Of a DNA stretch of 64,000 nt, positions 1-64,000 are shown one piece after another (within the stretch, counting starts at the first letter, position 1; each line of letters opens with the position of its first letter). This stretch comes from Flavihumibacter cheonanensis (GTDB lineage: Bacteria; Bacteroidota; Bacteroidia; Chitinophagales; Chitinophagaceae). The position numbers and the translations under genes are program-made. The stretch spans positions 291,854-355,853 of the forward strand of contig NZ_JAKRWF010000003.1 of the NCBI RefSeq assembly GCF_022352215.1. Direction: 5' to 3'. The notes under the pieces were generated by a model. The model had not been told where the DNA came from and did not search any database. It worked only from the letters and a program-made list of their open reading frames with translations.

Positions 1-274
1 TATCCCGCACTTTAAAGAAGTTATCATAGAAACTGTAAGTCTTGCCATCTCCAATTACATGGTACACCGGATTACCATTGAGGTTGGTTAGACGCACTGA
101 GAAGTTAGCTTCTCCGGCACCAATATACATACCAGCCAGTGTATAAAAGACTTTATAGGTAGTGGATTCACCATTTACAAAAGCGATGTTGCGAACACCA
201 CAAAACTCATTGTATGCATCCAGTCTTTTGGAAAACACCAGGCTTACGAATATGAACGCTAAAAATCTTTTCAT
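1..274 (-). CDS. DUF3108-like secreted protein, 3' end cut by window
   Basis: The reading frame starts at an ATG at 274 and is open to the window edge, giving the first 91 residues. It begins with a signal peptide (MKRFLAFIFVSLVFS), followed by NEFCGVRN, a GESTTYKVFYTLAGMYIGAGEA stretch broken by no gaps, and VYHVIGDGKTYSFYDNFFKVRD. The pattern of a tyrosine-rich strand followed by AG-GEA and YHV-G-G-T fits the N-terminus of DUF3108, a family of periplasmic beta-sandwich proteins of unknown role. Its start lies one base after the stop of the flippase-like gene, so the two are probably co-transcribed. The C-terminal half is outside the window, so the family call is moderate. Confidence 0.65.
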   Translation of the reverse strand, partial: MKRFLAFIFVSLVFSKRLDAYNEFCGVRNIAFVNGESTTYKVFYTLAGMYIGAGEANFSVRLTNLNGNPVYHVIGDGKTYSFYDNFFKVRD

Positions 275-275
275 C

Positions 276-1292
276 CTACTTATTTTCTTTGACCGGACCG
301 GAACCTACGAGTTTAATCCGGATGATCAGTAAACTACCAACAATAGCCGGGCCAATAAGGTTGATCAGCCAGATTCCCAGCGCTGCTGCAATGATTCCCA
401 ACTGGTTGGCACTGATCATTCCGAACAACTCCAATGCCAGCTTTCCACGGATCCCAATATCTGCCAATGCAATAGTAGGAATAATCGCCATGATCAAAAA
501 CTGGAGGCTGATCAGCCAGGCAGCTACTCCAATTGCATCCGTCACGTTAAAACTTTGCAGTAGTAAGATATATTGAATAACAAATACCCCGTACCTCAAC
601 ACTGACCACCCAAGCACTCTTAACAAAATTGTAACCGGTAAATGATCCACCACCTGCAAAACCGGAAGGATTTTACCTGCTCCCGGAATCTTTTCAGCAG
701 CTCTTACCACCCAGCTGATGCGAAAATACAGCAGGATAGCTGCACCACTGATAAAACTCAGCAACCAACCCAGTGCCGGTACCCAAATTTCCTGCAGGTT
801 CCAATGCGAAGGCAGGTCCACAGATTGATAATTGGCGTACCAAATCCATAGTGAGATGGTACCAATTACTAATGTTACCAAAACCTGGCTGAAACTTCCG
901 ATCAGGGTTAAGGAAACCGATGCCAGTCTTTTACCCTCCGGCAGATAGAGCACCCGCCCACCATATTCACCAATCCGGTTGGGTGTATTCACTGCAAATG
1001 CGAGTCCGGCTAGTGTTGCCTTAAACGCCTTTACCATGGATATACGATGAAGGGGCAATAAGAGTTCTCTCCATTTCAATGCTTCCAGTCCCCAGTTAGC
1101 CAACATCAGCACAACCACCGCAATTAGTTTCCAGGCATGTTCGGTTCTCAGGGTCTCCTGCATTTGTTGCCAGGTAGTAGCCAAATCAGGCTGGAGACTC
1201 AGTTGCCGATAGATCGACCAGCTCAACCAAATGAATATCAGGGGTCCCAACCAGTAGTTGAGAAAGATTTTGATATTTTTGCTGGATACCAT
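276..1292 (-). CDS. Lysylphosphatidylglycerol synthase TM-region (YbhN/UPF0104-like) membrane protein
   Basis: A 338-residue polytopic membrane protein with about eight hydrophobic segments. The segments NTPNRIGEYGGRVLYLP and PTIALADIGIRGKLALELFG are typical of the flippase-like domain family (LPG_synthase_TM), in which related proteins move or modify lipids in the inner membrane. The frame is open upstream to 1364, but I chose the ATG at 1292. The longer form would run into the divergent ruvC gene and add a non-membrane leader. A possible -7 box (TATTTTTA) lies at 1299-1306. The substrate is unknown. The gene is followed after one base by the DUF3108-like gene. Confidence 0.8.
   Translation of the reverse strand: MVSSKNIKIFLNYWLGPLIFIWLSWSIYRQLSLQPDLATTWQQMQETLRTEHAWKLIAVVVLMLANWGLEALKWRELLLPLHRISMVKAFKATLAGLAFAVNTPNRIGEYGGRVLYLPEGKRLASVSLTLIGSFSQVLVTLVIGTISLWIWYANYQSVDLPSHWNLQEIWVPALGWLLSFISGAAILLYFRISWVVRAAEKIPGAGKILPVLQVVDHLPVTILLRVLGWSVLRYGVFVIQYILLLQSFNVTDAIGVAAWLISLQFLIMAIIPTIALADIGIRGKLALELFGMISANQLGIIAAALGIWLINLIGPAIVGSLLIIRIKLVGSGPVKENK
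1274..1281 (+). promoter_or_regulatory. -7 box (TATTTTTG) of ruvC
   Basis: Matches the bacteroidete sigma-A consensus TAnnTTTG exactly, about 33 bp upstream of the TTG start at 1315. It lies inside the first codons of the divergent membrane-protein gene. It argues against the longer ruvC frame that begins at 1258, because that start would be upstream of the promoter. Confidence 0.55.
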
Positions 1293-1314
1293 CCGGGTTA
1301 AAAATAAGCGCTCG

Positions 1315-1884
1315 TTGAAAAAAAACGCACAAATAATTCTGGGTATTGATCCAGGCACCATCATAATGGGCTATGGATTGATAGCAGTGAACGGTCAAAA
1401 GCTCCAACTATTGCACATGGATGTGCTAAAATTGAATGCTAAAAAAGACCAGCATATCCGGCTGGAGCTGATCCATCGCCGGGTGGCCGAATTAATCCAG
1501 GAATACCAACCTACCAGTTTTGCGATCGAAGCACCCTTCTTTGGCAAAAACGTACAAAGTATGCTCAAGCTGGGAAGAGCACAGGGCGTAGCAATTGCCG
1601 CCGCCATTCAAGCTGGTCTCGAAGTATGTGAGTACTCGCCCAAAAAAGTTAAGCAGTCCATCACCGGGAATGGTAATGCTGATAAACACCAGGTCTGGTC
1701 CATGTTACAGCGCATACTCACGATAGAAGAGAAACCTGAATTCCTGGATGCCTCGGATGCCCTCGCAGTAGCAATCTGTCATCACTACCAGACAACCTCT
1801 CCCATTCCCGGAGCCGCCTCCAAACTAAAAGGCTGGGAAGATTTCCTTAAGAAAAACGAGCACCGGATCAGGAAACCGGTCTGA
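1315..1884 (+). CDS. ruvC: Crossover junction endodeoxyribonuclease RuvC
   Basis: RuvC resolves Holliday junctions together with RuvAB during homologous recombination. The N-terminal GIDPG carries the first catalytic Asp, FAIEAPFF carries the catalytic Glu, and DASDALAVAICHH carries the C-terminal acidic pair of the RNase-H-like fold, in the normal order. Length is about 189 residues, usual for the family (about 170-190). The start is most likely the TTG at 1315, which gives LKKNAQIILGIDPG. A second TTG at 1258 is in frame but lies upstream of the -7 box. The 3' end overlaps the convergent HIT gene by 17 bp. Confidence 0.93.
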   Translation: MKKNAQIILGIDPGTIIMGYGLIAVNGQKLQLLHMDVLKLNAKKDQHIRLELIHRRVAELIQEYQPTSFAIEAPFFGKNVQSMLKLGRAQGVAIAAAIQAGLEVCEYSPKKVKQSITGNGNADKHQVWSMLQRILTIEEKPEFLDASDALAVAICHHYQTTSPIPGAASKLKGWEDFLKKNEHRIRKPV

Positions 1885-2287
1885 ATACTTCAGGATTTTC
1901 CAGGTATGCCAGGATTTTTTCCTGTGCGGTTTTTAATTCCTCCGGACTCAGTTTCAATTTAGGTCGGGTGAAATTCAGGTCGTCAGCAGATTGAAGGGGC
2001 ACGAGGTGCAGGTGTGCATGCGGCACTTCCAGTCCAATTACTGCAGAACCTACCCGCTGACAGGGGAATGCCTGTTCAATAGCACGTGCGATAGGTTTTG
2101 CAAAAACCAGTATTTCCGCCAGGTAGGCATCCGGCACATCATAGAATTTATCTACTTCCATTTTGGGCACAACCAGCACATGGCCGTGTGTCATGGGGAA
2201 TACATCCAGAAAGGCGTAGAATTTGTCATTTTCGGCGATCTTGTAAGAAGGAATTTCGCCGTTGATCAACTTGGTGAATATGGTCAT
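1868..2287 (-). CDS. HIT family protein (histidine-triad nucleotide hydrolase)
   Basis: A 139-residue HIT-domain protein. FYAFLDVFPMTHGHVLVVPK is the family's N-terminal signature and VPHAHLHLVPL is the histidine triad (His-x-His-x-His), whose middle His is the catalytic nucleophile in HINT-type phosphoramidases. Such cytoplasmic enzymes cleave nucleoside phosphoramidates or AMP-lysine. The physiological substrate cannot be read from sequence. The start ATG overlaps the stop of the upstream secreted-protein gene by 4 bp, so translation is probably coupled. The 3' end overlaps ruvC on the other strand. Confidence 0.9.
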   Translation of the reverse strand: MTIFTKLINGEIPSYKIAENDKFYAFLDVFPMTHGHVLVVPKMEVDKFYDVPDAYLAEILVFAKPIARAIEQAFPCQRVGSAVIGLEVPHAHLHLVPLQSADDLNFTRPKLKLSPEELKTAQEKILAYLENPEVFRPVS

Positions 2288-2991
2288 CTTGAGGTGATTG
2301 TTTGCAAATCTGCCCCCAATGACATCGTAATTTTTATATCCCGGGTTTCCCAGGTATCAAAAAATGGCTGCCAGCGACCCATGTTGTAAAACATTCCAAA
2401 AACTTCATTCTCAAGATTCTCTGTCCAGAGTTCATCCCTTGACGGACATTCCACATGGGTCACTTTGCCAGATGCATTGATGGTGACCACAAAGGTATGA
2501 TTCCAGTTGGGAATGGCATTCGCTTTATAATAAGCAGCGCTGAAATAATCGATCAGGTTTTGAGTGGCGAACATGTACACCGGCTCGATCTTCACTGCAT
2601 ACCAGCGCTTGAGTTCAGCCAATTCTGCTGAACCAAAATCTGCGGGTATATGATCCAGTTCGATCCGGAAGCGGTCATCATTTTGCACAAAGGCTCCGCT
2701 AATTTTTTCACCCTTATAGTAATAGATAAAATGCTCAAGGCTATCGGTGGGGGTTAAGCGAACCAGTACTGTATCTCCTTCATTGAAGAATACCCGAGGT
2801 CCTACCACTTTATCATTCTGAAACTGGCACTGCATAAGTGCATTGCCTTTTTTGTCAAAGAATAGCCAGTCGCCCTGCTTGCGGCCTTTTTTATCAATGG
2901 CATTCAGCTGTAAGCCATTCCATTTAATGGTCTTTTGAGCCTGCATGGCCAAAGGGAAAAACAGCAGCATGAAAAGGAGTCGCCAAATCAT
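2284..2991 (-). CDS. Secreted protein of unknown function, MORN-like N-terminus
   Basis: A 235-residue protein with a signal peptide ending near MQAQ. Residues 25-70 (NAIDKKGRKQGDWLFFDKKG, then MQCQFQNDKVVGPRVFF) resemble the G-x-W-x-x-F-D repeats of MORN-like proteins. The C-terminal segment (NWNHTFVVTINASGKVTHVEC, then MGRWQPFF) resembles a TonB C-terminal-like fold, in which a G-x-W-x-P motif is common. It is the first gene of a two-gene unit with the HIT gene (4-bp overlap). A perfect -7 box ends only four bases before the ATG, so the mRNA may be leaderless. Five 11-bp direct repeats lie just upstream. I do not recognise a specific function. Confidence 0.75.
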   Translation of the reverse strand: MIWRLLFMLLFFPLAMQAQKTIKWNGLQLNAIDKKGRKQGDWLFFDKKGNALMQCQFQNDKVVGPRVFFNEGDTVLVRLTPTDSLEHFIYYYKGEKISGAFVQNDDRFRIELDHIPADFGSAELAELKRWYAVKIEPVYMFATQNLIDYFSAAYYKANAIPNWNHTFVVTINASGKVTHVECPSRDELWTENLENEVFGMFYNMGRWQPFFDTWETRDIKITMSLGADLQTITSR

Positions 2992-2995
2992 GGCG

Positions 2996-3003
2996 CAAAA
3001 CTA
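2996..3003 (-). promoter_or_regulatory. -7 box (TAGTTTTG), near-leaderless promoter
   Basis: Exact TAnnTTTG match on the minus strand, followed by GCGCC and then the ATG at 2991. Only four bases separate the box from the start codon, so transcription would start at or next to the ATG. Exactly 10 bp upstream begins the array of 11-bp repeats at 3014-3068. Confidence 0.6.
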
Positions 3004-3013
3004 TCAGGCCTGT

Positions 3014-3068
3014 GTTACCAAAATGTATCCCCAATGTTACCGGAAGGTTACCGAATTGTTACCAGCCG
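3014..3068 (-). promoter_or_regulatory. Five 11-bp direct repeats, candidate Pho-box-like operator
   Basis: Five units in perfect 11-bp phase. On the + strand their six-base cores are GTTACC (3014), GTATCC (3025), GTTACC (3036), GTTACC (3047) and GTTACC (3058); four units carry an A/T-rich tail close to AAT. The array begins 10 bp upstream of the -7 box at 2996-3003 and runs into the last codon of the rhamnosidase gene, whose TAA stop is part of the fifth unit. One unit per helical turn is how OmpR/PhoB-family regulators bind in tandem. The regulator is inferred, not shown. Confidence 0.6.
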
Positions 3069-5407
3069 GGCGGGAGGGTATGCAGGATGGTGTGTTTACC
3101 CTGTTTGAGGATGGTTGTTTTCAGGTTTCGGGAAGTTTTAGTTGTAGGCAATTGCAGCTGTACGATGGTGTTAGCAGGCACCTCTACTATTACCTCCAGT
3201 TGATTTCCTTTCTTTTTCCATGTTGTACTAAGCGTGCCATTTTTAGTACCCACTTTCGCCTTCGCCCAGTCTAATCGCCTCGTATCCGGCTGCACAATAA
3301 ACTTTTCTTCCATTCCTCCCTTGTCCATCTTCCTTATCCCTGCTATCCATCGGAAAAAGAACTCTGTTACTGTCCCGAACATCGGGTGATTATGCGAAAA
3401 AGTATTATCACTATACCCCCAATGCTCCCATAAACTGGTAGCGCCATTATCAATCATGTGCATCCAGCCGGGAAAGCCTTCTTTCGTGATGATATCATAG
3501 GCCAGATCTGCCCTGCCATTTTCTCCCAAAACTTCCAGCAGGTATTTCGTACCAAAAATTCCGGTACTGAGATGACCGGATTGGCATATCGTAATATCAT
3601 TTACCAGGTAATTGAATGCTGCAGCTTTTAACTCAGATGGAACCAGGCCAAAATACAATGCATGTGCCTGGGTGGATTGGGTTCCGATTCCTACCTTGCC
3701 GGAATCCTTACTAATATAGGTTTCCACAAACCGCTGTTTGATCTGTTCCGCCAAACCAACATAGTTCATTGCTTCTTCCTCTTTACCCAGGATGAATGCT
3801 AGTCGCGCTAACAAGCTCACATTGTAATAATAAAAGGAAGTAGCACTTACAGAAAGATCTTTAGGTGCAACCGATTCATGGTCGCCAATGGTATTGTGCA
3901 GTTGGTGATCAACAGCTTTGCTGCGCAGGAACTCTACCCATTTTTTTGCATTCGGATATTGATCCAGCAGCAATTCTTTGTTACTGTAATACCGGTACAA
4001 CTGCCACAACAATTCAGGATGTGCAGTACCCCATTCAATGGGTCCGGATCCTTCTCCATAACCTTCATCAGCAATACCAACAAAGGGGGCGGTTTCGGTG
4101 AAGGCTCCATTGGGCCGGGCGGCATCTGCAAAATCAAGAACGGTTTTCGCATAGAAATCCTCCATATCAAACAGGTGGATAAAAGACTCTGCAGTTGCTA
4201 CAATATCTCCTCCATATCCCAGTTTTTCTCTATGCGGACAGTCAGATTGTACACCGATGAGGTTACTAAGGAAAGTACGGCGACAAATCGCCACTAATTC
4301 ATTGATGCGGAGATTAGAACAGGAAAAACTGCCGGTTTCTTTGAGATCCGCATGCAAGACCAAAGCACGAATCGCCGAGGTATCCGGTTCACCGGGATAC
4401 CCCTGGATTTCTGCATACCGGAAACCATGATACGTGAATTTCGGGCGAAACAGATCTTCTCCTCCTGAACATATAAAAACATCTTCCTGGTAAGCAGTAT
4501 CAGGAGCGCCGGGGCCTCCGATACCGGCAGCTTTTATCTGGCCGGTTACACTGGTCATTTTATTGAGGCTTCCATCCGGGTATAAGAGTTCGCCATATTG
4601 CACTTTCAGTTTTGTTCCGGCCGGGAGGCGGGTTTTAAGTTGCAATACTCCGGTTTGATTGGTGCCAAAATCCAGCAGCCATCCGGTTTTAGTGGAGTAT
4701 ATGGCAACAGGAGCCAATGTATCGCCAATAACAACAGACGGACTACGATGTGCCTCCAGTTTACCTGCAGGCGGGTTTGCTATGATTGCCTTTCGCCATT
4801 CTCTAAAGTTGTTGTTTACACGCAGATCAATCCACTCTCCCAGGTAAATACTATTTCTAAGGATTTCACTGTCAGTCACCTGCCAGGATTCATCGGAACT
4901 TACCAGTTGTTTGCTGCCATCTTTAAAAATCAATTCCAGCTGAACAAGGAGTGCAGGCTCCCCAACAGGAAGGGCTTCCTGCAGATTAAATCTTCCGAAT
5001 AACCGAAGAGGCATAGGATTGTACCAGCCATTGCCGACCACAACTTCTAATGAATTGCTTTGTCGGTTAAGCGCTGACGTTAGGTCATAACTGCTGTAAA
5101 ATATCCGGTGTGCATAATCTGATTGGGAAGGCTCCAGTACGCGGTTACCAATTTTTTTTCCGTTCAAACTGGCTTCATAATAGCCCAATGCGCTGATATG
5201 CAGCATAGCAGAACGCAACGGTTTATTCAGCCTGAATTCCTTTTTAAAAACCGGTGCAGGATTTTCCTGGTAGGCTTTCTCATCAGCAAAGAAATGAGTT
5301 TGGGGATCACGTATCCATTTCCCCTTCCAATGAATGGCTGAAGATGATTGAGCTGTACCAGATCCGATAATAAAAAGATGAAACAAACAGACAAGAATCA
5401 ATCGCAT
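3059..5407 (-). CDS. Alpha-L-rhamnosidase, glycoside hydrolase family 78
   Basis: A 782-residue secreted enzyme with a signal peptide (MRLILVCLFHLFIIGSGTAQ). It has an N-terminal beta-sandwich region (KGKWIRDP, SALGYYEASLNGKKIG), a Bac_rhamnosid-type domain (LLDFGTNQTGVLQL), the GH78 hallmark SDCPHREKLGYGGD at the start of the (alpha/alpha)6 catalytic barrel, then NGATSLWEHW and the HNHPMFGTVTEFFF segment near the end of the barrel. These enzymes release terminal L-rhamnose from plant or microbial glycans in the periplasm or outside the cell. No SusC/SusD pair flanks it, so this is not a classical polysaccharide utilisation locus. Confidence 0.92.
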   Translation of the reverse strand: MRLILVCLFHLFIIGSGTAQSSSAIHWKGKWIRDPQTHFFADEKAYQENPAPVFKKEFRLNKPLRSAMLHISALGYYEASLNGKKIGNRVLEPSQSDYAHRIFYSSYDLTSALNRQSNSLEVVVGNGWYNPMPLRLFGRFNLQEALPVGEPALLVQLELIFKDGSKQLVSSDESWQVTDSEILRNSIYLGEWIDLRVNNNFREWRKAIIANPPAGKLEAHRSPSVVIGDTLAPVAIYSTKTGWLLDFGTNQTGVLQLKTRLPAGTKLKVQYGELLYPDGSLNKMTSVTGQIKAAGIGGPGAPDTAYQEDVFICSGGEDLFRPKFTYHGFRYAEIQGYPGEPDTSAIRALVLHADLKETGSFSCSNLRINELVAICRRTFLSNLIGVQSDCPHREKLGYGGDIVATAESFIHLFDMEDFYAKTVLDFADAARPNGAFTETAPFVGIADEGYGEGSGPIEWGTAHPELLWQLYRYYSNKELLLDQYPNAKKWVEFLRSKAVDHQLHNTIGDHESVAPKDLSVSATSFYYYNVSLLARLAFILGKEEEAMNYVGLAEQIKQRFVETYISKDSGKVGIGTQSTQAHALYFGLVPSELKAAAFNYLVNDITICQSGHLSTGIFGTKYLLEVLGENGRADLAYDIITKEGFPGWMHMIDNGATSLWEHWGYSDNTFSHNHPMFGTVTEFFFRWIAGIRKMDKGGMEEKFIVQPDTRRLDWAKAKVGTKNGTLSTTWKKKGNQLEVIVEVPANTIVQLQLPTTKTSRNLKTTILKQGKHTILHTLPPGW

Positions 5408-5444
5408 ACCCGCAGTTTGTCTGAAATTAACAATATAGGGGCAA

Positions 5445-5477
5445 AAAAAACGGTCACCTGAAAGATGACCGTTTTTT
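5445..5477 (-). terminator. Rho-independent terminator after greA
   Basis: AAAAAACGGTCA pairs perfectly with TGACCGTTTTTT across a 9-nt loop, giving a stem with U-runs in both directions. It lies 21 bp after the greA stop on the minus strand and upstream of the rhamnosidase start, so it isolates the two genes. Confidence 0.85.
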
Positions 5478-5497
5478 AAAGTTTGCTGTCAATCTTT

Positions 5498-5971
5498 TTA
5501 AAGCGATATCTGCTCCACTTTGAATTTCAGAATGCCTGCGGGTGCTTTTACCTCGGCCACCTCACCTACCGTTTTGCCAAGCAGTCCCTGTCCGATTGGA
5601 GAGGTTACGGAAATCTTTCCTGCTTTCAGATCTGCTTCTTTTTCAGAAACAATCTGGTAGGTCATGGTTTTCTTCGTATTGAGGTTTGAAACGGTCACTT
5701 TTGTCAAGATGGATACTTTGCTGGTATCAATGGAATCTGCTTCCAGAATCCTGGCAACGGCCAGATCGCTTTCGAGTTTTTTGATCTTGGCTTCCAGGAT
5801 TCCCTGTGCCTCTTTGGCTGCATCGTATTCGGCATTCTCACGCAAATCTCCTTTTTCCCGCGCCTCGGCAATCGCTCTGGAGGCAGCAGGACGTTCCACC
5901 GCTTTCATATGGTGGAGCTCTTCCTTCATTTGTTCAAGGGTCTCTTTTGACACATAAATTACATCTGCCAT
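5498..5971 (-). CDS. greA: Transcription elongation factor GreA
   Basis: A 157-residue protein, normal length for GreA (about 158). It has the N-terminal coiled-coil (EELHHMKAVERPAASRAIAEAREKGDLRENAEYDAAKEAQ, split here by function only), where D and E at the DLRENAEY tip insert into the RNA polymerase secondary channel. A C-terminal FKBP-like domain follows (VTSPIGQGLLGKTVGEVAEVKAP). GreA rescues backtracked polymerase by stimulating transcript cleavage. Unlike its neighbours the gene has a strong Shine-Dalgarno sequence, AAAGGAGG, six bases before the ATG. A clear terminator follows it. Confidence 0.95.
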   Translation of the reverse strand: MADVIYVSKETLEQMKEELHHMKAVERPAASRAIAEAREKGDLRENAEYDAAKEAQGILEAKIKKLESDLAVARILEADSIDTSKVSILTKVTVSNLNTKKTMTYQIVSEKEADLKAGKISVTSPIGQGLLGKTVGEVAEVKAPAGILKFKVEQISL

Positions 5972-5977
5972 AATTAA

Positions 5978-5985
5978 CCTCCTTT
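5978..5985 (-). promoter_or_regulatory. Strong Shine-Dalgarno (AAAGGAGG) of greA
   Basis: The minus strand reads AAAGGAGG, then six bases, then ATG. This is a near-perfect complement to the 16S 3' end. No comparable sequence is seen before the other genes inspected here, as expected in Bacteroidota, where the anti-Shine-Dalgarno is normally occluded in the ribosome. Confidence 0.7.
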
Positions 5986-5995
5986 GGTTAAAAAG

Positions 5996-6039
5996 TAAAA
6001 AAAAAGAACAACGCCTTCAGCGAATAGTGAAAGCGTTGC
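5996..6039 (-). terminator. Terminator after the 2-hydroxyacid dehydrogenase gene
   Basis: On the minus strand CAACGC and GCGTTG (6033-6038 and 6009-6014) form a stem that extends inward with one mismatch. It is followed by a C and a run of about ten T residues. It sits about 30 bp after the dehydrogenase stop and just before the greA leader. Confidence 0.75.
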
Positions 6040-6069
6040 ACTCAGATGGAGCAAATATAGGGATTTTAA

Positions 6070-6993
6070 TTATCCAAACAGCTTTTGTATGATGACCTCT
6101 GCCATCTTCAGATAGGCTTCATGACTGTATCCCGCAATATGCGGAGTAACCAGCACATTGGGTTGAGAGCAGAGCCAGGAAAGGCGCGCCTTCTCCTCTT
6201 CCGTATAGGTGCTGAGCTGTTCATTTTCAAGCACATCGAGCCCGGCAGCAGCAATTTTACCGGTTTCCAGGGCCCGGATCAGCGCAGCAGTATCATGCAC
6301 TTTTCCACGGCTGGTATTCAGAAAAACCGGCTGATTTTCCAGCTTGTTAAAAAACGAATCGTTGGCCAGGTGCCGGGTTTCTTCAGTAAGGGGCACGTGT
6401 AAACTGATCACCTGTGCATAACGTGCGATCTGCTCCAGGCTGGCCTCCTTAATGTAATCTTTAGCAAATCCGAACCTATATTTATCATAGGCCAGAACAG
6501 TTACCCCAAAAGGCTGCAATAACCGGGCGAATGCACCACCGGTGTGACCAAAGCCGATAATCCCTACTATTTTGCCACTCAACTCTGTTCCCCTGTTAGC
6601 ATCCCTTAACCATTTCCCCTGGCGTACTTCTTCGGCACTGGAATGCAGGTTGTTCAGCAGTGATAAGAGCATGCCCAGTTCGTGTTCAGCAACAGCATTT
6701 CGGTTGCCTTCCGGACTGCTTTCACAACGGATACCTTTTTCTTTGGCATAAGCCAGGTCAATGAGTTCCAGTCCGCTGCCTAGGCGCCCGATCCATTTTA
6801 AACGATCTGCTTTTTGCAGCAGGTTGCGATCCACTTTGATCCGGGTAGTAACAATCATGCCGGTATAATCAGCAATGCCCGCAACTACCTGGTCGTAGGT
6901 AATGGCCGGCTGATGATCTACTTCAAATCCGAGTGACTTTAACTTTTCCGGCAACCAGGGATGAACACCCGCCGTGATCAATACCTTATCCAT
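6070..6993 (-). CDS. D-isomer-specific 2-hydroxyacid dehydrogenase (SerA-like)
   Basis: About 307 residues. The NAD-binding Rossmann motif is [13 protein letters not shown]. The catalytic triad of the family can be read as Arg in [14 protein letters not shown], Glu in GLDVLENEQ and His in [10 protein letters not shown]. Short members without an ACT domain include phosphoglycerate dehydrogenases and hydroxypyruvate or lactate reductases, so the substrate is uncertain. The ATG at 6993 gives the natural N-terminus MDKVLITAG; an in-frame ATG at 7002 is also possible. Either start overlaps the end of rsmA, which suggests translational coupling. Confidence 0.88.
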
Positions 6994-7750
6994 TCTTACC
7001 ATTCATTTTAAAGGTCAGCGCTGCGAAATCAGCTACAGATAACTGTTCTGCCCTTTGTTGAAAGATCTCGTCCGTCAATACTTCAGGAGGGAACAGAGAT
7101 TTAACAGCATTACGCAGGGTCTTACGGCGTTGATTAAACGCAGTTTTCACCAGCAGGAAAAAATCTCTTCGGCTGCGCATTACCGGTACTACTTTTCTTG
7201 GCACCAGTGCAATTACGCCACTCATCACTTTAGGAGGAGGATTAAAACAGCCCGGAGGAACATCAAACAGGTACTGCACCTCATACCAGGCCTGCACCAA
7301 TACACTGATTACGCCATACACTTTGGAACCCGGAGCTGCTGCTACCCGCTGGGCTACTTCCTTCTGGAACATCCCGATCACCCGTTCTACCTGGTGCTCC
7401 CATTCCAATACTTTAAACAGGATTTGAGTGGAAATGTTATAGGGAAAGTTTCCAACCAGGGTAAAAGCTTGTTCAAAGGGGCAATCGATATCCAGGAAAC
7501 TCCGGTGGATCAGCTTGCCTTTTAAAGCCGGATAGGTGGCTTCCAGGAATTGCACTTTTTCGGCATCCAGCTCTACAGCGCGGAAATCAATCCCGGGCAG
7601 TTCCAGCAGGTATTTGGTTAGTGCTCCCCCACCCGGACCTACTTCCAGCAGGCGGTCAAAAGGCTGTTCCTGCAAGGCATCGATGATTTTACGACAGATG
7701 TTTTCATCACGAAGAAAGTGCTGGCCCAGTGATTTTTTAAGCGTGTACAT
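6986..7750 (-). CDS. rsmA: 16S rRNA (adenine1518/1519-N6)-dimethyltransferase
   Basis: RsmA (KsgA) dimethylates two adjacent adenines in helix 45 of 16S r[14 protein letters not shown] is the signature N-terminus, [17 protein letters not shown] is the SAM-binding motif I, and [10 protein letters not shown] is the catalytic N(L/F)PY motif [14 protein letters not shown] and the [10 protein letters not shown] segment mark the C-terminal domain. The frame extends to 7762, but the ATG at 7750 ([12 protein letters not shown]) is preferred: a -7 box ends at 7760, so the earlier start would not leave a transcript leader. About 255 residues, normal for the family. Confidence 0.95.
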
Positions 7751-7759
7751 AGAATGGAG

Positions 7760-7767
7760 CAAAAATA
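7760..7767 (-). promoter_or_regulatory. -7 box (TATTTTTG) of rsmA
   Basis: Exact TAnnTTTG on the minus strand, nine bases before the ATG at 7750. It lies in the left arm of the perfect palindrome at 7761-7802. Confidence 0.55.
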
Positions 7768-7802
7768 CAGTATTGGGCGCGGCCGCTGAATACTGTATTT
7801 TT
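7761..7802. promoter_or_regulatory. 14-bp perfect inverted repeat in the rsmA-pdxA divergent promoter
   Basis: AAAAATACAGTATT and AATACTGTATTTTT form a perfect 14-bp inverted repeat around a GC-rich 14-nt centre that itself contains GCGGCCGC. It looks like a terminator but lies between two divergent starts, so termination makes little sense. The left arm carries the rsmA -7 box. The right arm carries a symmetric box-like TATTTTTA on the + strand, 25 bp before pdxA. This suggests a symmetric dual promoter or operator. Confidence 0.6.
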
Positions 7803-7828
7803 ACTGCTTATTCAACGAGATAGAACAT

Positions 7829-8920
7829 ATGTCAACAGAATCTATACGTCCACTGATTGGGATTAGTTGTGGGGATCTGAATGGAATCGGACTCGAACTG
7901 ATCATCAAAACAGTTTCCAATAATAAACTGCTGGAACTTTGCACACCGATCATCTTTGCATCCAACAAGGCGATCAATTTTTACCGGAAATCCATACCGG
8001 ACAGCAATTTTAACTTTCAGCAGATCAAGGATTTCACCCGTATCAATCCCAAGCAGGTAAATGTATTCAATTGCTGGGAAGAGGAGGTAGCTATTACGCC
8101 GGGGCAGTTGACACCGGAAGGAGGCAAATATGCGATTCTTTCTCTGACTGCGGCTGTAGAAGCGTTGAAAGCGGGACATATTCAGGGCCTGGTAACCGCA
8201 CCGATTCACAAGAAAAATACCCAGGGAGATAATTTTCCATTCACTGGTCATACACCTTATCTTAAAGAGGCATTTGACGCCAAAGAAGTTGTGATGATGA
8301 TGGTAGCCAGCAATATGCGGGTAGCCCTGCTGACGGAACATGTGCCGGTACAGGAGATCGGTCCGCATATCACAAAAGCAGCTATCGTATCCAAACTGAA
8401 ACTGATAGAAGCCAGCCTGAAACAGGATTTTGGTATTGATCGTCCGAAGATTGCAGTATTGGGATTGAATCCGCATGCTGGTGATGAAGGATTGATTGGC
8501 GCAGAAGAAGAAAACATCATCAAACCGGCCATCAAGGAATACAAGCAGCAAAACAATGCGATAGTGCAGGGGCCATTTTCAGCAGATGCTTTTTTCGCAA
8601 GAGGATATCATGAGCGATTTGATGCTGTATTGGCCATGTATCACGATCAGGGCCTGATCCCATTCAAATCACTCTCCCACGGAGAAGGGGTGAATTTTAC
8701 TGCGGGCTTATCAGCAGTACGCACATCGCCTGATCATGGAACTGCCTTTGATATTGCAGGTAAGAACAAAGGCGATGAGAGTTCTTTCATCAGTGCTATT
8801 TTCACCTGTATTGACATCATCCGGCAGCGCACAGCATATCGTGAAAACAGGGCGAACCCCATGAAAAAACTCACCAACCGCCTTCTTGCGAATGCGGTTG
8901 ATGAGAAAATCGAAGAGTAA
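7829..8920 (+). CDS. pdxA: 4-hydroxythreonine-4-phosphate dehydrogenase PdxA
   Basis: PdxA oxidises and decarboxylates 4-phosphohydroxy-L-threonine in the DXP-dependent route to pyridoxal phosphate. ISCGDLNGIGLELI is the N-terminal signature. The three metal-binding His residues are in FTGHTPYL, GLNPHAGDEG and AMYHDQGLIPFK, and TSPDHGTAFDIAG near the end is also conserved. Length is 363 residues against about 330 in E. coli; the bacteroidete enzymes carry a few extra loops. It is divergent from rsmA and convergent with the T9SS protein, seven bases away. Confidence 0.95.
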   Translation: MSTESIRPLIGISCGDLNGIGLELIIKTVSNNKLLELCTPIIFASNKAINFYRKSIPDSNFNFQQIKDFTRINPKQVNVFNCWEEEVAITPGQLTPEGGKYAILSLTAAVEALKAGHIQGLVTAPIHKKNTQGDNFPFTGHTPYLKEAFDAKEVVMMMVASNMRVALLTEHVPVQEIGPHITKAAIVSKLKLIEASLKQDFGIDRPKIAVLGLNPHAGDEGLIGAEEENIIKPAIKEYKQQNNAIVQGPFSADAFFARGYHERFDAVLAMYHDQGLIPFKSLSHGEGVNFTAGLSAVRTSPDHGTAFDIAGKNKGDESSFISAIFTCIDIIRQRTAYRENRANPMKKLTNRLLANAVDEKIEE

Positions 8921-8927
8921 GCAATCG

Positions 8928-11900
8928 TTATCTGAGAATTATCTTATGGGTAATTACTTCCTGGTTGTTTGACACCAGTCGCAGCAGGTATATACCGCGT
9001 GCAAACTTTCCTAAACCGGTAATCTGAATGGTATTGTTTCCTTTCTGAATTTGTTGTGATTGCTGGTAAACCAGTCGGCCTCGGTCGTCCATCAACTGGC
9101 AATCCAGCCATTGTTTTTCCTTCGCGCTGATGATTACCTGCAGGTAGGATTGTGCCGGGTTCGGCATAACAGATACCTGTTCCACTACAGAAAGTTTTAC
9201 GAGAACTACATCACTTAGCACAAATTTACCGGAGCGGTTAACTGCTTTGATACGGTATTGCACACCCGAACCGGTACCAGGTTTGGTATCAAAGAAGCCG
9301 GAGCTATTCTGGACGGTACCGACCAGCACATAGTTACCAGTTGGATCCTTGCGCAAAATTTCAAAATAGTCAACCGGTTCTGTAGTACTGATCTCCCAGT
9401 TCAATTGAATACCATTGTTTTGCTGGAAGGCACTCACCTGAACAAATCGGGTAGATAGGATATAGAGATAGACTCTCCAGTCGCGTTCGGTAGATGCAGT
9501 AGAATGTCTCTGCACCATGGTTGAGGAGCCTGGACTAGGGTCACCTGTTAGAGAGCCCCCGTTACCCATATAGGATGAGGTTCCTTTCGCGGAATTATTA
9601 TCCCGGTCGAAGCGGTTATCCAAACCATCGCCATCGGTATCATTGCCGGTTAAGGTAATGTTGTCATCCGGCCGATTGTTCATGTTGAAATCATTTGCTT
9701 CCACGATATCCGGATCACCATCTCCATCTGTGTCTTCATCCAGGTAATCAGGGATGCCATCAGCGTCTTCATCGTTAGGTACGATACCTACTCCTCCGAA
9801 ACCACTCACTCCATCATAGGCGTTATCTATACCATCATTATCTGAATCAATTCCGGTTGGCATCTGATAGCTGATTGTTGCCAGTCCTTCGATATTATCA
9901 GGCACACCATCATCGTCTGAATCTATATCCAGGTAATCAAGGGGACCTCTGCCATCTGAGTTGGGATACACAAAATGGCGGGGTGTTCCTGTATCCAGCA
10001 TTCCATTAAAATCAGTGTCCGGATAGCCTGCTTCACGAAGATCTGTAATACCATCACCATCGCTGTCGAGGTCATAGGGATTGGGTCTTAAGTCGTTGTC
10101 CATATTTCGGAAAGGATATGAATCAGCGCGGCCATCTCCATTTGTATCCGGGCCGGTGCGAAGAAGAAGGATGGTTACATTATCAATTCTACCATTGTTA
10201 TTAATGTCTATGCCTCCTGCTTCAATTACATCATAAATACCGTCATTGTCACTATCCAGATCAAACATATTGGGAATGCCATCACCATCCAGGTCGGGTA
10301 AACCAAGACCATTTCCTGAACCTGCAACACCGGTTGATGAAGCGTCTACGTTTTGTGATAAGCCATCACCATCAGGGTCAGAGAAATTGTCAATACGACC
10401 ATCACCGTTTTCATCCACGCCACCAGCTTCCACTACATCCGGAATCCCATCACGATCACTGTCCAGATCAAGTGAGTTGATGATACCATCTCTGTCAAAA
10501 TCATAACGATTATCAATACCATCGTTGTCACCATCTTGAAATCCTGGGGTATCAGGATCACGGTAATCAGGTATACCATCTCCATCTGAATCAAGGTCTG
10601 CATCCAGTCCATTATTTTCAACCAGATCAGGAATACCATCATCATCATCATCGATATCACAACCGACATTCAACAGAATACTTGCACAAGCAGTAACATT
10701 ACAATCACCTTCAATTCGAACATAATAATGGCGGCTGGTAGAAGGTGATACTGTTATAGTTGGGCCATAACCAATAGGAGCATTTGTACCACAACCTACT
10801 GCATACCAGACATACCGTGCATTGGTTCCAAACTGACCGCCAAATGCTGTTAGTTGGGTAGGAGTACTGGGACAAACAGTTATTCGATTGGACCTTATCC
10901 CAACAGGCGCAGCTGTACTTGGAGATTTCAATGGAAGGAAAAATCCAGGAGATGCATATCTACACTGTGCATTATTGATATTACCACCGGATGCAACCAA
11001 AACCCGATAATAGCGTTGGTTTGATGCATCCATCGAAGCAATTGTGTAGGTTGAATTAGTGGCTCCTGAAATATTTGTCCAGCTAATACTGTCATTACTC
11101 ACCTGCCATTGATACTGAACCGTTCCATCGATAATGGTTGGATCACTAAGTGTCGCAGAGAATGTTGCTTCACCACCAATACATCCCGCACTCACTGCAG
11201 TAGTATTTACAACCGGCTCTGCATCACACAATCCGAATTCAATATCATCAATTGCGAGGTCGTTACCACAGCCACCTTCACCCTGGTTGATAACTTCCAA
11301 TATGATGGAAGTATAGCCATTAGGAAGTACAAATCGAATACCATGCTGCTCCCAACTACTACCGGTTATCTCTGGTGTCGTAAGAGTTGTCAGTACCAAT
11401 CCGGTCACCGCATCTCTTGCTCGGAATTGCAACTTCGGCGATTTGAATCCACCAACGGCAGAACAGAATGTACGTTGGTTGCTGTTGCTTATGTTGGCAA
11501 CCCATACATTGAGTGAATACTTTAGGTTAGAACAAAGATTGTTGATCGTTGTACTGAAAACAACGTTTTGATCCACATCCGCATTAACCACCATCATCCT
11601 ACCATTGGAATTACCAGTATGATCCGGCATGGAATTCCAGTAGTTGGTATTGCCATTCGCTGGATTATCTGTAATCATATACCGATTTTCAACAAGCGGA
11701 TTTGAAGTGGCGCCAGTATAAGTGTTGGAAGTTCCTGCTGGCATAGCTGAGGAAGTTCCACCTGAACCAAAATCCTGGGAATAGAGCACCCTGTTTATAG
11801 CCGGACAAGGAGGTGCTTCACCGGCAACTGTTACAACAAAAGGAGTTGGTACTGACTCACCGGCGTCATCCGGTTTTCCATTTAAGTTCAGGTCAGGATT

Positions 11901-13199
11901 GGACCCATCGGTGGACACATCACGTAGATCTCTTCCAAAACCTGTGGATGTACTTCCAAAACCTGTACCAGTTACAGTAGCAGAGTTATTGTAGAGGACA
12001 CCAGCTAAAATATTTCTTAACCGAACAGTTATCCGAATTGTAAAATTATTCTCATCAAGTGGGAAGTTTTTTAGTGTCTGACTGTTAGCCAACAGCCTTG
12101 TATTGGTGGTACCATTAAATGATGTATTCAGAGCAACTCCTGCCGGGTTGGATACCAGGCTGGCACTTGCACTTACCACATTCGCCAACCCATTGATATT
12201 TGAGAGCGTATCAAATACCTGCAAATTGGAAATGGGATAGTTCCCATAGTTTTTGACATGCAAATCATACACCACATCGTATTCTCCTGTAGTTCCGGTA
12301 GGTGTTAAGGAAACCAGTCGCTTGGCAGAACCAATGCCAGATGTTATACTGGTATTGTCATAGGAGCTAAAAGTAGAATTGGGTGTAACAGTAAAACGGT
12401 CGCCGGTTAACATATTAATTCGGCTATGAATACAAGTATTGGGAGAAAAACGAACAAAAGATGCAATAAACTGACCGCCAGCATAAGCCAGACCAATCAA
12501 ATCCTGGTTAGGAGCAGGAAGTGGAATGGTATCAATATAAGTAGCATTAATGGGCAATGAACCATAATCAGTATAGTTCATGGTCATCAACTTATTGTCA
12601 AACGCAAAATAAAACTGACCACCCGGGGTAATGGTAAAGTCGCCGCTTTTCTCATAAATATTTACACCACTGGGAAGCGTTACAGGTACTGCTGCGCCTA
12701 CTACACCGGTAGTAAAATCAATGCGTTGTAAGGTAAGGTTATGACGAACCGGATTAGATCCTGTTGCTATCATGTTCACCATCCAGGCATAACCATCCGC
12801 ATCAAAGGATGCAGTGAGGTTGGCGTTGGTAAACACTCGCAGCGGAGCCAGGCTACCGGTCGGACAGGTACCTGGAGTCCATCTCCACACATAAGTATCA
12901 TTTCCAACCCAGCGGAAATAATACAACATATTGTCTTTGGGGTTATAATCAACCAATGCGCCATAAATAGAAAAACCCGGACCGCCAAGGGATGGGTTAC
13001 AGTCAGATGGAAACTTATTCAACCTGTTCAAGGGTTCATTAAACTCAAAATGAGTCAGGCGATTGTTCCCTGAATTACAGGAGGTTCGGCCAATACCCAC
13101 AACAATAGAACGAGTAGCAGGATTCTGCGATTGAATGTCAAAAAATGCAAGCAAACTTGCAAGTAACAAAAAACCTATTTTACGGATTGGGGTGGTCAT
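8928..13199 (-). CDS. Giant T9SS-exported protein with calcium-binding TSP3-type repeats
   Basis: A 1423-residue secreted protein with an N-terminal signal peptide (GFLLLASLLAFFDIQSQ). Residues to about 450 are a beta-rich module with a DUF11-like stretch (VYDLHVKNYGNYPISNLQVFD split by no gaps). A carbohydrate-binding-like region and an Ig-like segment (VQYQWQVSNDSISWTNISG) reach about residue 750. Roughly residues 848-1200 hold more than fifteen thrombospondin type 3-like repeats (D-x-D-x-D-G-I-P-D). The end (VSVMPNPAQSYLQV to THKIILR) is a type A sorting domain that sends the protein through type IX secretion to the cell surface. Likely an adhesin or surface-layer protein; the ligand is unknown. 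Confidence 0.85.
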   Translation of the reverse strand: MTTPIRKIGFLLLASLLAFFDIQSQNPATRSIVVGIGRTSCNSGNNRLTHFEFNEPLNRLNKFPSDCNPSLGGPGFSIYGALVDYNPKDNMLYYFRWVGNDTYVWRWTPGTCPTGSLAPLRVFTNANLTASFDADGYAWMVNMIATGSNPVRHNLTLQRIDFTTGVVGAAVPVTLPSGVNIYEKSGDFTITPGGQFYFAFDNKLMTMNYTDYGSLPINATYIDTIPLPAPNQDLIGLAYAGGQFIASFVRFSPNTCIHSRINMLTGDRFTVTPNSTFSSYDNTSITSGIGSAKRLVSLTPTGTTGEYDVVYDLHVKNYGNYPISNLQVFDTLSNINGLANVVSASASLVSNPAGVALNTSFNGTTNTRLLANSQTLKNFPLDENNFTIRITVRLRNILAGVLYNNSATVTGTGFGSTSTGFGRDLRDVSTDGSNPDLNLNGKPDDAGESVPTPFVVTVAGEAPPCPAINRVLYSQDFGSGGTSSAMPAGTSNTYTGATSNPLVENRYMITDNPANGNTNYWNSMPDHTGNSNGRMMVVNADVDQNVVFSTTINNLCSNLKYSLNVWVANISNSNQRTFCSAVGGFKSPKLQFRARDAVTGLVLTTLTTPEITGSSWEQHGIRFVLPNGYTSIILEVINQGEGGCGNDLAIDDIEFGLCDAEPVVNTTAVSAGCIGGEATFSATLSDPTIIDGTVQYQWQVSNDSISWTNISGATNSTYTIASMDASNQRYYRVLVASGGNINNAQCRYASPGFFLPLKSPSTAAPVGIRSNRITVCPSTPTQLTAFGGQFGTNARYVWYAVGCGTNAPIGYGPTITVSPSTSRHYYVRIEGDCNVTACASILLNVGCDIDDDDDGIPDLVENNGLDADLDSDGDGIPDYRDPDTPGFQDGDNDGIDNRYDFDRDGIINSLDLDSDRDGIPDVVEAGGVDENGDGRIDNFSDPDGDGLSQNVDASSTGVAGSGNGLGLPDLDGDGIPNMFDLDSDNDGIYDVIEAGGIDINNNGRIDNVTILLLRTGPDTNGDGRADSYPFRNMDNDLRPNPYDLDSDGDGITDLREAGYPDTDFNGMLDTGTPRHFVYPNSDGRGPLDYLDIDSDDDGVPDNIEGLATISYQMPTGIDSDNDGIDNAYDGVSGFGGVGIVPNDEDADGIPDYLDEDTDGDGDPDIVEANDFNMNNRPDDNITLTGNDTDGDGLDNRFDRDNNSAKGTSSYMGNGGSLTGDPSPGSSTMVQRHSTASTERDWRVYLYILSTRFVQVSAFQQNNGIQLNWEISTTEPVDYFEILRKDPTGNYVLVGTVQNSSGFFDTKPGTGSGVQYRIKAVNRSGKFVLSDVVLVKLSVVEQVSVMPNPAQSYLQVIISAKEKQWLDCQLMDDRGRLVYQQSQQIQKGNNTIQITGLGKFARGIYLLRLVSNNQEVITHKIILR

Positions 13200-13290
13200 A
13201 ATCTAGGGTTGGACTCCTATAAAACGACCAATTGAGATTAATATTTTTTCTTACACAAAAAATAATGGAAAACCCTTAAAACGCCGAATA

Positions 13291-13980
13291 CTACTTAAAT
13301 AAGGCAGGCTTTAAACCGGTATTGATGGTGTAATTGGAATAAACCAGCGTAACCCTGCCTTTTCCGTCACCCTGTGGTTTCGATGTGGCTGCTTTTTTGC
13401 TACCCTCGTATTCCATCGTTACCCCTTTTGGAAGCTTGAACGTATTGGTATTGAACACAAAAAGAATTTTGTCAGGTAATCCCCAACGTGCAAAACGACC
13501 GTATTCAAGGATGGATTCATATGTTCCGTTTTCGCGGGTAGTAGTAGTAGCTTTCCATACCAGTGCGGTAGTTTCATCTACCAACAAGGTACTTAAAACG
13601 ATATCACTGTTTTCGTTGACAGGCAAAAGTTTGATCGTCGCCAGTTTACGTCCATTCATCGAAGTATACCCTGCTGGTACTGCAGTAAACTCCTTCCCTG
13701 AAATAAGGGAGTTCAGGCTGATACTCATACCCCCCTTGGGCAGAATCGATATTCCATCGGGTTTTAAAATTTTAAATTGATCGGGTTGCAGGAAGTAAAC
13801 TTTTACCCTGGAATCCGGCACATTCATAAAGGAAACATTTACTGAAAGTGTAGCTTCCCCAGTATAATCCTTTACGGATTCGAGTTTGGCTTTTACTGAT
13901 GCCAGCAATTTATCTGCATCCTGAGCCTGAAGGCATGAGTAAAGCAGTAAGAAACAGGATATAAGCAAACTATTTTTCAT
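13291..13980 (-). CDS. LolA-like outer-membrane lipoprotein carrier family protein
   Basis: A 229-residue protein with a signal peptide (MKNSLLISCFLLLYSCLQAQ). The layout of long antiparallel strands (YTGEATLSVNVSFMNVPDSR, KVYFLQPDQFKILKPDG) fits the LolA/LolB-like incomplete beta-barrel that shields lipids in the periplasm. The gene starts one base after the ABC permease stop, so it is likely the last member of that operon and may act on the same substrate. Classical lolA is usually next to other genes, so calling this one LolA would be too precise. Confidence 0.65.
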   Translation of the reverse strand: MKNSLLISCFLLLYSCLQAQDADKLLASVKAKLESVKDYTGEATLSVNVSFMNVPDSRVKVYFLQPDQFKILKPDGISILPKGGMSISLNSLISGKEFTAVPAGYTSMNGRKLATIKLLPVNENSDIVLSTLLVDETTALVWKATTTTRENGTYESILEYGRFARWGLPDKILFVFNTNTFKLPKGVTMEYEGSKKAATSKPQGDGKGRVTLVYSNYTINTGLKPALFK

Positions 13981-13981
13981 A

Positions 13982-14821
13982 TCAGGACAGAATATCTTTT
14001 TTACGGAATATCAGAATAGTAGCAACCAGGAAGGCAATGATATGGAAAAGTAAAATGCCAGCGGATTGCAAAACAGGTTCCCATTGTACCGGAGCATCAA
14101 AAAAGCCCTTCCACCCTATCATATGCGTGGTAAACAGAAATGGTTTGATAGCATTAAAAATGGGAATATCCATAGTGGTGAGGATGGTAAAGACAATAAT
14201 GACACTCATTGTGGTAACAATCGGACCAATGGAATTTTCAGCAAAAACTGAGAGTAAAAAGGAGAGTGCTGCAACCGTTGTCATGGCGATAGCTGCAAAA
14301 CCAAAGGCTGCAAAATAGCGCCAGAGCACATCTGCTTTTTCTAGTATCACTACCTCCTCACTTTTCAGGATCATAAGGTCGCCGGTACCAAAGATCAGAA
14401 TAGAAACAACCAGCGATAACAAGGCCATCCAGCAAAGAAGGAGAATGGTATAAATGGCAGAGGAAAAAAATTTCGCCAGTAATAAGTTGGTTCTGCTTAC
14501 CGGTTTTGTAATCAACAACCGAAGCGTTCCCATATTGGCTTCACCTGCAATCTGATCTCCTGCAACCAGCGCAATCAGCAGTGGTACGTGAATCAGGAGG
14601 GTTTGCAAAATGATAAAGCAGATCAGGTAACCATTGAGCACATTTCCCTGAATGTCAAAACTCTGGGTGAGGCTTTGCATACCAAATGCCATATAATTGG
14701 TGCCATCTGCATAAAAAGCCAGCAGAATCAGCGCCACAATAGCACCAATGGCAGCAAAGCTGATATAAGTACGGGGGCGTTTGAAAATTTTAAACAGTTC
14801 AATTCGTAAAAGCTGCCACAT
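13982..14821 (-). CDS. ABC transporter permease, ABC-2 type
   Basis: A 279-residue protein with six predicted membrane segments. The start MWQLLRIELFKIFKRPRTYI is typical of ABC-2/NosY-like permeases, whose first helix follows an amphipathic elbow. GEANMGTLRLLITKPVSRTNLLLAK (quoted as two parts, GEANMGTLRLLI and TKPVSRTNLLLAK) is the conserved cytoplasmic loop of this class. The start overlaps the ATPase gene by 23 bp, so the two are co-translated. The substrate is unknown; NosFY-like and gliding-motility GldA/F-like exporters share this design. Confidence 0.88.
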   Translation of the reverse strand: MWQLLRIELFKIFKRPRTYISFAAIGAIVALILLAFYADGTNYMAFGMQSLTQSFDIQGNVLNGYLICFIILQTLLIHVPLLIALVAGDQIAGEANMGTLRLLITKPVSRTNLLLAKFFSSAIYTILLLCWMALLSLVVSILIFGTGDLMILKSEEVVILEKADVLWRYFAAFGFAAIAMTTVAALSFLLSVFAENSIGPIVTTMSVIIVFTILTTMDIPIFNAIKPFLFTTHMIGWKGFFDAPVQWEPVLQSAGILLFHIIAFLVATILIFRKKDILS

Positions 14822-15731
14822 GCTGATTTCCGGAGGTTAAGGATAAAAAATAGGCTTCGAGCGAATTCACGGAGCGAATGGATTGAATCTCTACTCCCTG
14901 CTCAACAAGGTATCGGTTCAGAGCAGGTACCTGGTGTGAAGCAAGGGACACAATCAATTCTTCCCTGGACAGTTCCACCTGTAAACCCCAGGGCTCCTTT
15001 TTTAATAATTCAATTGCTTTTTCAGGATTGGCTACACCCAGGTGAACTTTATTACTGGCTGGCTGAAAATAATCCGCCACAGCTCCTTCCATCATTTTTT
15101 TTCCTCTGTCGAGAATGATCATTCGCGTAGCGATATGTTCAATTTCAGTAAGTAAGTGCGATGAAACCACCACTGTTTTTTGGAATTCACGGCTCAGTCG
15201 AAGGATCAGGTTTCGCATATCTGCAATTCCCTGGGGGTCCAATCCATTCGTGGGTTCATCCAAAATCACCAGGTCAGGATTGTGTACCAATGCAACGGCA
15301 ATGCCTAATCGCTGTTTCATACCCTGGCTATAGGTCGCCACTTTACTATTGGCTCTTTCTGCAAGTCCCACCATTTCAAGTTGGTCCATTAACAGGCGAT
15401 GACTGGGCCTAACCCCGCTCATCCTTGCAAAAATGCGAAGGTTCTCTATGGCGGTAAGATATTTGTACAGATCAGGCCGCTCAATAACGGCACCAACCCG
15501 GCTGAGTATGGATTTGTGATTAGGCGTGAGCTCCTCTCCAAATAAGCGAATACTGCCGGAACTGGGCAGTATCAGGGAAAGCAGCATCCGCAGGGTTGTT
15601 GATTTTCCTGCTCCATTCTGTCCGAGGAAACCATAGACATCTCCCTGATAAACGGAAAAAGAGAGGTTGTCTACTGCTACCAGGGAATCAAATTGTTTAA
15701 CCAGCTTGTTGACTTCAATCAAAGGTTGCAT
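14799..15731 (-). CDS. ABC transporter ATP-binding protein
   Basis: A 310-residue ATPase. The Walker A motif is GQNGAGKST, the signature is YSQGMKQRLG, Walker B and the D-loop are LVILDEPTNGLDPQG, and the switch His is in VVSSHLLTEIEH. A C-terminal extension of about 90 residues follows, as in CcmA/GldA-type ATPases that partner ABC-2 permeases. The ATG at 15731 is chosen over a TTG at 15740. It overlaps the permease gene downstream and follows a small winged-helix regulator gene, suggesting a self-regulated export operon. Confidence 0.92.
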   Translation of the reverse strand: MQPLIEVNKLVKQFDSLVAVDNLSFSVYQGDVYGFLGQNGAGKSTTLRMLLSLILPSSGSIRLFGEELTPNHKSILSRVGAVIERPDLYKYLTAIENLRIFARMSGVRPSHRLLMDQLEMVGLAERANSKVATYSQGMKQRLGIAVALVHNPDLVILDEPTNGLDPQGIADMRNLILRLSREFQKTVVVSSHLLTEIEHIATRMIILDRGKKMMEGAVADYFQPASNKVHLGVANPEKAIELLKKEPWGLQVELSREELIVSLASHQVPALNRYLVEQGVEIQSIRSVNSLEAYFLSLTSGNQHVAAFTN

Positions 15732-15801
15732 CCTGCCCAATTAGTTGCTAACTATAACAGCGGATGAATTCCATTGTTGAGCAACGATGCCTTAAATACC
15801 G

Positions 15802-16092
15802 TTAATTTCCGGCATTCAGGTAAGATTGCAGGTTTTTGACATAGGTTTCGAAAGCACGGATCCCTTCAGGAGTTATCTTACAGATGGTCTGAGGATAATT
15901 CTCCTTGAATTGTTTTACTACATCGATATAACCAGCTTCTTTTAATTTACTGATTTGTACGCTCAGGTTACCGGCAGTTGCATTGGTTTTATCCTTAATA
16001 AAAGTAAATTCAGCTTCTTTTACGCTTATCAGTAAAGACACAATGGCCAGCCTCAGTGGGGTATGCAATATGGGATCAAGTTCTTTAAACAT
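15802..16092 (-). CDS. Winged-helix transcriptional regulator (HTH_34-like)
   Basis: A 96-residue protein. LDPILHTPLRLAIVSLLIS is the N-terminal helix pair. NATAGNLSVQISKLKEAGYIDV is the recognition region of a MarR/ArsR-like winged helix, and ICKITPEGIRAFETYVKNL is the wing and last helix. This is the pattern of small single-domain regulators (HTH_34) that commonly sit beside ABC exporters and control them. It lies between a membrane-protein gene and the ABC genes, all on one strand. The signal it senses is not visible. Confidence 0.8.
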   Translation of the reverse strand: MFKELDPILHTPLRLAIVSLLISVKEAEFTFIKDKTNATAGNLSVQISKLKEAGYIDVVKQFKENYPQTICKITPEGIRAFETYVKNLQSYLNAGN

Positions 16093-16113
16093 GAAAAAGC
16101 ATCTCCTTCCTCT

Positions 16114-16728
16114 TTAATTCACAGATTGATTGTTATAGCGCTGTTTTAACAGGTATCCCGGTAGGATCCAGGCAAACAGCATTGCAACGGCAATTAATAG
16201 CAAATGTTCGGCAACCGGTATAAATGTAGATAAAACCGCCAGTCCCCAGCATATTACAGCTCCTGTTTTCAGTGGTCTGAATTTCAACACCACTCCTGAT
16301 ATAAACGTTGGAATACCATAGATGCTAAGATAAATCGGGTTGAGCACCGTATAAAATTTGGCACCTAATACCTGAGCAAGGATAAAGCCTGTCAATAACA
16401 ACACGATACTGAACGCAATCCAGGTTGCCCCTAATACTTCATCGGTATATGTAACTACCTTCCGCTGTTTTTTATTCCGGGACAGGTAAAACACCATATA
16501 TATGACTGCTAAAATGGTAAGCAACCATACATAATAGCTAGACTGAATTTTCAAAAAACGCATACCAATGTACTGACCGAGGCTGCAAATAAAAACCACC
16601 CATCCCCATAACTGATACAGATGGCCATCTTCACTAAATTGATTTTTTGCCTTATTAATCATGGATTCGATCAGTATCAGGCTTTCAGCACTGCTCATTG
16701 GTATTTCAGGTTGTACTCTTCTTTCCAT
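16114..16728 (-). CDS. Integral membrane protein of unknown function
   Basis: A 204-residue protein with about six hydrophobic segments after a cytoplasmic N-terminus of about 40 residues (SSAESLILIESMINKAKNQF). This head, followed by evenly spaced helices ending in AVAMLFAWILPGYLL, resembles uncharacterised bacteroidete proteins found next to HTH_34 regulators. I do not recognise a function. It starts one base after the TPR-like gene and ends 21 bases before the regulator gene, so it belongs to the same transcription unit. Confidence 0.75.
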   Translation of the reverse strand: MERRVQPEIPMSSAESLILIESMINKAKNQFSEDGHLYQLWGWVVFICSLGQYIGMRFLKIQSSYYVWLLTILAVIYMVFYLSRNKKQRKVVTYTDEVLGATWIAFSIVLLLTGFILAQVLGAKFYTVLNPIYLSIYGIPTFISGVVLKFRPLKTGAVICWGLAVLSTFIPVAEHLLLIAVAMLFAWILPGYLLKQRYNNQSVN

Positions 16729-16729
16729 C

Positions 16730-17371
16730 TTATTTGCATTGAGCTAAGAAATATTGTGCAGCTGCTTTCCCCCAAGTTGGATGGAGTTCTGAAGCAGGCT
16801 TGAACTGATCAAACATAGCGATCGCTTTTTCCAGCACCTGGGCTGCAGCAGCTTTCCCTCCCCCGAATTGCTCTGGTGTATAAAATTTGGATTGCCCTTC
16901 CAGGTAAAGCGGACGCGGATTAGTGGGATCCTGGGCTTTGGCCTTCTCCAGGAAAGCCGAAGAACTTTGTCCATATTGCATCCAACGAGCTGCAGGATCC
17001 ACTGTCAGATGAGCTGTTGCAATCATACTATATATGACATTTATTTCACTATTGGCTCCCCCGGCCAACGCCTCTGCCTTCTTAAGCAGCACTTCTGCTT
17101 TATCCGCAATTGGATCCACCTTTGATTTATCCTGCTCCAGCAGGGCCGTCATAACCTGACAATAGGCGGCATAATAATACGGAAGCCACTGGTTTTTTTC
17201 AGCATCTGCTATTCGTTCAAAAGTATTGGCGAGTGCAGGCATGTTTCCATTTTGAACTGCTGTTTCCATTTCAGCGATGCGTTGTTGCATAGCTTTCTGG
17301 TATTTTTCAGATTGAGCAAACAAAGAAAAACTACCCATCATTAATAATAAGAGAAAGGCTGTTTGTTTCAT
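16730..17371 (-). CDS. Secreted TPR-like alpha-helical protein
   Basis: A 213-residue protein with a signal peptide (FLLLLMMGSFSLFAQ). The rest is helical with TPR-like spacing: MPALANTFERIADAEKNQWL, YYYAAYCQVMTALL, KAEVLLKKAEAL and PLYLEGQSKFYTPEQFGGGK. The GGGKAAAAQVLEKAIAMF stretch resembles the repeat units of periplasmic TPR proteins. It lies between a TonB-dependent receptor gene (12 bp upstream) and the membrane-protein gene (1 bp downstream), so it is probably a periplasmic partner of that system. The exact role is unknown. Confidence 0.75.
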   Translation of the reverse strand: MKQTAFLLLLMMGSFSLFAQSEKYQKAMQQRIAEMETAVQNGNMPALANTFERIADAEKNQWLPYYYAAYCQVMTALLEQDKSKVDPIADKAEVLLKKAEALAGGANSEINVIYSMIATAHLTVDPAARWMQYGQSSSAFLEKAKAQDPTNPRPLYLEGQSKFYTPEQFGGGKAAAAQVLEKAIAMFDQFKPASELHPTWGKAAAQYFLAQCK

Positions 17372-17383
17372 AACAATTGATAT

Positions 17384-19618
17384 TTAAAGATTACTATTGA
17401 TTACATCTTGTGAACGATCTACACCAAAACTGAAAAAGCAGCCAATGAAAAAGAACTGGTTGGCAGCCGGACGAATCGGTCTTCTGGTTAAACCATCGTA
17501 GGAATAGTTATAATTGAAAATTTGGTTTTGATTAAGTACGTTATTAATCGATAACACCCATACAGTAAAAGATTTGGCACCCGTTTTTCCTATTGCCGGC
17601 AGGAAATTAACACTCAGGCTCAGATTATTGAAGGGAATCGTTTTACCCTGATCAGCAAGTATGAATTTATTGGCCCCCTGGTCAAAACGGATATTGTAAT
17701 AAGGTCTTCCTGTTGCAAAAGAATAGGACGCATTGAATTGGGTCTTCCACTTAGTGATGAATTTCTTTACAACCAGTGAGGCGGTATGATTAGCGGCAAA
17801 ATTAGGCTGCAGACTTCCAGGGAAATTCAGGTAATCCCTTTTGGTATCCAGGTAAGAATAAGACACCCAATAATCAACACCTTCAATCGTTTTTTTATCG
17901 CGCCAGAAAAATTCAATACCCTTCGCATATCCATCACCGCTATTATCGGCAGATGGAAAAGTTTTAACAAGCTCCTCGTATTTTTTATAAAAGACTTCAG
18001 CCCGGAAAGTATATGAACTGTTGATTACCTGGTAATTCGCGATATAATGAGCTGCTTTGGTGAAGCGAAGATCCGGGTTCAGCAATAACTGATTGCGTTC
18101 AGGTTTCTGAAAAAAAATGCCATATGCAAGGGAAGCCTGTCCTTTTTCGCCCAATTTGTAGGCCATTGAAAGTCGGGGTACAATATTAGCACGGTTCAAT
18201 AGCGAAGAATGCTCCACCCTGGTGCCCAGCTTAGCAGCCAGGTTATTGGTGATGTACACATCCAGTTCAGCAAAACCAGCTTTGAACTGGTCTTCCTGCA
18301 GGTTATTGCGGCTGATGGTATCACGGAATTTCACATTGTCTTTAAAATAGAGCCACTCCCCGCCAAAACGAAGTACCGATAAACCGGAACCAAGGCGTCG
18401 ATCAAATACAGTTTTAACTTGCAAAAGGCTTCCGCTCGCATCCACATCAAAAGATTTGGATACATAAGGCTGCACTGGGATAAACTGATCTTTATTGTCC
18501 TGGTCCTGTAACCGATTTTCGATATCATCCCGGTTTAAACTATAGGAAGTACCAAGAAATAGTTTCCATTTTTTTCCAAGACGTTCCTTCCAGGCAAGGT
18601 TCGTATAGATGTTATAGTTAGTTAGTCCGAATGCATTTTTAAGACTGCCGGAGTCAATATCCGGTGTTCGGATACCTAGCTGATTGGCCTGTATGGTACT
18701 ATAAAATTTCAGGATGCCGGTTTTGGAAGTTTTTATTCTGAAATTGGCATCTCCACCATGAAAAGCGGGTATACGAAAATAATCCGGCCGCTGTTTTACC
18801 AATTGGAAATAGGGGTACAGATTGGTATAACCGTAATTCGCACCCCAACTGGCTGTTTTCTTTTTGTTAAGGTGTTGATAACCTCCACTCAAACCAACGG
18901 AAGACACTCCTAAAGAAGCTGAACTTTGGTCTGGCAGATCGATGGTTTCAAGTATTAATGCACCAGAAAGAGCCTGACCATATAGTGCAGAATAACCGCC
19001 GGAACTAAACACCGTTCCCTTAAACAAAAAGGGAGAAAAACGACCCCTTGTTGCCAGGTCGGGCAGTGCAGAATAAAAGAAATTATTTACCAAAGTACCA
19101 TCTATAAATACCCTGGCTTCCTCACCACTTCCACCCCGCACAAACAGTCCTTCCCTCTCTCCTATCTGTTGTGTACCGGGCAGCGTGCGAAGAGCAGCTG
19201 TAACATCTGCGTTTGCACTGGCTGTAGTTACCACATCAATTGAACTCAATACCGTAGTTCGTTTCGTATCACTGGCTTCAAAGCTGCCTGCAGTAACCAC
19301 AACTGCTTTTAATTCATCTATGGCTTCCTTTAGGATCAATTGAAGATCAACCGGGCTTCCATTCAGCTCCAGCCATTCTTCCACCGGTTTATACCCTATA
19401 GCCGTTACCTGTAGCAGTTGTCTTCCCTTTTCTGTGGTTTCAAACTGAAACCGGCCGGTAGAATCGGAAGTAGCTCCATCGTAGCTATCTTTTATTGCCA
19501 AACTGGCACCAGGAACCGGTTTGCCCTTTGGCGTAAGTAATCTTCCCCTGAGAGTTGTTTGACCAAGGGCAGCCAGTTGGCTGATGAAAAGCAGAAGAAG
19601 CAGGATAAGGTGGTTCAA
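17384..19618 (-). CDS. TonB-dependent receptor with carboxypeptidase-regulatory-like domain
   Basis: About 744 residues: signal peptide (LILLLLLFISQLAALGQ), a CarboxypepD_reg-like domain (TLRGRLLTPKGKPVPGASLA), a plug domain (VDVVTTASANADVTAALRTLPG region, GLFVRGGSGEEARVFIDG) and a long outer-membrane beta-barrel ending in a poorly conserved terminal strand. It imports or senses a ligand using TonB energy. The open frame reaches 19636, but its TTG is part of a perfect -7 box, so I chose the next TTG at 19618. It is the first gene of a seven-gene run down to 13291. Confidence 0.88.
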   Translation of the reverse strand: MNHLILLLLLFISQLAALGQTTLRGRLLTPKGKPVPGASLAIKDSYDGATSDSTGRFQFETTEKGRQLLQVTAIGYKPVEEWLELNGSPVDLQLILKEAIDELKAVVVTAGSFEASDTKRTTVLSSIDVVTTASANADVTAALRTLPGTQQIGEREGLFVRGGSGEEARVFIDGTLVNNFFYSALPDLATRGRFSPFLFKGTVFSSGGYSALYGQALSGALILETIDLPDQSSASLGVSSVGLSGGYQHLNKKKTASWGANYGYTNLYPYFQLVKQRPDYFRIPAFHGGDANFRIKTSKTGILKFYSTIQANQLGIRTPDIDSGSLKNAFGLTNYNIYTNLAWKERLGKKWKLFLGTSYSLNRDDIENRLQDQDNKDQFIPVQPYVSKSFDVDASGSLLQVKTVFDRRLGSGLSVLRFGGEWLYFKDNVKFRDTISRNNLQEDQFKAGFAELDVYITNNLAAKLGTRVEHSSLLNRANIVPRLSMAYKLGEKGQASLAYGIFFQKPERNQLLLNPDLRFTKAAHYIANYQVINSSYTFRAEVFYKKYEELVKTFPSADNSGDGYAKGIEFFWRDKKTIEGVDYWVSYSYLDTKRDYLNFPGSLQPNFAANHTASLVVKKFITKWKTQFNASYSFATGRPYYNIRFDQGANKFILADQGKTIPFNNLSLSVNFLPAIGKTGAKSFTVWVLSINNVLNQNQIFNYNYSYDGLTRRPIRPAANQFFFIGCFFSFGVDRSQDVINSNL

Positions 19619-19633
19619 TGCTCTAATTTTTAT

Positions 19634-19641
19634 CAAATATA
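19634..19641 (-). promoter_or_regulatory. -7 box (TATATTTG) of the TonB-receptor operon
   Basis: Exact TAnnTTTG on the minus strand, 15 bases before the TTG at 19618. Because it overlaps the upstream in-frame TTG at 19636, it decides the start codon. Confidence 0.55.
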
Positions 19642-19947
19642 AACTAGTTTACAATATAAACCAAACAAAAAAAATAGAGGCCCGACTAAGACTAGCCAGG
19701 CCTTGTTGATCGTACCCTTTAAAACTATACACTCTTATTGCTGGAGCAGACTGATAACCAGTCCAAGCCAAATCACAGCCAATACTCCAATTGTGATCCA
19801 TTTATTTACAACAGTCTGTGGGGAAGAAGGAAGGCGGTATTCTCCCGGCACAGAACCGTTTTTTGATCTTCGGTTCAAGTCCATACGGTTCGGTTTAGTG
19901 GTTCCATCAAATTATTTTCTCACGTCTCACTTCTCACGTCTCACTTC
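19637..19947. other. Gene-poor interval holding a micro-ORF and a heptad tract
   Basis: The interval holds the operon promoter at its left end, a 49-codon ORF (19735-19884, minus strand) and a five-unit 7-bp repeat tract at its right end. Nothing else was recognised between 19642 and 19734. Confidence 0.6.
19735..19884 (-). CDS. Small single-pass membrane protein, 49 residues
   Basis: An ATG at 19884 opens a 49-codon frame ending in TAA at 19735-19737. The protein has a basic head (MDLNRRSKNGSVPGEYRL), then NKW and one hydrophobic helix (ITIGVLAVIWLGLVISLL) followed by QQ. Positive charge on one side of a clean helix is what a real single-pass protein shows. It lies between a T9SS-exported protein gene and the TonB-receptor operon, on the same strand. 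There is no homology evidence, so it remains a candidate. Confidence 0.45.
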   Translation of the reverse strand: MDLNRRSKNGSVPGEYRLPSSPQTVVNKWITIGVLAVIWLGLVISLLQQ

Positions 19948-19953
19948 TCACTT
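19919..19953 (-). repeat. Heptad repeat tract A (5 units)
   Basis: Five exact 7-bp steps. On the minus strand the units are AAGTGAG, AAGTGAG, ACGTGAG, AAGTGAG and ACGTGAG. The last Lys codon and the TGA stop of the overlapping gene come from the first unit. Confidence 0.85.
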
Positions 19954-20586
19954 CGTCTTCACCAACCGGGCATGTATTGATTCAGAAGCGGTCCGGGCTT
20001 TTAGAATATACCAGCCGGGCGCCACATCATCAAGATCCATACTCAGTGCTACTGAAGCTCTTTTCTCAACCCTGGTTTTCAGCAACTGTCCATTTCCGTT
20101 ATACAATTCCAATATAACTTCCTGTTGGTTCCATTGCTGCGGAAGTGCAGCGACCACAGTACGTTGTACCGGATTGGGATAAAGACTTAGCCGCATAGTT
20201 TCAGCTGCGTCCCGGTTTACCTGTTGCGGAGAAGAATATTGGATGGTTCCATCTTTATTGATCAACCTTAACCTGTAATACAAAACCTTATTTTTAGTAG
20301 GAAGGAATTTATCGGTATAAGCATAACTGCTCTTTAACCGGGTATCACCTTCCGTAAAATAGATTGCCACTTCCTTAAACTGCTCACCATTTATACTTCT
20401 TTCGATGGCGAAATGACTAAAGTTTTTTTCTACTGCTGCTGTCCATTTCAGAACAACCTGGTTCTTTTCCCATTTAGCGGAAAAATTTTCCAGTCCGATA
20501 CGATCAGCAGCGCTTACAACCAGCACTTTAAGTAACAGCATGCCTAAAAGCATGAACTGTTTGTTCAGGGGGTACGACGTTTTCAT
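19948..20586 (-). CDS. Secreted protein with T9SS sorting domain
   Basis: A 212-residue protein with a signal-peptide-like start (QFMLLGMLLLKVLVVSAADR). Residues 30-125 form a beta-sandwich of the kind that precedes sorting domains (LENFSAKWEKNQVVLKWTAA, FAIERSINGEQFKEVA). LSLYPNPVQRTVVAALP to LKARTASESIHARLVKTK is a type A sorting domain (the N-P motif then a final K/R-rich strand). It is therefore probably exported by type IX secretion. The final Lys and the stop codon are supplied by an intergenic heptad repeat, so the original C-terminus may have been altered. Confidence 0.8.
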   Translation of the reverse strand: MKTSYPLNKQFMLLGMLLLKVLVVSAADRIGLENFSAKWEKNQVVLKWTAAVEKNFSHFAIERSINGEQFKEVAIYFTEGDTRLKSSYAYTDKFLPTKNKVLYYRLRLINKDGTIQYSSPQQVNRDAAETMRLSLYPNPVQRTVVAALPQQWNQQEVILELYNGNGQLLKTRVEKRASVALSMDLDDVAPGWYILKARTASESIHARLVKTK

Positions 20587-20682
20587 TGTAATGCGTTGGG
20601 GTTAACAAATCGGAACCCACAGGCATTGGAACGATCAGGGATGTGTAATTCAGAGGAGTGGAGAGAAGAATATGAAAACTTA

Positions 20683-21771
20683 CTACAACTGTGAAGACCG
20701 GATGGTTAGCATAGTAAACTTCTTATCATCAGATTGTACTTCTATTTTGTAGGATCCTGCTGCCAGATCTCCGATTTCAACCAATAATTGTTGGGGAGCT
20801 TTTTCTTCAATTATTTTTCTTTTTAATTCCCCTTTCTGGTTATAGATGTTTATTACAACTTTCTTTTGCACCATTTCATCTGGAATAAACACCAACAGAT
20901 CATTGGAAAGCGGTAACTTTTTTAATGTTTTAACCTTACTGGTATCCTGGACAGCTACAACAGCTTCATATCCTATCCATTCTGGTAATATGTCGATTTT
21001 TTTTACCAGGGAGGCAAAGTGAACAGCGTTTCCAGCAAGACTAACAGGAACAGATTCTGTCAACAAGAGGTTATAAACGGAGCGACCTTTATACGGACTA
21101 CCCTTACTGTTTACACCCATTTTTATTCTGAAGCCACTTACTTCCTGGTTAGCAAATACTACCGGTGCAGCATTTACTGAAAAAATTTCATCTTCATTAC
21201 TCCATTTATACTGAGCACGGAAAGCATCTCCGCTCCTGGCTAGCATAATATTTTTCGATTCCCGGTTTACCCACACCCGGCCATTTTTACCAATAGCACA
21301 TTCGGCAAACGCCTGTGCATCTTCTAATCCTTTCAAACCGGAGAGTGAAGCGGCAAGGGCTGGAAAAATATATTTACCATCCATGTTGGTAGCCGGATCA
21401 TGAGGAACAAACTCAAAACTGAAACTTACAGACGCTGCCCCAATGGTTTGCTGATGTTCCACTACTGGCTCAAACGCAGCCAGCTGATTGCTTTCTTCCT
21501 GATCGATCGAATGCAACTCAACTCCTTCCGACAACGCCTCTACCCGAACTACACAATCTGTCAGTGGCTGGCCATTGGAAGCTGAAATCACGCCAGTAAA
21601 CTTATAAACTGATCCTACCTGACCGGCTTGACCTTCGATCAAAACAGGATGATGAAAAAACAAAGGAGTTGTTGCCTGAGGTGATTGGGCCTGAGAGGTA
21701 CCAACCAATAATAACAGGCTACTGTATAGAATTGTCAATGCGCATAACATCGACGGGTACGTTCTTTTCAT
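20683..21771 (-). CDS. Secreted protein of unknown function, T9SS-like C-terminus
   Basis: About 362 residues with a signal peptide (MLCALTILYSSLLLLVGTSQAQ). The middle has no domain I recognise; it contains FVPHDPATNMDGKYIFPAL and SFEF-type strands. The end (VVINIYNQKGELKRKIIEEK, then LAAGSYKIEVQSDDKKF and TIRS) resembles the last strands of a sorting domain, although the usual P-N-P is replaced by FIPDE. The ATG at 21771 is preferred over a TTG at 21777. The gene stands where atpG would be expected after atpA. Confidence 0.7.
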   Translation of the reverse strand: MKRTYPSMLCALTILYSSLLLLVGTSQAQSPQATTPLFFHHPVLIEGQAGQVGSVYKFTGVISASNGQPLTDCVVRVEALSEGVELHSIDQEESNQLAAFEPVVEHQQTIGAASVSFSFEFVPHDPATNMDGKYIFPALAASLSGLKGLEDAQAFAECAIGKNGRVWVNRESKNIMLARSGDAFRAQYKWSNEDEIFSVNAAPVVFANQEVSGFRIKMGVNSKGSPYKGRSVYNLLLTESVPVSLAGNAVHFASLVKKIDILPEWIGYEAVVAVQDTSKVKTLKKLPLSNDLLVFIPDEMVQKKVVINIYNQKGELKRKIIEEKAPQQLLVEIGDLAAGSYKIEVQSDDKKFTMLTIRSSQL

Positions 21772-21929
21772 GATCAACTATGGGTGGATTATCAAAATGC
21801 CCATAGGTACTGGATAACAGCCATTCAGCAGGATTGGATCATGTCAGACGCAGAACAAAGATTGCATCCCTTTTTGACATATGCAAGGAATAGGGAAAAT
21901 TATTTCGACGAATGGAACAATAAGAGGAA

Positions 21930-21957
21930 GTGAGACGTCAGATGTGAGACGTGAGAA
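21930..21957 (+). repeat. Heptad repeat tract B (4 units)
   Basis: Units on the + strand are GTGAGAC, GTCAGAT, GTGAGAC and GTGAGAA. It is the inverted partner of tract C: both carry the variant GTCAGAn as the second unit. Confidence 0.85.
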
Positions 21958-21969
21958 AGGCATCCTACT

Positions 21970-22003
21970 AAAAAAGGGCCGTATTTTTAGATACGACCCT
22001 TTT
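21970..22003 (-). terminator. Terminator of the atp operon
   Basis: On the minus strand AAAAGGGTCGTAT pairs with ATACGGCCCTTTT (one G-U), followed by a T-run. It is about 77 bp after the atpA stop and lies between inverted heptad tracts B and C. Confidence 0.85.
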
Positions 22004-22050
22004 GGAAATATAAATTAAGAAGTGTGAAGCATGAATTAATCGGAATTTCA

Positions 22051-22078
22051 GTCTCACATTTCACGTCTGACGTCTCAC
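22051..22078 (-). repeat. Heptad repeat tract C (4 units) at the atpA stop
   Basis: On the minus strand the units are GTGAGAC, GTCAGAC, GTGAAAT and GTGAGAC, starting one base after the atpA TAA. The unit order matches tracts B and I. Confidence 0.85.
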
Positions 22079-22079
22079 T

Positions 22080-23657
22080 TTATTTCATCTGCGCTGCAAT
22101 TCCCTTCGCCAACTCAACCATCTTGTTCAGGCCATCTTCAGGCAGTCCGCCCTTCTTGAACTCAGCCAGTACATTCGGAAGTTTTGCTTCCATCTCATGC
22201 AGGAACTGCTCTTCAAACTCTTTTACTTTGTTTACAGGAACATCCCGCAGCAAACCTTGTGTACCGAGGTAAATAATCGCCACCTGCTTTTCTACTGAAA
22301 ACGGCGCGAACTGAGGCTGCTTCAGAATTTCCAAATTACGTGCACCTTTATCAAGCACCAATTTGGTAGCAGGATCCAGATCACCTCCGAATTTGGAGAA
22401 CGCTTCCATCTCACGATACAGCGCCTGGTCCAGCTTCAAGGTTCCAGCAACTTTTTTCATTGATTTAATCTGCGCATTACCACCCACACGACTAACCGAA
22501 ATACCTACGTTGATCGCCGGACGAATACCAGCATTGAACAGGTTACCTTCCAGGAAGATCTGACCGTCGGTGATAGAAATTACGTTTGTTGGGATATAGG
22601 CAGATACGTCCCCCGCCTGTGTTTCAATGATTGGCAGAGCTGTTAGGGAACCACCACCTTTAACCAGGTGTTTGATGCTTTCCGGCAGATCATTCATATT
22701 CCGGGCAACCTCATCTTTTCCGATGATTTTTGCTGCACGCTCCAGCAAACGGCTATGCAGGTAGAATACGTCACCAGGATATGCTTCACGACCAGGGGGA
22801 CGACGAAGCAGCAGGGAAACTTCCCGGTAAGCTACTGCCTGCTTAGACAGATCATCATAAATGATCAGGGCAGGACGACCGGTATCACGGAAGAATTCTC
22901 CGATAGCAGCACCAGCAAATGGAGCATAGAACTGCTGAGGAGCCGGGTCAGATGCAGAAGCTGCTACGATGGTAGTGTACTGCATCGCACCATTTTCTTC
23001 GAGGGTCTTCATCACACCTGCAATGGTAGAAGCTTTCTGACCAATCGCTACGTATATACAATAAACGGGTTTGCCCGCATCAAAAAACTCTTTCTGGTTG
23101 ATGATGGTGTCAATCGCGATGGCAGTTTTACCTGTCTGACGGTCACCAATGATCAATTCCCGCTGGCCACGACCAATCGGAATCATCGCGTCAATTGCTT
23201 TGATACCGGTCTGAAGTGGTTCTTTTACCGGCTCACGGAAAATTACACCCGGCGCTTTACGCTCCAGTGGCATTTCATAGAGGTCTCCGGAAACAGGACC
23301 TTTACCGTCAATTGGCTGGCCCAGGGTATTAATAACACGCCCTACCAAACCATCACCTACTTTAATAGAAGCGATTTGGCCGGTTCTTTTTACTTTATCA
23401 CCTTCTTTAATTTCGGATGACTCACCCATCAATACCACACCCACATTGTCTTCTTCCAGGTTCAGGGCGATTGCTTTTACTCCGTTGGCAAATTCAACCA
23501 GCTCACCTGCGCGCACATTGCTCAGTCCGTATACACGGGCGATACCATCACCCACCTGCAAAACGGTACCAACTTCTTCCAGGTCGGCAGAAGCGTTGAA
23601 GTTGCTCAGCTGCTGGCGCAGTATCGCTGATATTTCATCTGGTTTAATGTCTACCAT
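22080..23657 (-). CDS. atpA: F1 ATP synthase subunit alpha
   Basis: A 525-residue alpha subunit with the P-loop [14 protein letters not shown], the [13 protein letters not shown] segment, the ARG-finger region [20 protein letters not shown] and [25 protein letters not shown]. It binds nucleotide at the non-catalytic sites of the F1 hexamer. It is the last gene of the run atpB-E-F-H-A. The gamma subunit gene, which usually follows, is absent; a terminator and heptad repeats come next instead. Length is normal (about 505-527). Confidence 0.97.
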
Positions 23658-23683
23658 ATAGCTTTATTTAGACGTTTGTTTTG

Positions 23684-24247
23684 TTATCTGATTTTCTGAA
23701 TATACATGTTCTCTACGAACTGCTTTTTGATTGCCTGCAAATCATTCCGGATGCTGGCATCATACAGCTTATCCCCTATTTGAGCTAGAAAGCCACCAAG
23801 TATGGATTCATCCAGCTTTTCTTTAACCTCAAAAGTATTGGCACTGTATTCCGGCATCTTTTTAAAATTGTCAACGATGCTTGCTTTAACCTCATCGGAT
23901 ACAGCAACCGCTGTAGTAAGTTCCAGAATTTCAATTCCCTTCATCTTACGATAAGAGGCATTGAATGCGTCCAGTATTTCAGGAAGTACAATTTCACGAC
24001 CCTTTTCGAATAATAAGCGGAAGAACATGCTGGTAAGCTGACTCACTTTCCCTTCAAATATTGCAGAGAAAATAGCCTGTTTTTTGTCCTGACGAATAAT
24101 CGGACTTTTCAGGACAAGATCCAATTCACCGGTTGTTGCAACCTTCAGCAGATCAACATCCTTCTTAACAGTTTCCACCTGGTTGGTTTCAACCGCTATG
24201 TCCATCAGGGCTTTTGCGTATCTTCTGGCAACACGTGTATTGCGCAT
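23684..24247 (-). CDS. atpH: F1 ATP synthase subunit delta
   Basis: A 187-residue delta (OSCP-type) subunit. RNTRVARRYAKALMDIA is the conserved N-terminal helix bundle start, and the C-terminal signature is DESILGGFLAQIGDKLYDASIRNDLQ. It joins the peripheral stalk to the top of F1. It is 26 bp upstream of atpA and follows atpF after 54 bp. Confidence 0.93.
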   Translation of the reverse strand: MRNTRVARRYAKALMDIAVETNQVETVKKDVDLLKVATTGELDLVLKSPIIRQDKKQAIFSAIFEGKVSQLTSMFFRLLFEKGREIVLPEILDAFNASYRKMKGIEILELTTAVAVSDEVKASIVDNFKKMPEYSANTFEVKEKLDESILGGFLAQIGDKLYDASIRNDLQAIKKQFVENMYIQKIR

Positions 24248-24301
24248 AATTTATTTTTTCGAATTGTATTCCTTGATTCCTAAACTTGTTGGAATGCTCA
24301 C

Positions 24302-24805
24302 TTAATTGCGTGATGCAGTTCCCAGCTCATTAGCTAGACTGCGGATATAATTTTCCTGCTCAGCTTTGGAAGCCAGTTCGCGGCGAATAACCTTCTCCGT
24401 TACTTCGATTACCATATTACCGATTACATTCTTCACGTCCGTAAGAGCTGCATTCTTCTGCTGCTCAATGGTAGCCTGGGCATCTGCCATTATTTTAGAT
24501 GCTTCCACCTTGGCCTGCTCTTTCGCTTCGTTAACAATTTTATCCTTCAGCTCCTTTGCTTCCTTCAGCAACTGTGAACGTTCTTCACGGGCTTTGGCCA
24601 TCAGCACTTCATTCTCGTTCTTCATCTGGGCCATATCCAGCTTCACTTTTTCAGCGGTCGCAATGGAATCAGCGATATTTTTTTCTCTTTCAGAAAGAGA
24701 GGAAATGATGGGCTTCCAGGCAAATTTCTTCAAAATGAAGAATACAATCAGGAAAGCTACCAGGGTCCAAACGAAATATCCTAAAGCAGGCAGTAATAAT
24801 TCCAT
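24302..24805 (-). CDS. atpF: F0 ATP synthase subunit b
   Basis: A 167-residue b subunit. A single N-terminal membrane helix (LGYFVWTLVAFLIVFFILKKF) is followed by a long coiled coil rich in A, E and K (EREKNIADSIATAEKVKLDM and onward). It forms the peripheral stalk linking subunit a to delta. The upstream gap to atpE (126 bp) is long for this operon and contains a strong hairpin and a heptad tract, so its expression may be uncoupled from atpE. Confidence 0.94.
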   Translation of the reverse strand: MELLLPALGYFVWTLVAFLIVFFILKKFAWKPIISSLSEREKNIADSIATAEKVKLDMAQMKNENEVLMAKAREERSQLLKEAKELKDKIVNEAKEQAKVEASKIMADAQATIEQQKNAALTDVKNVIGNMVIEVTEKVIRRELASKAEQENYIRSLANELGTASRN

Positions 24806-24837
24806 TTTATTAATTTAAAAGGTCAATTTATTTTCTT

Positions 24838-24872
24838 TTTTCACATCTCACATCTCACGTCTCACCTCTCTC
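24838..24872 (-). repeat. Heptad repeat tract D between atpE and atpF
   Basis: Five 7-bp steps. On the + strand they are TTTTCAC, ATCTCAC, ATCTCAC, GTCTCAC and CTCTCTC. It sits in the atpF leader, downstream of the atpE hairpin. Confidence 0.8.
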
Positions 24873-24877
24873 TTCAA

Positions 24878-24918
24878 AATTGGCTGGTCCTCGGCCCTGT
24901 GCTCCGGACCAGCTAATT
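24878..24918 (-). promoter_or_regulatory. Strong intercistronic hairpin after atpE
   Basis: AATTAGCTGGTCC pairs with GGACCAGCCAATT on the minus strand with a single mismatch, closing a 15-nt loop. It begins 12 bp after the atpE stop. Only a short T stretch follows, so it may be a partial terminator or an mRNA-stabilising 3' structure for the highly translated c subunit. Confidence 0.65.
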
Positions 24919-24930
24919 TTTTTGCGTGGA

Positions 24931-25218
<288 letters not shown>

Positions 25219-25222
25219 TTAA

Positions 25223-26320
25223 TTAAAGTACCACAGGATCTTTATGACCAGCTGCATCTTCATGGTGATCACCTTCCATTGCCTGACCAATAAACACGGC
25301 TGTCAGGTTGGTGAAGATAAATGCCTGGATAAAGGCAACCAGCAATTCAATTACATAAATGAATACTGAGAAGGCGATGGATACGGGAGAGAAGCCCCAT
25401 CCAGCCACTGTACTCATTTGCCCGAATATGAAGATCAGGGATACAAAACTCAGGATTACAATGTGACCAGCTGTCATGTTCGCAAAAAGACGTATGATCA
25501 ATGCAGCGGGCTTGATAAACACACCCAGCAGTTCCACAGGTATAAGGATCAACTTCACCAGAAAGGGTACTCCCGGAGGCCAGAATATATGTCCCCAGAA
25601 ATGGCCATTGGTGCTGAAAAGAATAACTATAAACGAAATAATTCCAAGCAATGCTGTGAAAGCAATATTACCAGTTACGTTGGCTGCACCTGGCAGAAGA
25701 CCAAACAGGTTATTAATAAGAATAAAGAAAAATACAGTTAACAGGTAGGGCAGGTATTTCTGGTACTTATGCCCCAGGTTGGGTTTGGCAACTTCATCCC
25801 GAACAAAAGTGATTACCGGTTCAACCGCATTTTGTAAGCCAGAAGGAGCTTTATTGGCACCGTTTACGGTATACTTTTTAGCAATTCCGGTCATGATCCA
25901 TACCAGCGTAATTACCGCCAGCAGCATCTGTACCACGTTTTTGGTCATGGAAAAATCGTAGACCTTAACGGAGGCATCCACATTTCCGCTGGTATCAACC
26001 GGCACGATATGATCATGATCCAGTTTATACCCCTCATGAACGGTTTCACCGTGGTGAAATTTGGAGGAGGAAAATATGCTGAGACCGCGTTGTGGAGAAT
26101 AAACAATAACTGGCAGCGGCAGTGTTACATGCGTTTCACCAATGGTAAAAAAATGCCATTCATGTGAATCAGCAATATGGTGCAGGATGGCTTTACCGGC
26201 ATCAAATTTTTCAGCTTTCCCGTGGTCATCACCCTCATTGGCCAGAACAGTGGTTCCGAAACATACCAAAAATGCGCTGAAAGTCGCTACCAGTAAAGAT
26301 TTGACGCTTTTCCTTGCCAT
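25223..26320 (-). CDS. atpB: F0 ATP synthase subunit a
   Basis: A 365-residue subunit a. It is longer than the usual 240-290 residues because of an N-terminal extension with a signal-like helix (SLLVATFSAFLVCFGTTVLA) and a periplasmic region, a common bacteroidete form. KPAALIIRLFANMTAGHIV contains the essential stator Arg, and the last helices (LLVAFIQAFIFTNLTAVFIG) are typical. It makes the proton half-channels with the c ring. It is the first gene of the operon; its -7 box is at 26340-26347. Confidence 0.95.
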   Translation of the reverse strand: MARKSVKSLLVATFSAFLVCFGTTVLANEGDDHGKAEKFDAGKAILHHIADSHEWHFFTIGETHVTLPLPVIVYSPQRGLSIFSSSKFHHGETVHEGYKLDHDHIVPVDTSGNVDASVKVYDFSMTKNVVQMLLAVITLVWIMTGIAKKYTVNGANKAPSGLQNAVEPVITFVRDEVAKPNLGHKYQKYLPYLLTVFFFILINNLFGLLPGAANVTGNIAFTALLGIISFIVILFSTNGHFWGHIFWPPGVPFLVKLILIPVELLGVFIKPAALIIRLFANMTAGHIVILSFVSLIFIFGQMSTVAGWGFSPVSIAFSVFIYVIELLVAFIQAFIFTNLTAVFIGQAMEGDHHEDAAGHKDPVVL

Positions 26321-26339
26321 GCCGTTTCAAAATTTTGCG

Positions 26340-26347
26340 CAAAGATA
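26340..26347 (-). promoter_or_regulatory. -7 box (TATCTTTG) of the atp operon
   Basis: Exact TAnnTTTG on the minus strand followed by CGC, 19 bases before the atpB ATG. Heptad tract J begins about five bases upstream, so the usual -33 region is occupied by repeat sequence and no clear TTG is seen there. Confidence 0.55.
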
Positions 26348-26351
26348 GGGA

Positions 26352-26456
26352 GGAAGGAGGAATTATGGAGGAGGAATTATGAAGTTAGAAGTAGGAATTA
26401 TGAATTATGAAGTTGGGAGAGGGAAAACAAAGGAGACAGAGGAGGCAAAGGAGACG
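26352..26456 (+). repeat. Heptad repeat tract J (15 units)
   Basis: Exactly 105 bp in 7-bp phase. Units on the + strand include GGAATTA (three times), TGAAGTT (twice), TGAATTA, AAAGGAG, AGGCAAA and GGAGACG. Words of 11 and 13 bp recur inverted in tract K. Confidence 0.8.
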
Positions 26457-26712
26457 TAACTGCAACCAGCAGAAACCTGTGAAATTGGCGATAATTGATC
26501 ATTTAGGGCCATTCCATTGAGAAAGGAAATGTTAAAAAAATATATAACTTATTGTATATAAACAAATTAAATATAAAGGTTGAATCTTTATGTCAAAAAT
26601 CTGGCTCTCGGGTTTTTGGTTTGAGTTAAGCCCAATACGTATGTTTACAGTTCCCTGAGTCCAGTCTCTTCCAAACGTCGATCTTCCTTTCCCCCCTCTT
26701 CCATTCTTCTCT

Positions 26713-26761
26713 CCTCCTTTGCCTCCCGTCTCCTTTGTCTCCCTTCCATGCCCCTTCCCTA
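26713..26761 (-). repeat. Heptad repeat tract K (7 units) at the ABC exporter stop
   Basis: On the minus strand the units are TAGGGAA, GGGGCAT, GGAAGGG, AGACAAA, GGAGACG, GGAGGCA and AAGGAGG. The TAG stop of the exporter gene is the first triplet. It is inverted relative to tract J, with GGAGGCAAAGGAG and ACAAAGGAGAC in common. Confidence 0.7.
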
Positions 26762-28531
26762 CCCCTTCTCAAACTGCGACTCGTACAAACTGTGGTAATA
26801 GCCCTTTCGCTCCAACAGTTCCTCATGAGAACCAATTTCCCGGATCTCCCCTTTATCCAACACAATGATCTTATCCGCCTTTCGAATGGTACTCAGGCGG
26901 TGCGCAATTACTATTGCGGTACGTCCCGATATCAGGTTGTCGATCGCCTGCTGAATCAGTTGCTCACTTTCCGTATCCACGCTGGAAGTGGCTTCATCGA
27001 GGATCAAAATACTCGGATCATATAAAAGTGCCCGGATAAAGGACAGAATCTGCCGCTGACCTAAAGATAGCGTTGCCCCCCGCTCCATTACTTTATAATC
27101 ATAACCACCAGGCAGCGACTCAATAAATTCATGCACCCCGATCATTTTAGCAGCACGCTCAACCTGATCTCGACTGATGGCAGGATTACGAAGGGTTATG
27201 TTTTCAAGCACCGATCCGGAAAAAAGAAAAACATCCTGAAGCACCACACCGGTTTGCCGTCTTAATGCTTCCAACCGATATTCCTCCACAGCTACTCCAT
27301 CAATCTTAATACTGCCTTTATTTATGTGATACAAGCGGTTCAGAAGGCTTATGATTGATGTCTTGCCGCTACCGGTATGACCTACCAGTGCCACGGTTTC
27401 ACCGGGTTCCACCGTAAAATTCAAATCTTTCAAAACATATTGCTCATCCTTGTAAGCAAACCAGACATGGTCAAATTCTATTTTACCCGCTACCTTATCC
27501 GGTGCAAAGCTTCCTTCAGTTTGGATATAATCTTCATTGTCCAGCACCTTGAATACCCGTTCACTGGCCACCATGCCCATCTGCAACACATTGAACTTAT
27601 CCGCTATCACCCGAAGTGGACGAAAGAGCAGGTTCAAAAACAAAATAAACGAGATCATTTTACCTGCCATCTCAGCACCCTGCTCGGGTGGCAACTGCAA
27701 AGCATGACTCGCTGCCCACCAAACCAGCAATCCGGTAGAGACCGCCAGTACAATTTCAACCACCGGGAAAAAGACAGAATAGGCAAAAATCGCATTGATA
27801 TTAGCGTTCCGGTGTTCCTTATTGATCTTTTTAAACTTATTAAACTCCCTATCCTCTGCCGCAAAAGTCTGCACCACCTGGATCCCCGTCAAATGCTCCT
27901 GCACAAAGGCATTCAGCGCAGCTACTGCATTTCGCACCCGGATAAAAGACCGGTTTACACTCTCCTTAAAAATATAGGTTGCCAGAATCAGGAAAGGGAA
28001 AGGTGCCAGGCTGATCAGGGCCAGTTTCCAGTCGACCCAAAACATTACGAACAAAATCGATAAAATGGATAGAAAATCTGCAATAATGGGAATCAATCCG
28101 TCTGAAAAAACTTCATTCACCGATTCAATATCATTGATCGTTCTGGTGGTAAGTGTACCAATGGGCGTAGCGTCAAATTGGGAGAGATTCAATCCCACTA
28201 CTTTATTAAACACACGCACCCGCAGGTTTTTTACCACGGTTTGTCCAAGCCAGGAGGTAGTGAATGTAAAAAAGAAACGGAACAAGGTCTCTATTAGGAG
28301 CAGTCCGAATTGAATCAAGGTGATTCGGATTACCCAATCGAGCATCCCGTTCCGTATGTAATTATTTACCGTGATCTGGATCAGCCAGGGTCTTACCGGT
28401 GTCAGCAGGGCCAGCAAAATAGCCAGGCCCAGTGATAACATCACTTTTTTCCGATAAGGTGCGGCTAGGCTGAATACCCTTCTTAATAATGTCCAATCAA
28501 ATATCTTCTTATTGCCAGAGGTCGATGACAT
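26759..28531 (-). CDS. ABC exporter, MsbA/MDR type (TM-NBD half transporter)
   Basis: A 590-residue half-transporter. Six membrane helices occupy about residues 20-320. The nucleotide-binding domain has Walker A GHTGSGKTSI, the signature LSLGQRQ, Walker B ILILDEATSSVD and the H-loop IVIAHRLSTI. It works as a dimer that exports lipids or drugs. The bacteroidete relatives are called multidrug or lipid A exporters, but the substrate cannot be read here. A -7 box just before the ATG overlaps the end of the upstream gene. The stop codon lies in a heptad repeat tract. Confidence 0.92.
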   Translation of the reverse strand: MSSTSGNKKIFDWTLLRRVFSLAAPYRKKVMLSLGLAILLALLTPVRPWLIQITVNNYIRNGMLDWVIRITLIQFGLLLIETLFRFFFTFTTSWLGQTVVKNLRVRVFNKVVGLNLSQFDATPIGTLTTRTINDIESVNEVFSDGLIPIIADFLSILSILFVMFWVDWKLALISLAPFPFLILATYIFKESVNRSFIRVRNAVAALNAFVQEHLTGIQVVQTFAAEDREFNKFKKINKEHRNANINAIFAYSVFFPVVEIVLAVSTGLLVWWAASHALQLPPEQGAEMAGKMISFILFLNLLFRPLRVIADKFNVLQMGMVASERVFKVLDNEDYIQTEGSFAPDKVAGKIEFDHVWFAYKDEQYVLKDLNFTVEPGETVALVGHTGSGKTSIISLLNRLYHINKGSIKIDGVAVEEYRLEALRRQTGVVLQDVFLFSGSVLENITLRNPAISRDQVERAAKMIGVHEFIESLPGGYDYKVMERGATLSLGQRQILSFIRALLYDPSILILDEATSSVDTESEQLIQQAIDNLISGRTAIVIAHRLSTIRKADKIIVLDKGEIREIGSHEELLERKGYYHSLYESQFEKG

Positions 28532-28535
28532 GGCG

Positions 28536-28543
28536 CAAAGATA
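28536..28543 (-). promoter_or_regulatory. -7 box (TATCTTTG), near-leaderless promoter of the ABC exporter
   Basis: Exact TAnnTTTG followed by CGCC and the ATG at 28531, with four bases between box and start codon. The same TTTGCGCCATG string precedes the gene at 2991. It lies in the 12-bp gap after the upstream gene's stop. Confidence 0.55.
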
Positions 28544-30769
28544 TTACTCTTCCTCTTCTACCCCTCTGTAGGCTTTGATAAAGATCGCACCCAGGTTTTT
28601 ATAGGGTGGGATATAATCATCAAAGCGCTCTTTTGCCTCACCTGTGAAAAGCTTGCCAAGCTCCATCCACATGGGCATCCATTCAATTGCAGCCCCATTT
28701 CTCAGGGATGTATTAATTGAATTCAATATTGGTTCATTTACTGCCCTTGTGCCAATTTGCTTGGAAGATATGATATGGGCATCCGGACTAATGGTCAGCA
28801 CATCATTCAGGTTATTATACCCTCCACAGGATCCAAGCACCACAATTCGGGCACTGGGAGTAATCTGGTTAAGGGATGACTTCACATGGTAACTATGTCC
28901 ACGGTGGATATATACAGTTGGATACAACTGATTTTGGTCCAGGTATTCCTGCAATTTGGCCTGGGCTTTGGCATCCGGATCATCTAATCCGTACAGTGGT
29001 TTGTTCGCAAAGATCCATACCGGCTTCCCTTTGGTGGATTTGATGGTTACAAAATCTTTGTTTTCGGTAACCGCCCAATCAGGTTTGCCCTTAAACAGTG
29101 TCATGAAATTTGCGAAGGAAACCTGACCATCCTTATCATCATCGCCGTAGAAAAAGACCTGCTGTATGACCCGCCCGGCAGAGTCGGCCAGCCGTTCAAA
29201 TGGCACCGTGTATACCGGAGGTATGCCCAGGGCTTTTGATAAATCGACTTTCGAAGTAGTATCCGCCGATTCAAACAAGGTTTTTTCGATCTGGTAAATC
29301 TTCTGTCCATTCAGATCACCGTTCTGTACATTGCGTTCATAGTTCAGACGGGCCTCTTCCAGCATATTGGCGGCCAATACCTTATTCTTTTCAAAAATGC
29401 TGGAATAAGCGTCTGCTACATCCACCGCATCCTCTACACTATTGATGTTGGTGGTTTTTTCCAGGCCAAACATGAACGACTTCATCAGAACGGTTGCATT
29501 GGAATCCGGCATTAGTTTAAGCAGGGTGTCCAATTCATTATATGCTGCTGCCATTTTGATGAACTTCCTGAAATAGTCAAAATTCATACTCATGAACAGA
29601 CTATCGGTGGGGGTTCCTTTCAATTTGGTAATGATCCTTTTGAAAACACCCCGGTAGCTGGAGGTGTAAATTTCATCTTCGCCCAATACACAGAGATAAT
29701 AGAGTTCCTGAGGACTCAGGGGTTCAATCACTTTAAAGCGAACGGGGTCAGGGGAATTATGCAACCCATTGATCTGGCTGATGAAATACTGGCGGGCCTT
29801 GTTATCCATTCGTTCGAGCAGGGCTTTCCGCTCCATCGGGGTATCCTTCTGCAGCATCCGTTCTGTGTGGCTGAGGCGTGTTTTCACCATCAGTCGATAA
29901 TATTCAAGGTCGTTGTCTTTTACCTTATCCACCTCTTCAAAAGACATTTTACCGCGGTAAATTTCATCTATGAAGGGAAAATACAATTGCCCACTGCGAC
30001 TTGAAGCCATTTCGGCAATTACTTTCACCACCGGATCAGGGTGAATGCGGATATACCTGGCCAACGCATCATTAGAAGCTGCATAATCATAGACCTTACG
30101 AGGATCACGGCGAGCTTCGGCAGCTATCAGGCTATCCCGCTTCGGATAAGCAAAATTGGTTTTCAGGAAAGGCATGGTGCGCTCAGGATATAACTGCAGG
30201 TATTTGATCTGCAGGATATCCTTACTGGCTTTTACCCCGATATTTTCTGGGTAAGTAAAACAATCCACAATGATTTTACCAACCCAGTAATGCGATTTGG
30301 CAACAACGGGGTCAATACCCTTGTTTTTTTTATCCAACACCATTGCTTCGCTGAAATGCTCCACCATTTGGGGAGCCAGAGCAGGCTGGATCTGACGGGC
30401 ACGGGCACCCGAACCAAAGTTCCTGGCAAGGATTTCCAGCCCTTTTAAATATTTAATTTTTTCATTATCCTTTAGCAGGGAATCCAGCTCAACTGATTTC
30501 TGGATGGCATCCAGTTGATCCACCATCGCGTACCGAACAGCGGTATTGATGGTTTCATCCTTACTCAACGGAATATAGCCTTTCACATAGGAGCCCGGCT
30601 GCTGAAAGAGTTTCTTTTGTTCTTTATCGATGTTTTCATGAAAGATCACACGGCTGCGCTCCACCGGATAGGTAGCAACCGGCATGGCCTGAAAGCCGGA
30701 TGCCGAGGTCTGTGCGATCGAACCCAGACTGGCAAAAACCAGGCTGGAAAAGGGTATCAGTTTGTTCAT
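28544..30769 (-). CDS. Large secreted protein with possible clan-CD protease-like C-terminus
   Basis: About 741 residues with a signal peptide (KLIPFSSLVFASLGSIAQ). Most of the chain is helical and unrecognised. Around residue 540 is an EF-hand-like loop (YGDDDKDGQVSFANFM). Near residues 622-650 VYIHRGHSYHV is followed by ARIVVLGSCGGYNN: a hydrophobic strand, His-x-Gly-His, a second hydrophobic strand and Ser-Cys-Gly-Gly. This order is that of CHAT, caspase and gingipain folds, but the spacing is short, so the idea is tentative. The open frame reaches 30814; the ATG at 30769 is chosen because a -7 box lies at 30788-30795. Confidence 0.7.
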   Translation of the reverse strand: MNKLIPFSSLVFASLGSIAQTSASGFQAMPVATYPVERSRVIFHENIDKEQKKLFQQPGSYVKGYIPLSKDETINTAVRYAMVDQLDAIQKSVELDSLLKDNEKIKYLKGLEILARNFGSGARARQIQPALAPQMVEHFSEAMVLDKKNKGIDPVVAKSHYWVGKIIVDCFTYPENIGVKASKDILQIKYLQLYPERTMPFLKTNFAYPKRDSLIAAEARRDPRKVYDYAASNDALARYIRIHPDPVVKVIAEMASSRSGQLYFPFIDEIYRGKMSFEEVDKVKDNDLEYYRLMVKTRLSHTERMLQKDTPMERKALLERMDNKARQYFISQINGLHNSPDPVRFKVIEPLSPQELYYLCVLGEDEIYTSSYRGVFKRIITKLKGTPTDSLFMSMNFDYFRKFIKMAAAYNELDTLLKLMPDSNATVLMKSFMFGLEKTTNINSVEDAVDVADAYSSIFEKNKVLAANMLEEARLNYERNVQNGDLNGQKIYQIEKTLFESADTTSKVDLSKALGIPPVYTVPFERLADSAGRVIQQVFFYGDDDKDGQVSFANFMTLFKGKPDWAVTENKDFVTIKSTKGKPVWIFANKPLYGLDDPDAKAQAKLQEYLDQNQLYPTVYIHRGHSYHVKSSLNQITPSARIVVLGSCGGYNNLNDVLTISPDAHIISSKQIGTRAVNEPILNSINTSLRNGAAIEWMPMWMELGKLFTGEAKERFDDYIPPYKNLGAIFIKAYRGVEEEE

Positions 30770-30787
30770 AGATAGGAGCCTTGGATT

Positions 30788-30795
30788 CAAATTTA
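30788..30795 (-). promoter_or_regulatory. -7 box (TAAATTTG) of the large secreted protein gene
   Basis: Exact TAnnTTTG on the minus strand, 18 bases before the ATG at 30769. It excludes the longer frame from 30814. Confidence 0.5.
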
Positions 30796-30889
30796 CACAA
30801 TGCAACACCTGCATAACGTTTCAGTAACACTAAAATTGCCCTTAACAATTTCATAATCGGCTGAAAATTGGCTGCTTAGCGGCCAGGGT

Positions 30890-30897
30890 TAACTTTG
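30890..30897 (+). promoter_or_regulatory. -7 box (TAACTTTG) of the two-component operon
   Basis: Exact TAnnTTTG, 16 bases before the response-regulator ATG. A TTG at 30868-30870 lies 19 bp upstream and fits the -33 element of the bacteroidete housekeeping promoter. Confidence 0.6.
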
Positions 30898-30913
30898 CGT
30901 AAACAAATCGTTA

Positions 30914-31600
30914 ATGGATAACAGGGATAAAAAGATACTTATTGCCGATGACGAACCGGATATTTTAGAAATAATCCAGTACAATCTGCAGGCGGAAGGA
31001 TACACGGTTTATACCGCCAAAGACGGTGATGAAGCCCTGATGAGAGCCAAACAGATCAAACCGGACCTGATTATTCTGGACATAATGATGCCCAAAAAGA
31101 ATGGGGTTGAAGTCTGTGAGTTATTGAGAGCCCAGCCCGCCTACAAGGATACCCTTATTATTTTTCTTACCGCCCTGAGTGATGAATCCTCCCAATTAAA
31201 AGGACTCGACACGGGTGCTGATGATTATATCAGTAAGCCAATTAGCCCAAAACTACTTACAAGCCGGGTGAATGCTCTTTTTCGCAGGGTTACCAAAAAG
31301 GAAGAAGCCGGAACCGGTGTGCTGATGATAGACAACCTGGTGATCGATCCGGTTAAATTTGTGGTAATGGTGGACGACAAGGAGATTACCCTCGCCAAAA
31401 AAGAATTTGAGTTATTATATTTACTCGCTTCCCGTCCCGGTCGGGTATTCCTTCGCAACGAAATCCTGAACCAGGTTTGGGGCAATGAAGTGATCGTAGG
31501 AGATCGCACCATTGATGTTCATATTCGTAAAATCCGGCAAAAACTGGGATTAGATTGTATTACCACCGTGAAAGGGGTTGGATACAAGTTTGATTTATGA
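30914..31600 (+). CDS. Response regulator, OmpR/PhoB family
   Basis: A 228-residue regulator. The receiver domain has the acidic pair in ILIADDEPD, the phospho-acceptor Asp56 in LIILDIMMP, Thr in IFLTALSD and Lys108 in YISKPISP. The winged-helix effector domain starts at about residue 130 and contains FELLYLLASRPGRVFLRNEIL and RTIDVHIRKIRQKLG. It overlaps the histidine kinase gene by 4 bp. In Bacteroidota this architecture paired with a short kinase is typically annotated PhoB/PhoR-like, and the porin and Pit genes lie about 8 kb away. That link is inferred. Confidence 0.93.
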   Translation: MDNRDKKILIADDEPDILEIIQYNLQAEGYTVYTAKDGDEALMRAKQIKPDLIILDIMMPKKNGVEVCELLRAQPAYKDTLIIFLTALSDESSQLKGLDTGADDYISKPISPKLLTSRVNALFRRVTKKEEAGTGVLMIDNLVIDPVKFVVMVDDKEITLAKKEFELLYLLASRPGRVFLRNEILNQVWGNEVIVGDRTIDVHIRKIRQKLGLDCITTVKGVGYKFDL

Positions 31601-32652
31601 TCCAATTCAAAAATTTATCTCCGAGGCAGGTAAGTGCTGTGCTGGCATTTGCCATATCGGCATTGGTGGGACTAGCTAATTTTATACTGGTAGACGACTG
31701 GCTCATCGCCCTCGCCTCCTTTGCGGTTTTATTTCTGGTTGCCTACCTCCTCATATTTTATTTTTTGCAGCAATTCATCTATCGCCGGATCAAGCTGATT
31801 TATAAGTTCATTTACCAGACCAAGGCAACCAAAAGAGAGGAGTTTTACAACAAATACATTATACCCCAGAAAAGTATTGATGAGGTAAAGGAAGACGTTG
31901 AGAAATGGGCAGTACAGCGGCAGGGAGAGATCGAGGTGTTACGAAAGAATGAAGCATTTCGAAAAGAGTTTCTGCAGAACCTGGCGCATGAATTCAAGAC
32001 GCCGATTTTCGCTATACAGGGATATATTGATACGCTACTTGGGGGCGCAATGGAAAACCCGGATGTTCGGAAACGTTTCCTGGAAAATACCAGCCGAAAT
32101 GTTGATCGCCTGGTAAACCTCATGAATGACCTGGATGAAATTTCAAGACTTGAAAGTGGTGAACAGGTATTATACAAACAGTACTTTGTGGTGCAGGACC
32201 TGATCCGTGAAGTGATTGAATCCCTTTCCATCAAACTGAGTCAAAAGGAGATTTCAGCTTCCATTAAAAAAGGATGTGAGGCGCCGGTTTACGTTTTTGC
32301 AGACAAGGAGAGAATCCGTCAGGTTATGATTAACCTGATATCCAATGCCACCAAATACGGTAAGGCAGGCGGTAGTATTGTGATCAGTGTGTACAATACG
32401 GATGAGTTCAAGGTATTGGTGGAAGTTAGTGATGACGGAATAGGCATTGAAGAAGCGCATTTACCCCGCATATTTGAACGTTTTTATCGTACGGACAAAG
32501 CCCGCAGCCGCGACAAAGGCGGCACCGGACTGGGCCTTGCCATTTGCAAACATATCATCGAAGCACACGGTGAATCTATGCACGTACGCAGTAAACCGGA
32601 TGTAGGAACAACGATTGGATTCACACTATCTTCTACGAGGGGCGAGGGATAA
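31597..32652 (+). CDS. Sensor histidine kinase, PhoR-like
   Basis: A 351-residue kinase. Two adjacent membrane helices (residues 13-32 and 36-58) are joined by a very short loop, so there is no periplasmic sensor domain. The H-box FLQNLAHEFKTPIFAI carries the phosphorylated His131. The N-box is MINLISNATKYG, G1 is VSDDGIGIEEAHL, the F-box is IFERFYR and G2 is GGTGLGLAICK. This short form without a PAS domain is the common PhoR type of this phylum. It is translationally coupled to the regulator gene. Confidence 0.93.
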   Translation: MIQFKNLSPRQVSAVLAFAISALVGLANFILVDDWLIALASFAVLFLVAYLLIFYFLQQFIYRRIKLIYKFIYQTKATKREEFYNKYIIPQKSIDEVKEDVEKWAVQRQGEIEVLRKNEAFRKEFLQNLAHEFKTPIFAIQGYIDTLLGGAMENPDVRKRFLENTSRNVDRLVNLMNDLDEISRLESGEQVLYKQYFVVQDLIREVIESLSIKLSQKEISASIKKGCEAPVYVFADKERIRQVMINLISNATKYGKAGGSIVISVYNTDEFKVLVEVSDDGIGIEEAHLPRIFERFYRTDKARSRDKGGTGLGLAICKHIIEAHGESMHVRSKPDVGTTIGFTLSSTRGEG

Positions 32653-32660
32653 AATAAAAA

Positions 32661-32686
32661 CTGCCCTACGCTACAGCGTAAGGCAG
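32661..32686 (-). terminator. Terminator after the EEP-family hydrolase gene
   Basis: CTGCC plus TACGCT pairs with AGCGTA plus GGCAG with one mismatch. On the minus strand it is followed by TTTTTATTTTA. It is 20 bp after the stop of the convergent gene and may also end the kinase transcript. Confidence 0.75.
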
Positions 32687-32706
32687 CAAAGAAAAATCGG
32701 TGGAAA

Positions 32707-33543
32707 TTAATAGCTCAGTTCTGCTAAAACCGGGTAGTGATCAGATGGAAATTTCCCATGGTAGGTATCTGTCAGGATTCCGTACCGCATTACCTTAAAC
32801 GGCTTGCTAATAAAGATATGATCTATAATATCCTTTGATTTGGGAAAAGGACGGAAGCTGTTAAAGCTACCATTGTTTACATAGGGGTCCTTGGCCAGGG
32901 TATAGGTATCTTTCAGATTTGAACTGTTTTGAATCTGTAAATACCAGTCGGATTGGTGATTTCCGTTAAAATCGCCCATCAAAACGACCAGATTTTTTCC
33001 GGCAATAGCCTGGATTTTCTTTAAGATCAGTTTGCTGCTTTCAGTTCTTGCAACTACTCCCTGGTGATCATAGTGGACATTAAACACATAAAATATTTTC
33101 TTCGCTTTTTTATCTTCCAATTTAAGCCAGGTACAGATCCGATTGTGTTTGGCATCCCAACCCCAGCCGGGTGCATCCGGTTTTTCAGATAACCAGAAGT
33201 CACCACTGTCTTTTGCCAGAAAACGATCTTTTTTGTAAAAAATAGCAGAGTGCTCGCCCTTTGTTTTGGCATCATCCCGGCCGACACCATAAAAAGCATA
33301 ACCCGGAAGCGAACTTTGTAAATCATCCAACTGGTGGCGTAATCCTTCCTGTGTACCAACAATGTCAAATTGGTGAAAGCGAATGAGGGCTGCACAAACA
33401 GGTGCTCGATCAACCCAAAGGTTGCCAGTATCATTCTGATTTGCATAACGAATATTGAAGCTACCAGTAACCAGGTTTTGCGCCTGCAGAAAAGAGCCGT
33501 TTAGCAGCATCAAGAGCAAAACCACTAATCTTGTTTTTTTCAT
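32707..33543 (-). CDS. Secreted endonuclease/exonuclease/phosphatase (EEP) family protein
   Basis: A 278-residue enzyme with a signal peptide (LVVLLLMLLNGSFLQAQ). EEP signatures are SFNIRYANQND (metal site Asn), GTQEGLRHQ (metal-binding Glu), VLMGDFNGN (catalytic Asp and Asn) and PSDHYPVLAEL (Asp-His pair). Members cleave phosphodiesters or phosphate esters using magnesium. A secreted form could release phosphate or nucleotides from organic matter, which would suit the neighbouring phosphate-type genes, but the substrate is not shown. A possible -7 box (TAACTTTA) is at 33565-33572. Confidence 0.88.
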   Translation of the reverse strand: MKKTRLVVLLLMLLNGSFLQAQNLVTGSFNIRYANQNDTGNLWVDRAPVCAALIRFHQFDIVGTQEGLRHQLDDLQSSLPGYAFYGVGRDDAKTKGEHSAIFYKKDRFLAKDSGDFWLSEKPDAPGWGWDAKHNRICTWLKLEDKKAKKIFYVFNVHYDHQGVVARTESSKLILKKIQAIAGKNLVVLMGDFNGNHQSDWYLQIQNSSNLKDTYTLAKDPYVNNGSFNSFRPFPKSKDIIDHIFISKPFKVMRYGILTDTYHGKFPSDHYPVLAELSY

Positions 33544-33653
33544 GTTGTTCTGTTTATTGCCTGCTAAAGTTATTTCGTATTTAATAGTATTAAGCAGGAA
33601 TCCGGCTGATTTCGGAAATTGAAGTTAGCAGATTATTCATTGATAATTGCGAC

Positions 33654-34922
33654 TCAGGATGCCGGGGCCACTTCCCCTTTATTAAATTTATTTCTGAAAT
33701 AAAACATTGAAGCAGCAGTTGCTATCAATCCTATAATTCCTGTTACAAGAACCAGTTCCTGGTAAAAATTCAACCAGGACAACTGAATATTAAATACTGA
33801 TTTGCTCAGCAAAACAGTGACACTTCCCAAGTAACCAAATGAATCTGACAGGTAAATAAGAAATCCAACGTTGCCGGTTACACGAAAACTGGCAATCAAA
33901 CGATCAAATAAAATACTGTTGAATGGAATATACACAAGATACAAGCCTAACCCTACCCCTAACATCCAGTAAAATGTGGTTGCAGCCTGCTGCCTATAAG
34001 CAATGGTAATCAGCAGGCTTAATAAAAAACCGACCCCCATAATCCAATGGGTAAGCATCAACGCTTTGAAGTTTTTTTTAACCAGCACCATGGAAGCGAT
34101 CAGAATCAGTAAAACTAGAGTGATAATCGTTTCGGTTTGAGCAAAGACACTTAGGTTAAATTGATCCCCTGAATCGCGCCACATATCTGCCATAAAGCTG
34201 TCTCGCACTTCTCTTAGAATAGTCACCAATGAATATACCAGTACCAGTAAAAACAAACCTGGGCCGTAGGTTTTAACCAGTAGCATACGCTGACTACCGG
34301 TCATGGGCAATCGCACCGTACGATGCCGGATATCCTCTTTGGATGGGGGTGGAATTTTTTCCATCAGTACCACAAAAAAAATCAATGGCAGGGCAAAAAT
34401 GGCACCAGTGGTAAAAGGCATCCAGTATTCCGAAACACCGAGCTGTTCCATCACAAAGGAAGCAACGGATTTGGCAAGCCCTGATCCGAAAATAAAACTG
34501 ACCGCAAGTGCCGCACTGATAAAATCAGTCATACGCCGGCCTTCTACATAGGAGAATACAATACCCCAAAGCATCCCAAGCGGAAAGCCACTAAAAAAAA
34601 GACAGGGCCAGTTATAAGGGGCGGGGATCAGTCCGAATGCCAGCCAGGAAAGCCAGGCAACACCGGCGAGGATCAGAATCAGTCTGCCCCTCCCCATTCT
34701 TTTCATAGAAGCGATGAACTTGATACCATAAAATTTACTAGCCATATAGCCAGCAACCTGGGTAATGACCAGGATAATTTTATAATCGAGTCCGGCCAGG
34801 CTAAACCCTTCAAAAGCTGCCACATTAAATGCCTTCCGAAAGGCAAACAGGCTGGAATAGAGGCAAAAAGCAATCAGTGCCGCATAAAAAGCGCTTAACC
34901 AGTCTTTTTTGGTGAACATCAC
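33654..34922 (-). CDS. MFS-type transporter, DUF5690 family
   Basis: A 422-residue protein with about twelve membrane helices. MFTKKDWLSAFYAALIAFCLYSSLFAFRK (in two parts, MFTKKDWLSAFYAAL and FCLYSSLFAFRK) and YKIILVITQVAGYMASKFYGI at the N-terminus, then FPLGMLWGIVFSYVEGRRMTD, are characteristic of the DUF5690 group of MFS-like proteins common in Bacteroidota. The substrate is unknown. It stands alone between a hydrolase gene and a lipoprotein gene, and a hairpin lies upstream of its start. Confidence 0.82.
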   Translation of the reverse strand: MMFTKKDWLSAFYAALIAFCLYSSLFAFRKAFNVAAFEGFSLAGLDYKIILVITQVAGYMASKFYGIKFIASMKRMGRGRLILILAGVAWLSWLAFGLIPAPYNWPCLFFSGFPLGMLWGIVFSYVEGRRMTDFISAALAVSFIFGSGLAKSVASFVMEQLGVSEYWMPFTTGAIFALPLIFFVVLMEKIPPPSKEDIRHRTVRLPMTGSQRMLLVKTYGPGLFLLVLVYSLVTILREVRDSFMADMWRDSGDQFNLSVFAQTETIITLVLLILIASMVLVKKNFKALMLTHWIMGVGFLLSLLITIAYRQQAATTFYWMLGVGLGLYLVYIPFNSILFDRLIASFRVTGNVGFLIYLSDSFGYLGSVTVLLSKSVFNIQLSWLNFYQELVLVTGIIGLIATAASMFYFRNKFNKGEVAPAS

Positions 34923-34933
34923 TCAATATACAA

Positions 34934-34961
34934 AACCCGGACTATAGAAATAGTCCGGGTT
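34934..34961 (-). terminator. 12-bp perfect hairpin between the lipoprotein and DUF5690 genes
   Basis: AACCCGGACTAT pairs perfectly with ATAGTCCGGGTT around a 4-nt loop. The minus strand continues with TTG after the stem, giving a short U-run. It is 112 bp after the lipoprotein stop and 11 bp before the DUF5690 start, so it may act as a terminator or attenuator. Confidence 0.6.
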
Positions 34962-35073
34962 CTAAACTGCATGAGAAAATCTTGCTGCTATTGAAAACAC
35001 AACAACTGAGACACAAATCTCAGGTTCTCTTATTACCGAATTATGAAGGGGAGGTTAAGTAAACGTCAGTTTA

Positions 35074-35493
35074 CTAAGGAGCAATCGCTTCATTTCTCCA
35101 GGTCGCTAACTGTTGCCGGTTTTCGCCCGACATCGGGAAATGATATAGCCGGGCATTTTTGATGTACCTGAAATGGGGGATTTTACAATCCAGGTTGAAG
35201 TATACGGTATTGTAGATTGCACCATCTACAAAGCAATAAATTTTACCCTGCCGGGTGCAGCTAACAGGTGCGATGGTGTCATAACGCAAATCGTTGATCA
35301 AACCACTGATTTTTGAATTATCTGAATTAATAAGATAGGTATAAAAACGATCTTCATCTTCCTTATCATAAAACAATACCTGTATACTATCAACAGCAGC
35401 CATTTGTGGAAACTGGCTATCTCCTATGGCTTTTTTATTTTCAGCGCAAGAAAAAAATGTAACCAGTAACCCGAAGAAAAGAAGGTATCTCAT
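35074..35493 (-). CDS. Putative lipoprotein of unknown function
   Basis: A 139-residue protein with a lipoprotein signal: FFGLLVTFFSCAENKK, in which Cys follows a hydrophobic helix and would be acylated. The mature part contains IQVLFYDKEDEDRFYTYLIN and GKIYCFVDGAIYNTVYFNLDCK. It has two further Cys residues in strand-like context. I do not recognise a family. A terminator separates it from the beta-helix lipoprotein gene upstream. Confidence 0.65.
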   Translation of the reverse strand: MRYLLFFGLLVTFFSCAENKKAIGDSQFPQMAAVDSIQVLFYDKEDEDRFYTYLINSDNSKISGLINDLRYDTIAPVSCTRQGKIYCFVDGAIYNTVYFNLDCKIPHFRYIKNARLYHFPMSGENRQQLATWRNEAIAP

Positions 35494-35507
35494 TTGTCCA
35501 AAAATAA

Positions 35508-35541
35508 ATTGCCGCTTTGCGATTTATCACAAAGCGGCAAT
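35508..35541 (-). terminator. Terminator of the TonB-receptor/lipoprotein operon
   Basis: ATTGCCGCTTTG pairs perfectly with CAAAGCGGCAAT (12 bp) around a 10-nt loop and is followed on the minus strand by a T-rich TTATTTTTG. It lies 16 bp after the stop of the beta-helix lipoprotein gene. Confidence 0.85.
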
Positions 35542-35557
35542 AAGAGTTTAGGAATTA

Positions 35558-36916
35558 TTAATAAACGTTTGCTCGAGGATTAAAGCTGGACCAGCCCTGT
35601 GCCCAGTTGGAAGTTCCGAATGCACCAATATAGGTGGTGGTGGTGAAGAAACTATCCATACCGGTAAAACTTGCTCCAGTCAAAGCGGGTGAACCAGCTT
35701 TGGGCAGGAAATTAGGAGCGTTTAAGTTGAACGGATCATTCAACTGAACTGCATCACGGGAAGCAAGTGTTCTGTTACCTTCTGATTCCGCTTTTGTCTG
35801 AAGAATATCATTTGTAGCAAACACTGTCTTCGCACCATCATCCTGTACGTTGTAAGGTCTGGTGTAAACAGCTACAATATTATTTTTGAATTCAGACAAA
35901 CCATCTTTGTATGCCTGGGCAGTTGCTGCAGATTCCATTGAGAAACCAGCACGGCGATGACCAATCAACAAGGAATTGTTCAATACAAAACGGGTAGCTC
36001 TTCTCCAACGATTGGAAAAACCGTGGTTGGAATTAGAACCGGTTGTATCGTAAGGTCCAATCAAAGTAAGGTTGGAAAGGTAAGGACGGGTAAACGGTTC
36101 AGCATTTGAACCTGACCCATCGTTATCACATTCGATACCATTGGCCTGGTCAGTATCCGCTGGCTTGTCGCGCAGGGAAACGGCAAACTGAATTTTACCC
36201 TGGTAACCAAAATCGAAGTCAAAGTCATCATCCATGGTACCAAAAGCAATCAGGTTTTTACAATTTACAGTACCGCCAAAGAACTCATAAGCATCATCTG
36301 CACCGTAAGAAACCTGCACATTTTCAATAATTGTACCGGAACCTACACCACCAAGTGTTAAACCATTGATCTCTGATCCGGGCTCGGCAGCGATACCAGA
36401 GAACTCGATACGTACATAACGCAGTGTTCCACTGTTATCTGCCGCATTGGTTCCACCATAAGGACGGTTAACGCCTCCCTCAATAATGGGAGCAGGAGAT
36501 TGCGGACGGTTGGTTGGTGCATTTCCCAGGAGAATGATACCACCCCAATCGCCAGGTGCACGCTCACCGGCTGGGCGACCAGAAGTAAATACGATTGGAG
36601 CATCCGGACGACCATCAGCCACCAGGCGGGAACCACGCTCAACGATCAGGGCACCTTTATCACTTACATCACTTTTAATGATGGTACCTGGCTCGATCGT
36701 CAGCACAGCGCCATTATTTACATATACGTATCCTTTCAGGGTCCAGGTTCCACGAGTAAGGGTTACGCTTTCATCAATGGTACCGTTTAGAACACGGGCT
36801 GTTGTATCGGTGCCACCACCGGGATTATTAATTGTATCACCCACTTCTACCTTAATACAGGAAGTAATGGTTACCGCACTAATCGCGATGAGGGCAAATT
36901 GTTTTACCAATTTCAT
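35558..36916 (-). CDS. Beta-helix lipoprotein, partner of a TonB-dependent receptor
   Basis: A 452-residue protein with a lipoprotein signal (FALIAISAVTITSCIK). The mature region has repeated short strands typical of a right-handed parallel beta-helix (VYVNNGAVLTIEPGTIIKS, LIVERGSRLVADGRPDAPIV, DWGGIILLGNAP, IENVQVSYGADDAYEFFGG). It contains several Asp-rich turns (GTMDDDFDFDFGYQG). It is 39 bp after the TonB-receptor gene, in the same transcript. By analogy with SusD-type lipoproteins it could bind the receptor's ligand at the cell surface, but it has no SusD fold. Confidence 0.75.
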   Translation of the reverse strand: MKLVKQFALIAISAVTITSCIKVEVGDTINNPGGGTDTTARVLNGTIDESVTLTRGTWTLKGYVYVNNGAVLTIEPGTIIKSDVSDKGALIVERGSRLVADGRPDAPIVFTSGRPAGERAPGDWGGIILLGNAPTNRPQSPAPIIEGGVNRPYGGTNAADNSGTLRYVRIEFSGIAAEPGSEINGLTLGGVGSGTIIENVQVSYGADDAYEFFGGTVNCKNLIAFGTMDDDFDFDFGYQGKIQFAVSLRDKPADTDQANGIECDNDGSGSNAEPFTRPYLSNLTLIGPYDTTGSNSNHGFSNRWRRATRFVLNNSLLIGHRRAGFSMESAATAQAYKDGLSEFKNNIVAVYTRPYNVQDDGAKTVFATNDILQTKAESEGNRTLASRDAVQLNDPFNLNAPNFLPKAGSPALTGASFTGMDSFFTTTTYIGAFGTSNWAQGWSSFNPRANVY

Positions 36917-36955
36917 TTTATACAGTTTAAATAGTTGAGTAGAGTTTATAGTTGT

Positions 36956-39748
36956 TTATTTTCTTAAATCGAAATCATAGGTGAATCCAATGGAAATATT
37001 GGTACCAGGGCGATAGGAACTGAAGAGCCGGTCTCCGTTCCCTTTATTGAATTCCTTACTGCCACCCACGTTCTCATAGAGATAAATCTCATTGTTCAGA
37101 ATGTCGGAGAAAGTCAGTTTCAATTCTCCCTTTTTATTCAGAATCCGCTTAGATAACTGGAAATCCAGCAGGTGACGGGGGCGTTCATAGATATCAGGAA
37201 ACTCTCCATTACCTACCAGTGCCAGGCGGGGACCGATTCGGTTATATAAAACCGTTGCATTTAATCCATTGTCAGTTGAATACTGCAATCCACCATTGAT
37301 AAGGTAAGGCGATTGTCCCTGAATCGGACGGTTGGAGTTGATCGACTGTCCGGCTGATGTTGCATCCGGGAAGCTCACATCTGAAAACAGGTAGGTAAAG
37401 TTTCCGAAAGCAGTCATATTATCAAAGAATTTACTATCACCCAAAAAGTCCATGTTTTTGCGAATCTCCAATTCCGCACCATAGGTATTGGCTTCCGATG
37501 CATTCTGGTAGAAGTACAAGCGGCGGTCGGCATTGGAACCCGGGTCCAGGCGGAATTCGATCGGATCCGTAAACCGTTTGTAGAAGGCGCCAATGGTGAA
37601 AGCCTCTCCTGCTCTTGGGTAGATCTCGTAACGCAAGTCCAGGTTCAAAATTTTTGTCCGCTTCAGATCAGGATTACCAGATACTCCATAATTGGATTCA
37701 TAGTCGAAAAACTGGAAGGGTGCAATTTCCCGAAACTCCGGACGAGCAACGGTCTGGAAGGCCGCAAAACGAATGTTCTGCGTGGTATTGATTGAATAGG
37801 TCAGGTTTACAGAAGGTAAGAAATCGTAGGTTTCTGTATTCACATTAATACGCTTGGCAGTAACATCTTTGGATGTCAGATACTGCTCAAAAAACTCCAA
37901 TCGACCACCCCAAACCAATCGAACCTTATCACTCAATTTATTGTCAAACATCAGGAATCCAGCATTGATGGCGGATATACCAAAATACTTGTCAGAGTTC
38001 CCGGTAAAATCATCCATCACATAACCATTGATGCCAAAGTTGTTACGGTTGAAAATCTGGTCGTAAGGTAAACTCACGAGATCATCATTGAAATTCGGCA
38101 GACTTGCTTCGCGGTACCGGAAGATTCTCGACTGGAAATCACGGAAACGTACAATTGTAGAACCACCGAATTTGAAATTCTGCTTCTCACCAAAAAGTTC
38201 GAAGGGAATGGTAAATGCACCTGAAGCGGTTATCGTATGATCCTGCAGGTCTGACCAGAAACGACGGGAGTCATCCGGATCAATTTGTTTGATATTACTT
38301 CCAAAAGCCTGGGTGTACTGTTGAGTTCTAAGATCAGGCTGATCACGGGTAACTAAAGAATAACCGGCATTCCAGCGGAATTTTGCTTTAGCAATCGAAA
38401 GTTGATGATCACCTTCCAACTGGCTGCTGAAAAAGTTCCGTTGATTCAGGAAAGAGGAATAAAAATCAACGTTCTGGTTACGGTTATTATTCACACCGCC
38501 GCGTACGAAGTAATTATCGTCGTAGAAACGATTGTAAATATTCTTGAAAGAGATCTTATTTTTCTTTTGAGAATAGGTAAGGTTAATCAACGCACCCAGG
38601 TTTGTCTGATACCGGTTTTGCTTGTCTTCAAACTGGAAAATCGGGGTGCCATCATTTTGCGTAAACTGGCGATCTACATTATAACGGATCATTGAGTTAC
38701 GATACACTACAGAGGCAATCAAACCCAATTTGGCATCATTTTTCAAGACTCTGGAACTACCGTAGGCAATATTATATGTCATGATGGGAAGAGCCGTGGT
38801 AGTGCGCTGCGCATACACATCATCCCGGAACAACTTCGAATCGGCAATCTGATCATTCACATTCTGTCCGCGGTATTCCTGGGGAGAGCCCGGGAAACCT
38901 GCAGGAAATTTACGGGTACCGTCATCAAAACCCAGCCAGTCAGTGGATGTTCTGGGGTTACTGATAAAATCTTTGAAAGTAGAGTTGGTATTGAAACCGA
39001 ACTGAACACCAACAGAAAGGAAATCTTTGGTAGGAATATCTTTTGTTTGTACCTGGATCAATCCACCGGCAAATTCACCGGTCAGCTCAGGTGTAGCCGT
39101 TTTATTGATAATAATATTATCAATCATGTTGGCCGGGATCACATCGAAAGAGAAAGCTTTACGGTCTGGCTCAGACGAAGGAAGTTGCGCATTGTTGATA
39201 AAGGCCGCGTTGTAACGATCACTCAAACCACGAACAATTACGAACTTATTGTCCTGGATGGAAGCACCACTCACCCGCTTCAATACTTCACCGGTGGTAC
39301 GGTCAGGCGTCCTTTTAATCAGATCAGCGGCAATACCACTGGATACAGCTGTATTATTACGTTGCAGGTTAATCAGTGCAGAAGTAGTTTCGCGACGAAC
39401 AGAAGTTCTTACAACTACTTCTCCTAACTCAGATTTGGTTTCAAGTACAATCGTAACATTATTCTCTACACCTTCTTTCAGTTCAACTTCTTCTACCAGT
39501 TTTGTATTGTACCCTGCACTGGATACTCTTAATACATATTTTTTTCCTGCTGCCAGGGTCAGGCTGAAACGACCTTCCACATCCGCAGCTACACGCTGCT
39601 GTGCACCTTCAACAGCGATAGTAGCACCAGGTACGGGTTCATTTTGGGTATTGATTACTTTACCACTAAGTTTAATTGTTGTTTGCGCTGCGGCTTGCAG
39701 TCCGGTCATCAACACCAACAACAACAGGTAGGTAAACTTTTTGCTCAC
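36956..39748 (-). CDS. TonB-dependent receptor, candidate phosphate-regulated
   Basis: About 930 residues: signal peptide (FTYLLLLVLMTGLQAAAQ), CarboxypepD_reg-like domain (TIKLSGKVINTQNEPVPGAT), plug (VLKRVSGASIQDNKFVIVRG, GLSDRYNAAFINN) and a large beta-barrel ending in GTNISIGFTYDFDLRK. The open frame goes back to a TTG at 39787, but I chose the GTG at 39748: a perfect -7 box at 39771-39778 lies between the two starts. Six 11-bp repeats lie 10 bp upstream of that box, so the gene is probably controlled by a PhoB-like regulator. Confidence 0.9.
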   Translation of the reverse strand: MSKKFTYLLLLVLMTGLQAAAQTTIKLSGKVINTQNEPVPGATIAVEGAQQRVAADVEGRFSLTLAAGKKYVLRVSSAGYNTKLVEEVELKEGVENNVTIVLETKSELGEVVVRTSVRRETTSALINLQRNNTAVSSGIAADLIKRTPDRTTGEVLKRVSGASIQDNKFVIVRGLSDRYNAAFINNAQLPSSEPDRKAFSFDVIPANMIDNIIINKTATPELTGEFAGGLIQVQTKDIPTKDFLSVGVQFGFNTNSTFKDFISNPRTSTDWLGFDDGTRKFPAGFPGSPQEYRGQNVNDQIADSKLFRDDVYAQRTTTALPIMTYNIAYGSSRVLKNDAKLGLIASVVYRNSMIRYNVDRQFTQNDGTPIFQFEDKQNRYQTNLGALINLTYSQKKNKISFKNIYNRFYDDNYFVRGGVNNNRNQNVDFYSSFLNQRNFFSSQLEGDHQLSIAKAKFRWNAGYSLVTRDQPDLRTQQYTQAFGSNIKQIDPDDSRRFWSDLQDHTITASGAFTIPFELFGEKQNFKFGGSTIVRFRDFQSRIFRYREASLPNFNDDLVSLPYDQIFNRNNFGINGYVMDDFTGNSDKYFGISAINAGFLMFDNKLSDKVRLVWGGRLEFFEQYLTSKDVTAKRINVNTETYDFLPSVNLTYSINTTQNIRFAAFQTVARPEFREIAPFQFFDYESNYGVSGNPDLKRTKILNLDLRYEIYPRAGEAFTIGAFYKRFTDPIEFRLDPGSNADRRLYFYQNASEANTYGAELEIRKNMDFLGDSKFFDNMTAFGNFTYLFSDVSFPDATSAGQSINSNRPIQGQSPYLINGGLQYSTDNGLNATVLYNRIGPRLALVGNGEFPDIYERPRHLLDFQLSKRILNKKGELKLTFSDILNNEIYLYENVGGSKEFNKGNGDRLFSSYRPGTNISIGFTYDFDLRK

Positions 39749-39770
39749 AACTAAGAGGTTTATTTGCGGG

Positions 39771-39778
39771 CAAAAGTA
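39771..39778 (-). promoter_or_regulatory. -7 box (TACTTTTG) of the TonB-receptor operon
   Basis: Exact TAnnTTTG on the minus strand, 22 bases before the GTG start at 39748. The space to the first 11-bp repeat unit is exactly 10 bp, identical to the promoter at 2996-3003. Confidence 0.65.
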
Positions 39779-39788
39779 GAAGGGCAAT

Positions 39789-39854
39789 ATTATCGCCTTG
39801 TTATTGGAGCGTTAACGAATTGTAACTCCAATGTTACCGGAATATTAAGAGGTC
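39789..39854 (-). promoter_or_regulatory. Six 11-bp repeats, candidate Pho-box-like operator
   Basis: Six units in uninterrupted 11-bp phase. On the + strand the first six bases are ATTATC (39789), GTTATT (39800), GTTAAC (39811), GTAACT (39822), GTTACC (39833) and ATTAAG (39844). The middle four match best and have tails like GAATT or CCAAT. The array covers the place of a -33 element, as expected for an activator that replaces it. E. coli Pho boxes likewise repeat every 11 bp and start 10 bp upstream of the -10 box. Confidence 0.65.
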
Positions 39855-39878
39855 CTGAAGGCCTTATCCAGCAAGGAT

Positions 39879-41090
39879 TTAGAAATTCAGCTGCGCCTGC
39901 AGTCTCAGTAAACGGCCACTTTGTTTGTTATCAGGATTAGCCGCATCTTCATACCTCCGGCTGGAAAAAACATACATAGCTACCAGCTCAACATTACGGT
40001 TGATCTGCCATTCGGCCCCAAGTTCCAGTTCATTTACCTGGTAACTGCGGGCATCGAGTTCAAACTTTTTACCTCCCTGATAATAATGGTAGCGGGCAAA
40101 TGGAATCAATACCATCTTACCCGGCTTCATCATGTAATTGGCGATAAAATAACCACCCTGTAATCTTTTTTGCTGGATCGTGTTGGTAGAAGGGTCGTAT
40201 TCAGGACCGGTTCCTACATTATATTCTGCCTGGATGCCGAACGGTTGTGGATATAAGGTAAAGGAAGCAGCTACTCTTTCATCTTTATAACTTGCTTCGG
40301 GGTTGATCAGCTTTACGCCGCGAGTGGTATCGGCAACCGTGTATTTGCCGGTGTAAGCCTGAATACCTGCTTCAATGATTTGTCCGTTAGACAATTGGGT
40401 AGGCCATGAAAACCGACCAACCACATGCACCTGGCGATTCTGATCTGGCCGATTGGCCGATTGGCCATTAAATACCCCAAAACCTGCAACGCCATAATCA
40501 CCTGAGCCTTTGAGGCCATCTTCTGTAAGGCGGTTCAGTAACTCACGTTTTTCTGCAGGCGCCCAATATAAAAAAGCCCCCAGATCCCGTTCGTTAACAA
40601 AGGAGGAGTTGATACCATCGCTACGATCCAGGGGTAACCGGTTGGAGCTGCTCTGCATACCTTCGAATCCATAAGGGATTTTACTTTGTCCAACCCGAAT
40701 CCGCCAGGTCTTTTTTGCATCAAAAGCAAGATCAAAGTAGGCATCGCGCACCTGACCATAATTAAGCCCTCCACCGGCTGAGGAGGCGAAATCCGGTTGT
40801 ATATAAATAGATACCCGATCAGAAATATTACCCTGGATAATGACGCGGACCCGGCGCAGAAAAAATCCGCCATTTCCTCCCCAGCTACGGTCACATTGCT
40901 CACATTGGAGATTGGGATTGGTTTCCAGCAGGCGATTGTACCGGGTTTGTACATATCCACGGATTGTGAAGGTTTCAAACCACTTCTTTTTGGTAACGGC
41001 TACTGTAGTCACCGAATCCTGGCCCGACACATTAGAAAAAACAGTCAACCCAATAAGAATCAAGCCAATTAGCCGGTGAAATGAAGCCAT
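39879..41090 (-). CDS. OprO/OprP-type phosphate-selective porin
   Basis: A 403-residue outer-membrane protein with a signal peptide (LIGLILIGLTVFSNVSGQ). FETFTIRGYVQTRYNRLLE, FFLRRVRVIIQGNISDRVSIYIQPDF, AYFDLAFDAKKTWRIRVGQSKIPYGFEG and LNRNVELVAMYVF-like terminal strands fit the Porin_O_P family. (The second string is given only as a landmark: FFLRRVRVIIQG, then VSIYIQPDF.) These trimeric barrels pass phosphate or other anions. The gene is divergent from the DUF47-Pit operon with 11-bp repeat motifs between, which supports a phosphate role. Confidence 0.88.
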   Translation of the reverse strand: MASFHRLIGLILIGLTVFSNVSGQDSVTTVAVTKKKWFETFTIRGYVQTRYNRLLETNPNLQCEQCDRSWGGNGGFFLRRVRVIIQGNISDRVSIYIQPDFASSAGGGLNYGQVRDAYFDLAFDAKKTWRIRVGQSKIPYGFEGMQSSSNRLPLDRSDGINSSFVNERDLGAFLYWAPAEKRELLNRLTEDGLKGSGDYGVAGFGVFNGQSANRPDQNRQVHVVGRFSWPTQLSNGQIIEAGIQAYTGKYTVADTTRGVKLINPEASYKDERVAASFTLYPQPFGIQAEYNVGTGPEYDPSTNTIQQKRLQGGYFIANYMMKPGKMVLIPFARYHYYQGGKKFELDARSYQVNELELGAEWQINRNVELVAMYVFSSRRYEDAANPDNKQSGRLLRLQAQLNF

Positions 41091-41098
41091 TTACTGGA

Positions 41099-41131
41099 AT
41101 TAATTTAGTGTTACCAAATTATTAACGGCGG
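41099..41131. promoter_or_regulatory. Three in-phase 11-bp repeats near the porin start
   Basis: Cores ATTAAT (41099), GTTACC (41110) and ATTAAC (41121) are in exact 11-bp phase. They lie downstream of the porin -7 box, over its predicted leader. The position differs from the other two arrays, so this could be a repressing or secondary site. Confidence 0.4.
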
Positions 41132-41139
41132 CAAAGGTA
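41132..41139 (-). promoter_or_regulatory. -7 box (TACCTTTG) of the porin gene
   Basis: Exact TAnnTTTG on the minus strand, 41 bases before the porin ATG at 41090. Confidence 0.5.
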
Positions 41140-41179
41140 ATGTCTTTAGAATAGAGGGGGAAACTCAACAATCGTTAAT

Positions 41180-41201
41180 GTTAAGAAATTATTACCAAAG
41201 C
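41180..41201. promoter_or_regulatory. Two in-phase 11-bp repeats between porin and DUF47-Pit
   Basis: GTTAAG (41180) and ATTACC (41191) are in 11-bp phase with the tail AAATT. They lie 40 bp upstream of the porin -7 box and 31 bp upstream of the DUF47 -7 box, so one site could serve both divergent promoters. Only two clear units are present. Confidence 0.4.
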
Positions 41202-41232
41202 CCCCGGCATCCCTCAACAGGGTAAAGGGGTC

Positions 41233-41240
41233 TATTTTTG
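41233..41240 (+). promoter_or_regulatory. -7 box (TATTTTTG) of the DUF47-Pit operon
   Basis: Exact TAnnTTTG followed by CGC, 14 bases before the ATG at 41255. No -33 TTG is visible at the usual distance, which fits a promoter that needs an activator. Confidence 0.55.
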
Positions 41241-41254
41241 CGCAAAATTTAGTT

Positions 41255-41902
41255 ATGGCACTGTCCTCGATCCTAAAACTGTTCACTCCCAAGGATAAAG
41301 TCTTTTATTCGCTTTTCGAAGAAGTAGCAAATACTGTAGCCAAAATGGGGGCCCTGATGAAAGATGTGGTAAGTGAATCGGACTTCGACAAGAGAGCGGG
41401 ACTGATTTCAAAAATGGAGGACCTCGAGCATGTTAACGATGACCTGACTCATAAAATCTTCACTGAACTCGGAAGAAATTTCATAACCCCATTCGATCGC
41501 GAGGACATACACTACCTGGCAACTGCCTTGGACGATATTTGTGACTATATATTCGCGTCCGCCAAAAAGATCAATTTTTACAAGGTGAACCCGAATGATC
41601 CTGGCATCCAGAAAATGGCGGATCTGATTGAGCAGGGAGCAGAGCATATCAAAAACGCGGTAATCGAACTGCGGAACATGAAAAACATGCGCCAGATCAC
41701 CGATGCGCTGGTAAAAGTGAACAGCATTGAAAACCAGGCTGATGATATTTTTGATCTGAGCATTGATCGACTCTTTGAAACCGAACCTGACGCGAAGGAA
41801 GTAATTAAGAAAAGAGAGATCTATCAGGTTATGGAAATCGTTACTGACAAATGTGAAGATGCCGCCAATGTAATTGAAAGCATCATCATTAAATATGCAT
41901 AA
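41255..41902 (+). CDS. DUF47 family (PhoU-like) protein, Pit accessory
   Basis: A 215-residue all-helical protein. FYSLFEEVANTVAKMGALM, the DLTHKIFTELGRNFITPFDREDIHYLA segment (landmarks DLTHKIFTELG and TPFDREDIHYLA) and NQADDIFDLSIDRLF are the DUF47/PhoU_div signatures. The conserved E/D-x-x-x-D pairs bind metal in PhoU-like helical bundles. Such proteins are nearly always encoded directly before a PiT phosphate transporter, as here (100 bp gap), and modulate it. The gap contains a 13-unit heptad repeat. Confidence 0.93.
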   Translation: MALSSILKLFTPKDKVFYSLFEEVANTVAKMGALMKDVVSESDFDKRAGLISKMEDLEHVNDDLTHKIFTELGRNFITPFDREDIHYLATALDDICDYIFASAKKINFYKVNPNDPGIQKMADLIEQGAEHIKNAVIELRNMKNMRQITDALVKVNSIENQADDIFDLSIDRLFETEPDAKEVIKKREIYQVMEIVTDKCEDAANVIESIIIKYA

Positions 41903-41911
41903 AACAATTAA

Positions 41912-42002
41912 GTGAGATGTGAGACGTGAGACGTGAGATGTGAGACTTCCCACTTCTTACTTCCTAATTCATACTTCCTAATTCATACTTCATACTTTCC
42001 CC
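41912..42002 (+). repeat. Heptad repeat tract E (13 units), running to the Pit start codon
   Basis: Exactly 91 bp, 13 steps of seven. Five units GTGAGAT, GTGAGAC, GTGAGAC, GTGAGAT, GTGAGAC are followed by eight of another type: TTCCCAC, TTCTTAC, TTCCTAA, TTCATAC, TTCCTAA, TTCATAC, TTCATAC and TTTCCCC. The ATG of the Pit gene follows immediately. Confidence 0.92.
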
Positions 42003-43064
42003 ATGACTTTCCTGGTAATCATCATTGTGTTAGCCCTGATATTTGATTATATCAATGGCTTCCATGATGCTGCGAATTCAATAGCGACCATCGTATCAAC
42101 AAAAGTACTGACACCTTTCCAGGCAGTTTTATGGGCAGCTGTGTTCAACTTTGCCGCATTTTTCATTTCCAAATACCTGATTGGAGAATTCAAAATAGGC
42201 AATACCATCGCGAAATCTGTGCATGAGAACTTCATCACGCTGGAAGTGATCTTTGCCGGACTGATTGCAGCCATTACCTGGAACTTGTTAACCTGGTGGT
42301 TTGGAATTCCATCAAGTTCTTCTCACACATTACTGGGTGGATTCATGGGTGCAGCAGTAGCACATGCTGGCGGAATGGTTAAAAATGGGGAAGATGTTAT
42401 CAACTATGCAAAAGTGCTCCCAACTTTTCTATTTATCTTTCTTGCTCCTGTAATTGGAATGATTATAGCCTACATTATAACTGTAATCATATTGAATATT
42501 TGTCGGAAAGCAGTGCCATACAAAGCTGAAAAATGGTTCCGTCGATTGCAACTCGTATCGTCTGCTCTATTCAGCCTGGGACATGGTGGAAACGATGCCC
42601 AAAAAGTAATGGGTATTATTGGAGCAGCGGTAATCTTCTTTGAAGTTCAAAACGGAAATTCTGCCTACACCACCTTGGATTCCGCACACCGTTTTTCACA
42701 TTTCGTGGAAGACTACTGGTGGGTACCCGTTGCGAGTTTTACAGCCATCGCATTGGGAACGCTGAGTGGAGGGTGGAAGATTGTTAAAACGATGGGAACC
42801 CGAATAACAAAAGTAACTCCACTGGAAGGAGTTAGTGCAGAAACCGCTGGTGCCGCAACACTCTATCTCACCGAAGCATTGGGGATTCCGGTGAGTACCA
42901 CTCATACCATAACGGGTGCTATCATCGGCGTAGGTGCCACCAAACGTTTGTCGGCCGTTCGCTGGGGCGTTACCATTAACCTGCTTTGGGCATGGATCCT
43001 CACTATTCCGGTGTCGGCCATCATTGCAGCCATTGTATATTTTATTATAAAGGCAATATTCTAA
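42003..43064 (+). CDS. Inorganic phosphate transporter, PiT family
   Basis: A 353-residue protein with about ten membrane helices. The two inverted PHO4 signatures can be seen: FDYINGFHDAANSIATIVST near the N-terminus and SLGHGGNDAQKVMGII with STTHTITGAIIGVG in the second half. The conserved Asn-Asp/His residues in G-x-x-D-A-A-N and G-x-N-D-A-Q bind phosphate and cation. It imports phosphate with H+ or Na+. The whole 5' leader back to the DUF47 gene is heptad repeat. A terminator follows at 43081-43109. Confidence 0.95.
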   Translation: MTFLVIIIVLALIFDYINGFHDAANSIATIVSTKVLTPFQAVLWAAVFNFAAFFISKYLIGEFKIGNTIAKSVHENFITLEVIFAGLIAAITWNLLTWWFGIPSSSSHTLLGGFMGAAVAHAGGMVKNGEDVINYAKVLPTFLFIFLAPVIGMIIAYIITVIILNICRKAVPYKAEKWFRRLQLVSSALFSLGHGGNDAQKVMGIIGAAVIFFEVQNGNSAYTTLDSAHRFSHFVEDYWWVPVASFTAIALGTLSGGWKIVKTMGTRITKVTPLEGVSAETAGAATLYLTEALGIPVSTTHTITGAIIGVGATKRLSAVRWGVTINLLWAWILTIPVSAIIAAIVYFIIKAIF

Positions 43065-43080
43065 GTATTTCTTAGTCAGT

Positions 43081-43109
43081 AAAAGGGGTGTCAATAGGCA
43101 CCCCTTTTT
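43081..43109 (+). terminator. Terminator of the DUF47-Pit operon
   Basis: AAAAGGGGTG pairs perfectly with CACCCCTTTT around an 8-nt loop and ends in a T-run. It is 17 bp after the Pit stop. Confidence 0.9.
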
Positions 43110-43159
43110 CATGCACACATAGAGAATTTGGCTTATATTGCCGACTATTTTAAGCTACT

Positions 43160-44026
43160 ATGAAAGGAATTATTCTTGCCGGTGGTTCAGGCACCAGGCT
43201 GCATCCAATTACCTATGCCATCAGCAAACAAATTATGCCGGTTTATGATAAACCAATGATATATTATCCGCTTTCCATGCTGATGCTGGCCGGAATCAGG
43301 GAAATATTGATTATTTCAACACCGCACGATTTACCACTTTTCAAAAAACTATTGGGTACTGGAAATGAACTCGGACTTGACATCAGCTATGCTGAACAAC
43401 CTATTCCTAACGGACTGGCACAGGCTTTTGTAATAGGGGCGCCTTTTATTGGAAAAGATAAAGTTGCACTTGTACTCGGTGATAATATTTTTTATGGTGC
43501 AGGACTTGGAACACAACTGGCACATAATACCAACCCTGATGGCGGAATAGTTTATGCTTATCGTGTAAGCGACCCTGAACGCTATGGTGTAGTAGAATTT
43601 GATAAAAACAACCAGGTGATTTCCATTGAAGAAAAACCTGCCCGGCCAAAAAGTAATTACGCCGTACCTGGATTGTATTTTTATGATAATGCCGTGATTG
43701 AAATTGCCGCCAACCTTCAACCAAGTCCGAGGGGTGAATACGAAATAACGGATGTAAACAAAGAATACCTGAAAAGAGGCAAGCTCAAAGTTTCCATCAT
43801 GGATCGCGGCACCGCATGGCTGGATACCGGAACTTTTGATTCGCTTATGCAGGCTGCACAATTTGTGCAGGTGATTGAACAAAGACAGGGCATTAAAGTA
43901 GCCTGTATTGAAGAGATAGCCTGGAGAAAAGGATTTATTAATAACGAACAACTTGAAAAAATTGCGCAACCTTTATTGAAGAGTGGATATGGACAATACC
44001 TCATGGCCGTTCTTAAAGAAGGCTGA
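43160..44026 (+). CDS. rfbA: Glucose-1-phosphate thymidylyltransferase
   Basis: A 288-residue nucleotidyltransferase, normal length. [20 protein letters not shown] is the nucleotide-binding signature, and [28 protein letters not shown] (catalytic metal Asp) and [14 protein letters not shown] are typical of RmlA rather than UTP-specific enzymes. It makes dTDP-glucose, the first step towards dTDP-L-rhamnose and other deoxysugars for surface polysaccharide. The other rml genes are not in the window; galE follows 35 bp downstream. Confidence 0.95.
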
Positions 44027-44061
44027 CACTATAACATATATCATTAACCTAAAACAATCCC

Positions 44062-45117
44062 ATGAGCAAGATTCTGGTTACCGGTGGATGTGGTTATATC
44101 GGTTCACATACCGTGGTTGATTTGGTTGAAAACGGATTTGAAGTTATTTCTGTCGATAACAACTCCCGTTCAACGCCTCGTATTCTTGAGGGTGTAGAAA
44201 AAATAACCGGTAAAAAAATCAAAAATTACAAAGTAGACCTTTGCAATTTCGATGATACGTATGCAATCTTCGCAGAGAACAGTGATATCACCGGCATCAT
44301 CCATTTTGCGGCTTACAAAGCGGTTGGCGAATCCGTAGAGCAGCCCCTCCTCTATTTCGAGAATAACCTGGTTAGCCTCCTGAACCTGCTGAAATGTGTG
44401 CAGGAATTTAAAGTTCCTTATTTCGTATTTTCATCTTCCTGCACAGTTTATGGCAACCCTGATGAAATTCCCGTTACAGAGAGCACACCACCTAAACCGG
44501 CCGAATCGCCCTATGGTTATACCAAACAAATGGGAGAACAAATCATCAGTGAATTTGCGAAAGTGAACCAGACCCAGTGTATTCTGCTTCGTTATTTTAA
44601 TCCGGTAGGTGCGCATCCCAGTATTCAGATCGGAGAATTGCCAATTGGCCGGCCAGCCAACCTGGTGCCTGCCATCACCCAGACAGCTATCGGTAAAATA
44701 CCGCAACTGACTGTTTTTGGAAACGATTACGATACAAGAGATGGATCCTGCCTTCGTGATTTCATCCATGTTTCGGATATCGCCCATGCACATACGCTAT
44801 CTCTTCAATACCTGATAAAAGGAAAAGGAAAAAAATCCTGTGAAGTGTTTAACCTCGGTACAGGAAATGGGGTTACCGTACTGGAGGCCATCCGTGCTTT
44901 TGAGAAAGTAAGCGGACAGGCTCTTAATTATTCAATCGGACCCCGCCGTCCGGGTGATGTCATTGCGATTTATGCCAACAATGAACATGCTGTAAATGAA
45001 CTGGAATGGGAACTGAAGTACAACCTGGAAGACATGATGGCTACAGCCTGGAGATGGGAGAAAAAATTGAAGGAAGACGAGAACCTTTTCCAGGTACAAC
45101 AGGCCAATTTGAATTAA
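44062..45117 (+). CDS. galE: UDP-glucose 4-epimerase
   Basis: A 351-residue extended short-chain dehydrogenase. VTGGCGYIGSHTVVDLVENG is the NAD-binding motif, SSSCTVYGNP the active-site Ser/Thr region and SPYGYTKQMGEQII the Tyr-x-x-x-Lys pair. LRYFNPVGAHPS and DGSCLRDFIHVSDIA are GalE-specific. It interconverts UDP-glucose and UDP-galactose for glycan synthesis. It follows rfbA on the same strand, as in nucleotide-sugar clusters. Confidence 0.95.
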   Translation: MSKILVTGGCGYIGSHTVVDLVENGFEVISVDNNSRSTPRILEGVEKITGKKIKNYKVDLCNFDDTYAIFAENSDITGIIHFAAYKAVGESVEQPLLYFENNLVSLLNLLKCVQEFKVPYFVFSSSCTVYGNPDEIPVTESTPPKPAESPYGYTKQMGEQIISEFAKVNQTQCILLRYFNPVGAHPSIQIGELPIGRPANLVPAITQTAIGKIPQLTVFGNDYDTRDGSCLRDFIHVSDIAHAHTLSLQYLIKGKGKKSCEVFNLGTGNGVTVLEAIRAFEKVSGQALNYSIGPRRPGDVIAIYANNEHAVNELEWELKYNLEDMMATAWRWEKKLKEDENLFQVQQANLN

Positions 45118-45144
45118 GTATCTTAGCTGAATAACAGTTAGCGT

Positions 45145-46098
45145 ATGTTGAAGGAAATCCAGGTAACCGGGAAAAAAGATACCCGTAGCGGCTTTGGCGA
45201 TGGCATTACTGAACTCGGGAGAACCAACCCAAATGTGGTTGCCCTTACCGCCGATCTGGCCGGCTCGCTGAAACTGGGAATTTTTATCAAAGAAAATCCC
45301 GACAGATTTATCCAATGTGGGATTGCGGAAGCCAATATGATTGGAATAGCAGCTGGCTTAACAATCGGCGGCAAGATTCCTTTTACCACCACCTTCGCCA
45401 ACTTTTCGACCGGTCGGGTATACGACCAAATCAGGCAATCCGTGGCCTATTCCGGCAAAAATGTAAAGATCTGCGCCTCCCATGCCGGCCTTACCCTAGG
45501 TGAAGATGGTGCTACCCACCAGATACTGGAAGATATCGGCATGATGAAAATGCTTCCGGGTATGACGGTCATCGTTCCCTGCGATTATGAGCAAACACGG
45601 CAGGCCACCCTGGCTATTGCGGCATATGAAGGTCCTGTATACCTGCGGTTTGGTCGCCCGGTTTGGCCCATTTTTACTGAAGGGCTGCCTTTTGAGATCG
45701 GAAAAGCTCAATTTTTCAGCAAGGGAACGGATGTAAGCATATTCGCATGCGGACATATGGTCTGGAATGCTATTGAAGCAGGTAAAAAGCTCGAGGCAGA
45801 AGGCCTAAGCGTGGAGATCGTAAACATTCATACGATCAAACCACTAGATGAAGAAGCCGTATTGACCTCTATCCGGAAAACGGGTTGTGCCGTTACCGCA
45901 GAAGAACACAATGTATTAGGAGGATTAGGTGAAAGTATTGCCAGGGTTGCCGGACAATACCATCCTGTTCCCATTGAAATGGTGGGCACCCAGGATACCT
46001 TCGGTGAAAGTGGTACACCTGCCCAACTACTTGAAAAATACGGACTCAGTCCCGATCATATCGTGGCAGCCGCCAAAAAAGTAATTACCCGAAAATAA
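45145..46098 (+). CDS. Transketolase, C-terminal (pyrimidine plus C) subunit
   Basis: A 317-residue half-transketolase. FGDGITELGRTNPNVVALTADLAGS opens the pyrimidine-binding domain (landmarks FGDGITELG and VVALTADLAGS). RFIQCGIAEANMIGIAAGL contains the Glu that activates thiamine diphosphate. SHAGLTLGEDGATHQILEDI and the C-terminal domain IVNIHTIKPLDEEAV follow. In split transketolases the N-terminal thiamine-diphosphate subunit is usually encoded just upstream; here galE takes that place, so the partner must lie elsewhere in the genome. Confidence 0.93.
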   Translation: MLKEIQVTGKKDTRSGFGDGITELGRTNPNVVALTADLAGSLKLGIFIKENPDRFIQCGIAEANMIGIAAGLTIGGKIPFTTTFANFSTGRVYDQIRQSVAYSGKNVKICASHAGLTLGEDGATHQILEDIGMMKMLPGMTVIVPCDYEQTRQATLAIAAYEGPVYLRFGRPVWPIFTEGLPFEIGKAQFFSKGTDVSIFACGHMVWNAIEAGKKLEAEGLSVEIVNIHTIKPLDEEAVLTSIRKTGCAVTAEEHNVLGGLGESIARVAGQYHPVPIEMVGTQDTFGESGTPAQLLEKYGLSPDHIVAAAKKVITRK

Positions 46099-46129
46099 AC
46101 GGAACGGTGCAACCCGACCGGATTTAACT

Positions 46130-46675
46130 ATGGCTACAGACGATCTAGAATTACTGGCCCAGTTCAGGCAACCCGAAACAAAGGAGCGTGCCTACACGTC
46201 TATTGTCAGAAAATACCAGGAACGGCTCTACTGGCATATCCGACGGATGGTCGTGAACCATGAAGATGCGAACGATGTACTGCAGAATGTATTTATCCGT
46301 GTATGGAACGGCCTCGAAAACTTCCGGGAAGACTCCAAACTCTATACCTGGCTGTACCGGGTGGCAACCAATGAATGCCTGAGCTTTCTGGAACAACAGA
46401 AGAAAAAAACATCGGTATCACTTTCTGATGTAGATGAGGGATTAATCAACCAGGTTCGGGCTGAAAAAGACTTTGATGCACAAAAAATTGAATGGAAATT
46501 GCAGCTTGCCATTCAAAAGCTACCTGAAAAACAGCGGATTGTATTCAGCCTTAGATATTATGACGAAATGCCATATGAAGAGATGAGCCGGGTGCTGGAC
46601 ACCTCCGAAGGAGCGTTGAAAGCATCCTATCACCATGCAGTAAAAAAAATTGAAGACTATTTACTAAATCATTAA
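46130..46675 (+). CDS. RNA polymerase ECF-type sigma factor
   Basis: A 181-residue sigma factor. Region 2 contains YQERLYWHIRRMVVNHEDANDVLQNVFIRVWNGLENF (landmarks HEDANDVLQNVFIRVW, the -10-binding helices). Region 4 contains LPEKQRIVFSLRYYDEMPYEEMSRVLDTSEGALKASYHHAVKKI (landmarks MPYEEMSRVL and EGALKASYHHAVKKI). It starts a three-gene unit with a single-pass membrane protein that could be its anti-sigma factor and a small secreted helical protein, the usual arrangement for envelope-stress ECF systems in this phylum. Confidence 0.93.
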   Translation: MATDDLELLAQFRQPETKERAYTSIVRKYQERLYWHIRRMVVNHEDANDVLQNVFIRVWNGLENFREDSKLYTWLYRVATNECLSFLEQQKKKTSVSLSDVDEGLINQVRAEKDFDAQKIEWKLQLAIQKLPEKQRIVFSLRYYDEMPYEEMSRVLDTSEGALKASYHHAVKKIEDYLLNH

Positions 46676-46703
46676 ACCTGGGCCAGCTGGCAGGGTCTAA
46701 CAA

Positions 46704-47477
46704 ATGATGATGCCCGATCTGAACATAGAAAATGAATTAAGGGAGTTAGCTCCGGCACTTGTAGGAAAGCAATCTCCGCTTCCATACGAGATACCGGTCG
46801 GGTATTTTGAACAATTCCCTCAACGAATGCTTCAACTGGTAAAACAGGCTGAAGCAAAAGAGGAAATTGCAGTTATTTCTCCCCTGCTTGCCGGTTTATC
46901 TAAAAAAATGCCGTTTACGGTACCGGAGGGGTATTTCGAGCAAACAGAGCAGGCGTTCGAGAGTATCTCCGATCTTTCCCCTGCTTCACCCTTGCACAGA
47001 ATTGGAAGGACAGGCCCATATACAGTACCAACCGGGTACTTTGAGGAGCTGCCTCAGCAACTATTGAGTAAGGTTCAGTCGGCCAACAACCTAGTAAATG
47101 ATATCCCTTCAACTGCTTCAGGTTCCGGTGCCAAGGTAATTTCACTGGGAAGATCCTGGATACGATATGCTGCTGCAGCAGTGGTTACTGCAGTACTTGC
47201 CCTGGCTGGATGGTTGTATTTCCGCCCGGCATCCGATAAGTTGGGGGTTAATCCGGCTTTTGTAAAGCAATTGGATGAGGAAATAAAGGAGATCAGTGAT
47301 GAGGAAATATTGGAATTCACCAATCCAACCAGCACGATCTATTATGGAACGGCCGTGCTTGCTCCGGGAGAATTATCCGGTTCTGAAGTACATGACCTCC
47401 TTGGAGATGTTAGTGACGAAGCACTGCAACAATACCTGCAGGAATTCAATGGGAAAAACGCAAATTCAATGAACTAA
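46704..47477 (+). CDS. Putative anti-sigma factor with three PxGYFE repeats
   Basis: A 257-residue protein. Its N-terminal 150 residues are cytoplasmic and contain three copies of a short motif: YEIPVGYFEQFP (28-39), FTVPEGYFEQTE (71-82) and YTVPTGYFEELP (106-117). One membrane helix (AAAAVVTAVLALAGWLYF, about 156-173) and an acidic periplasmic tail follow (LDEEIKEISDEEILEF). Position and topology suggest an anti-sigma factor for the ECF gene upstream, although no zinc-binding HxxxCxxC is present. The repeats could be the sigma-binding surface. Confidence 0.65.
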   Translation: MMMPDLNIENELRELAPALVGKQSPLPYEIPVGYFEQFPQRMLQLVKQAEAKEEIAVISPLLAGLSKKMPFTVPEGYFEQTEQAFESISDLSPASPLHRIGRTGPYTVPTGYFEELPQQLLSKVQSANNLVNDIPSTASGSGAKVISLGRSWIRYAAAAVVTAVLALAGWLYFRPASDKLGVNPAFVKQLDEEIKEISDEEILEFTNPTSTIYYGTAVLAPGELSGSEVHDLLGDVSDEALQQYLQEFNGKNANSMN

Positions 47478-47487
47478 AGGGAAAGGC

Positions 47488-47895
47488 ATGAAATATATTT
47501 TTACTCTTCTTTTTTTTATAGGCTCATTTCAGTTGATAACCCAGGCGCAACAGCGCGACGGGGAACGATTGGAAGCGCTGAAAGTAGCCTACCTGACCAA
47601 GAAGCTTAACCTGAATACGGAAGAAGCGCAAAAATTCTGGCCTGTATACAATGATTATATGGCCGATCTGAAAAAAGTTCGGCAGGAGAACCGTGGGGGC
47701 GATGAACTTAAACGCGAAGAGAAGCTTTTGGAAGTAAGAAAGAAGTACCAGGCATCTTTTAGCAAGGCCTTATCCCCTGACCGGGCGAATCAATTCTTTA
47801 AGGCAGAAAAAGAATTCTACGGATACGTTCAAAAAGAACTACAGGAGCGCCGCCAGCAACGACAGGATAACCGGGCGCGCTTCCGCGACAATTAA
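47488..47895 (+). CDS. Small secreted helical protein, Spy/CpxP-like
   Basis: A 135-residue protein with a signal peptide (YIFTLLFFIGSFQLITQAQ). The mature part is a long charged helix bundle (ERLEALKVAYLTKKLNLNTE, EEAQKFWPVYNDYMADLKKV, QASFSKALSPDRANQFFKAE). The L-N-L-x-x-E-x-A-x-x-F-W-P-x-Y pattern is frequent in bacteroidete proteins encoded after ECF sigma/anti-sigma pairs, often called sensor of ECF-type sigma factor. It may be a periplasmic chaperone or signal. It ends one base before a convergent gene. Confidence 0.75.
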   Translation: MKYIFTLLFFIGSFQLITQAQQRDGERLEALKVAYLTKKLNLNTEEAQKFWPVYNDYMADLKKVRQENRGGDELKREEKLLEVRKKYQASFSKALSPDRANQFFKAEKEFYGYVQKELQERRQQRQDNRARFRDN

Positions 47896-47896
47896 C

Positions 47897-48634
47897 TTAA
47901 CCGAAACTTGGTATTTTGACATCATGGTAAAACAGGAATTTCCAGCTGTTTTCCTGGCCGGTTTTCCACCATTCCTGCCGAAGTTCCATCGCACGTTTTC
48001 CATCATAATCATATTTCGCCACAAACTTGCTTTTCATCTGCTGCAGTTGTGGCGCATTATCACCTCCAAAAAACACAGTACTTCCACCGTCTACAATCCG
48101 AAATACCTGGTGGTAAGGGCAATGCCCGCCTACCAATTGATATTGAATATAACTGTCGATCACTCCATCTCCATCCAGCAGTACTACCTGTGGCGCTGAT
48201 CTTAAACAGTCCAGCTCTTCCGGTATATAAGAGGGAAATCCCTTTTCAAAAGCGAAGTCCAGTTCTTTGCGTTGAATATAATAGGTTGCCTGTGGGAAGG
48301 ACAACTCCATCTTTCCTGTTTCAGGATCTCGGTGGCTTACTCCTCCTGCATGATCTTTATGTAAATGCGTCATCAAGACCTTCGTGACTTCACCTGGATT
48401 AATCCCTGCATCCATCAGGTTTTTGAACAACTGTGGATGTCCATCTACTTCGAATCCAAGCCCGGTATCCAGCAATAAAACATCTTCGCTGGTTATTACT
48501 ACAAAGGGTTGAACTTCTACCAACAAACTACCTGTCGGACGATTATTCAATTCATCTTCCTGGTGATTAAAAGGCACAAATTGTTTGGTACCATCAATCG
48601 TGAAACTTCCTTCTGAAAGAGGGATTACGCGCAT
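47897..48634 (-). CDS. MBL-fold metallo-hydrolase
   Basis: A 245-residue metallo-beta-lactamase-fold protein. The metal signature is MTHLHKDHAGG (His-x-His-x-Asp-His). The other ligands are probably the His in QLVGGHCPYHQVF, the Asp in VFFGGDNAPQLQ and the late His in LFYHD. Lactonases and glyoxalase II-like enzymes share this fold; no feature allows a substrate call. It follows rodA after 11 bp on the same strand and may be transcribed with the cell-shape genes. Confidence 0.88.
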   Translation of the reverse strand: MRVIPLSEGSFTIDGTKQFVPFNHQEDELNNRPTGSLLVEVQPFVVITSEDVLLLDTGLGFEVDGHPQLFKNLMDAGINPGEVTKVLMTHLHKDHAGGVSHRDPETGKMELSFPQATYYIQRKELDFAFEKGFPSYIPEELDCLRSAPQVVLLDGDGVIDSYIQYQLVGGHCPYHQVFRIVDGGSTVFFGGDNAPQLQQMKSKFVAKYDYDGKRAMELRQEWWKTGQENSWKFLFYHDVKIPSFG

Positions 48635-48645
48635 ATTTTTTGAAT

Positions 48646-49977
48646 TTAACGCAGTACCATCTGCCGGTCTGCATCCAATCGGATTAATATAAACAGTGCA
48701 GCAGTAAACGTGATTAATGAGGTTCCGCCGTAACTGATAAAAGGTAAAGGAATTCCGATCACCGGAGCAAGCCCAATGGTCATGCAGATATTAATCGCAA
48801 TATGAAAGAACAGGATGGATGCTACTCCATAAGCATAGGCCCTGCTGAAAACACTTCGTTGTCGTTCTGCCACTGTAATGATCCGCATTAGTAGTAAAAA
48901 ATAAACAGCCATCAGTATAAAACTTCCTACAAATCCGAAACCTTCCCCAATTGTACAAAATATGAAATCGGTTCTTTGCTCGGGTACAAAATCATAACGG
49001 GTTTGTGTCCCTTTTAGCAACCCTTTTCCGGCAAACCCTCCACTACCAATTGCGATCTTACTTTGTTTTACGTTATAATCGCCACTATCGTCTTTTTTCT
49101 TGGCAGGCACTTCTTCCAGTACAGCTGTGCCTCCGCTTGGAACATAATCCTTACCAATGGTATCGTAGATTCGTTTAACCTGGTAGGGCTGCAAAACTGA
49201 TTCAAATACATAGGGAACCAGGAAACGTTGAACACCCACACATACCATCCAGATACCGATAATCGCAATTAGAAGTTGCTTTCTACGTTTAATTTGCCTG
49301 CGTAAAATATAGATCGCTGCCAATGCAATACCGGTTAATATCATCGCCAGCGTATTCGGCTCCATTAAAAGAGTGGCCACCACCAGCACTGCAAAAGAGA
49401 AACCGATAATCAAAATACCCGCCGGTAATCCTTCCCGAAACATGACCAGGAAAAATGAAAAATAAACCAGTGCCAATCCGGTTTCCTGCTGCAGGATGGA
49501 GAGTATGGCAGGTGTAAGTGCTATCGCGGTAGCAATTAATTGTGATTTTGTTTTTGAAAAATCCGTTTCAACCCTACTTAAATATTTAGCCAGTGCCAGC
49601 GCCACAAATACTTTGCAAAGATCCGCCGGCTGCAACTGAAAACTACCAAAGCGGATGATTGATCTCGTACCCTTGATTTCTGTATGGAAGGGAAATACGA
49701 GCAACAGCAAAACAATACCGAATGCATACCACAAATTGGCCGTTGCGGTAAAAAATTTCGAATCTGTAACCATGATAAAGACCGCAATGATCATGGCCAG
49801 CACCCAGAATATCAATTGCTTACCGTAATCGGTTTTAAAAGAGGTAAAGGACTGCAGGATGGGATCTCCCTCCTTGTAGGTAGCACCGAATATACTTATC
49901 ACCCCGATAGCACATAAAATCATATACAGGCCCACCAATACCCAGTCAATACCTTTTGAAGCATTTCTTGCGTGCAT
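48646..49977 (-). CDS. rodA: Rod-shape glycosyltransferase RodA (SEDS family)
   Basis: A 443-residue protein with about ten membrane helices. LQQETGLALVYFSFFLVMFREG is the central SEDS segment (the catalytic Asp loop follows), GSGGFAGKGLLKGTQTRYDFVPEQRTDFIF (landmarks GKGLLKGTQT and PEQRTDFIF) and GLAPVIGIPLPFISYGGTSL are the signature. RodA polymerises peptidoglycan in the elongasome with PBP2. It is 4 bp after mrdA. Length is greater than the usual 370-400 because of an enlarged middle region. Confidence 0.95.
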   Translation of the reverse strand: MHARNASKGIDWVLVGLYMILCAIGVISIFGATYKEGDPILQSFTSFKTDYGKQLIFWVLAMIIAVFIMVTDSKFFTATANLWYAFGIVLLLLVFPFHTEIKGTRSIIRFGSFQLQPADLCKVFVALALAKYLSRVETDFSKTKSQLIATAIALTPAILSILQQETGLALVYFSFFLVMFREGLPAGILIIGFSFAVLVVATLLMEPNTLAMILTGIALAAIYILRRQIKRRKQLLIAIIGIWMVCVGVQRFLVPYVFESVLQPYQVKRIYDTIGKDYVPSGGTAVLEEVPAKKKDDSGDYNVKQSKIAIGSGGFAGKGLLKGTQTRYDFVPEQRTDFIFCTIGEGFGFVGSFILMAVYFLLLMRIITVAERQRSVFSRAYAYGVASILFFHIAINICMTIGLAPVIGIPLPFISYGGTSLITFTAALFILIRLDADRQMVLR

Positions 49978-49981
49978 ACGA

Positions 49982-52078
49982 TCAGGCAGTTACAGGATGG
50001 GTGATAAAATATTGTTCAGGCAGAATGGCTTCCGGTCGTTGCCAGGTTGTACGGATATCCCGAATCGGAGTTGGCGAATTTTCTTTTTGCTGAAGGCTGT
50101 CCTTTTTATAATCCCTTCTTAAAAAACGCTTGATTGCACTGGAATCCTTTGTCATTTTGAACCAGTTATAGGCTCGCGTTGAGTCGGCCTTGTACTGTTC
50201 GCGCACCAGCCAGCCGGGCATCAGGTTGGCAGCTGCAATTCGTTCAACTTCCTTCAATCGCTCTGTACGCAAGGTGTCATTCAGGAATTTCTCCATCATG
50301 AGCGCTGCAATTGGTCCTGCCCAGGTTCCACCATATCCCGCATTCTCCACAATCACGGCAATCGCTATCTTCGGATTCTCTCTGGGGGCAAAGCAAACAA
50401 ATACAGAGTTGTCTTTCAGTTTGGTTCGCTTTCCATCAATTACCCGATAGTTCTCTGCCGTTCCGGTTTTTGCACAAACATTAATATCAGGCAGTTTGGC
50501 TACCCGCGCTGTTCCAATTTCAACTACATCCTGCATTCCGGAAATCACCGCTTCATAGGCATCATCCGGTATACTTGTGAGTGGTTCATGTTTGATCCGG
50601 AAGGGATTCATGATGGAATCAGCAGGCGTTTCATCTTCAATATTTTTTACAAAATGAGGGGTATAATAATACCCTTTATTGGCAATGATGCACATGGAAT
50701 TGGCCAGTTGCAAGGGAGTAGCCAGCATCATATCCTGCCCAATACCCAGGGTCAGATTTGTACAACTGTTCCAACTGTTACGATACACTTTGTTGTACAC
50801 CGAACTGTCTGGAATATTGCCCCGGTCTTCACTTGGAAGATCTACTCCTACCCGAACCCCGAGGTCGAATGCATTCATGTACTGCTTCCATTTCTGGTAA
50901 CCGCTTTTCACTCCTTTGTATTTGGCTGCATCTACTGATAACCGGTAGATATGTGTGAAATAGGAGTTACAGGAGTTGGCGATCGCCAGGCGAAGGTTAG
51001 CCGCATGTCCGGCATTGTTATGCGTACATTTTACAGGCCTTGAACAACCATAATAAGCGCCACCACATCCAATTCCAAAGGAGGGTGTGATAATACCTTC
51101 ATCCAATGCTACCAATGCACCCAATGGCTTAAAGGTAGAACCGGGAGGGTACTGTCCCTTAATGGCGCGGTTCAGGAGCGGACTACTCACATCCAGGAAA
51201 AGCTTGTTGAAGTTTTGTTGTTTATTGGGACCCGTCAACATGTTGGGGTCAAAATTTGGTCCGGATACCATAGATAAAATGCCCCCTGTTTTTGGTTCAA
51301 TGGCAACAACCGCACCCACTTTGCCCTGCATTAATTTCTCGGCCAGTTGTTGAAGTTCTATATCTATATATGTATGCAGATTTCTTCCTGCAACGGCTGC
51401 AGTATCATAAATCCCGTTTTCGTATTTGCCTACCAGCCGGTTCTTGTTATCCTTGATGAGGTATTCTACCCCCCGTTTGCCCATAAGCACGCGTTCATAA
51501 TAGGCTTCCAGTCCGGTTTTACCGATATAGTCACCCAACCGGTAAAATCCATTGGAACGTTTGATATTACCGGAATCAGCCTCGCCGATATAACCCATAA
51601 TATGGGCGGCCGCTTTAAATGGATACACCCTAACCGGGCGTTCCACCAGTGCAAAGCCCGGGAATTTATAAATATTCTCCTCCAGCCTTGCATGCATTTC
51701 CGGGGTGAGCAGATCTTCGAATATACTTGGTCGGTAGCGACCGTTTTTCAGTATGGCGGTAACTATTCTCTTTTTAAATTCTGCCGTATCAATTTCCACC
51801 AGTTTACATAGGAAACTGGTATCTACTCCCTTGATCTGAGAAGGGGTCACTTCCAGGTCATACATAATCGTATTGTTCAGGATAGCCTTCCCTTTGCGAT
51901 CGTAAATGATACCACGATCCGGATACCGCACTTTGGGATATACCGCATTGTTAAAGGCCAGGGCCTCGTATTTACTGGAAAACAATTGCAGGTTTACCAA
52001 CTGTGCCACAATGATCAGAAACACACCCGCCACAATCAGACGGATAACAGTTGAACGCGATTGGTTAAACACAGACAT
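49982..52078 (-). CDS. mrdA: Penicillin-binding protein 2 (peptidoglycan transpeptidase)
   Basis: A 698-residue class B PBP. One N-terminal membrane anchor (VIRLIVAGVFLIIVAQLVNL) and a dimerisation domain (YPDRGIIYDRKGKAILNN) precede the transpeptidase domain. Its active site has Ser-x-x-Lys in YPPGSTFKPLGAL, Ser-x-Asn in ANSCNSYF and Lys-Thr-Gly in CAKTGTAEN. It cross-links peptidoglycan during lateral growth with RodA. The 134 bp between it and mreD are filled with heptad repeats, so the operon is interrupted by this tract. Confidence 0.95.
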   Translation of the reverse strand: MSVFNQSRSTVIRLIVAGVFLIIVAQLVNLQLFSSKYEALAFNNAVYPKVRYPDRGIIYDRKGKAILNNTIMYDLEVTPSQIKGVDTSFLCKLVEIDTAEFKKRIVTAILKNGRYRPSIFEDLLTPEMHARLEENIYKFPGFALVERPVRVYPFKAAAHIMGYIGEADSGNIKRSNGFYRLGDYIGKTGLEAYYERVLMGKRGVEYLIKDNKNRLVGKYENGIYDTAAVAGRNLHTYIDIELQQLAEKLMQGKVGAVVAIEPKTGGILSMVSGPNFDPNMLTGPNKQQNFNKLFLDVSSPLLNRAIKGQYPPGSTFKPLGALVALDEGIITPSFGIGCGGAYYGCSRPVKCTHNNAGHAANLRLAIANSCNSYFTHIYRLSVDAAKYKGVKSGYQKWKQYMNAFDLGVRVGVDLPSEDRGNIPDSSVYNKVYRNSWNSCTNLTLGIGQDMMLATPLQLANSMCIIANKGYYYTPHFVKNIEDETPADSIMNPFRIKHEPLTSIPDDAYEAVISGMQDVVEIGTARVAKLPDINVCAKTGTAENYRVIDGKRTKLKDNSVFVCFAPRENPKIAIAVIVENAGYGGTWAGPIAALMMEKFLNDTLRTERLKEVERIAAANLMPGWLVREQYKADSTRAYNWFKMTKDSSAIKRFLRRDYKKDSLQQKENSPTPIRDIRTTWQRPEAILPEQYFITHPVTA

Positions 52079-52123
52079 ATGGGAATGGGAGATGGAGAAT
52101 TATAAGGGCAAAGGTAGGGAAAA

Positions 52124-52214
52124 GGTGAAAAGTGAAAGGTGAAAGGTGAAAGGTGAAAGCGAGAGAAGTGAGAGGTGAAAGAAGAGTATCTCCTTTCACC
52201 TTTCACTTCTTCTC
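52124..52214. repeat. Heptad repeat tract F (13 units), partly palindromic
   Basis: Exactly 91 bp in 7-bp phase between mreD and mrdA. GGTGAAA, AGTGAAA and three more GGTGAAA units come first, then mixed units, then TTTCACC and TTTCACT in the opposite orientation. It reads from both ends as GTGAAAGGTGAAAG. The region 52082-52123 continues a weaker version. The mreD stop TGA lies at the right edge. Confidence 0.9.
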
Positions 52215-52743
52215 ACATATTAGTGCGAAATCTCTCCTTCCTGTAAAAGAGCATCTCGGTTATAAGTATAAGCAAGAGACTGATCCCGGTAGATGCGCCT
52301 ACTTTGCCAAGGAAATACCAGAAGTTGCCAAAGCTCATCCATTCCAGGAAAACAAGGTAACTGTGGTGTACGAGTGTTAATACCACTACGAGTACCATGT
52401 AGGGTGCCCAGCCCATGCTGTTTATGGAAGGTGCACCATAACTCTGTTCTGCTCCTTCCTGCCGGATCAGCAGATTCACCAGGAAGGGGCGCAGATAAGC
52501 AATCAGAACACAGGCCGCTGTGTGTAATCCCGGCCACATCAGGAAGTAATCCAGTGCCAGGCCATACAAAAATGCTACTACCATCAGCCAGGTTCTGCCC
52601 ATGTTAAATGGAAGCCAGAGAATAAATAAAAAGTAGAGATATGGAACAATGAATTGATGTAATGGCGGGATCTTGTGCAGGATAAAAACCTGAACCAGCA
52701 GAAAGAGCATTGCTCGCAGACTATGTTTCACAAAATCACTCAT
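52213..52743 (-). CDS. mreD: Rod shape-determining protein MreD
   Basis: A 176-residue protein with about five or six membrane helices and little polar sequence. MLFLLVQVFILHKIPPLHQF opens it, and LFILWLPFNMGRTWLMVVAFLYG and GWAPYMVLVVVLTLVHHSYL are further helices. Family identity is supported mainly by size, topology and position: it overlaps mreC by 8 bp and precedes mrdA. The last codons (ATG TGA) are the first bases of a heptad repeat, so its natural end may have been reshaped. Confidence 0.85.
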   Translation of the reverse strand: MSDFVKHSLRAMLFLLVQVFILHKIPPLHQFIVPYLYFLFILWLPFNMGRTWLMVVAFLYGLALDYFLMWPGLHTAACVLIAYLRPFLVNLLIRQEGAEQSYGAPSINSMGWAPYMVLVVVLTLVHHSYLVFLEWMSFGNFWYFLGKVGASTGISLLLILITEMLFYRKERFRTNM

Positions 52744-53590
52744 TCGTATTGCGGGTTGCGTTTTCCAGTTTCTGTTGTTCTTCCAGTTGTGTATTCTGCA
52801 CTATGTATACAAACTGCACCGTTGAAAAATTGGTGCCTGTTTTAAGCCGCAGGTTGTAAAAATTGGTACTGGGATCATTCATCACACTATCCACGGTTCC
52901 AATCAAAATATTGGGCGGGAAAATAGAAGATAGTTCGCTGGTCAGCACCGAGTCTCCTTTCTGAATCTTCACACTTTTCGGAATATTCCGCATCTGTACG
53001 ATACGGGGATTCTGCCCGTCCCACCCTATCGAACCCCGTTCACCTGAATTTTTGAGCTTTCCATCCACTTTGAACTGCCGACTGATCATGGTCATTACTG
53101 TTGAGTAATTCGCACTGGTATTAACTACCCGGCCTACCACCCCATTGGGACCAATCACCGCCATATCTGGCCGAACACCCTGGCTGGAACCCCGATGTAT
53201 CGTAATGAAATTGGTTTGAGTGGTAATAAAACTTCCCACGACCTTGGCCTCCCGGTAGACGTAGCGCTGAAAGGGCTTCAGTGAATCCACCCGGATGGAA
53301 TCCACGATGAGTTTTTGCGTAGTATCGGGCGACTGGTAATTGGATCGTAGCAATTCCCTGAGTGCTACATTTTCTTTTACCAGGTTTTCATTCGCTTTTT
53401 TCAGCTTGAAGTAATAGTCTACGGTATTGTATTGTTCATTTACCCTGCCGGTTATCTCATTGGCAACGCCTGCAAATGCCGCTTCGTGAAATTTATTATA
53501 CCGAAAAAGGAAAGACAGTGCCAATGCCTGCAATGCCAGGAACGACAAAAAATTAAAGTAACGCCGGATAAACAGGAAGATATTTCGCAT
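52736..53590 (-). CDS. mreC: Rod shape-determining protein MreC
   Basis: A 284-residue protein: N-terminal membrane helix (FFNFLSFLALQALALSFLF region), a coiled coil (residues 60-88, YNTVDYYFKLKKANENLVKE), then the periplasmic beta-barrel domains with GSSQGVRPDMAVIGPNGVVG, SVLTSELSSIFPPNILIGTV and the terminal strand. MreC is a scaffold linking MreB to PBP2. It is 5 bp after mreB and overlaps mreD. Confidence 0.94.
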   Translation of the reverse strand: MRNIFLFIRRYFNFLSFLALQALALSFLFRYNKFHEAAFAGVANEITGRVNEQYNTVDYYFKLKKANENLVKENVALRELLRSNYQSPDTTQKLIVDSIRVDSLKPFQRYVYREAKVVGSFITTQTNFITIHRGSSQGVRPDMAVIGPNGVVGRVVNTSANYSTVMTMISRQFKVDGKLKNSGERGSIGWDGQNPRIVQMRNIPKSVKIQKGDSVLTSELSSIFPPNILIGTVDSVMNDPSTNFYNLRLKTGTNFSTVQFVYIVQNTQLEEQQKLENATRNTNE

Positions 53591-53595
53591 ATCTG

Positions 53596-54621
53596 TTAAC
53601 GCATCACGAAGGGATAGCGGTCATAATTCTTCAACGCAATACCAGTACCACGAACCACACTCTTCAGCGGATCATCTGCCACATGAACAGGCAGTTTGAT
53701 TTTTTGACTCAGTCGCTTATCCAGCCCACGCAGCAGGGCACCGCCTCCGGTGATATACAAGCCTCTGCGGTAAATATCAGCGGCCAGCTCAGGTGGTGTG
53801 GTTTCCAATGCTTTCAGGATGGCTTCTTCAATTTTAAAAATGCTCTTATCCAGTGCTTCAGCAATTTCCTGGAAGCTCACCATGATCTGCTTGGGGATAC
53901 CGGTTACCAGGTCGCGACCGTTTACCGGGATATCATCAGGTGGATTGTCAAGGTCTTTCATTGCCGCTCCGATCTGGATTTTGATCTGCTCGGCAGTACG
54001 CTCGCCGATTAACAGACTATGATAACGACGCAGCGCTTCCATGATATCAGCGGTAAATTCGTCCCCAGCGATACGGATACTCTGGTCGCACACGATACCA
54101 GCCAGAGCGATTACCGTAATACCGGTAGTACCACCACCTATATCGATGATCATGTTACCAACGGGTTCTTCCACATCAATACCGATACCCAGGGCAGCCG
54201 CCATAGGCTCATGAATGAGATAAACCTCCTTGGCTCCTGCCTGTTCCGCACTGTCACGTACTGCTCTTTTCTCAACCTCCGTGATGGAAGAAGGAATACA
54301 GATCATCATACGCCAGCTGGGCGGGAACAGTGGTTTTTTGGGATAGATCATTTTGATCATTTCCCGTATCATAAGCTCGGCGGCGTTGAAGTCGGCGATT
54401 ACTCCGTCTTTCAGCGGCCTTACCGTGCGGATGCTTTCATGCGTTTTTTCGTGCATCATCAATGCACGTTTGCCAACGGCCAGCACATTCTTCGGGTTGT
54501 TCCGGTCGAGGGCAACAATCGAAGGTTCGTTCACTACAATTTCATCGTTATGTATGATTAGGGTATTGGCTGTACCCAGATCCATGGCAATTTCCTGGGT
54601 CAGAAAGTTGAATAATCCCAT
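53596..54621 (-). CDS. mreB: Rod shape-determining actin homologue MreB
   Basis: A 341-residue actin-fold ATPase. MDLGTANTLIIHNDEIVVNEPS is the phosphate 1 region, IDIGGGTTGITVIALAG is phosphate 2, and ITGGGALLRGLDKRLSQK is the adenosine motif. It forms membrane filaments that orient peptidoglycan synthesis. It is the first gene of the mreB-C-D-mrdA-rodA operon. The upstream space to the fucosidase gene is 153 bp and carries a perfect palindrome. Confidence 0.97.
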   Translation of the reverse strand: MGLFNFLTQEIAMDLGTANTLIIHNDEIVVNEPSIVALDRNNPKNVLAVGKRALMMHEKTHESIRTVRPLKDGVIADFNAAELMIREMIKMIYPKKPLFPPSWRMMICIPSSITEVEKRAVRDSAEQAGAKEVYLIHEPMAAALGIGIDVEEPVGNMIIDIGGGTTGITVIALAGIVCDQSIRIAGDEFTADIMEALRRYHSLLIGERTAEQIKIQIGAAMKDLDNPPDDIPVNGRDLVTGIPKQIMVSFQEIAEALDKSIFKIEEAILKALETTPPELAADIYRRGLYITGGGALLRGLDKRLSQKIKLPVHVADDPLKSVVRGTGIALKNYDRYPFVMR

Positions 54622-54742
54622 GTTGTTGAGGTCAATATTTTAGTCAGGATATAATGTCAGCAAAATTGATGCAAATAATTCGATAAATCAAAGTAAGACC
54701 CTTTGATTATCACTATTTTTTCCACAATATACTGAATTTCAC

Positions 54743-54774
54743 CTTCACCCGTCGGGTACCCGACTGATGAAGGG
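54743..54774. promoter_or_regulatory. Perfect 14-bp palindrome between mreB and the fucosidase gene
   Basis: GTCGGGTACCCGAC (54751-54764) is a perfect self-complementary 14-mer. Outer arms CTTCA (54743-54747) and TGAAG (54768-54772) are also complementary. There is no loop and no T-run, so it does not look like a terminator; a dimeric regulator site is possible. Confidence 0.45.
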
Positions 54775-56154
54775 TCAGAGTCCACCATGACCTCCATATA
54801 ACTTGATGGGGCCTTCCAGTTCGAGTGCCAGCACTGACATATAATCGTCCTTGACGTTGGCAGGTATGTCAATATAAACTAGTCCGGGTACCTGGCTCCA
54901 GGAGATTTTACCTACAACCTTATGCGACAACTCCTGCCCGGTGCCTACCACCCGGATTGATTTGATCTTGTTTACCAGGCCTTTGATCCAAACCGTTCCG
55001 GAGGGCTTGCCTGCAAGAAACAGGTACAACCGGGTTGAATCTTTTGAAAATGTAGACGGACCGTAAAAATGTCCGTGTGGCATACCACCCTGCGTGCCGA
55101 AAATGGCTTCTTCATGTTTGCGGTTCCATTTACCGAGCTCTTTTAGCACCCTAACCTGTTCCATTGGGATCGTTCCATCTTCCATCGGCCCGATATCCAG
55201 AAGCAAGTTTCCACCGCTACCGATGGCATCTGCAAATATGGAAATGATTTCTGCAGGTGTCTTCCAATTGGTATCACTGTGCTGGTATCCCCAATTGTTG
55301 TTGATGGTCATGCAGAGCTCCCACCAGCGGCCATTTGGACGGTGGACCGGGGTGTTTTGTTCGGGTGTTGCGTAATCGCCATAACCCTGTAACCTGGAAT
55401 TAATGATAGCACCCGGCTTAGATTCCAGGATCATTTTCCGAATTCCTGCCGCATCCCATTCCTCCGCACTATGCTCCCAATCACCATCGAACCACCAAAG
55501 ATCCGGTTTAAACTGCTGGCTGATTTCCTGAATCTGGGCTTTGTTAAATCGACTGAACCTGCTCCAGCGGGCGGTATCCTGTGCAATTTTATACCGACTG
55601 CTGTCCTTCAGAAATCCGGGATAATCAGGGTAAGACCAATCAATAAGAGAAAAATAGGCACCTCTTTTAAGTCCATACTTATCCAGTGCCTGGAAAAAAG
55701 GAGTTAGCAAATCTTTTTTTGCAGGGGTATTTTTTACAGTGCTATAATGCTTTTGGGCGGTATTCCAAAGGGCAAGCCCGTCGTGGTGTTTGGTGGTGAT
55801 CACGGCATACCGGGCACCACTTTCTTTAATAAGAGCAGCCCATGCATCCGGATTGTATTTACTGGCAGTAAAACCCTTCAGCTGTTTCATGTACTCAGCG
55901 TGACTAATTTTCTTATTATGAAAACTCCAGCTTTCGTCTACGCCGTTTACTGCGTACATTCCATAATGAATAAAAATGCCGAGTTTGGCATCTCCAAACC
56001 AAGCCATTTTTGCGGTATCTCCACCTGGTTGTAATTGTTGCGAAGTAAGTCCGGTTACTCCTGTTTGAGCCTGTACTGCCTTTAGGGAAATTGTTCCACC
56101 CATAATAGCAAGAAAAGCAAATGTTAGTGTTCTTTTCCAGTAGCCTTTTTTCAT
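54775..56154 (-). CDS. Alpha-L-fucosidase, glycoside hydrolase family 29
   Basis: A 459-residue secreted enzyme with a signal-peptide-like start (LTFAFLAIMGGTISLKAVQAQ). WFGDAKLGIFIHYGMYAV and YAVITTKHHDGLALWNT are GH29 signatures, WWFDGDWEHSAEEW contains the catalytic nucleophile Asp, and NLLDIGPMEDGTIP follows. It hydrolyses terminal L-fucose residues. It stands alone, without SusC/SusD neighbours. A heptad tract and a TDO gene lie upstream. Confidence 0.92.
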   Translation of the reverse strand: MKKGYWKRTLTFAFLAIMGGTISLKAVQAQTGVTGLTSQQLQPGGDTAKMAWFGDAKLGIFIHYGMYAVNGVDESWSFHNKKISHAEYMKQLKGFTASKYNPDAWAALIKESGARYAVITTKHHDGLALWNTAQKHYSTVKNTPAKKDLLTPFFQALDKYGLKRGAYFSLIDWSYPDYPGFLKDSSRYKIAQDTARWSRFSRFNKAQIQEISQQFKPDLWWFDGDWEHSAEEWDAAGIRKMILESKPGAIINSRLQGYGDYATPEQNTPVHRPNGRWWELCMTINNNWGYQHSDTNWKTPAEIISIFADAIGSGGNLLLDIGPMEDGTIPMEQVRVLKELGKWNRKHEEAIFGTQGGMPHGHFYGPSTFSKDSTRLYLFLAGKPSGTVWIKGLVNKIKSIRVVGTGQELSHKVVGKISWSQVPGLVYIDIPANVKDDYMSVLALELEGPIKLYGGHGGL

Positions 56155-56240
56155 GTTGATTCAATTCAACGGCTAATGTACTGGATGCATACCGATGAGG
56201 GTGTTTCGATTTTCCTTATTCAGGCCATTATTTTACCCGA

Positions 56241-56268
56241 CTCACATCACACTTCTCACGTCTCACTT
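56241..56268 (-). repeat. Heptad repeat tract G (4 units) at the tryptophan dioxygenase stop
   Basis: On the minus strand the units are AAGTGAG, ACGTGAG, AAGTGTG and ATGTGAG. The final Lys codon and TGA stop of the gene are the first five to six bases. Confidence 0.85.
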
Positions 56269-57279
56269 TTCATACCCCCCAAAACCGAGACGTTTCTCCA
56301 TTATTGTATCCAGCTTTGGCAGGTGCCGGCGCTCTACCAGGAAACTCGTTAATTGAGCGATTTCGCGAAAGATATAATGTTTGTCCACAGCTCCCTTGAG
56401 ATAATCTTTACCTGTACTGCCTCCTGTGCCAATCCTGGTACCGATCATTCGATGAACCATGTTCATGTGACGATAGCGCCAGGTACTCAGCTGCTCATCT
56501 ATCTCAAGTAATACATTCAGTAATTGGAACGGCAGTTGCAAAATAGGATACCCCCGGTACAACATAATAAACAATGCTGCTCTTGAAGCCCTTGGAGATA
56601 ATTGACGATTCTGCTGATCCGCCGAATCCTGCTTTTGCGCCATCCCAAACATTTGTGCAAATGCATCAAGGTTACCCTGCTCTTTTTCGGATAAACTTGA
56701 ACGGTAGACATCCGTATACTCCTCAAACCAGCCAGGGGCCTGCTCCAGGAATGGCATCCGCTCCAACCATTCATTCAGCAAACTGATCAGGGATTGTTCA
56801 GATTCAATTCGTTTGATCAGGGCTACCTGCTCGGGACGTAATTGCAATAAATAATATTCCTGGCCATGCCGTTGTTCGAATCGAAGTCCCATCCTGGCTT
56901 CCAACCCCTTAAATTGCCAACTTTGAAATCCTGATGCCGGCCGCAGCATGTCCCTGAAATCAAGGAAATCCATAGGGGTCATCGTTTCCATCACATCAAT
57001 CTGCTGAACCAGCAACTTCAGGATGGTAACTGTGCGCTGCAACCGATGAACTACTGTTTGCAGTTCAGGAGAATTATCGTTTAGAGATGGCTGTTGCAGA
57101 ATTGCATGCACACTATCAACTTCATACATGATCTGTTTGAACCACAATTCATAGGCCTGGTGAATGATGATGAATAACATTTCATCATGCGCAGGCTGCT
57201 GGTGCAAATCACTCTCGGGTTGTTGAGCACCAAGTATCTTATCAAGCTGCAGATAGTCAGAATAATGCACAGATTTCAT
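56263..57279 (-). CDS. kynA: Tryptophan 2,3-dioxygenase family protein
   Basis: A 338-residue haem protein. Landmarks are HYSDYLQLDKIL, DEMLFIIIHQAYELWFKQI (substrate-binding helices), MDFLDFRDMLRPASGFQS (family signature), RYRHMNMVHRMIG (haem-ligand His region) and GTGGSTGKDYL (substrate loop). It opens the indole ring of tryptophan to N-formylkynurenine. The open frame goes to 57426, but the extra part overlaps purD; the ATG at 57279 gives the natural start, 11 bp after the purD stop. The final Lys and stop codon lie in a heptad repeat. Confidence 0.92.
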   Translation of the reverse strand: MKSVHYSDYLQLDKILGAQQPESDLHQQPAHDEMLFIIIHQAYELWFKQIMYEVDSVHAILQQPSLNDNSPELQTVVHRLQRTVTILKLLVQQIDVMETMTPMDFLDFRDMLRPASGFQSWQFKGLEARMGLRFEQRHGQEYYLLQLRPEQVALIKRIESEQSLISLLNEWLERMPFLEQAPGWFEEYTDVYRSSLSEKEQGNLDAFAQMFGMAQKQDSADQQNRQLSPRASRAALFIMLYRGYPILQLPFQLLNVLLEIDEQLSTWRYRHMNMVHRMIGTRIGTGGSTGKDYLKGAVDKHYIFREIAQLTSFLVERRHLPKLDTIMEKRLGFGGYEK

Positions 57280-57289
57280 TTCAATCAGA

Positions 57290-58603
57290 TTAATTGAATT
57301 CGTAACCGATATCTGTCCGGAAATACATACCCTCAAAAGAAATGTTGTCCAACACAGCCTTAGAGGCACCAACTGCCTCCTTAACAGAACTACCATAGGA
57401 AGTAACACACAAAACCCTTCCCCCATTAGTCAATACTTCCCCATTTTTCTCAGTAGTCCCTGCATGAAAAACCAGGGTATCAGAACCGCTTGCCTGTCCT
57501 AACCCTTTAATTTTTTTGCCTTTTTCATAATCTCCGGGATATCCACCGCTCACTGCCATAACAGTGCAGGCTACCCGTGAATCCTGTTCTACTGTTTGAC
57601 GATCGAGCTCCTGGCGGGCTGTAGCCAGCATCAGTTCTACCAGATCATTTTTCAAACGAGGCATCACAACTTCTGTTTCAGGGTCTCCCATGCGGCAATT
57701 GTATTCAATCACATATGGATCATCCCCTACTTTAATAAGGCCTACAAAAATGAACCCTTTGTATTCAATTTCTTCTTCCTGCAATCCTTTCACTGTTGGC
57801 TTCACCACCCGATCCACCACTTTTTGCATAAATTCCGTATCGGCAAAAGGAACCGGGCTTACAGCCCCCATGCCTCCGGTATTCAAACCGGTATCGCCCT
57901 CACCAATTCTTTTATAATCTTTCGCCTCCGGTAATAACACATAATTTTTTCCATCTGTCAGAACAAAAACAGACAATTCAATGCCTGACAAAAAAGCTTC
58001 TATTACTACCTTTTTGCTGGCATCTCCAAACTTGCTCTCCCGGATCATGGAAGTAAATTCCCGGATGGCTTCTTCCTGATCGTTCAAAATCAGAACCCCC
58101 TTGCCCGCTGCCAGTCCGTCTGCCTTCAATACAATTGGTAAACTATGCTGACGGATATACTCAACTCCGGCTTCAAAATTTTCCGCACTGAATTCGCGGT
58201 AAGCTGCTGTGGGGATGGCGTGCCTTTCCATGAATGCTTTTGCAAAAGCCTTGGACCCTTCCAACTGGGCACCATAAGCAGCCGGACCAATTACTGGTAT
58301 CGAATCCAATCCCAGTTCCCGGGCGGCTTCCGCGCTCAATTGGACCGGATTACTTTTAAAATAATCAACCACCCCTTTCACCAGCGGCTCTTCCGGTCCA
58401 ACTATAATCAGGTGAATTTCATTATCAAGGCAAAACTGGCGAATGGCAGGAAAATCAGTGATAGAAAGCGAAACATTCGTGCCGCAATTCGCTGTACCAG
58501 CATTTCCTGGGGCAATGTATAAGGTATCGCAAAGCGGACTTTGTTTCAGTTTCCAGGCCATGGCATGCTCCCTGCCACCAGATCCGAGCAATAATATATT
58601 CAT
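57290..58603 (-). CDS. purD: Phosphoribosylamine-glycine ligase PurD
   Basis: A 437-residue ATP-grasp enzyme. ILLLGSGGREHAMAWKLKQS is the N-domain signature, and GLAAGKGVLILND (ATP-grasp loop), NTGGMGAVSPVPF and EYNCRMGDPETEVVMPRL complete the catalytic domain. It makes glycinamide ribonucleotide, the second step of purine synthesis. It is followed 10 bp downstream by the tryptophan dioxygenase gene. A near -7 box (TATTTTCG) lies at 58627-58634. Confidence 0.96.
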   Translation of the reverse strand: MNILLLGSGGREHAMAWKLKQSPLCDTLYIAPGNAGTANCGTNVSLSITDFPAIRQFCLDNEIHLIIVGPEEPLVKGVVDYFKSNPVQLSAEAARELGLDSIPVIGPAAYGAQLEGSKAFAKAFMERHAIPTAAYREFSAENFEAGVEYIRQHSLPIVLKADGLAAGKGVLILNDQEEAIREFTSMIRESKFGDASKKVVIEAFLSGIELSVFVLTDGKNYVLLPEAKDYKRIGEGDTGLNTGGMGAVSPVPFADTEFMQKVVDRVVKPTVKGLQEEEIEYKGFIFVGLIKVGDDPYVIEYNCRMGDPETEVVMPRLKNDLVELMLATARQELDRQTVEQDSRVACTVMAVSGGYPGDYEKGKKIKGLGQASGSDTLVFHAGTTEKNGEVLTNGGRVLCVTSYGSSVKEAVGASKAVLDNISFEGMYFRTDIGYEFN

Positions 58604-58717
58604 GATTTACTATTCGTTTCAGGCTGCGAAAATAGGGAAATGACACCAGCCCGCCGGTTTCCCATTTTTATCCTTATTTTCCGGCCCTGAACTACAGCCA
58701 ATAAAACCGACAAACTC

Positions 58718-60445
58718 ATGAGTCAAACGCAGATTGCTGCCCAAAAAAGTCATCCAAAAGGGCTTTATATTCTTTTTGCAACAGAAATGTGGGAGCGCTT
58801 CAATTATTATGGAATGCGCGCCGTACTGGTTCTATTCATGACAAAGGCACTGGTCTTTGATAAAGCTTTCGCCTCCAATCTTTATGGCTCCTATACCGGA
58901 CTCGTTTACCTTACCCCCCTAATCGGTGGATTTATCGCAGATCGCTACTGGGGTAACAAACGCTCAATTATTGCGGGGGGATTACTGATGGCGATGGGCG
59001 AATTCATCCTATTTTTCTGTGGAAGTTTGTATGCCTCCAATCCCGGATTATCCAGTGTTCTGTTTTTCTCCGGACTGGGTTTCATGATTGCGGGAAATGG
59101 ATTTTTCAAACCGAATATTTCTTCGCTGGTCGGCCAGTTATACCCCGATGGCGACCGTCGTAAAGATGCCGCCTATACCATTTTTTATATGGGAATCAAT
59201 GTAGGTGGTGCATTAGGACCGATCGTTTGTGCCTTTTTGGGAGATACCGGAGATCCGGCAGATTTTAAATGGGCATTCCTGGCAGGAGGTATTGCTATGT
59301 TGTTAAGTGTTATCGTACAATGGATATTCCAGGAGAAATATGTGGTTGACCCCCAGGGAAAATCATTGGGACTGGTACCTGCCGATTCTCCAAAATCTTT
59401 TTCCAATCCATTGCTTGTAGGTACCGGTTTAGCCATTTTATCGGCACTGATGATAGGCTTGCTATACATCGATGCTACCAAGTTCTCCTTCCTAACCTAT
59501 CTGTTGCTGGCCTCCGCCATTTTTATCATCGTTTTTATCCTGTCTGACAAAACACTGACCAAGATTGAAAAAGAAAGGGTTATTGTTATTCTCATCGTTT
59601 CCTTCTTTGTAATCTTTTTCTGGAGTGCATTTGAACAGGCTGGCGCTTCACTTACCTTTTTTGCGGATGAACAAACCAATCGCGATTTGAACTGGGATAT
59701 CCCAAAATGGATAATTTATCTCCTTGGAATAGCTATTGTTTTTTACCTTGGTCTTCTCTTGAAAAAAGCCACATCGGCATTAGCAGGATCATTTGACAAA
59801 CAACTTCGTATAACCGTTCAGGTTTTACTGGCTGCAGCAATTGGCACGCTCGTTTACTTAATGTTCCAGGTTGCCACCAATGGAACCTCATCCATCTTTA
59901 TTGGCACCATACCGGCCAGTGCGTTCGCTTCATTGAACTCCATCTATGTTGTGAGTTTCGCACCGGTGTTTGCGTGGTTATGGATTAAAATGGGCAAACG
60001 CGAACCCTCCTCCCCAACCAAAATGGCTATTGGTCTGATGTTGCTTGCCCTGGGGTATCTCTGGATTGCACAGGGTGTTGATGGGGTTCAACCCGGCATT
60101 AAAGTAAGCATGATCTGGCTGCTTGGTATGTATGCAATGCATACCTGGGGTGAACTTTGTCTCTCACCAATCGGACTGAGCCTTGTAAACAAATTAGCTC
60201 CGTTGAAATATGCCAGTTTGTTAATGGCCGTTTGGTTTCTCGCGAACGCCGTGGCCAACAAATTTGCCGGCGTACTGAGTGCCCTCTATCCTGATGGCAA
60301 AAGCACCTACTTCCTCGGGTATGAGATCGCCAACAACTACGATTTCTTCCTGCTCTTTGTAGGAATGGCCGGTGTTGCATCACTCATTCTGTTTGGATTA
60401 ACCAAGAAATTGCAGAAGATGATGCACGAGAAAACGGAAGTATGA
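58718..60445 (+). CDS. Proton-dependent oligopeptide (POT) family transporter
   Basis: A 575-residue protein with about 14 membrane helices. ATEMWERFNYYGMRAVLVLF contains the E-x-x-E-R-F-x-Y-Y-G motif that couples proton to peptide, and FYMGINVGGALGPIVCAFLG and SPIGLSLVNKLAP are other PTR2 signatures. It imports di- and tripeptides with protons. The stop TGA (60443-60445) lies within the first unit of the repeat-bounded element that follows, so its C-terminal Val and stop are probably derived from it. Confidence 0.94.
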   Translation: MSQTQIAAQKSHPKGLYILFATEMWERFNYYGMRAVLVLFMTKALVFDKAFASNLYGSYTGLVYLTPLIGGFIADRYWGNKRSIIAGGLLMAMGEFILFFCGSLYASNPGLSSVLFFSGLGFMIAGNGFFKPNISSLVGQLYPDGDRRKDAAYTIFYMGINVGGALGPIVCAFLGDTGDPADFKWAFLAGGIAMLLSVIVQWIFQEKYVVDPQGKSLGLVPADSPKSFSNPLLVGTGLAILSALMIGLLYIDATKFSFLTYLLLASAIFIIVFILSDKTLTKIEKERVIVILIVSFFVIFFWSAFEQAGASLTFFADEQTNRDLNWDIPKWIIYLLGIAIVFYLGLLLKKATSALAGSFDKQLRITVQVLLAAAIGTLVYLMFQVATNGTSSIFIGTIPASAFASLNSIYVVSFAPVFAWLWIKMGKREPSSPTKMAIGLMLLALGYLWIAQGVDGVQPGIKVSMIWLLGMYAMHTWGELCLSPIGLSLVNKLAPLKYASLLMAVWFLANAVANKFAGVLSALYPDGKSTYFLGYEIANNYDFFLLFVGMAGVASLILFGLTKKLQKMMHEKTEV

Positions 60446-60475
60446 GTTATGAATTTTGAATTGAGAATTATGGAA
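60441..60475 (+). repeat. Heptad repeat tract L, left arm of the four-helix element
   Basis: Units TATGAGT, TATGAAT, TTTGAAT, TGAGAAT and TATGGAA on the + strand. TGAATTTTGAATT (60450-60462) occurs inverted in the right arm. The POT transporter stop codon is inside the first unit. Confidence 0.85.
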
Positions 60476-60540
60476 CCTCATTTTAAATTCTGGGTTTTTT
60501 CAACCTTTTTTGTTGCCTCTTTCCTTATTATTTTAAATAA

Positions 60541-60915
60541 ATGGGAGCAAAGGAATTATTATTCAGAACGAGAGAGTTTGCTTTGAATGTTATTCAAATT
60601 CTAGATAAACTACCTGATTCTATCGGAAATAAAACAATTAAAAATCAACTGGTAAGATCTGCAACCGGAATGGCTGCCAATTACCGTGCGTCAACCAAAT
60701 CACGATCTCTGAAAGAGTTTACAGCAAGACTGGGGGTAGTTATTGAGGAAGCGGACGAATCTTGGTTCTGGCTCGATCTGTTGGAAGTTTTGAATCCTAA
60801 ACTTTCAGATATATCACTTCTTAAATCTGAAGCATTTCAACTTACAGCAATATTTACCAGCTCGGTCAAAACAATTAAAAGAAATGCAAGTGAAAAGACC
60901 CCCAATAACTCATAA
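60541..60915 (+). CDS. Four-helix-bundle protein (23S rRNA intervening-sequence/Avd-like)
   Basis: A 124-residue protein. FRTREFALNVIQILDKLPDS, NKTIKNQLVRSATGMAANYR (the most conserved part of this family), SLKEFTARLGVVIEEADESW and FWLDLLEVLNP form four amphipathic helices. The family (PF05635-like, TIGR02436-like) was first found inside 23S rRNA intervening sequences and is related to the Avd protein of diversity-generating retroelements. No rRNA or reverse transcriptase is near. The gene is enclosed by inverted heptad tracts, and its own TAA stop lies in the right tract. Confidence 0.88.
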   Translation: MGAKELLFRTREFALNVIQILDKLPDSIGNKTIKNQLVRSATGMAANYRASTKSRSLKEFTARLGVVIEEADESWFWLDLLEVLNPKLSDISLLKSEAFQLTAIFTSSVKTIKRNASEKTPNNS

Positions 60916-60935
60916 TTCAAAATTCACAATTCCTA
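60908..60935 (-). repeat. Heptad repeat tract M, right arm of the four-helix element
   Basis: Units ACTCATA, ATTCAAA, ATTCACA and ATTCCTA on the + strand, the inverse of tract L. The TAA stop of the four-helix gene is at 60913-60915 and the TAG of apaG is at 60933-60935, at the outer edge. Confidence 0.85.
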
Positions 60936-61319
60936 GTTATTTTTAAAGGGCACTATCATCTCAAATGCCGGAATATCTACTGAAAAGTTTTTACGGGAAT
61001 CGAGGTTTTCCATTTGGTAGGTGCCAGACATGCGGCCCATTTCAGAGCGAAGATTACAACCACTTACGTACTGGTAGCGGTCACCTGGATAAAGGACGGG
61101 TTGAACACCAACCACCCCTTCCCCTTCCACTTCGCGGTGCTCGCCATTGGAATCAAAAATGAACCAATGCCGGCGGTGGAGCTTAACGGGAAAGCTATTA
61201 TGATTTTCAATGGTAATGCGGTAAGCGAACATGTATTCACCCGACATCGGATTAGAATAGTCGGGCTGATAAAACGTTTCCACACTCACCTCTATACCTT
61301 GTGTGGTTATACTGTTCAT
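60933..61319 (-). CDS. apaG: ApaG family protein (DUF525)
   Basis: A 128-residue beta-sandwich protein, normal size. GIEVSVETFYQPDYSNPMSG, YMFAYRITIENHNSFPVKLHRRHW (landmarks YRITIENHN and VKLHRRHW), GEGVVGVQPVLYPGDRYQYVSG and MSGTYQMEN are the ApaG signatures. The role is unclear; it is often linked to ApaH, and eukaryotic homologues bind proteins in F-box or polymerase contexts. Its stop codon touches the outer edge of the repeat-bounded element. Confidence 0.93.
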   Translation of the reverse strand: MNSITTQGIEVSVETFYQPDYSNPMSGEYMFAYRITIENHNSFPVKLHRRHWFIFDSNGEHREVEGEGVVGVQPVLYPGDRYQYVSGCNLRSEMGRMSGTYQMENLDSRKNFSVDIPAFEMIVPFKNN

Positions 61320-61406
61320 TCCGAAGAATTTGTTTAAAGGTATATAAAATCAACCGCTGGTGCCAGTTTTTGTTCATTTATTGGCAATTTCCTGCCCGTC
61401 CCGCTG

Positions 61407-61414
61407 TACCTTTG
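61407..61414 (+). promoter_or_regulatory. -7 box (TACCTTTG) of icd
   Basis: Exact TAnnTTTG followed by CGCC, 34 bases before the ATG at 61449. It matches the extended form TAnnTTTGCGCC seen at other promoters in this window. Confidence 0.55.
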
Positions 61415-61448
61415 CGCCACCTGACAATCATTCTTCAATTGTAAACAT

Positions 61449-62900
61449 ATGAAAATAGCTGTAGCCAAAGGTGATGGAATAGGCCCGGAAATCATGGATG
61501 CCGTTTTGCGCATTTTTGATGCAAACCAGGTTCCCCTCGAATATGAATTTGTAGAAATGGGTAAATGGGTGTTTGACAAAGGTTATTCCAATGGAATGAC
61601 ACCGGAAGCCCAGCAAACAATCGAAAACCTTTCCATTCTTTTCAAAGGACCAATGGAAACTCCGAAGGGCAAAGGTGTTAAAAGCGTGAATGTTACCGCA
61701 CGTAAAACCTGGAATACATATGCTAATAAAAGAGCATTCCAAACCCTTCATGGAGTAGATACCGTATTCAGCAAAGCTGGAATACCCATTGACCTCACCA
61801 TCGTTCGTGAGAACATTGAAGATACCTATGGCGGCATCGAACATATGCTTACCCATGATGTGGCACTCAGTCGCCGTTTCATCACCCGACCCGGAAGTCT
61901 GCAGGTTATTAAATACGCTTTTGAAATGGCCAGTAAAAACGGTGCCCGCCGGATTACCTGTGGCCACAAGGCAAACATTATGAAAATTACCGATGGATTA
62001 TTCCTGGAGGTATTTTATGAAGTTGCCAAACAGTATCCGCATCTGAAAGCCGATGATGTAATTGTGGACGATCTCTGTATGAAACTGGTTAGTCGCCCAA
62101 ATGAATTTGACGTGGTGGTATTGACCAACCTTCAGGGAGATATTGTAAGTGATTTGTGTGCCGGACTGGTAGGCGGACTTGGATTTGCCCCCTCTGCCAA
62201 TATCGGTGATCACATCTGTATTTTCGAAGCAGTTCACGGAACCGCTCCTGATATCGCTGGTAAAAATATCGCCAACCCAACCGCCCTGTTATTGAGTGGC
62301 ATTGCTATGCTTCGACACCTGGGACTTATGGAAAATGCAGCTGTAATCGAAAACGCATTGCTATACACGCTGGAATCAGGTGTGCATACGGGTGATTTCG
62401 GCGACAAATCCAAACCTTCCGTTAATACCACAGAATTTGCAGACGCGATTATCGGCAATATCGGCAAAACCCCAGCACATGGTGCCCGCCCAATTCTGCC
62501 GAATAAACCGATAACTCAAACCGTTTACAAGTTGGAAAAGAACCCGCTTATCATGTCTGAAGAGCTGGAAAATGAAATGATTGTTGGGGTCGATATGTTT
62601 ATTGAAAGCTTTGAACAACCCCAGGAAGTTGCAGATAAATGCCTGAAGCATACCGGCGACCTTTTTAAACTGGTTACCATTAGTAACAGGGGCACCCAGG
62701 TTTGGCCTAAAGGCTCTGTCTTCACCAATCTTATCAACCAATATCGATGCCGTTTCGAAAGTATTGGAGAGGCACCACTTACACAAACAGATGTGCTGGA
62801 ATTATACAAGCGTCTCATGGTTGATTTTAAAATCTGTTCAACTGAATTACTGAACATGTGGGATGGCAAAAAGGCTTATAGTCTTGCGCAGGGACAATAG
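61449..62900 (+). CDS. icd: NADP-dependent isocitrate dehydrogenase, long type
   Basis: A 483-residue enzyme of the isocitrate/isopropylmalate dehydrogenase family. KIAVAKGDGIGPEIMDAVLR is the N-terminal motif, IVRENIEDTYGGIEHML contains the substrate loop, DDLCMKLVSRPNEFDVVVLTNLQGDIVSDLCAGLVGGLGFAPSANIG (landmarks NLQGDIVSDL and APSANIG) is the metal site, and EAVHGTAPDIAGKNIANP is the cofactor region. A C-terminal domain of about 150 residues makes it longer than E. coli Icd (416), as in Thermus and many bacteroidetes. It makes 2-oxoglutarate in the TCA cycle. Confidence 0.93.
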   Translation: MKIAVAKGDGIGPEIMDAVLRIFDANQVPLEYEFVEMGKWVFDKGYSNGMTPEAQQTIENLSILFKGPMETPKGKGVKSVNVTARKTWNTYANKRAFQTLHGVDTVFSKAGIPIDLTIVRENIEDTYGGIEHMLTHDVALSRRFITRPGSLQVIKYAFEMASKNGARRITCGHKANIMKITDGLFLEVFYEVAKQYPHLKADDVIVDDLCMKLVSRPNEFDVVVLTNLQGDIVSDLCAGLVGGLGFAPSANIGDHICIFEAVHGTAPDIAGKNIANPTALLLSGIAMLRHLGLMENAAVIENALLYTLESGVHTGDFGDKSKPSVNTTEFADAIIGNIGKTPAHGARPILPNKPITQTVYKLEKNPLIMSEELENEMIVGVDMFIESFEQPQEVADKCLKHTGDLFKLVTISNRGTQVWPKGSVFTNLINQYRCRFESIGEAPLTQTDVLELYKRLMVDFKICSTELLNMWDGKKAYSLAQGQ

Positions 62901-62902
62901 GA

Positions 62903-62930
62903 AGTGAAAGGTGAAAGGTGAAAAGTGAAA
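62903..62930 (+). repeat. Heptad repeat tract H (4 units) after icd
   Basis: Units AGTGAAA, GGTGAAA, GGTGAAA and AGTGAAA begin three bases after the icd stop and end exactly where the icd terminator stem begins. Confidence 0.85.
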
Positions 62931-62960
62931 ATGCCGGTTCTGATGGAGCCGGCATTTTTT
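62931..62960 (+). terminator. Terminator of icd
   Basis: ATGCCGG pairs with CCGGCAT around an 11-nt loop and is followed by a T-run. It directly follows heptad tract H. Confidence 0.88.
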
Positions 62961-62971
62961 ATGAATAAAAG

Positions 62972-63211
62972 CTAGAAAGGTAATTTGCGGGTAATGGCGA
63001 AGGAGACAAAGGAAACCGCTACCATTGTGATAATTGCCAGAAGTAGCAACAAACGACCTCTTCGTTCAACTTCCGGATTTTTATCACGGCGGCCTTCATA
63101 CCAGGTATAACCACTATACAACGATAACAGTACGGCACAAACGAAGATCAGTTGATAAAGGCCCCAGGCCGCCCCTCCGGCGTCTAACAAGAATATATGT
63201 AATAAGCTCAT
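62972..63211 (-). CDS. Small membrane protein with two to three helices
   Basis: A 79-residue protein. A first hydrophobic stretch (GLYQLIFVCAVLLSLYSGYTWYE) and a last one (LLLLLAIITMVAVSFVSFAIT) flank a charged loop (EGRRDKNPEVERRGR). The start MSLLHIFLLDAGGAAWG is also hydrophobic. No family is recognised. It is 29 bp after the SUI1 gene on the same strand and probably co-transcribed with it and nadC. Confidence 0.65.
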   Translation of the reverse strand: MSLLHIFLLDAGGAAWGLYQLIFVCAVLLSLYSGYTWYEGRRDKNPEVERRGRLLLLLAIITMVAVSFVSFAITRKLPF

Positions 63212-63240
63212 GTAATTAATAGAATTGCTAAAGGCTATTA

Positions 63241-63588
63241 TCAGCCGCCCATTTTTTTGGTTTTGGCATATCCGTTTTTAAGCAACCAGGCCAGTACTTT
63301 CTCACGCTGGTCTCCCTGCACCAGGATTTCACCATCTTTAGCGGAGCCACCAGTCCCACAATAGTTTTTCAATTGTTTTCCCAGGCTTTCCAAATCCTCT
63401 TCCGTACCAATGAAACCCGTAACCACCGTTACAGCCTTTCCTCCCCGCTGTTTGGTTTCAAGCCGAACCCGCAATACCTGTTGCGAAGGAGCCAACGTTT
63501 CCTGGGAATGCTGCTCCTCCTCCATTCTGAAATTTGGATCTGTCGAATACACAAACCCGAACTTATCACCTTTATGTTTCTTACTCAT
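63241..63588 (-). CDS. SUI1/YciH-type translation factor
   Basis: About 115 residues. VRLETKQRGGKAVTVVTGF and LESLGKQLKNYCGTGGSAKDGEILVQGDQREKV (landmarks QLKNYCGTGGSAK and EILVQGDQ) are the SUI1/eIF1 signature, and FGFVYSTDPNF is the usual bacterial YciH N-terminus. Its E. coli relative affects start-codon selection on the 30S subunit. The open frame includes an ATG at 63603, but that lies in a heptad repeat; the ATG at 63588, one base from the repeat end, gives MSKKHKGDKFGF. Confidence 0.9.
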   Translation of the reverse strand: MSKKHKGDKFGFVYSTDPNFRMEEEQHSQETLAPSQQVLRVRLETKQRGGKAVTVVTGFIGTEEDLESLGKQLKNYCGTGGSAKDGEILVQGDQREKVLAWLLKNGYAKTKKMGG

Positions 63589-63589
63589 A

Positions 63590-63617
63590 ATTTTACTTTT
63601 CATGTCTGACGTCTCAC
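63590..63617 (-). repeat. Heptad repeat tract I (4 units) between nadC and SUI1
   Basis: On the minus strand GTGAGAC, GTCAGAC, ATGAAAA and GTAAAAT. The order GTGAGAC then GTCAGAC matches tracts B and C. It gives nadC its stop codon and ends one base before the SUI1 ATG at 63588. Confidence 0.85.
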
Positions 63618-64000
63618 CTCTTCATCGCCTTCAAACTCAAATCCACACTTTTCGCCTGGTGTATCAGGGCGCCGACACTAACAAAATCCACCCCGGTTTT
63701 TGCATACTCAAGCAAGTTGGTAAGATTGATTCCTCCACTTGCCTCTGTTTCAAAATCCTTTCCGATCATAGGCAGTGCATCGGCTATCATATCCGGAGTA
63801 AAATTATCCAACATGATTCGAAATACTTTTCCTTTTCCGCAAGCCACCAATTCTTTCACATCCCCCAGGCTCCTTGTTTCCACTTCAATTAGTAGTCCGG
63901 GTGCCTTATCCTGAACATATTGCCAGGCCTTTTCAACCGCTTTGGTTATGCCTCCGCAATAATCGACATGATTATCTTTTAACATAATCATGTCGTATAG
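63614..64000 (-). CDS. nadC: Nicotinate-nucleotide pyrophosphorylase, N-terminal part outside window
   Basis: The last 128 residues of NadC (quinolinate phosphoribosyltransferase). MLKDNHVDYCGGI is the conserved active-site Lys/Asp/Asn/His block, VEVETRSLGDVKELVACGK-like strands (LIEVETRSLGDVKELV) hold the next catalytic Glu, and MLDNFTPDMIADAL, FETEASGGINLTNLLEYA and GVDFVSVGALIHQAKSVDLSL complete the barrel. It converts quinolinate to nicotinate mononucleotide in NAD synthesis. The frame is open to the window edge. The final Arg and TGA stop fall in a heptad repeat. Confidence 0.93.
   Translation of the reverse strand, partial: LYDMIMLKDNHVDYCGGITKAVEKAWQYVQDKAPGLLIEVETRSLGDVKELVACGKGKVFRIMLDNFTPDMIADALPMIGKDFETEASGGINLTNLLEYAKTGVDFVSVGALIHQAKSVDLSLKAMKR

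What the first reader, a model, noticed from the sequence alone, without database searches (positions are those of the whole stretch)
60441..60935. Four-helix-bundle gene enclosed by inverted heptad repeats: a candidate undescribed mobile element
Seen: a 495-bp segment that starts inside the stop codon of the peptide transporter gene and ends at the stop codon of convergent apaG. Its ends are inverted tracts of 7-bp units (TATGAAT/TTTGAAT left, ATTCAAA/ATTCACA right) sharing the inverted 13-mer TGAATTTTGAATT. The only cargo is a 124-residue four-helix-bundle protein. Known: this family (23S-IVP, PF05635-like; Avd-related) was found inside rRNA intervening sequences and diversity-generating retroelements, and no free-standing element with heptad ends is known to me. 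Inferred: this may be the autonomous or helper copy of the heptad family, comparable to a RAYT gene between REP sequences.
Basis: partly seen in the sequence, partly recalled or inferred. Interest (0 to 1): 0.82.

Follow-up and report, generated by a model that had tools for sequence, protein, structure and literature searches.

The report
Four-helix gene inside inverted heptad repeats
A small bacterial gene wrapped in inverted runs of 7-letter DNA repeats is one copy of a widespread travelling unit that sits between genes, inside genes and inside ribosomal RNA, which suggests that several puzzles studied separately (heptad repeats, rRNA intervening sequences and this protein family) belong together.

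Summary
The window (Flavihumibacter-like, Chitinophagaceae) carries a 124-residue S23/TIGR02436 four-helix gene between inverted tracts of 7-bp units, filling a POT/apaG junction. The architecture is general: of 131 such genes sampled from Bacteroidota and cyanobacterial plasmids, 69 have heptad tracts on both sides (1 of 258 displaced controls) and 100 on at least one (control 30 of 258). Heptads differ between elements, but the two arms of one element usually match as inverted copies. The unit behaves as mobile: arm+gene+arm homology blocks recur in unrelated flanks (two copies in one genome; three cyanobacterial plasmids), the POT/apaG site is empty in relatives, and three such genes (two with detectable heptad arms) lie inside DNA-methylase genes whose frame stays open. 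A copy inside an Azospirillum 23S rRNA gene has heptad arms too, and heptads are published for the Coxiella rRNA intervening sequence (IVS). I read it as a generalised, transcript-borne IVS rather than a RAYT-like transposon: no Y1 transposase was detected in the genus, no reverse transcriptase in this genome. Arms can change in concert at orthologous sites. How it moves is unproven; I propose that the ring-shaped pentamer binds tandem heptads, about one per subunit.

The parts
60438..60471 (+). left heptad arm (G-rich strand on +); contains the POT stop codon
   Evidence: 34 nt, 79% complementary to right arm; lag-7 tract 60441-60469
60541..60915 (+). four-helix-bundle gene, 124 aa, S23/TIGR02436
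   Evidence: AlphaFold pLDDT 92; Foldseek best hits 2RLD, 2GSC, then DGR/Avd chains; dN/dS 0.03 against G004
60905..60938 (-). right heptad arm, inverted; contains the four-helix stop and the apaG stop
   Evidence: lag-7 tract 60904-60933
58718..60445 (+). upstream neighbour: POT-family transporter
   Evidence: PF00854
60933..61319 (-). downstream convergent neighbour: apaG
   Evidence: PF04379
52116..52210 (.). orphan inverted heptad hairpin, GTGAAAG type; the orthologous site in G004 has GTGAGAC-type arms
21927..22080 (.). orphan inverted heptads (GTGAGAC type) around a terminator-like hairpin; G008 has GTGAAAR-type arms at the same place
62896..62931 (+). single heptad tract at the stop of the gene ending at 62900 (GTGAAAG type; G004 mostly GTGAGAC)
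41908..41997 (.). two neighbouring inverted tracts of different heptads (GTGAGAC; AAGTATG/AATTAGG)
19913..19959 (-). single orphan heptad tract
24827..24875 (-). single orphan heptad tract
26369..26423 (+). single orphan heptad tract, AATTATG type
56236..56272 (-). single orphan heptad tract

Best explanation
The segment is one copy of a mobile unit of about 0.4-0.5 kb: an S23/TIGR02436 gene in the loop of an inverted repeat whose arms are about 5-6 tandem heptads. SHOWN: the unit (arm-gene-arm) recurs in unrelated surroundings, is absent from the same site in relatives, lies mostly in sense orientation between host genes, also lies inside methylase genes with the host frame left open, and has the same build in a 23S rRNA gene. 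INFERRED: it lives as a generalised intervening sequence (IVS) of transcripts. It is transcribed with the host gene; the heptad arms fold into a stem that RNase III can cut, as published for rRNA IVSs, which frees the ORF and makes insertion tolerable. Insertions persist best at stop codons, where the G-rich arm itself can supply a stop, or in loops of rRNA and proteins. INFERRED, weaker: the four-helix protein, a toroidal pentamer in a solved relative, wraps tandem heptads of RNA or single-stranded DNA, roughly one heptad per subunit (a ring mode as in TRAP, recalled), holds both arms and directs copying or pasting by host enzymes; solo tracts are arms left behind or target sites. The moving enzyme is not identified.
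For: Association: heptad tracts on both sides in 69 of 131 genes, 1 of 258 displaced controls; at least one side 100 of 131, control 30 of 258. Inverted score above 17 in 68 of 131 four-helix genes, 5 of 192 neighbouring genes, 1 of 171 genes in three homologous regions, that one being G008's four-helix gene. Lag-7 identity 0.60/0.62 against 0.43; lag 14 also raised, lag 8 slightly. Matching arms: median similarity 0.68 inverted, 0.44 direct, 0.45 between loci; own partner in the top 5% for 49 of 69. Unit: L154/L155 in one genome, 80% over 455 bp; L228/L231/L232, 78-82% over about 417 bp; L230/L233; L236/L237; homology stops at the arms. Methylase insertions absent from homologues; the +2 frame is stop-free in 3 of 131 genes, exactly the nested three. 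POT/apaG filled and empty states. rRNA case: L246 in RF02541 with 36-nt inverted heptad arms. Same direction as both neighbours in 82 of 131, opposite to both in 15. Arm length median about 6 heptads (67 upstream and 74 downstream arms). Related proteins at different sites share heptads: of 8 pairs with identity 0.7 or more (not all independent) 7 exceed 0.65 similarity; about 4-5% of pairs below 0.45 identity do.
Against: 62 of 131 lack a tract on one or both sides and 31 lack any. In this genome L003's arms have mixed 7/8-bp spacing; the nested gene L193 has no detectable arms. L245 has direct, not inverted, arrays; L039 has period 19 and L247 period 8. Over all non-syntenic pairs heptad and protein similarity are nearly uncorrelated (rho 0.04, 99 of 500 permutations as high). 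Direction of change at POT/apaG is undetermined (tree poorly resolved). No target-site duplication was found. RNA folding of the window unit is only weakly special (z -1.7, 9 of 100 shuffles as good; G004's z -2.8). Only 7 of 29 orphan tracts have an inverted partner. Neighbouring genes also have tracts on both sides in 25 of 192. The Coxiella S23p is probably not expressed (PMC4990558). Protein binding and RNase III cutting were not tested.
Confidence: 0.6

Rival explanations
1. The heptads are the host's 3'-end signals: tails after stop codons bound by a domesticated four-helix RNA-binding protein that controls mRNA ends. The gene travels near its own binding sites, but the network serves the host.
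For: 14 of 29 orphan tracts start within 25 nt of a sense stop against 41 of 1450 (2.8%) random positions; dN/dS 0.03, like POT at 0.032; orphan tracts far outnumber genes; some tracts stand just before terminator-like hairpins.
Against: Between co-directional genes the right arm is antisense, which tails do not explain; the gene has a frameshift in G008 and an internal stop in G001; insertion inside methylases and 23S rRNA.
Confidence: 0.2
2. Coincidence: the two arms are just independent 3' tails of the convergent POT and apaG genes, and the small gene happens to lie between them.
For: Both neighbours converge here, each with a tract at its stop; 22 of 29 orphan tracts are single.
Against: Only 14 of 131 loci are in that convergent setting, yet inverted arms are found in 68-69 of 131; homology blocks include both arms.
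Confidence: 0.06
3. RT-dependent retroelement: the Avd-like pentamer partners a reverse transcriptase, as in diversity-generating retroelements.
For: Same fold as Avd, alone and in the DGR ribonucleoprotein (4DWL, 8UB7); sense orientation between genes; G014 and G018, rich in heptads, do have RVT_1 matches.
Against: No RVT_1 match at E 1e-6 in G000, G004, G008 or G034, which have 615, 842, 562 and 819 matches to one heptad type (reversed-pattern control 99, 41, 161 and 4).
Confidence: 0.07
4. REP/RAYT-like: heptad hairpins mobilised by a Y1 (HUH) transposase, the four-helix gene being a passenger.
For: Many dispersed tracts at gene ends, as for REPs (recalled); Y1 matches exist in 28 of the 44 genomes searched outside the genus.
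Against: Y1_Tnp passed E 1e-6 in 0 of 15 genomes of the genus; the gene itself is under purifying selection.
Confidence: 0.04

Closest known systems
23S rRNA intervening sequences (IVS) with S23p ORF, e.g. Coxiella burnetii (PMC4990558: part 1 of 6 of the whole text, passages, and sections 16 and 19 read)
   Same: S23-family ORF in the loop of a terminal inverted repeat; about 430 nt; sense orientation in the host transcript; tandem heptamers upstream of the ORF, varying in number between strains
   Different: Ours lies between protein genes, and relatives lie between operon genes and inside methylase genes; heptads differ per element and also occur as many orphan tracts. The parts read tie neither heptads nor S23p to elements outside rRNA
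Short tandemly repeated heptanucleotides (STRR) of cyanobacteria (recalled) and TAACTGA repeats of Beggiatoaceae (PMC4679880: abstract, section 10 and passages read)
   Same: Tandem 7-bp units, intergenic, dispersed, patchily shared by Cyanobacteria and Bacteroidetes; that author names a repeat-binding protein as a possible mobile element
   Different: No link to a four-helix gene: 'four helix', '23S', 'intervening' and 'STRR' do not occur in its main text
REP sequences with RAYT genes (recalled)
   Same: Many dispersed short elements and few helper-like genes
   Different: No Y1 transposase found in the genus; the protein is a small four-helix bundle; arms are tandem heptads
Avd of diversity-generating retroelements
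   Same: Fold (4DWL, 8UB7)
   Different: No reverse transcriptase in this genome at E 1e-6

Membership tests
23S rRNA IVS elements | S23/TIGR02436 four-helix ORF | tested here: met
   PF05635 itself below its cut-off
23S rRNA IVS elements | terminal inverted repeats able to form a stem | tested here: met
   stability weak for this copy (z -1.7)
23S rRNA IVS elements | located in an rRNA gene | tested here: not met
   between POT and apaG; no Rfam match in the window. The relative L246 meets it
23S rRNA IVS elements | excised by RNase III | not testable with these tools
   needs RNA experiments
STRR-type heptanucleotide repeats | tandem 7-bp units dispersed through the genome | tested here: met
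   130 against 7 and 592 against 3 matches, pattern against reversed pattern
REP/RAYT | Y1 (HUH) transposase gene | tested here: not met
   0 of 15 genomes of the genus at E 1e-6
Diversity-generating retroelement | reverse transcriptase | tested here: not met
   none in G000 at E 1e-6
Diversity-generating retroelement | template/variable repeat pair | not tested
   no RT, so not pursued
DNA transposon / insertion sequence | transposase and target-site duplication | tested here: inconclusive
   the unit's one ORF is TIGR02436; no flanking duplication seen at L154/L155, but the arms are repetitive

The most novel reading that the evidence does not exclude
One cross-phylum class of mobile unit underlies rRNA intervening sequences, the heptanucleotide tracts of Bacteroidota and cyanobacteria, and the S23/TIGR02436 family. 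A pentameric four-helix ring reads tandem heptads of RNA or single-stranded DNA, about one heptad per subunit, and with host enzymes rewrites both arms and the genome's solo tracts in concert. That would be a mobile element whose recognition code drifts quickly while arms, solo tracts and protein stay matched.
Probability: 0.3. Interest if true: 0.93.

Novelty: new variant of a known kind. Interest (0 to 1): 0.82.

Why it matters
It would give the heptad repeats, whose origin and function have been open (PMC4679880 asks for the binding protein), a candidate partner gene. It would free rRNA intervening sequences from rRNA, and give the S23/TIGR02436 family, whose solved members carry titles of unknown or hypothetical function, a testable ligand. 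The concerted change of both arms at orthologous sites in genomes about 85-91% identical in DNA would be a new kind of fast, coordinated repeat turnover. The stop-free dual coding inside methylases shows how such a unit can survive within a gene.

Tried and rejected
RT partner (Avd-like) and Y1/RAYT mobilisation were tested and not supported. A coupling of protein and heptad over the whole family was not found (rho 0.04, 99 of 500 permutations as high); pairs of at least 50% identity (n 169) share heptads beyond chance (0 of 500). Genome-wide dependence of heptads on the gene is only suggestive: one heptad type was counted; 11 genomes without a TIGR02436 hit have 0-13 matches, and 8 of 48 with a hit exceed 100. 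The POT/apaG history (gain or loss) could not be settled: 7 of 12 inner branches open, and several relatives have a different POT paralogue next to apaG. A scan of viral contigs with one Bacteroidota protein found no relative (finds close relatives only). A target duplication was not found. A first, narrow motif scan found tracts on both sides of the window element only, among the three own genes; the wider tests replaced it. On rechecking L003's arms proved to have mixed 7/8-bp spacing and L193 no detectable arms; earlier notes had called both heptad-armed. Sampling: the gene listings are capped; I used the listed places of the genus and a choice from its family and order, not a random draw. 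Rows dropped: L066 and L216 (too short) before the counts. L211 was turned to the wrong strand by my script because its gene has an internal stop; its arms are symmetric, but its protein row is wrong. L005-L034 and L070-L099, best-matching places, were reduced by hand to 29 tracts before (overlaps and the arms of the window and L002 elements left out); two of the 29 are arms of one hairpin, several had no sense ORF end recorded, and 5 of 29 end within 25 nt of an antisense stop. In one search the window's own gene is not a hit (score 13 when flanks are counted from its stop, which lies in the arm). Plasmid hits used: 12 of 46 for the statistics (mostly the best), 5 more examined apart.
Full report
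OBSERVATION. In the window, a 124-residue ORF (60541-60915, +) stands between a POT transporter gene and convergent apaG. It is an S23/TIGR02436 four-helix protein. Its flanks are inverted tracts of 7-bp units, 34 nt, 79% complementary. The tract sequence is enriched in the window (13 matches, 2.5 expected) and in the genome (130 matches against 7 for the reversed pattern). The inverted score of this copy beats 100 of 100 shuffles, though not the 99th percentile of cross-locus pairs.

GENERALITY. The genome has three TIGR02436 genes. The second (L002) lies between GTGAGAC heptads (inverted score 31.5); the third (L003) between inverted GGAAGA-type tracts whose spacing is mixed 7/8 bp, so period 15 rather than 7 (score 19.5). 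I gathered 91 genes from the window's own order: 28 of 29 new loci, 60 stretches, and the 3 own genes. In 73 of 91 the upstream and downstream flanks match as inverted copies better than all 100 shuffles; 54 of 91 exceed the 99th percentile of cross-locus pairs, against 0 of 178 displaced windows; the lag-7 signal stands out. Adding 28 loci from 80 genomes across Bacteroidota and 12 of 46 plasmid hits, these 12 all cyanobacterial, gives 131 genes: heptad tracts on both sides in 69, on at least one in 100, against 1 and 30 of 258 displaced windows. For the added sets alone, the inverted score exceeds the 99th percentile of cross-locus pairs in 12 of 28 and 5 of 12, displaced 0 of 56 and 0 of 24. 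Against real genes as controls: inverted score above 17 in 68 of 131 four-helix genes, 5 of 192 neighbouring genes, and 1 of 171 genes of three homologous regions (that one a four-helix gene); tracts on both sides in 69, 25 and 2, the 25 perhaps because neighbours share an arm. Beyond these, L246 (Azospirillum), L248 (Bernardetia) and L040 (Acidobacteria) show period-7 inverted tracts; L247 has period 8 and L039 period 19, both with strong inverted scores; L244 is weak; L245 has direct arrays.

ARMS. Heptads differ between elements, but the two arms of one element match in inverted orientation (median 0.68) and not in direct orientation (0.44); the partner arm ranks in the top 5% for 49 of 69. 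The 5' arm is the G-rich strand in 60 of 69. Arms have a median of about 6 units. At orthologous orphan sites the unit sequence has been exchanged in concert: GTGAAAG-type arms at window 52116-52210 against GTGAGAC-type in G004; GTGAGAC-type at 21927-22080 against GTGAAAR-type in G008, around similar terminator-like hairpins. Other orphan sites kept their heptad type in all three genomes. The four-helix element itself carries ATGAATT-type arms in G000, G004, G005 and G008, GTGAGAA/GTTAGAA-type in G014 and GTAAGAG-type in G001, although the proteins of G000, G005, G014 and G001 are each other's best matches among the 25 compared in the genus.

MOBILITY. (1) At POT/apaG the unit is present in G000, G004, G008, G014 and G001 and, at a contig end, G005; it is absent in G002 (POT 86% identical, 24 bp between the stops), G006, G007, G009, G011, G012 and G013, which have short intergenic stretches; G003 has a longer stretch without a four-helix match, and G010 gave no apaG match. 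The order of gain and loss is open. (2) The unit recurs in unrelated flanks with homology ending at the arms: L154/L155 in one genome (80% over 455 bp), L228/L231/L232 on three cyanobacterial plasmids, L230/L233, L236/L237. (3) Related proteins at different sites carry related heptads: 7 of 8 pairs of at least 70% identity (three of them within one trio), 29% of 49 pairs at 55-70%, 10% of 378 at 45-55%, 4-5% below that; the Bacteroidota element L217 resembles cyanobacterial L228/L231/L232 in both. (4) In L193, L194 and L206 the four-helix gene lies inside DNA-methylase genes; five homologues compared lack it. L194 and L206 have heptad arms at the ends of the insert; L193 has none detectable. 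The host frame stays open through the insert in frame +2; over the four-helix match this frame is stop-free in exactly these 3 of 131 genes, median 8 stops.

TRANSCRIPT LIFE. Four-helix genes lie in the same direction as both neighbouring ORFs in 82 of 131 and opposite to both in 15. Cyanobacterial copies stand within CRISPR-Cas gene runs (cas6-cas4 in L227 and L234; cas10-cmr3 in L235). L246 lies in a 23S rRNA gene (RF02541) with 36-nt inverted heptad arms. For the Coxiella 23S IVS, heptameric repeats (GACAGAT) before the S23p ORF, a 28-bp stem and RNase III processing are published (PMC4990558, sections 16 and 19 and passages). Hence the reading as a generalised IVS.

PROTEIN. AlphaFold gives four helices (pLDDT 92); Foldseek finds 2RLD and 2GSC of the S23 family, then Avd and the DGR ribonucleoprotein. 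Both S23 entries hold five chains; the Xanthomonas protein is described as a homopentameric toroid in PMC4990558. Invariant or nearly invariant residues over 44 sequences are Q36, R39, N47, E73. dN/dS against G004 is 0.03, as for POT, while G008's copy has a frameshift and G001's an internal stop. I therefore propose, as inference, a ring that binds tandem heptads.

ORPHANS. Tracts without the gene are many: 592 matches to GTGAGANGTGAGANGTGAGA against 3 for the control. Of 29 examined, 14 begin within 25 nt of a sense stop against 2.8% of random positions, and 7 have an inverted partner. The G-rich strand of many heptads carries a stop codon, so the tract can supply the stop of the gene before it (sequence reading). 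No Y1 transposase in 15 of 15 genomes of the genus and no reverse transcriptase in this genome passed E 1e-6.

LITERATURE. Ten searches showed no title or abstract start that links heptad tracts with S23/TIGR02436 genes outside rRNA; several listings were capped, and the library holds open-licence PubMed Central papers only. STRR and REP/RAYT are recalled.

VERDICT. The mechanism stays a proposal.

Noticed in passing
L193, L194, L206 (whole loci, - strand): Four-helix genes nested in another frame inside DNA-methylase genes, with the host frame open through the insert; L193 and L194 sit at the same place of related methylases in different families.
   Followed up: yes
L206, host protein residues outside the nested gene: Further peptides that look heptad-derived (such as QRAASGE and ARQSPLA) are inserted in frame elsewhere in the same methylase; L242's methylase shows a similar peptide (by eye).
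   Followed up: partly
L227, L234, L235: Four-helix genes of cyanobacterial plasmids lie within CRISPR-Cas gene runs (cas6-cas4, cas10-cmr3); L218 lies before a brxL-like gene (named from recall).
   Followed up: no
L211 (G089) flanks: Very long heptad arrays (ACGCGGG / ACGCGAG types) on both sides of a four-helix gene that has an internal stop.
   Followed up: no
window 41908-41997: Two neighbouring inverted tracts made of different heptads (GTGAGAC and AATTATG/AAGTATG types), kept in G004 and G008.
   Followed up: partly
L242:1-131 and following gene: In Candidatus Chlorohelix a four-helix gene stands directly before an N-6 DNA methylase; the same pairing may hold in Dolichospermum (H34, H73).
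   Followed up: no
window 32652-32656 against G008: G008 has about 2.56 kb extra DNA here relative to the window.
   Followed up: no
L039:2860-3432: Acidobacterial relative (50% identity) with strong inverted arms built of 19-bp units rather than heptads, in an unrelated gene setting.
   Followed up: partly
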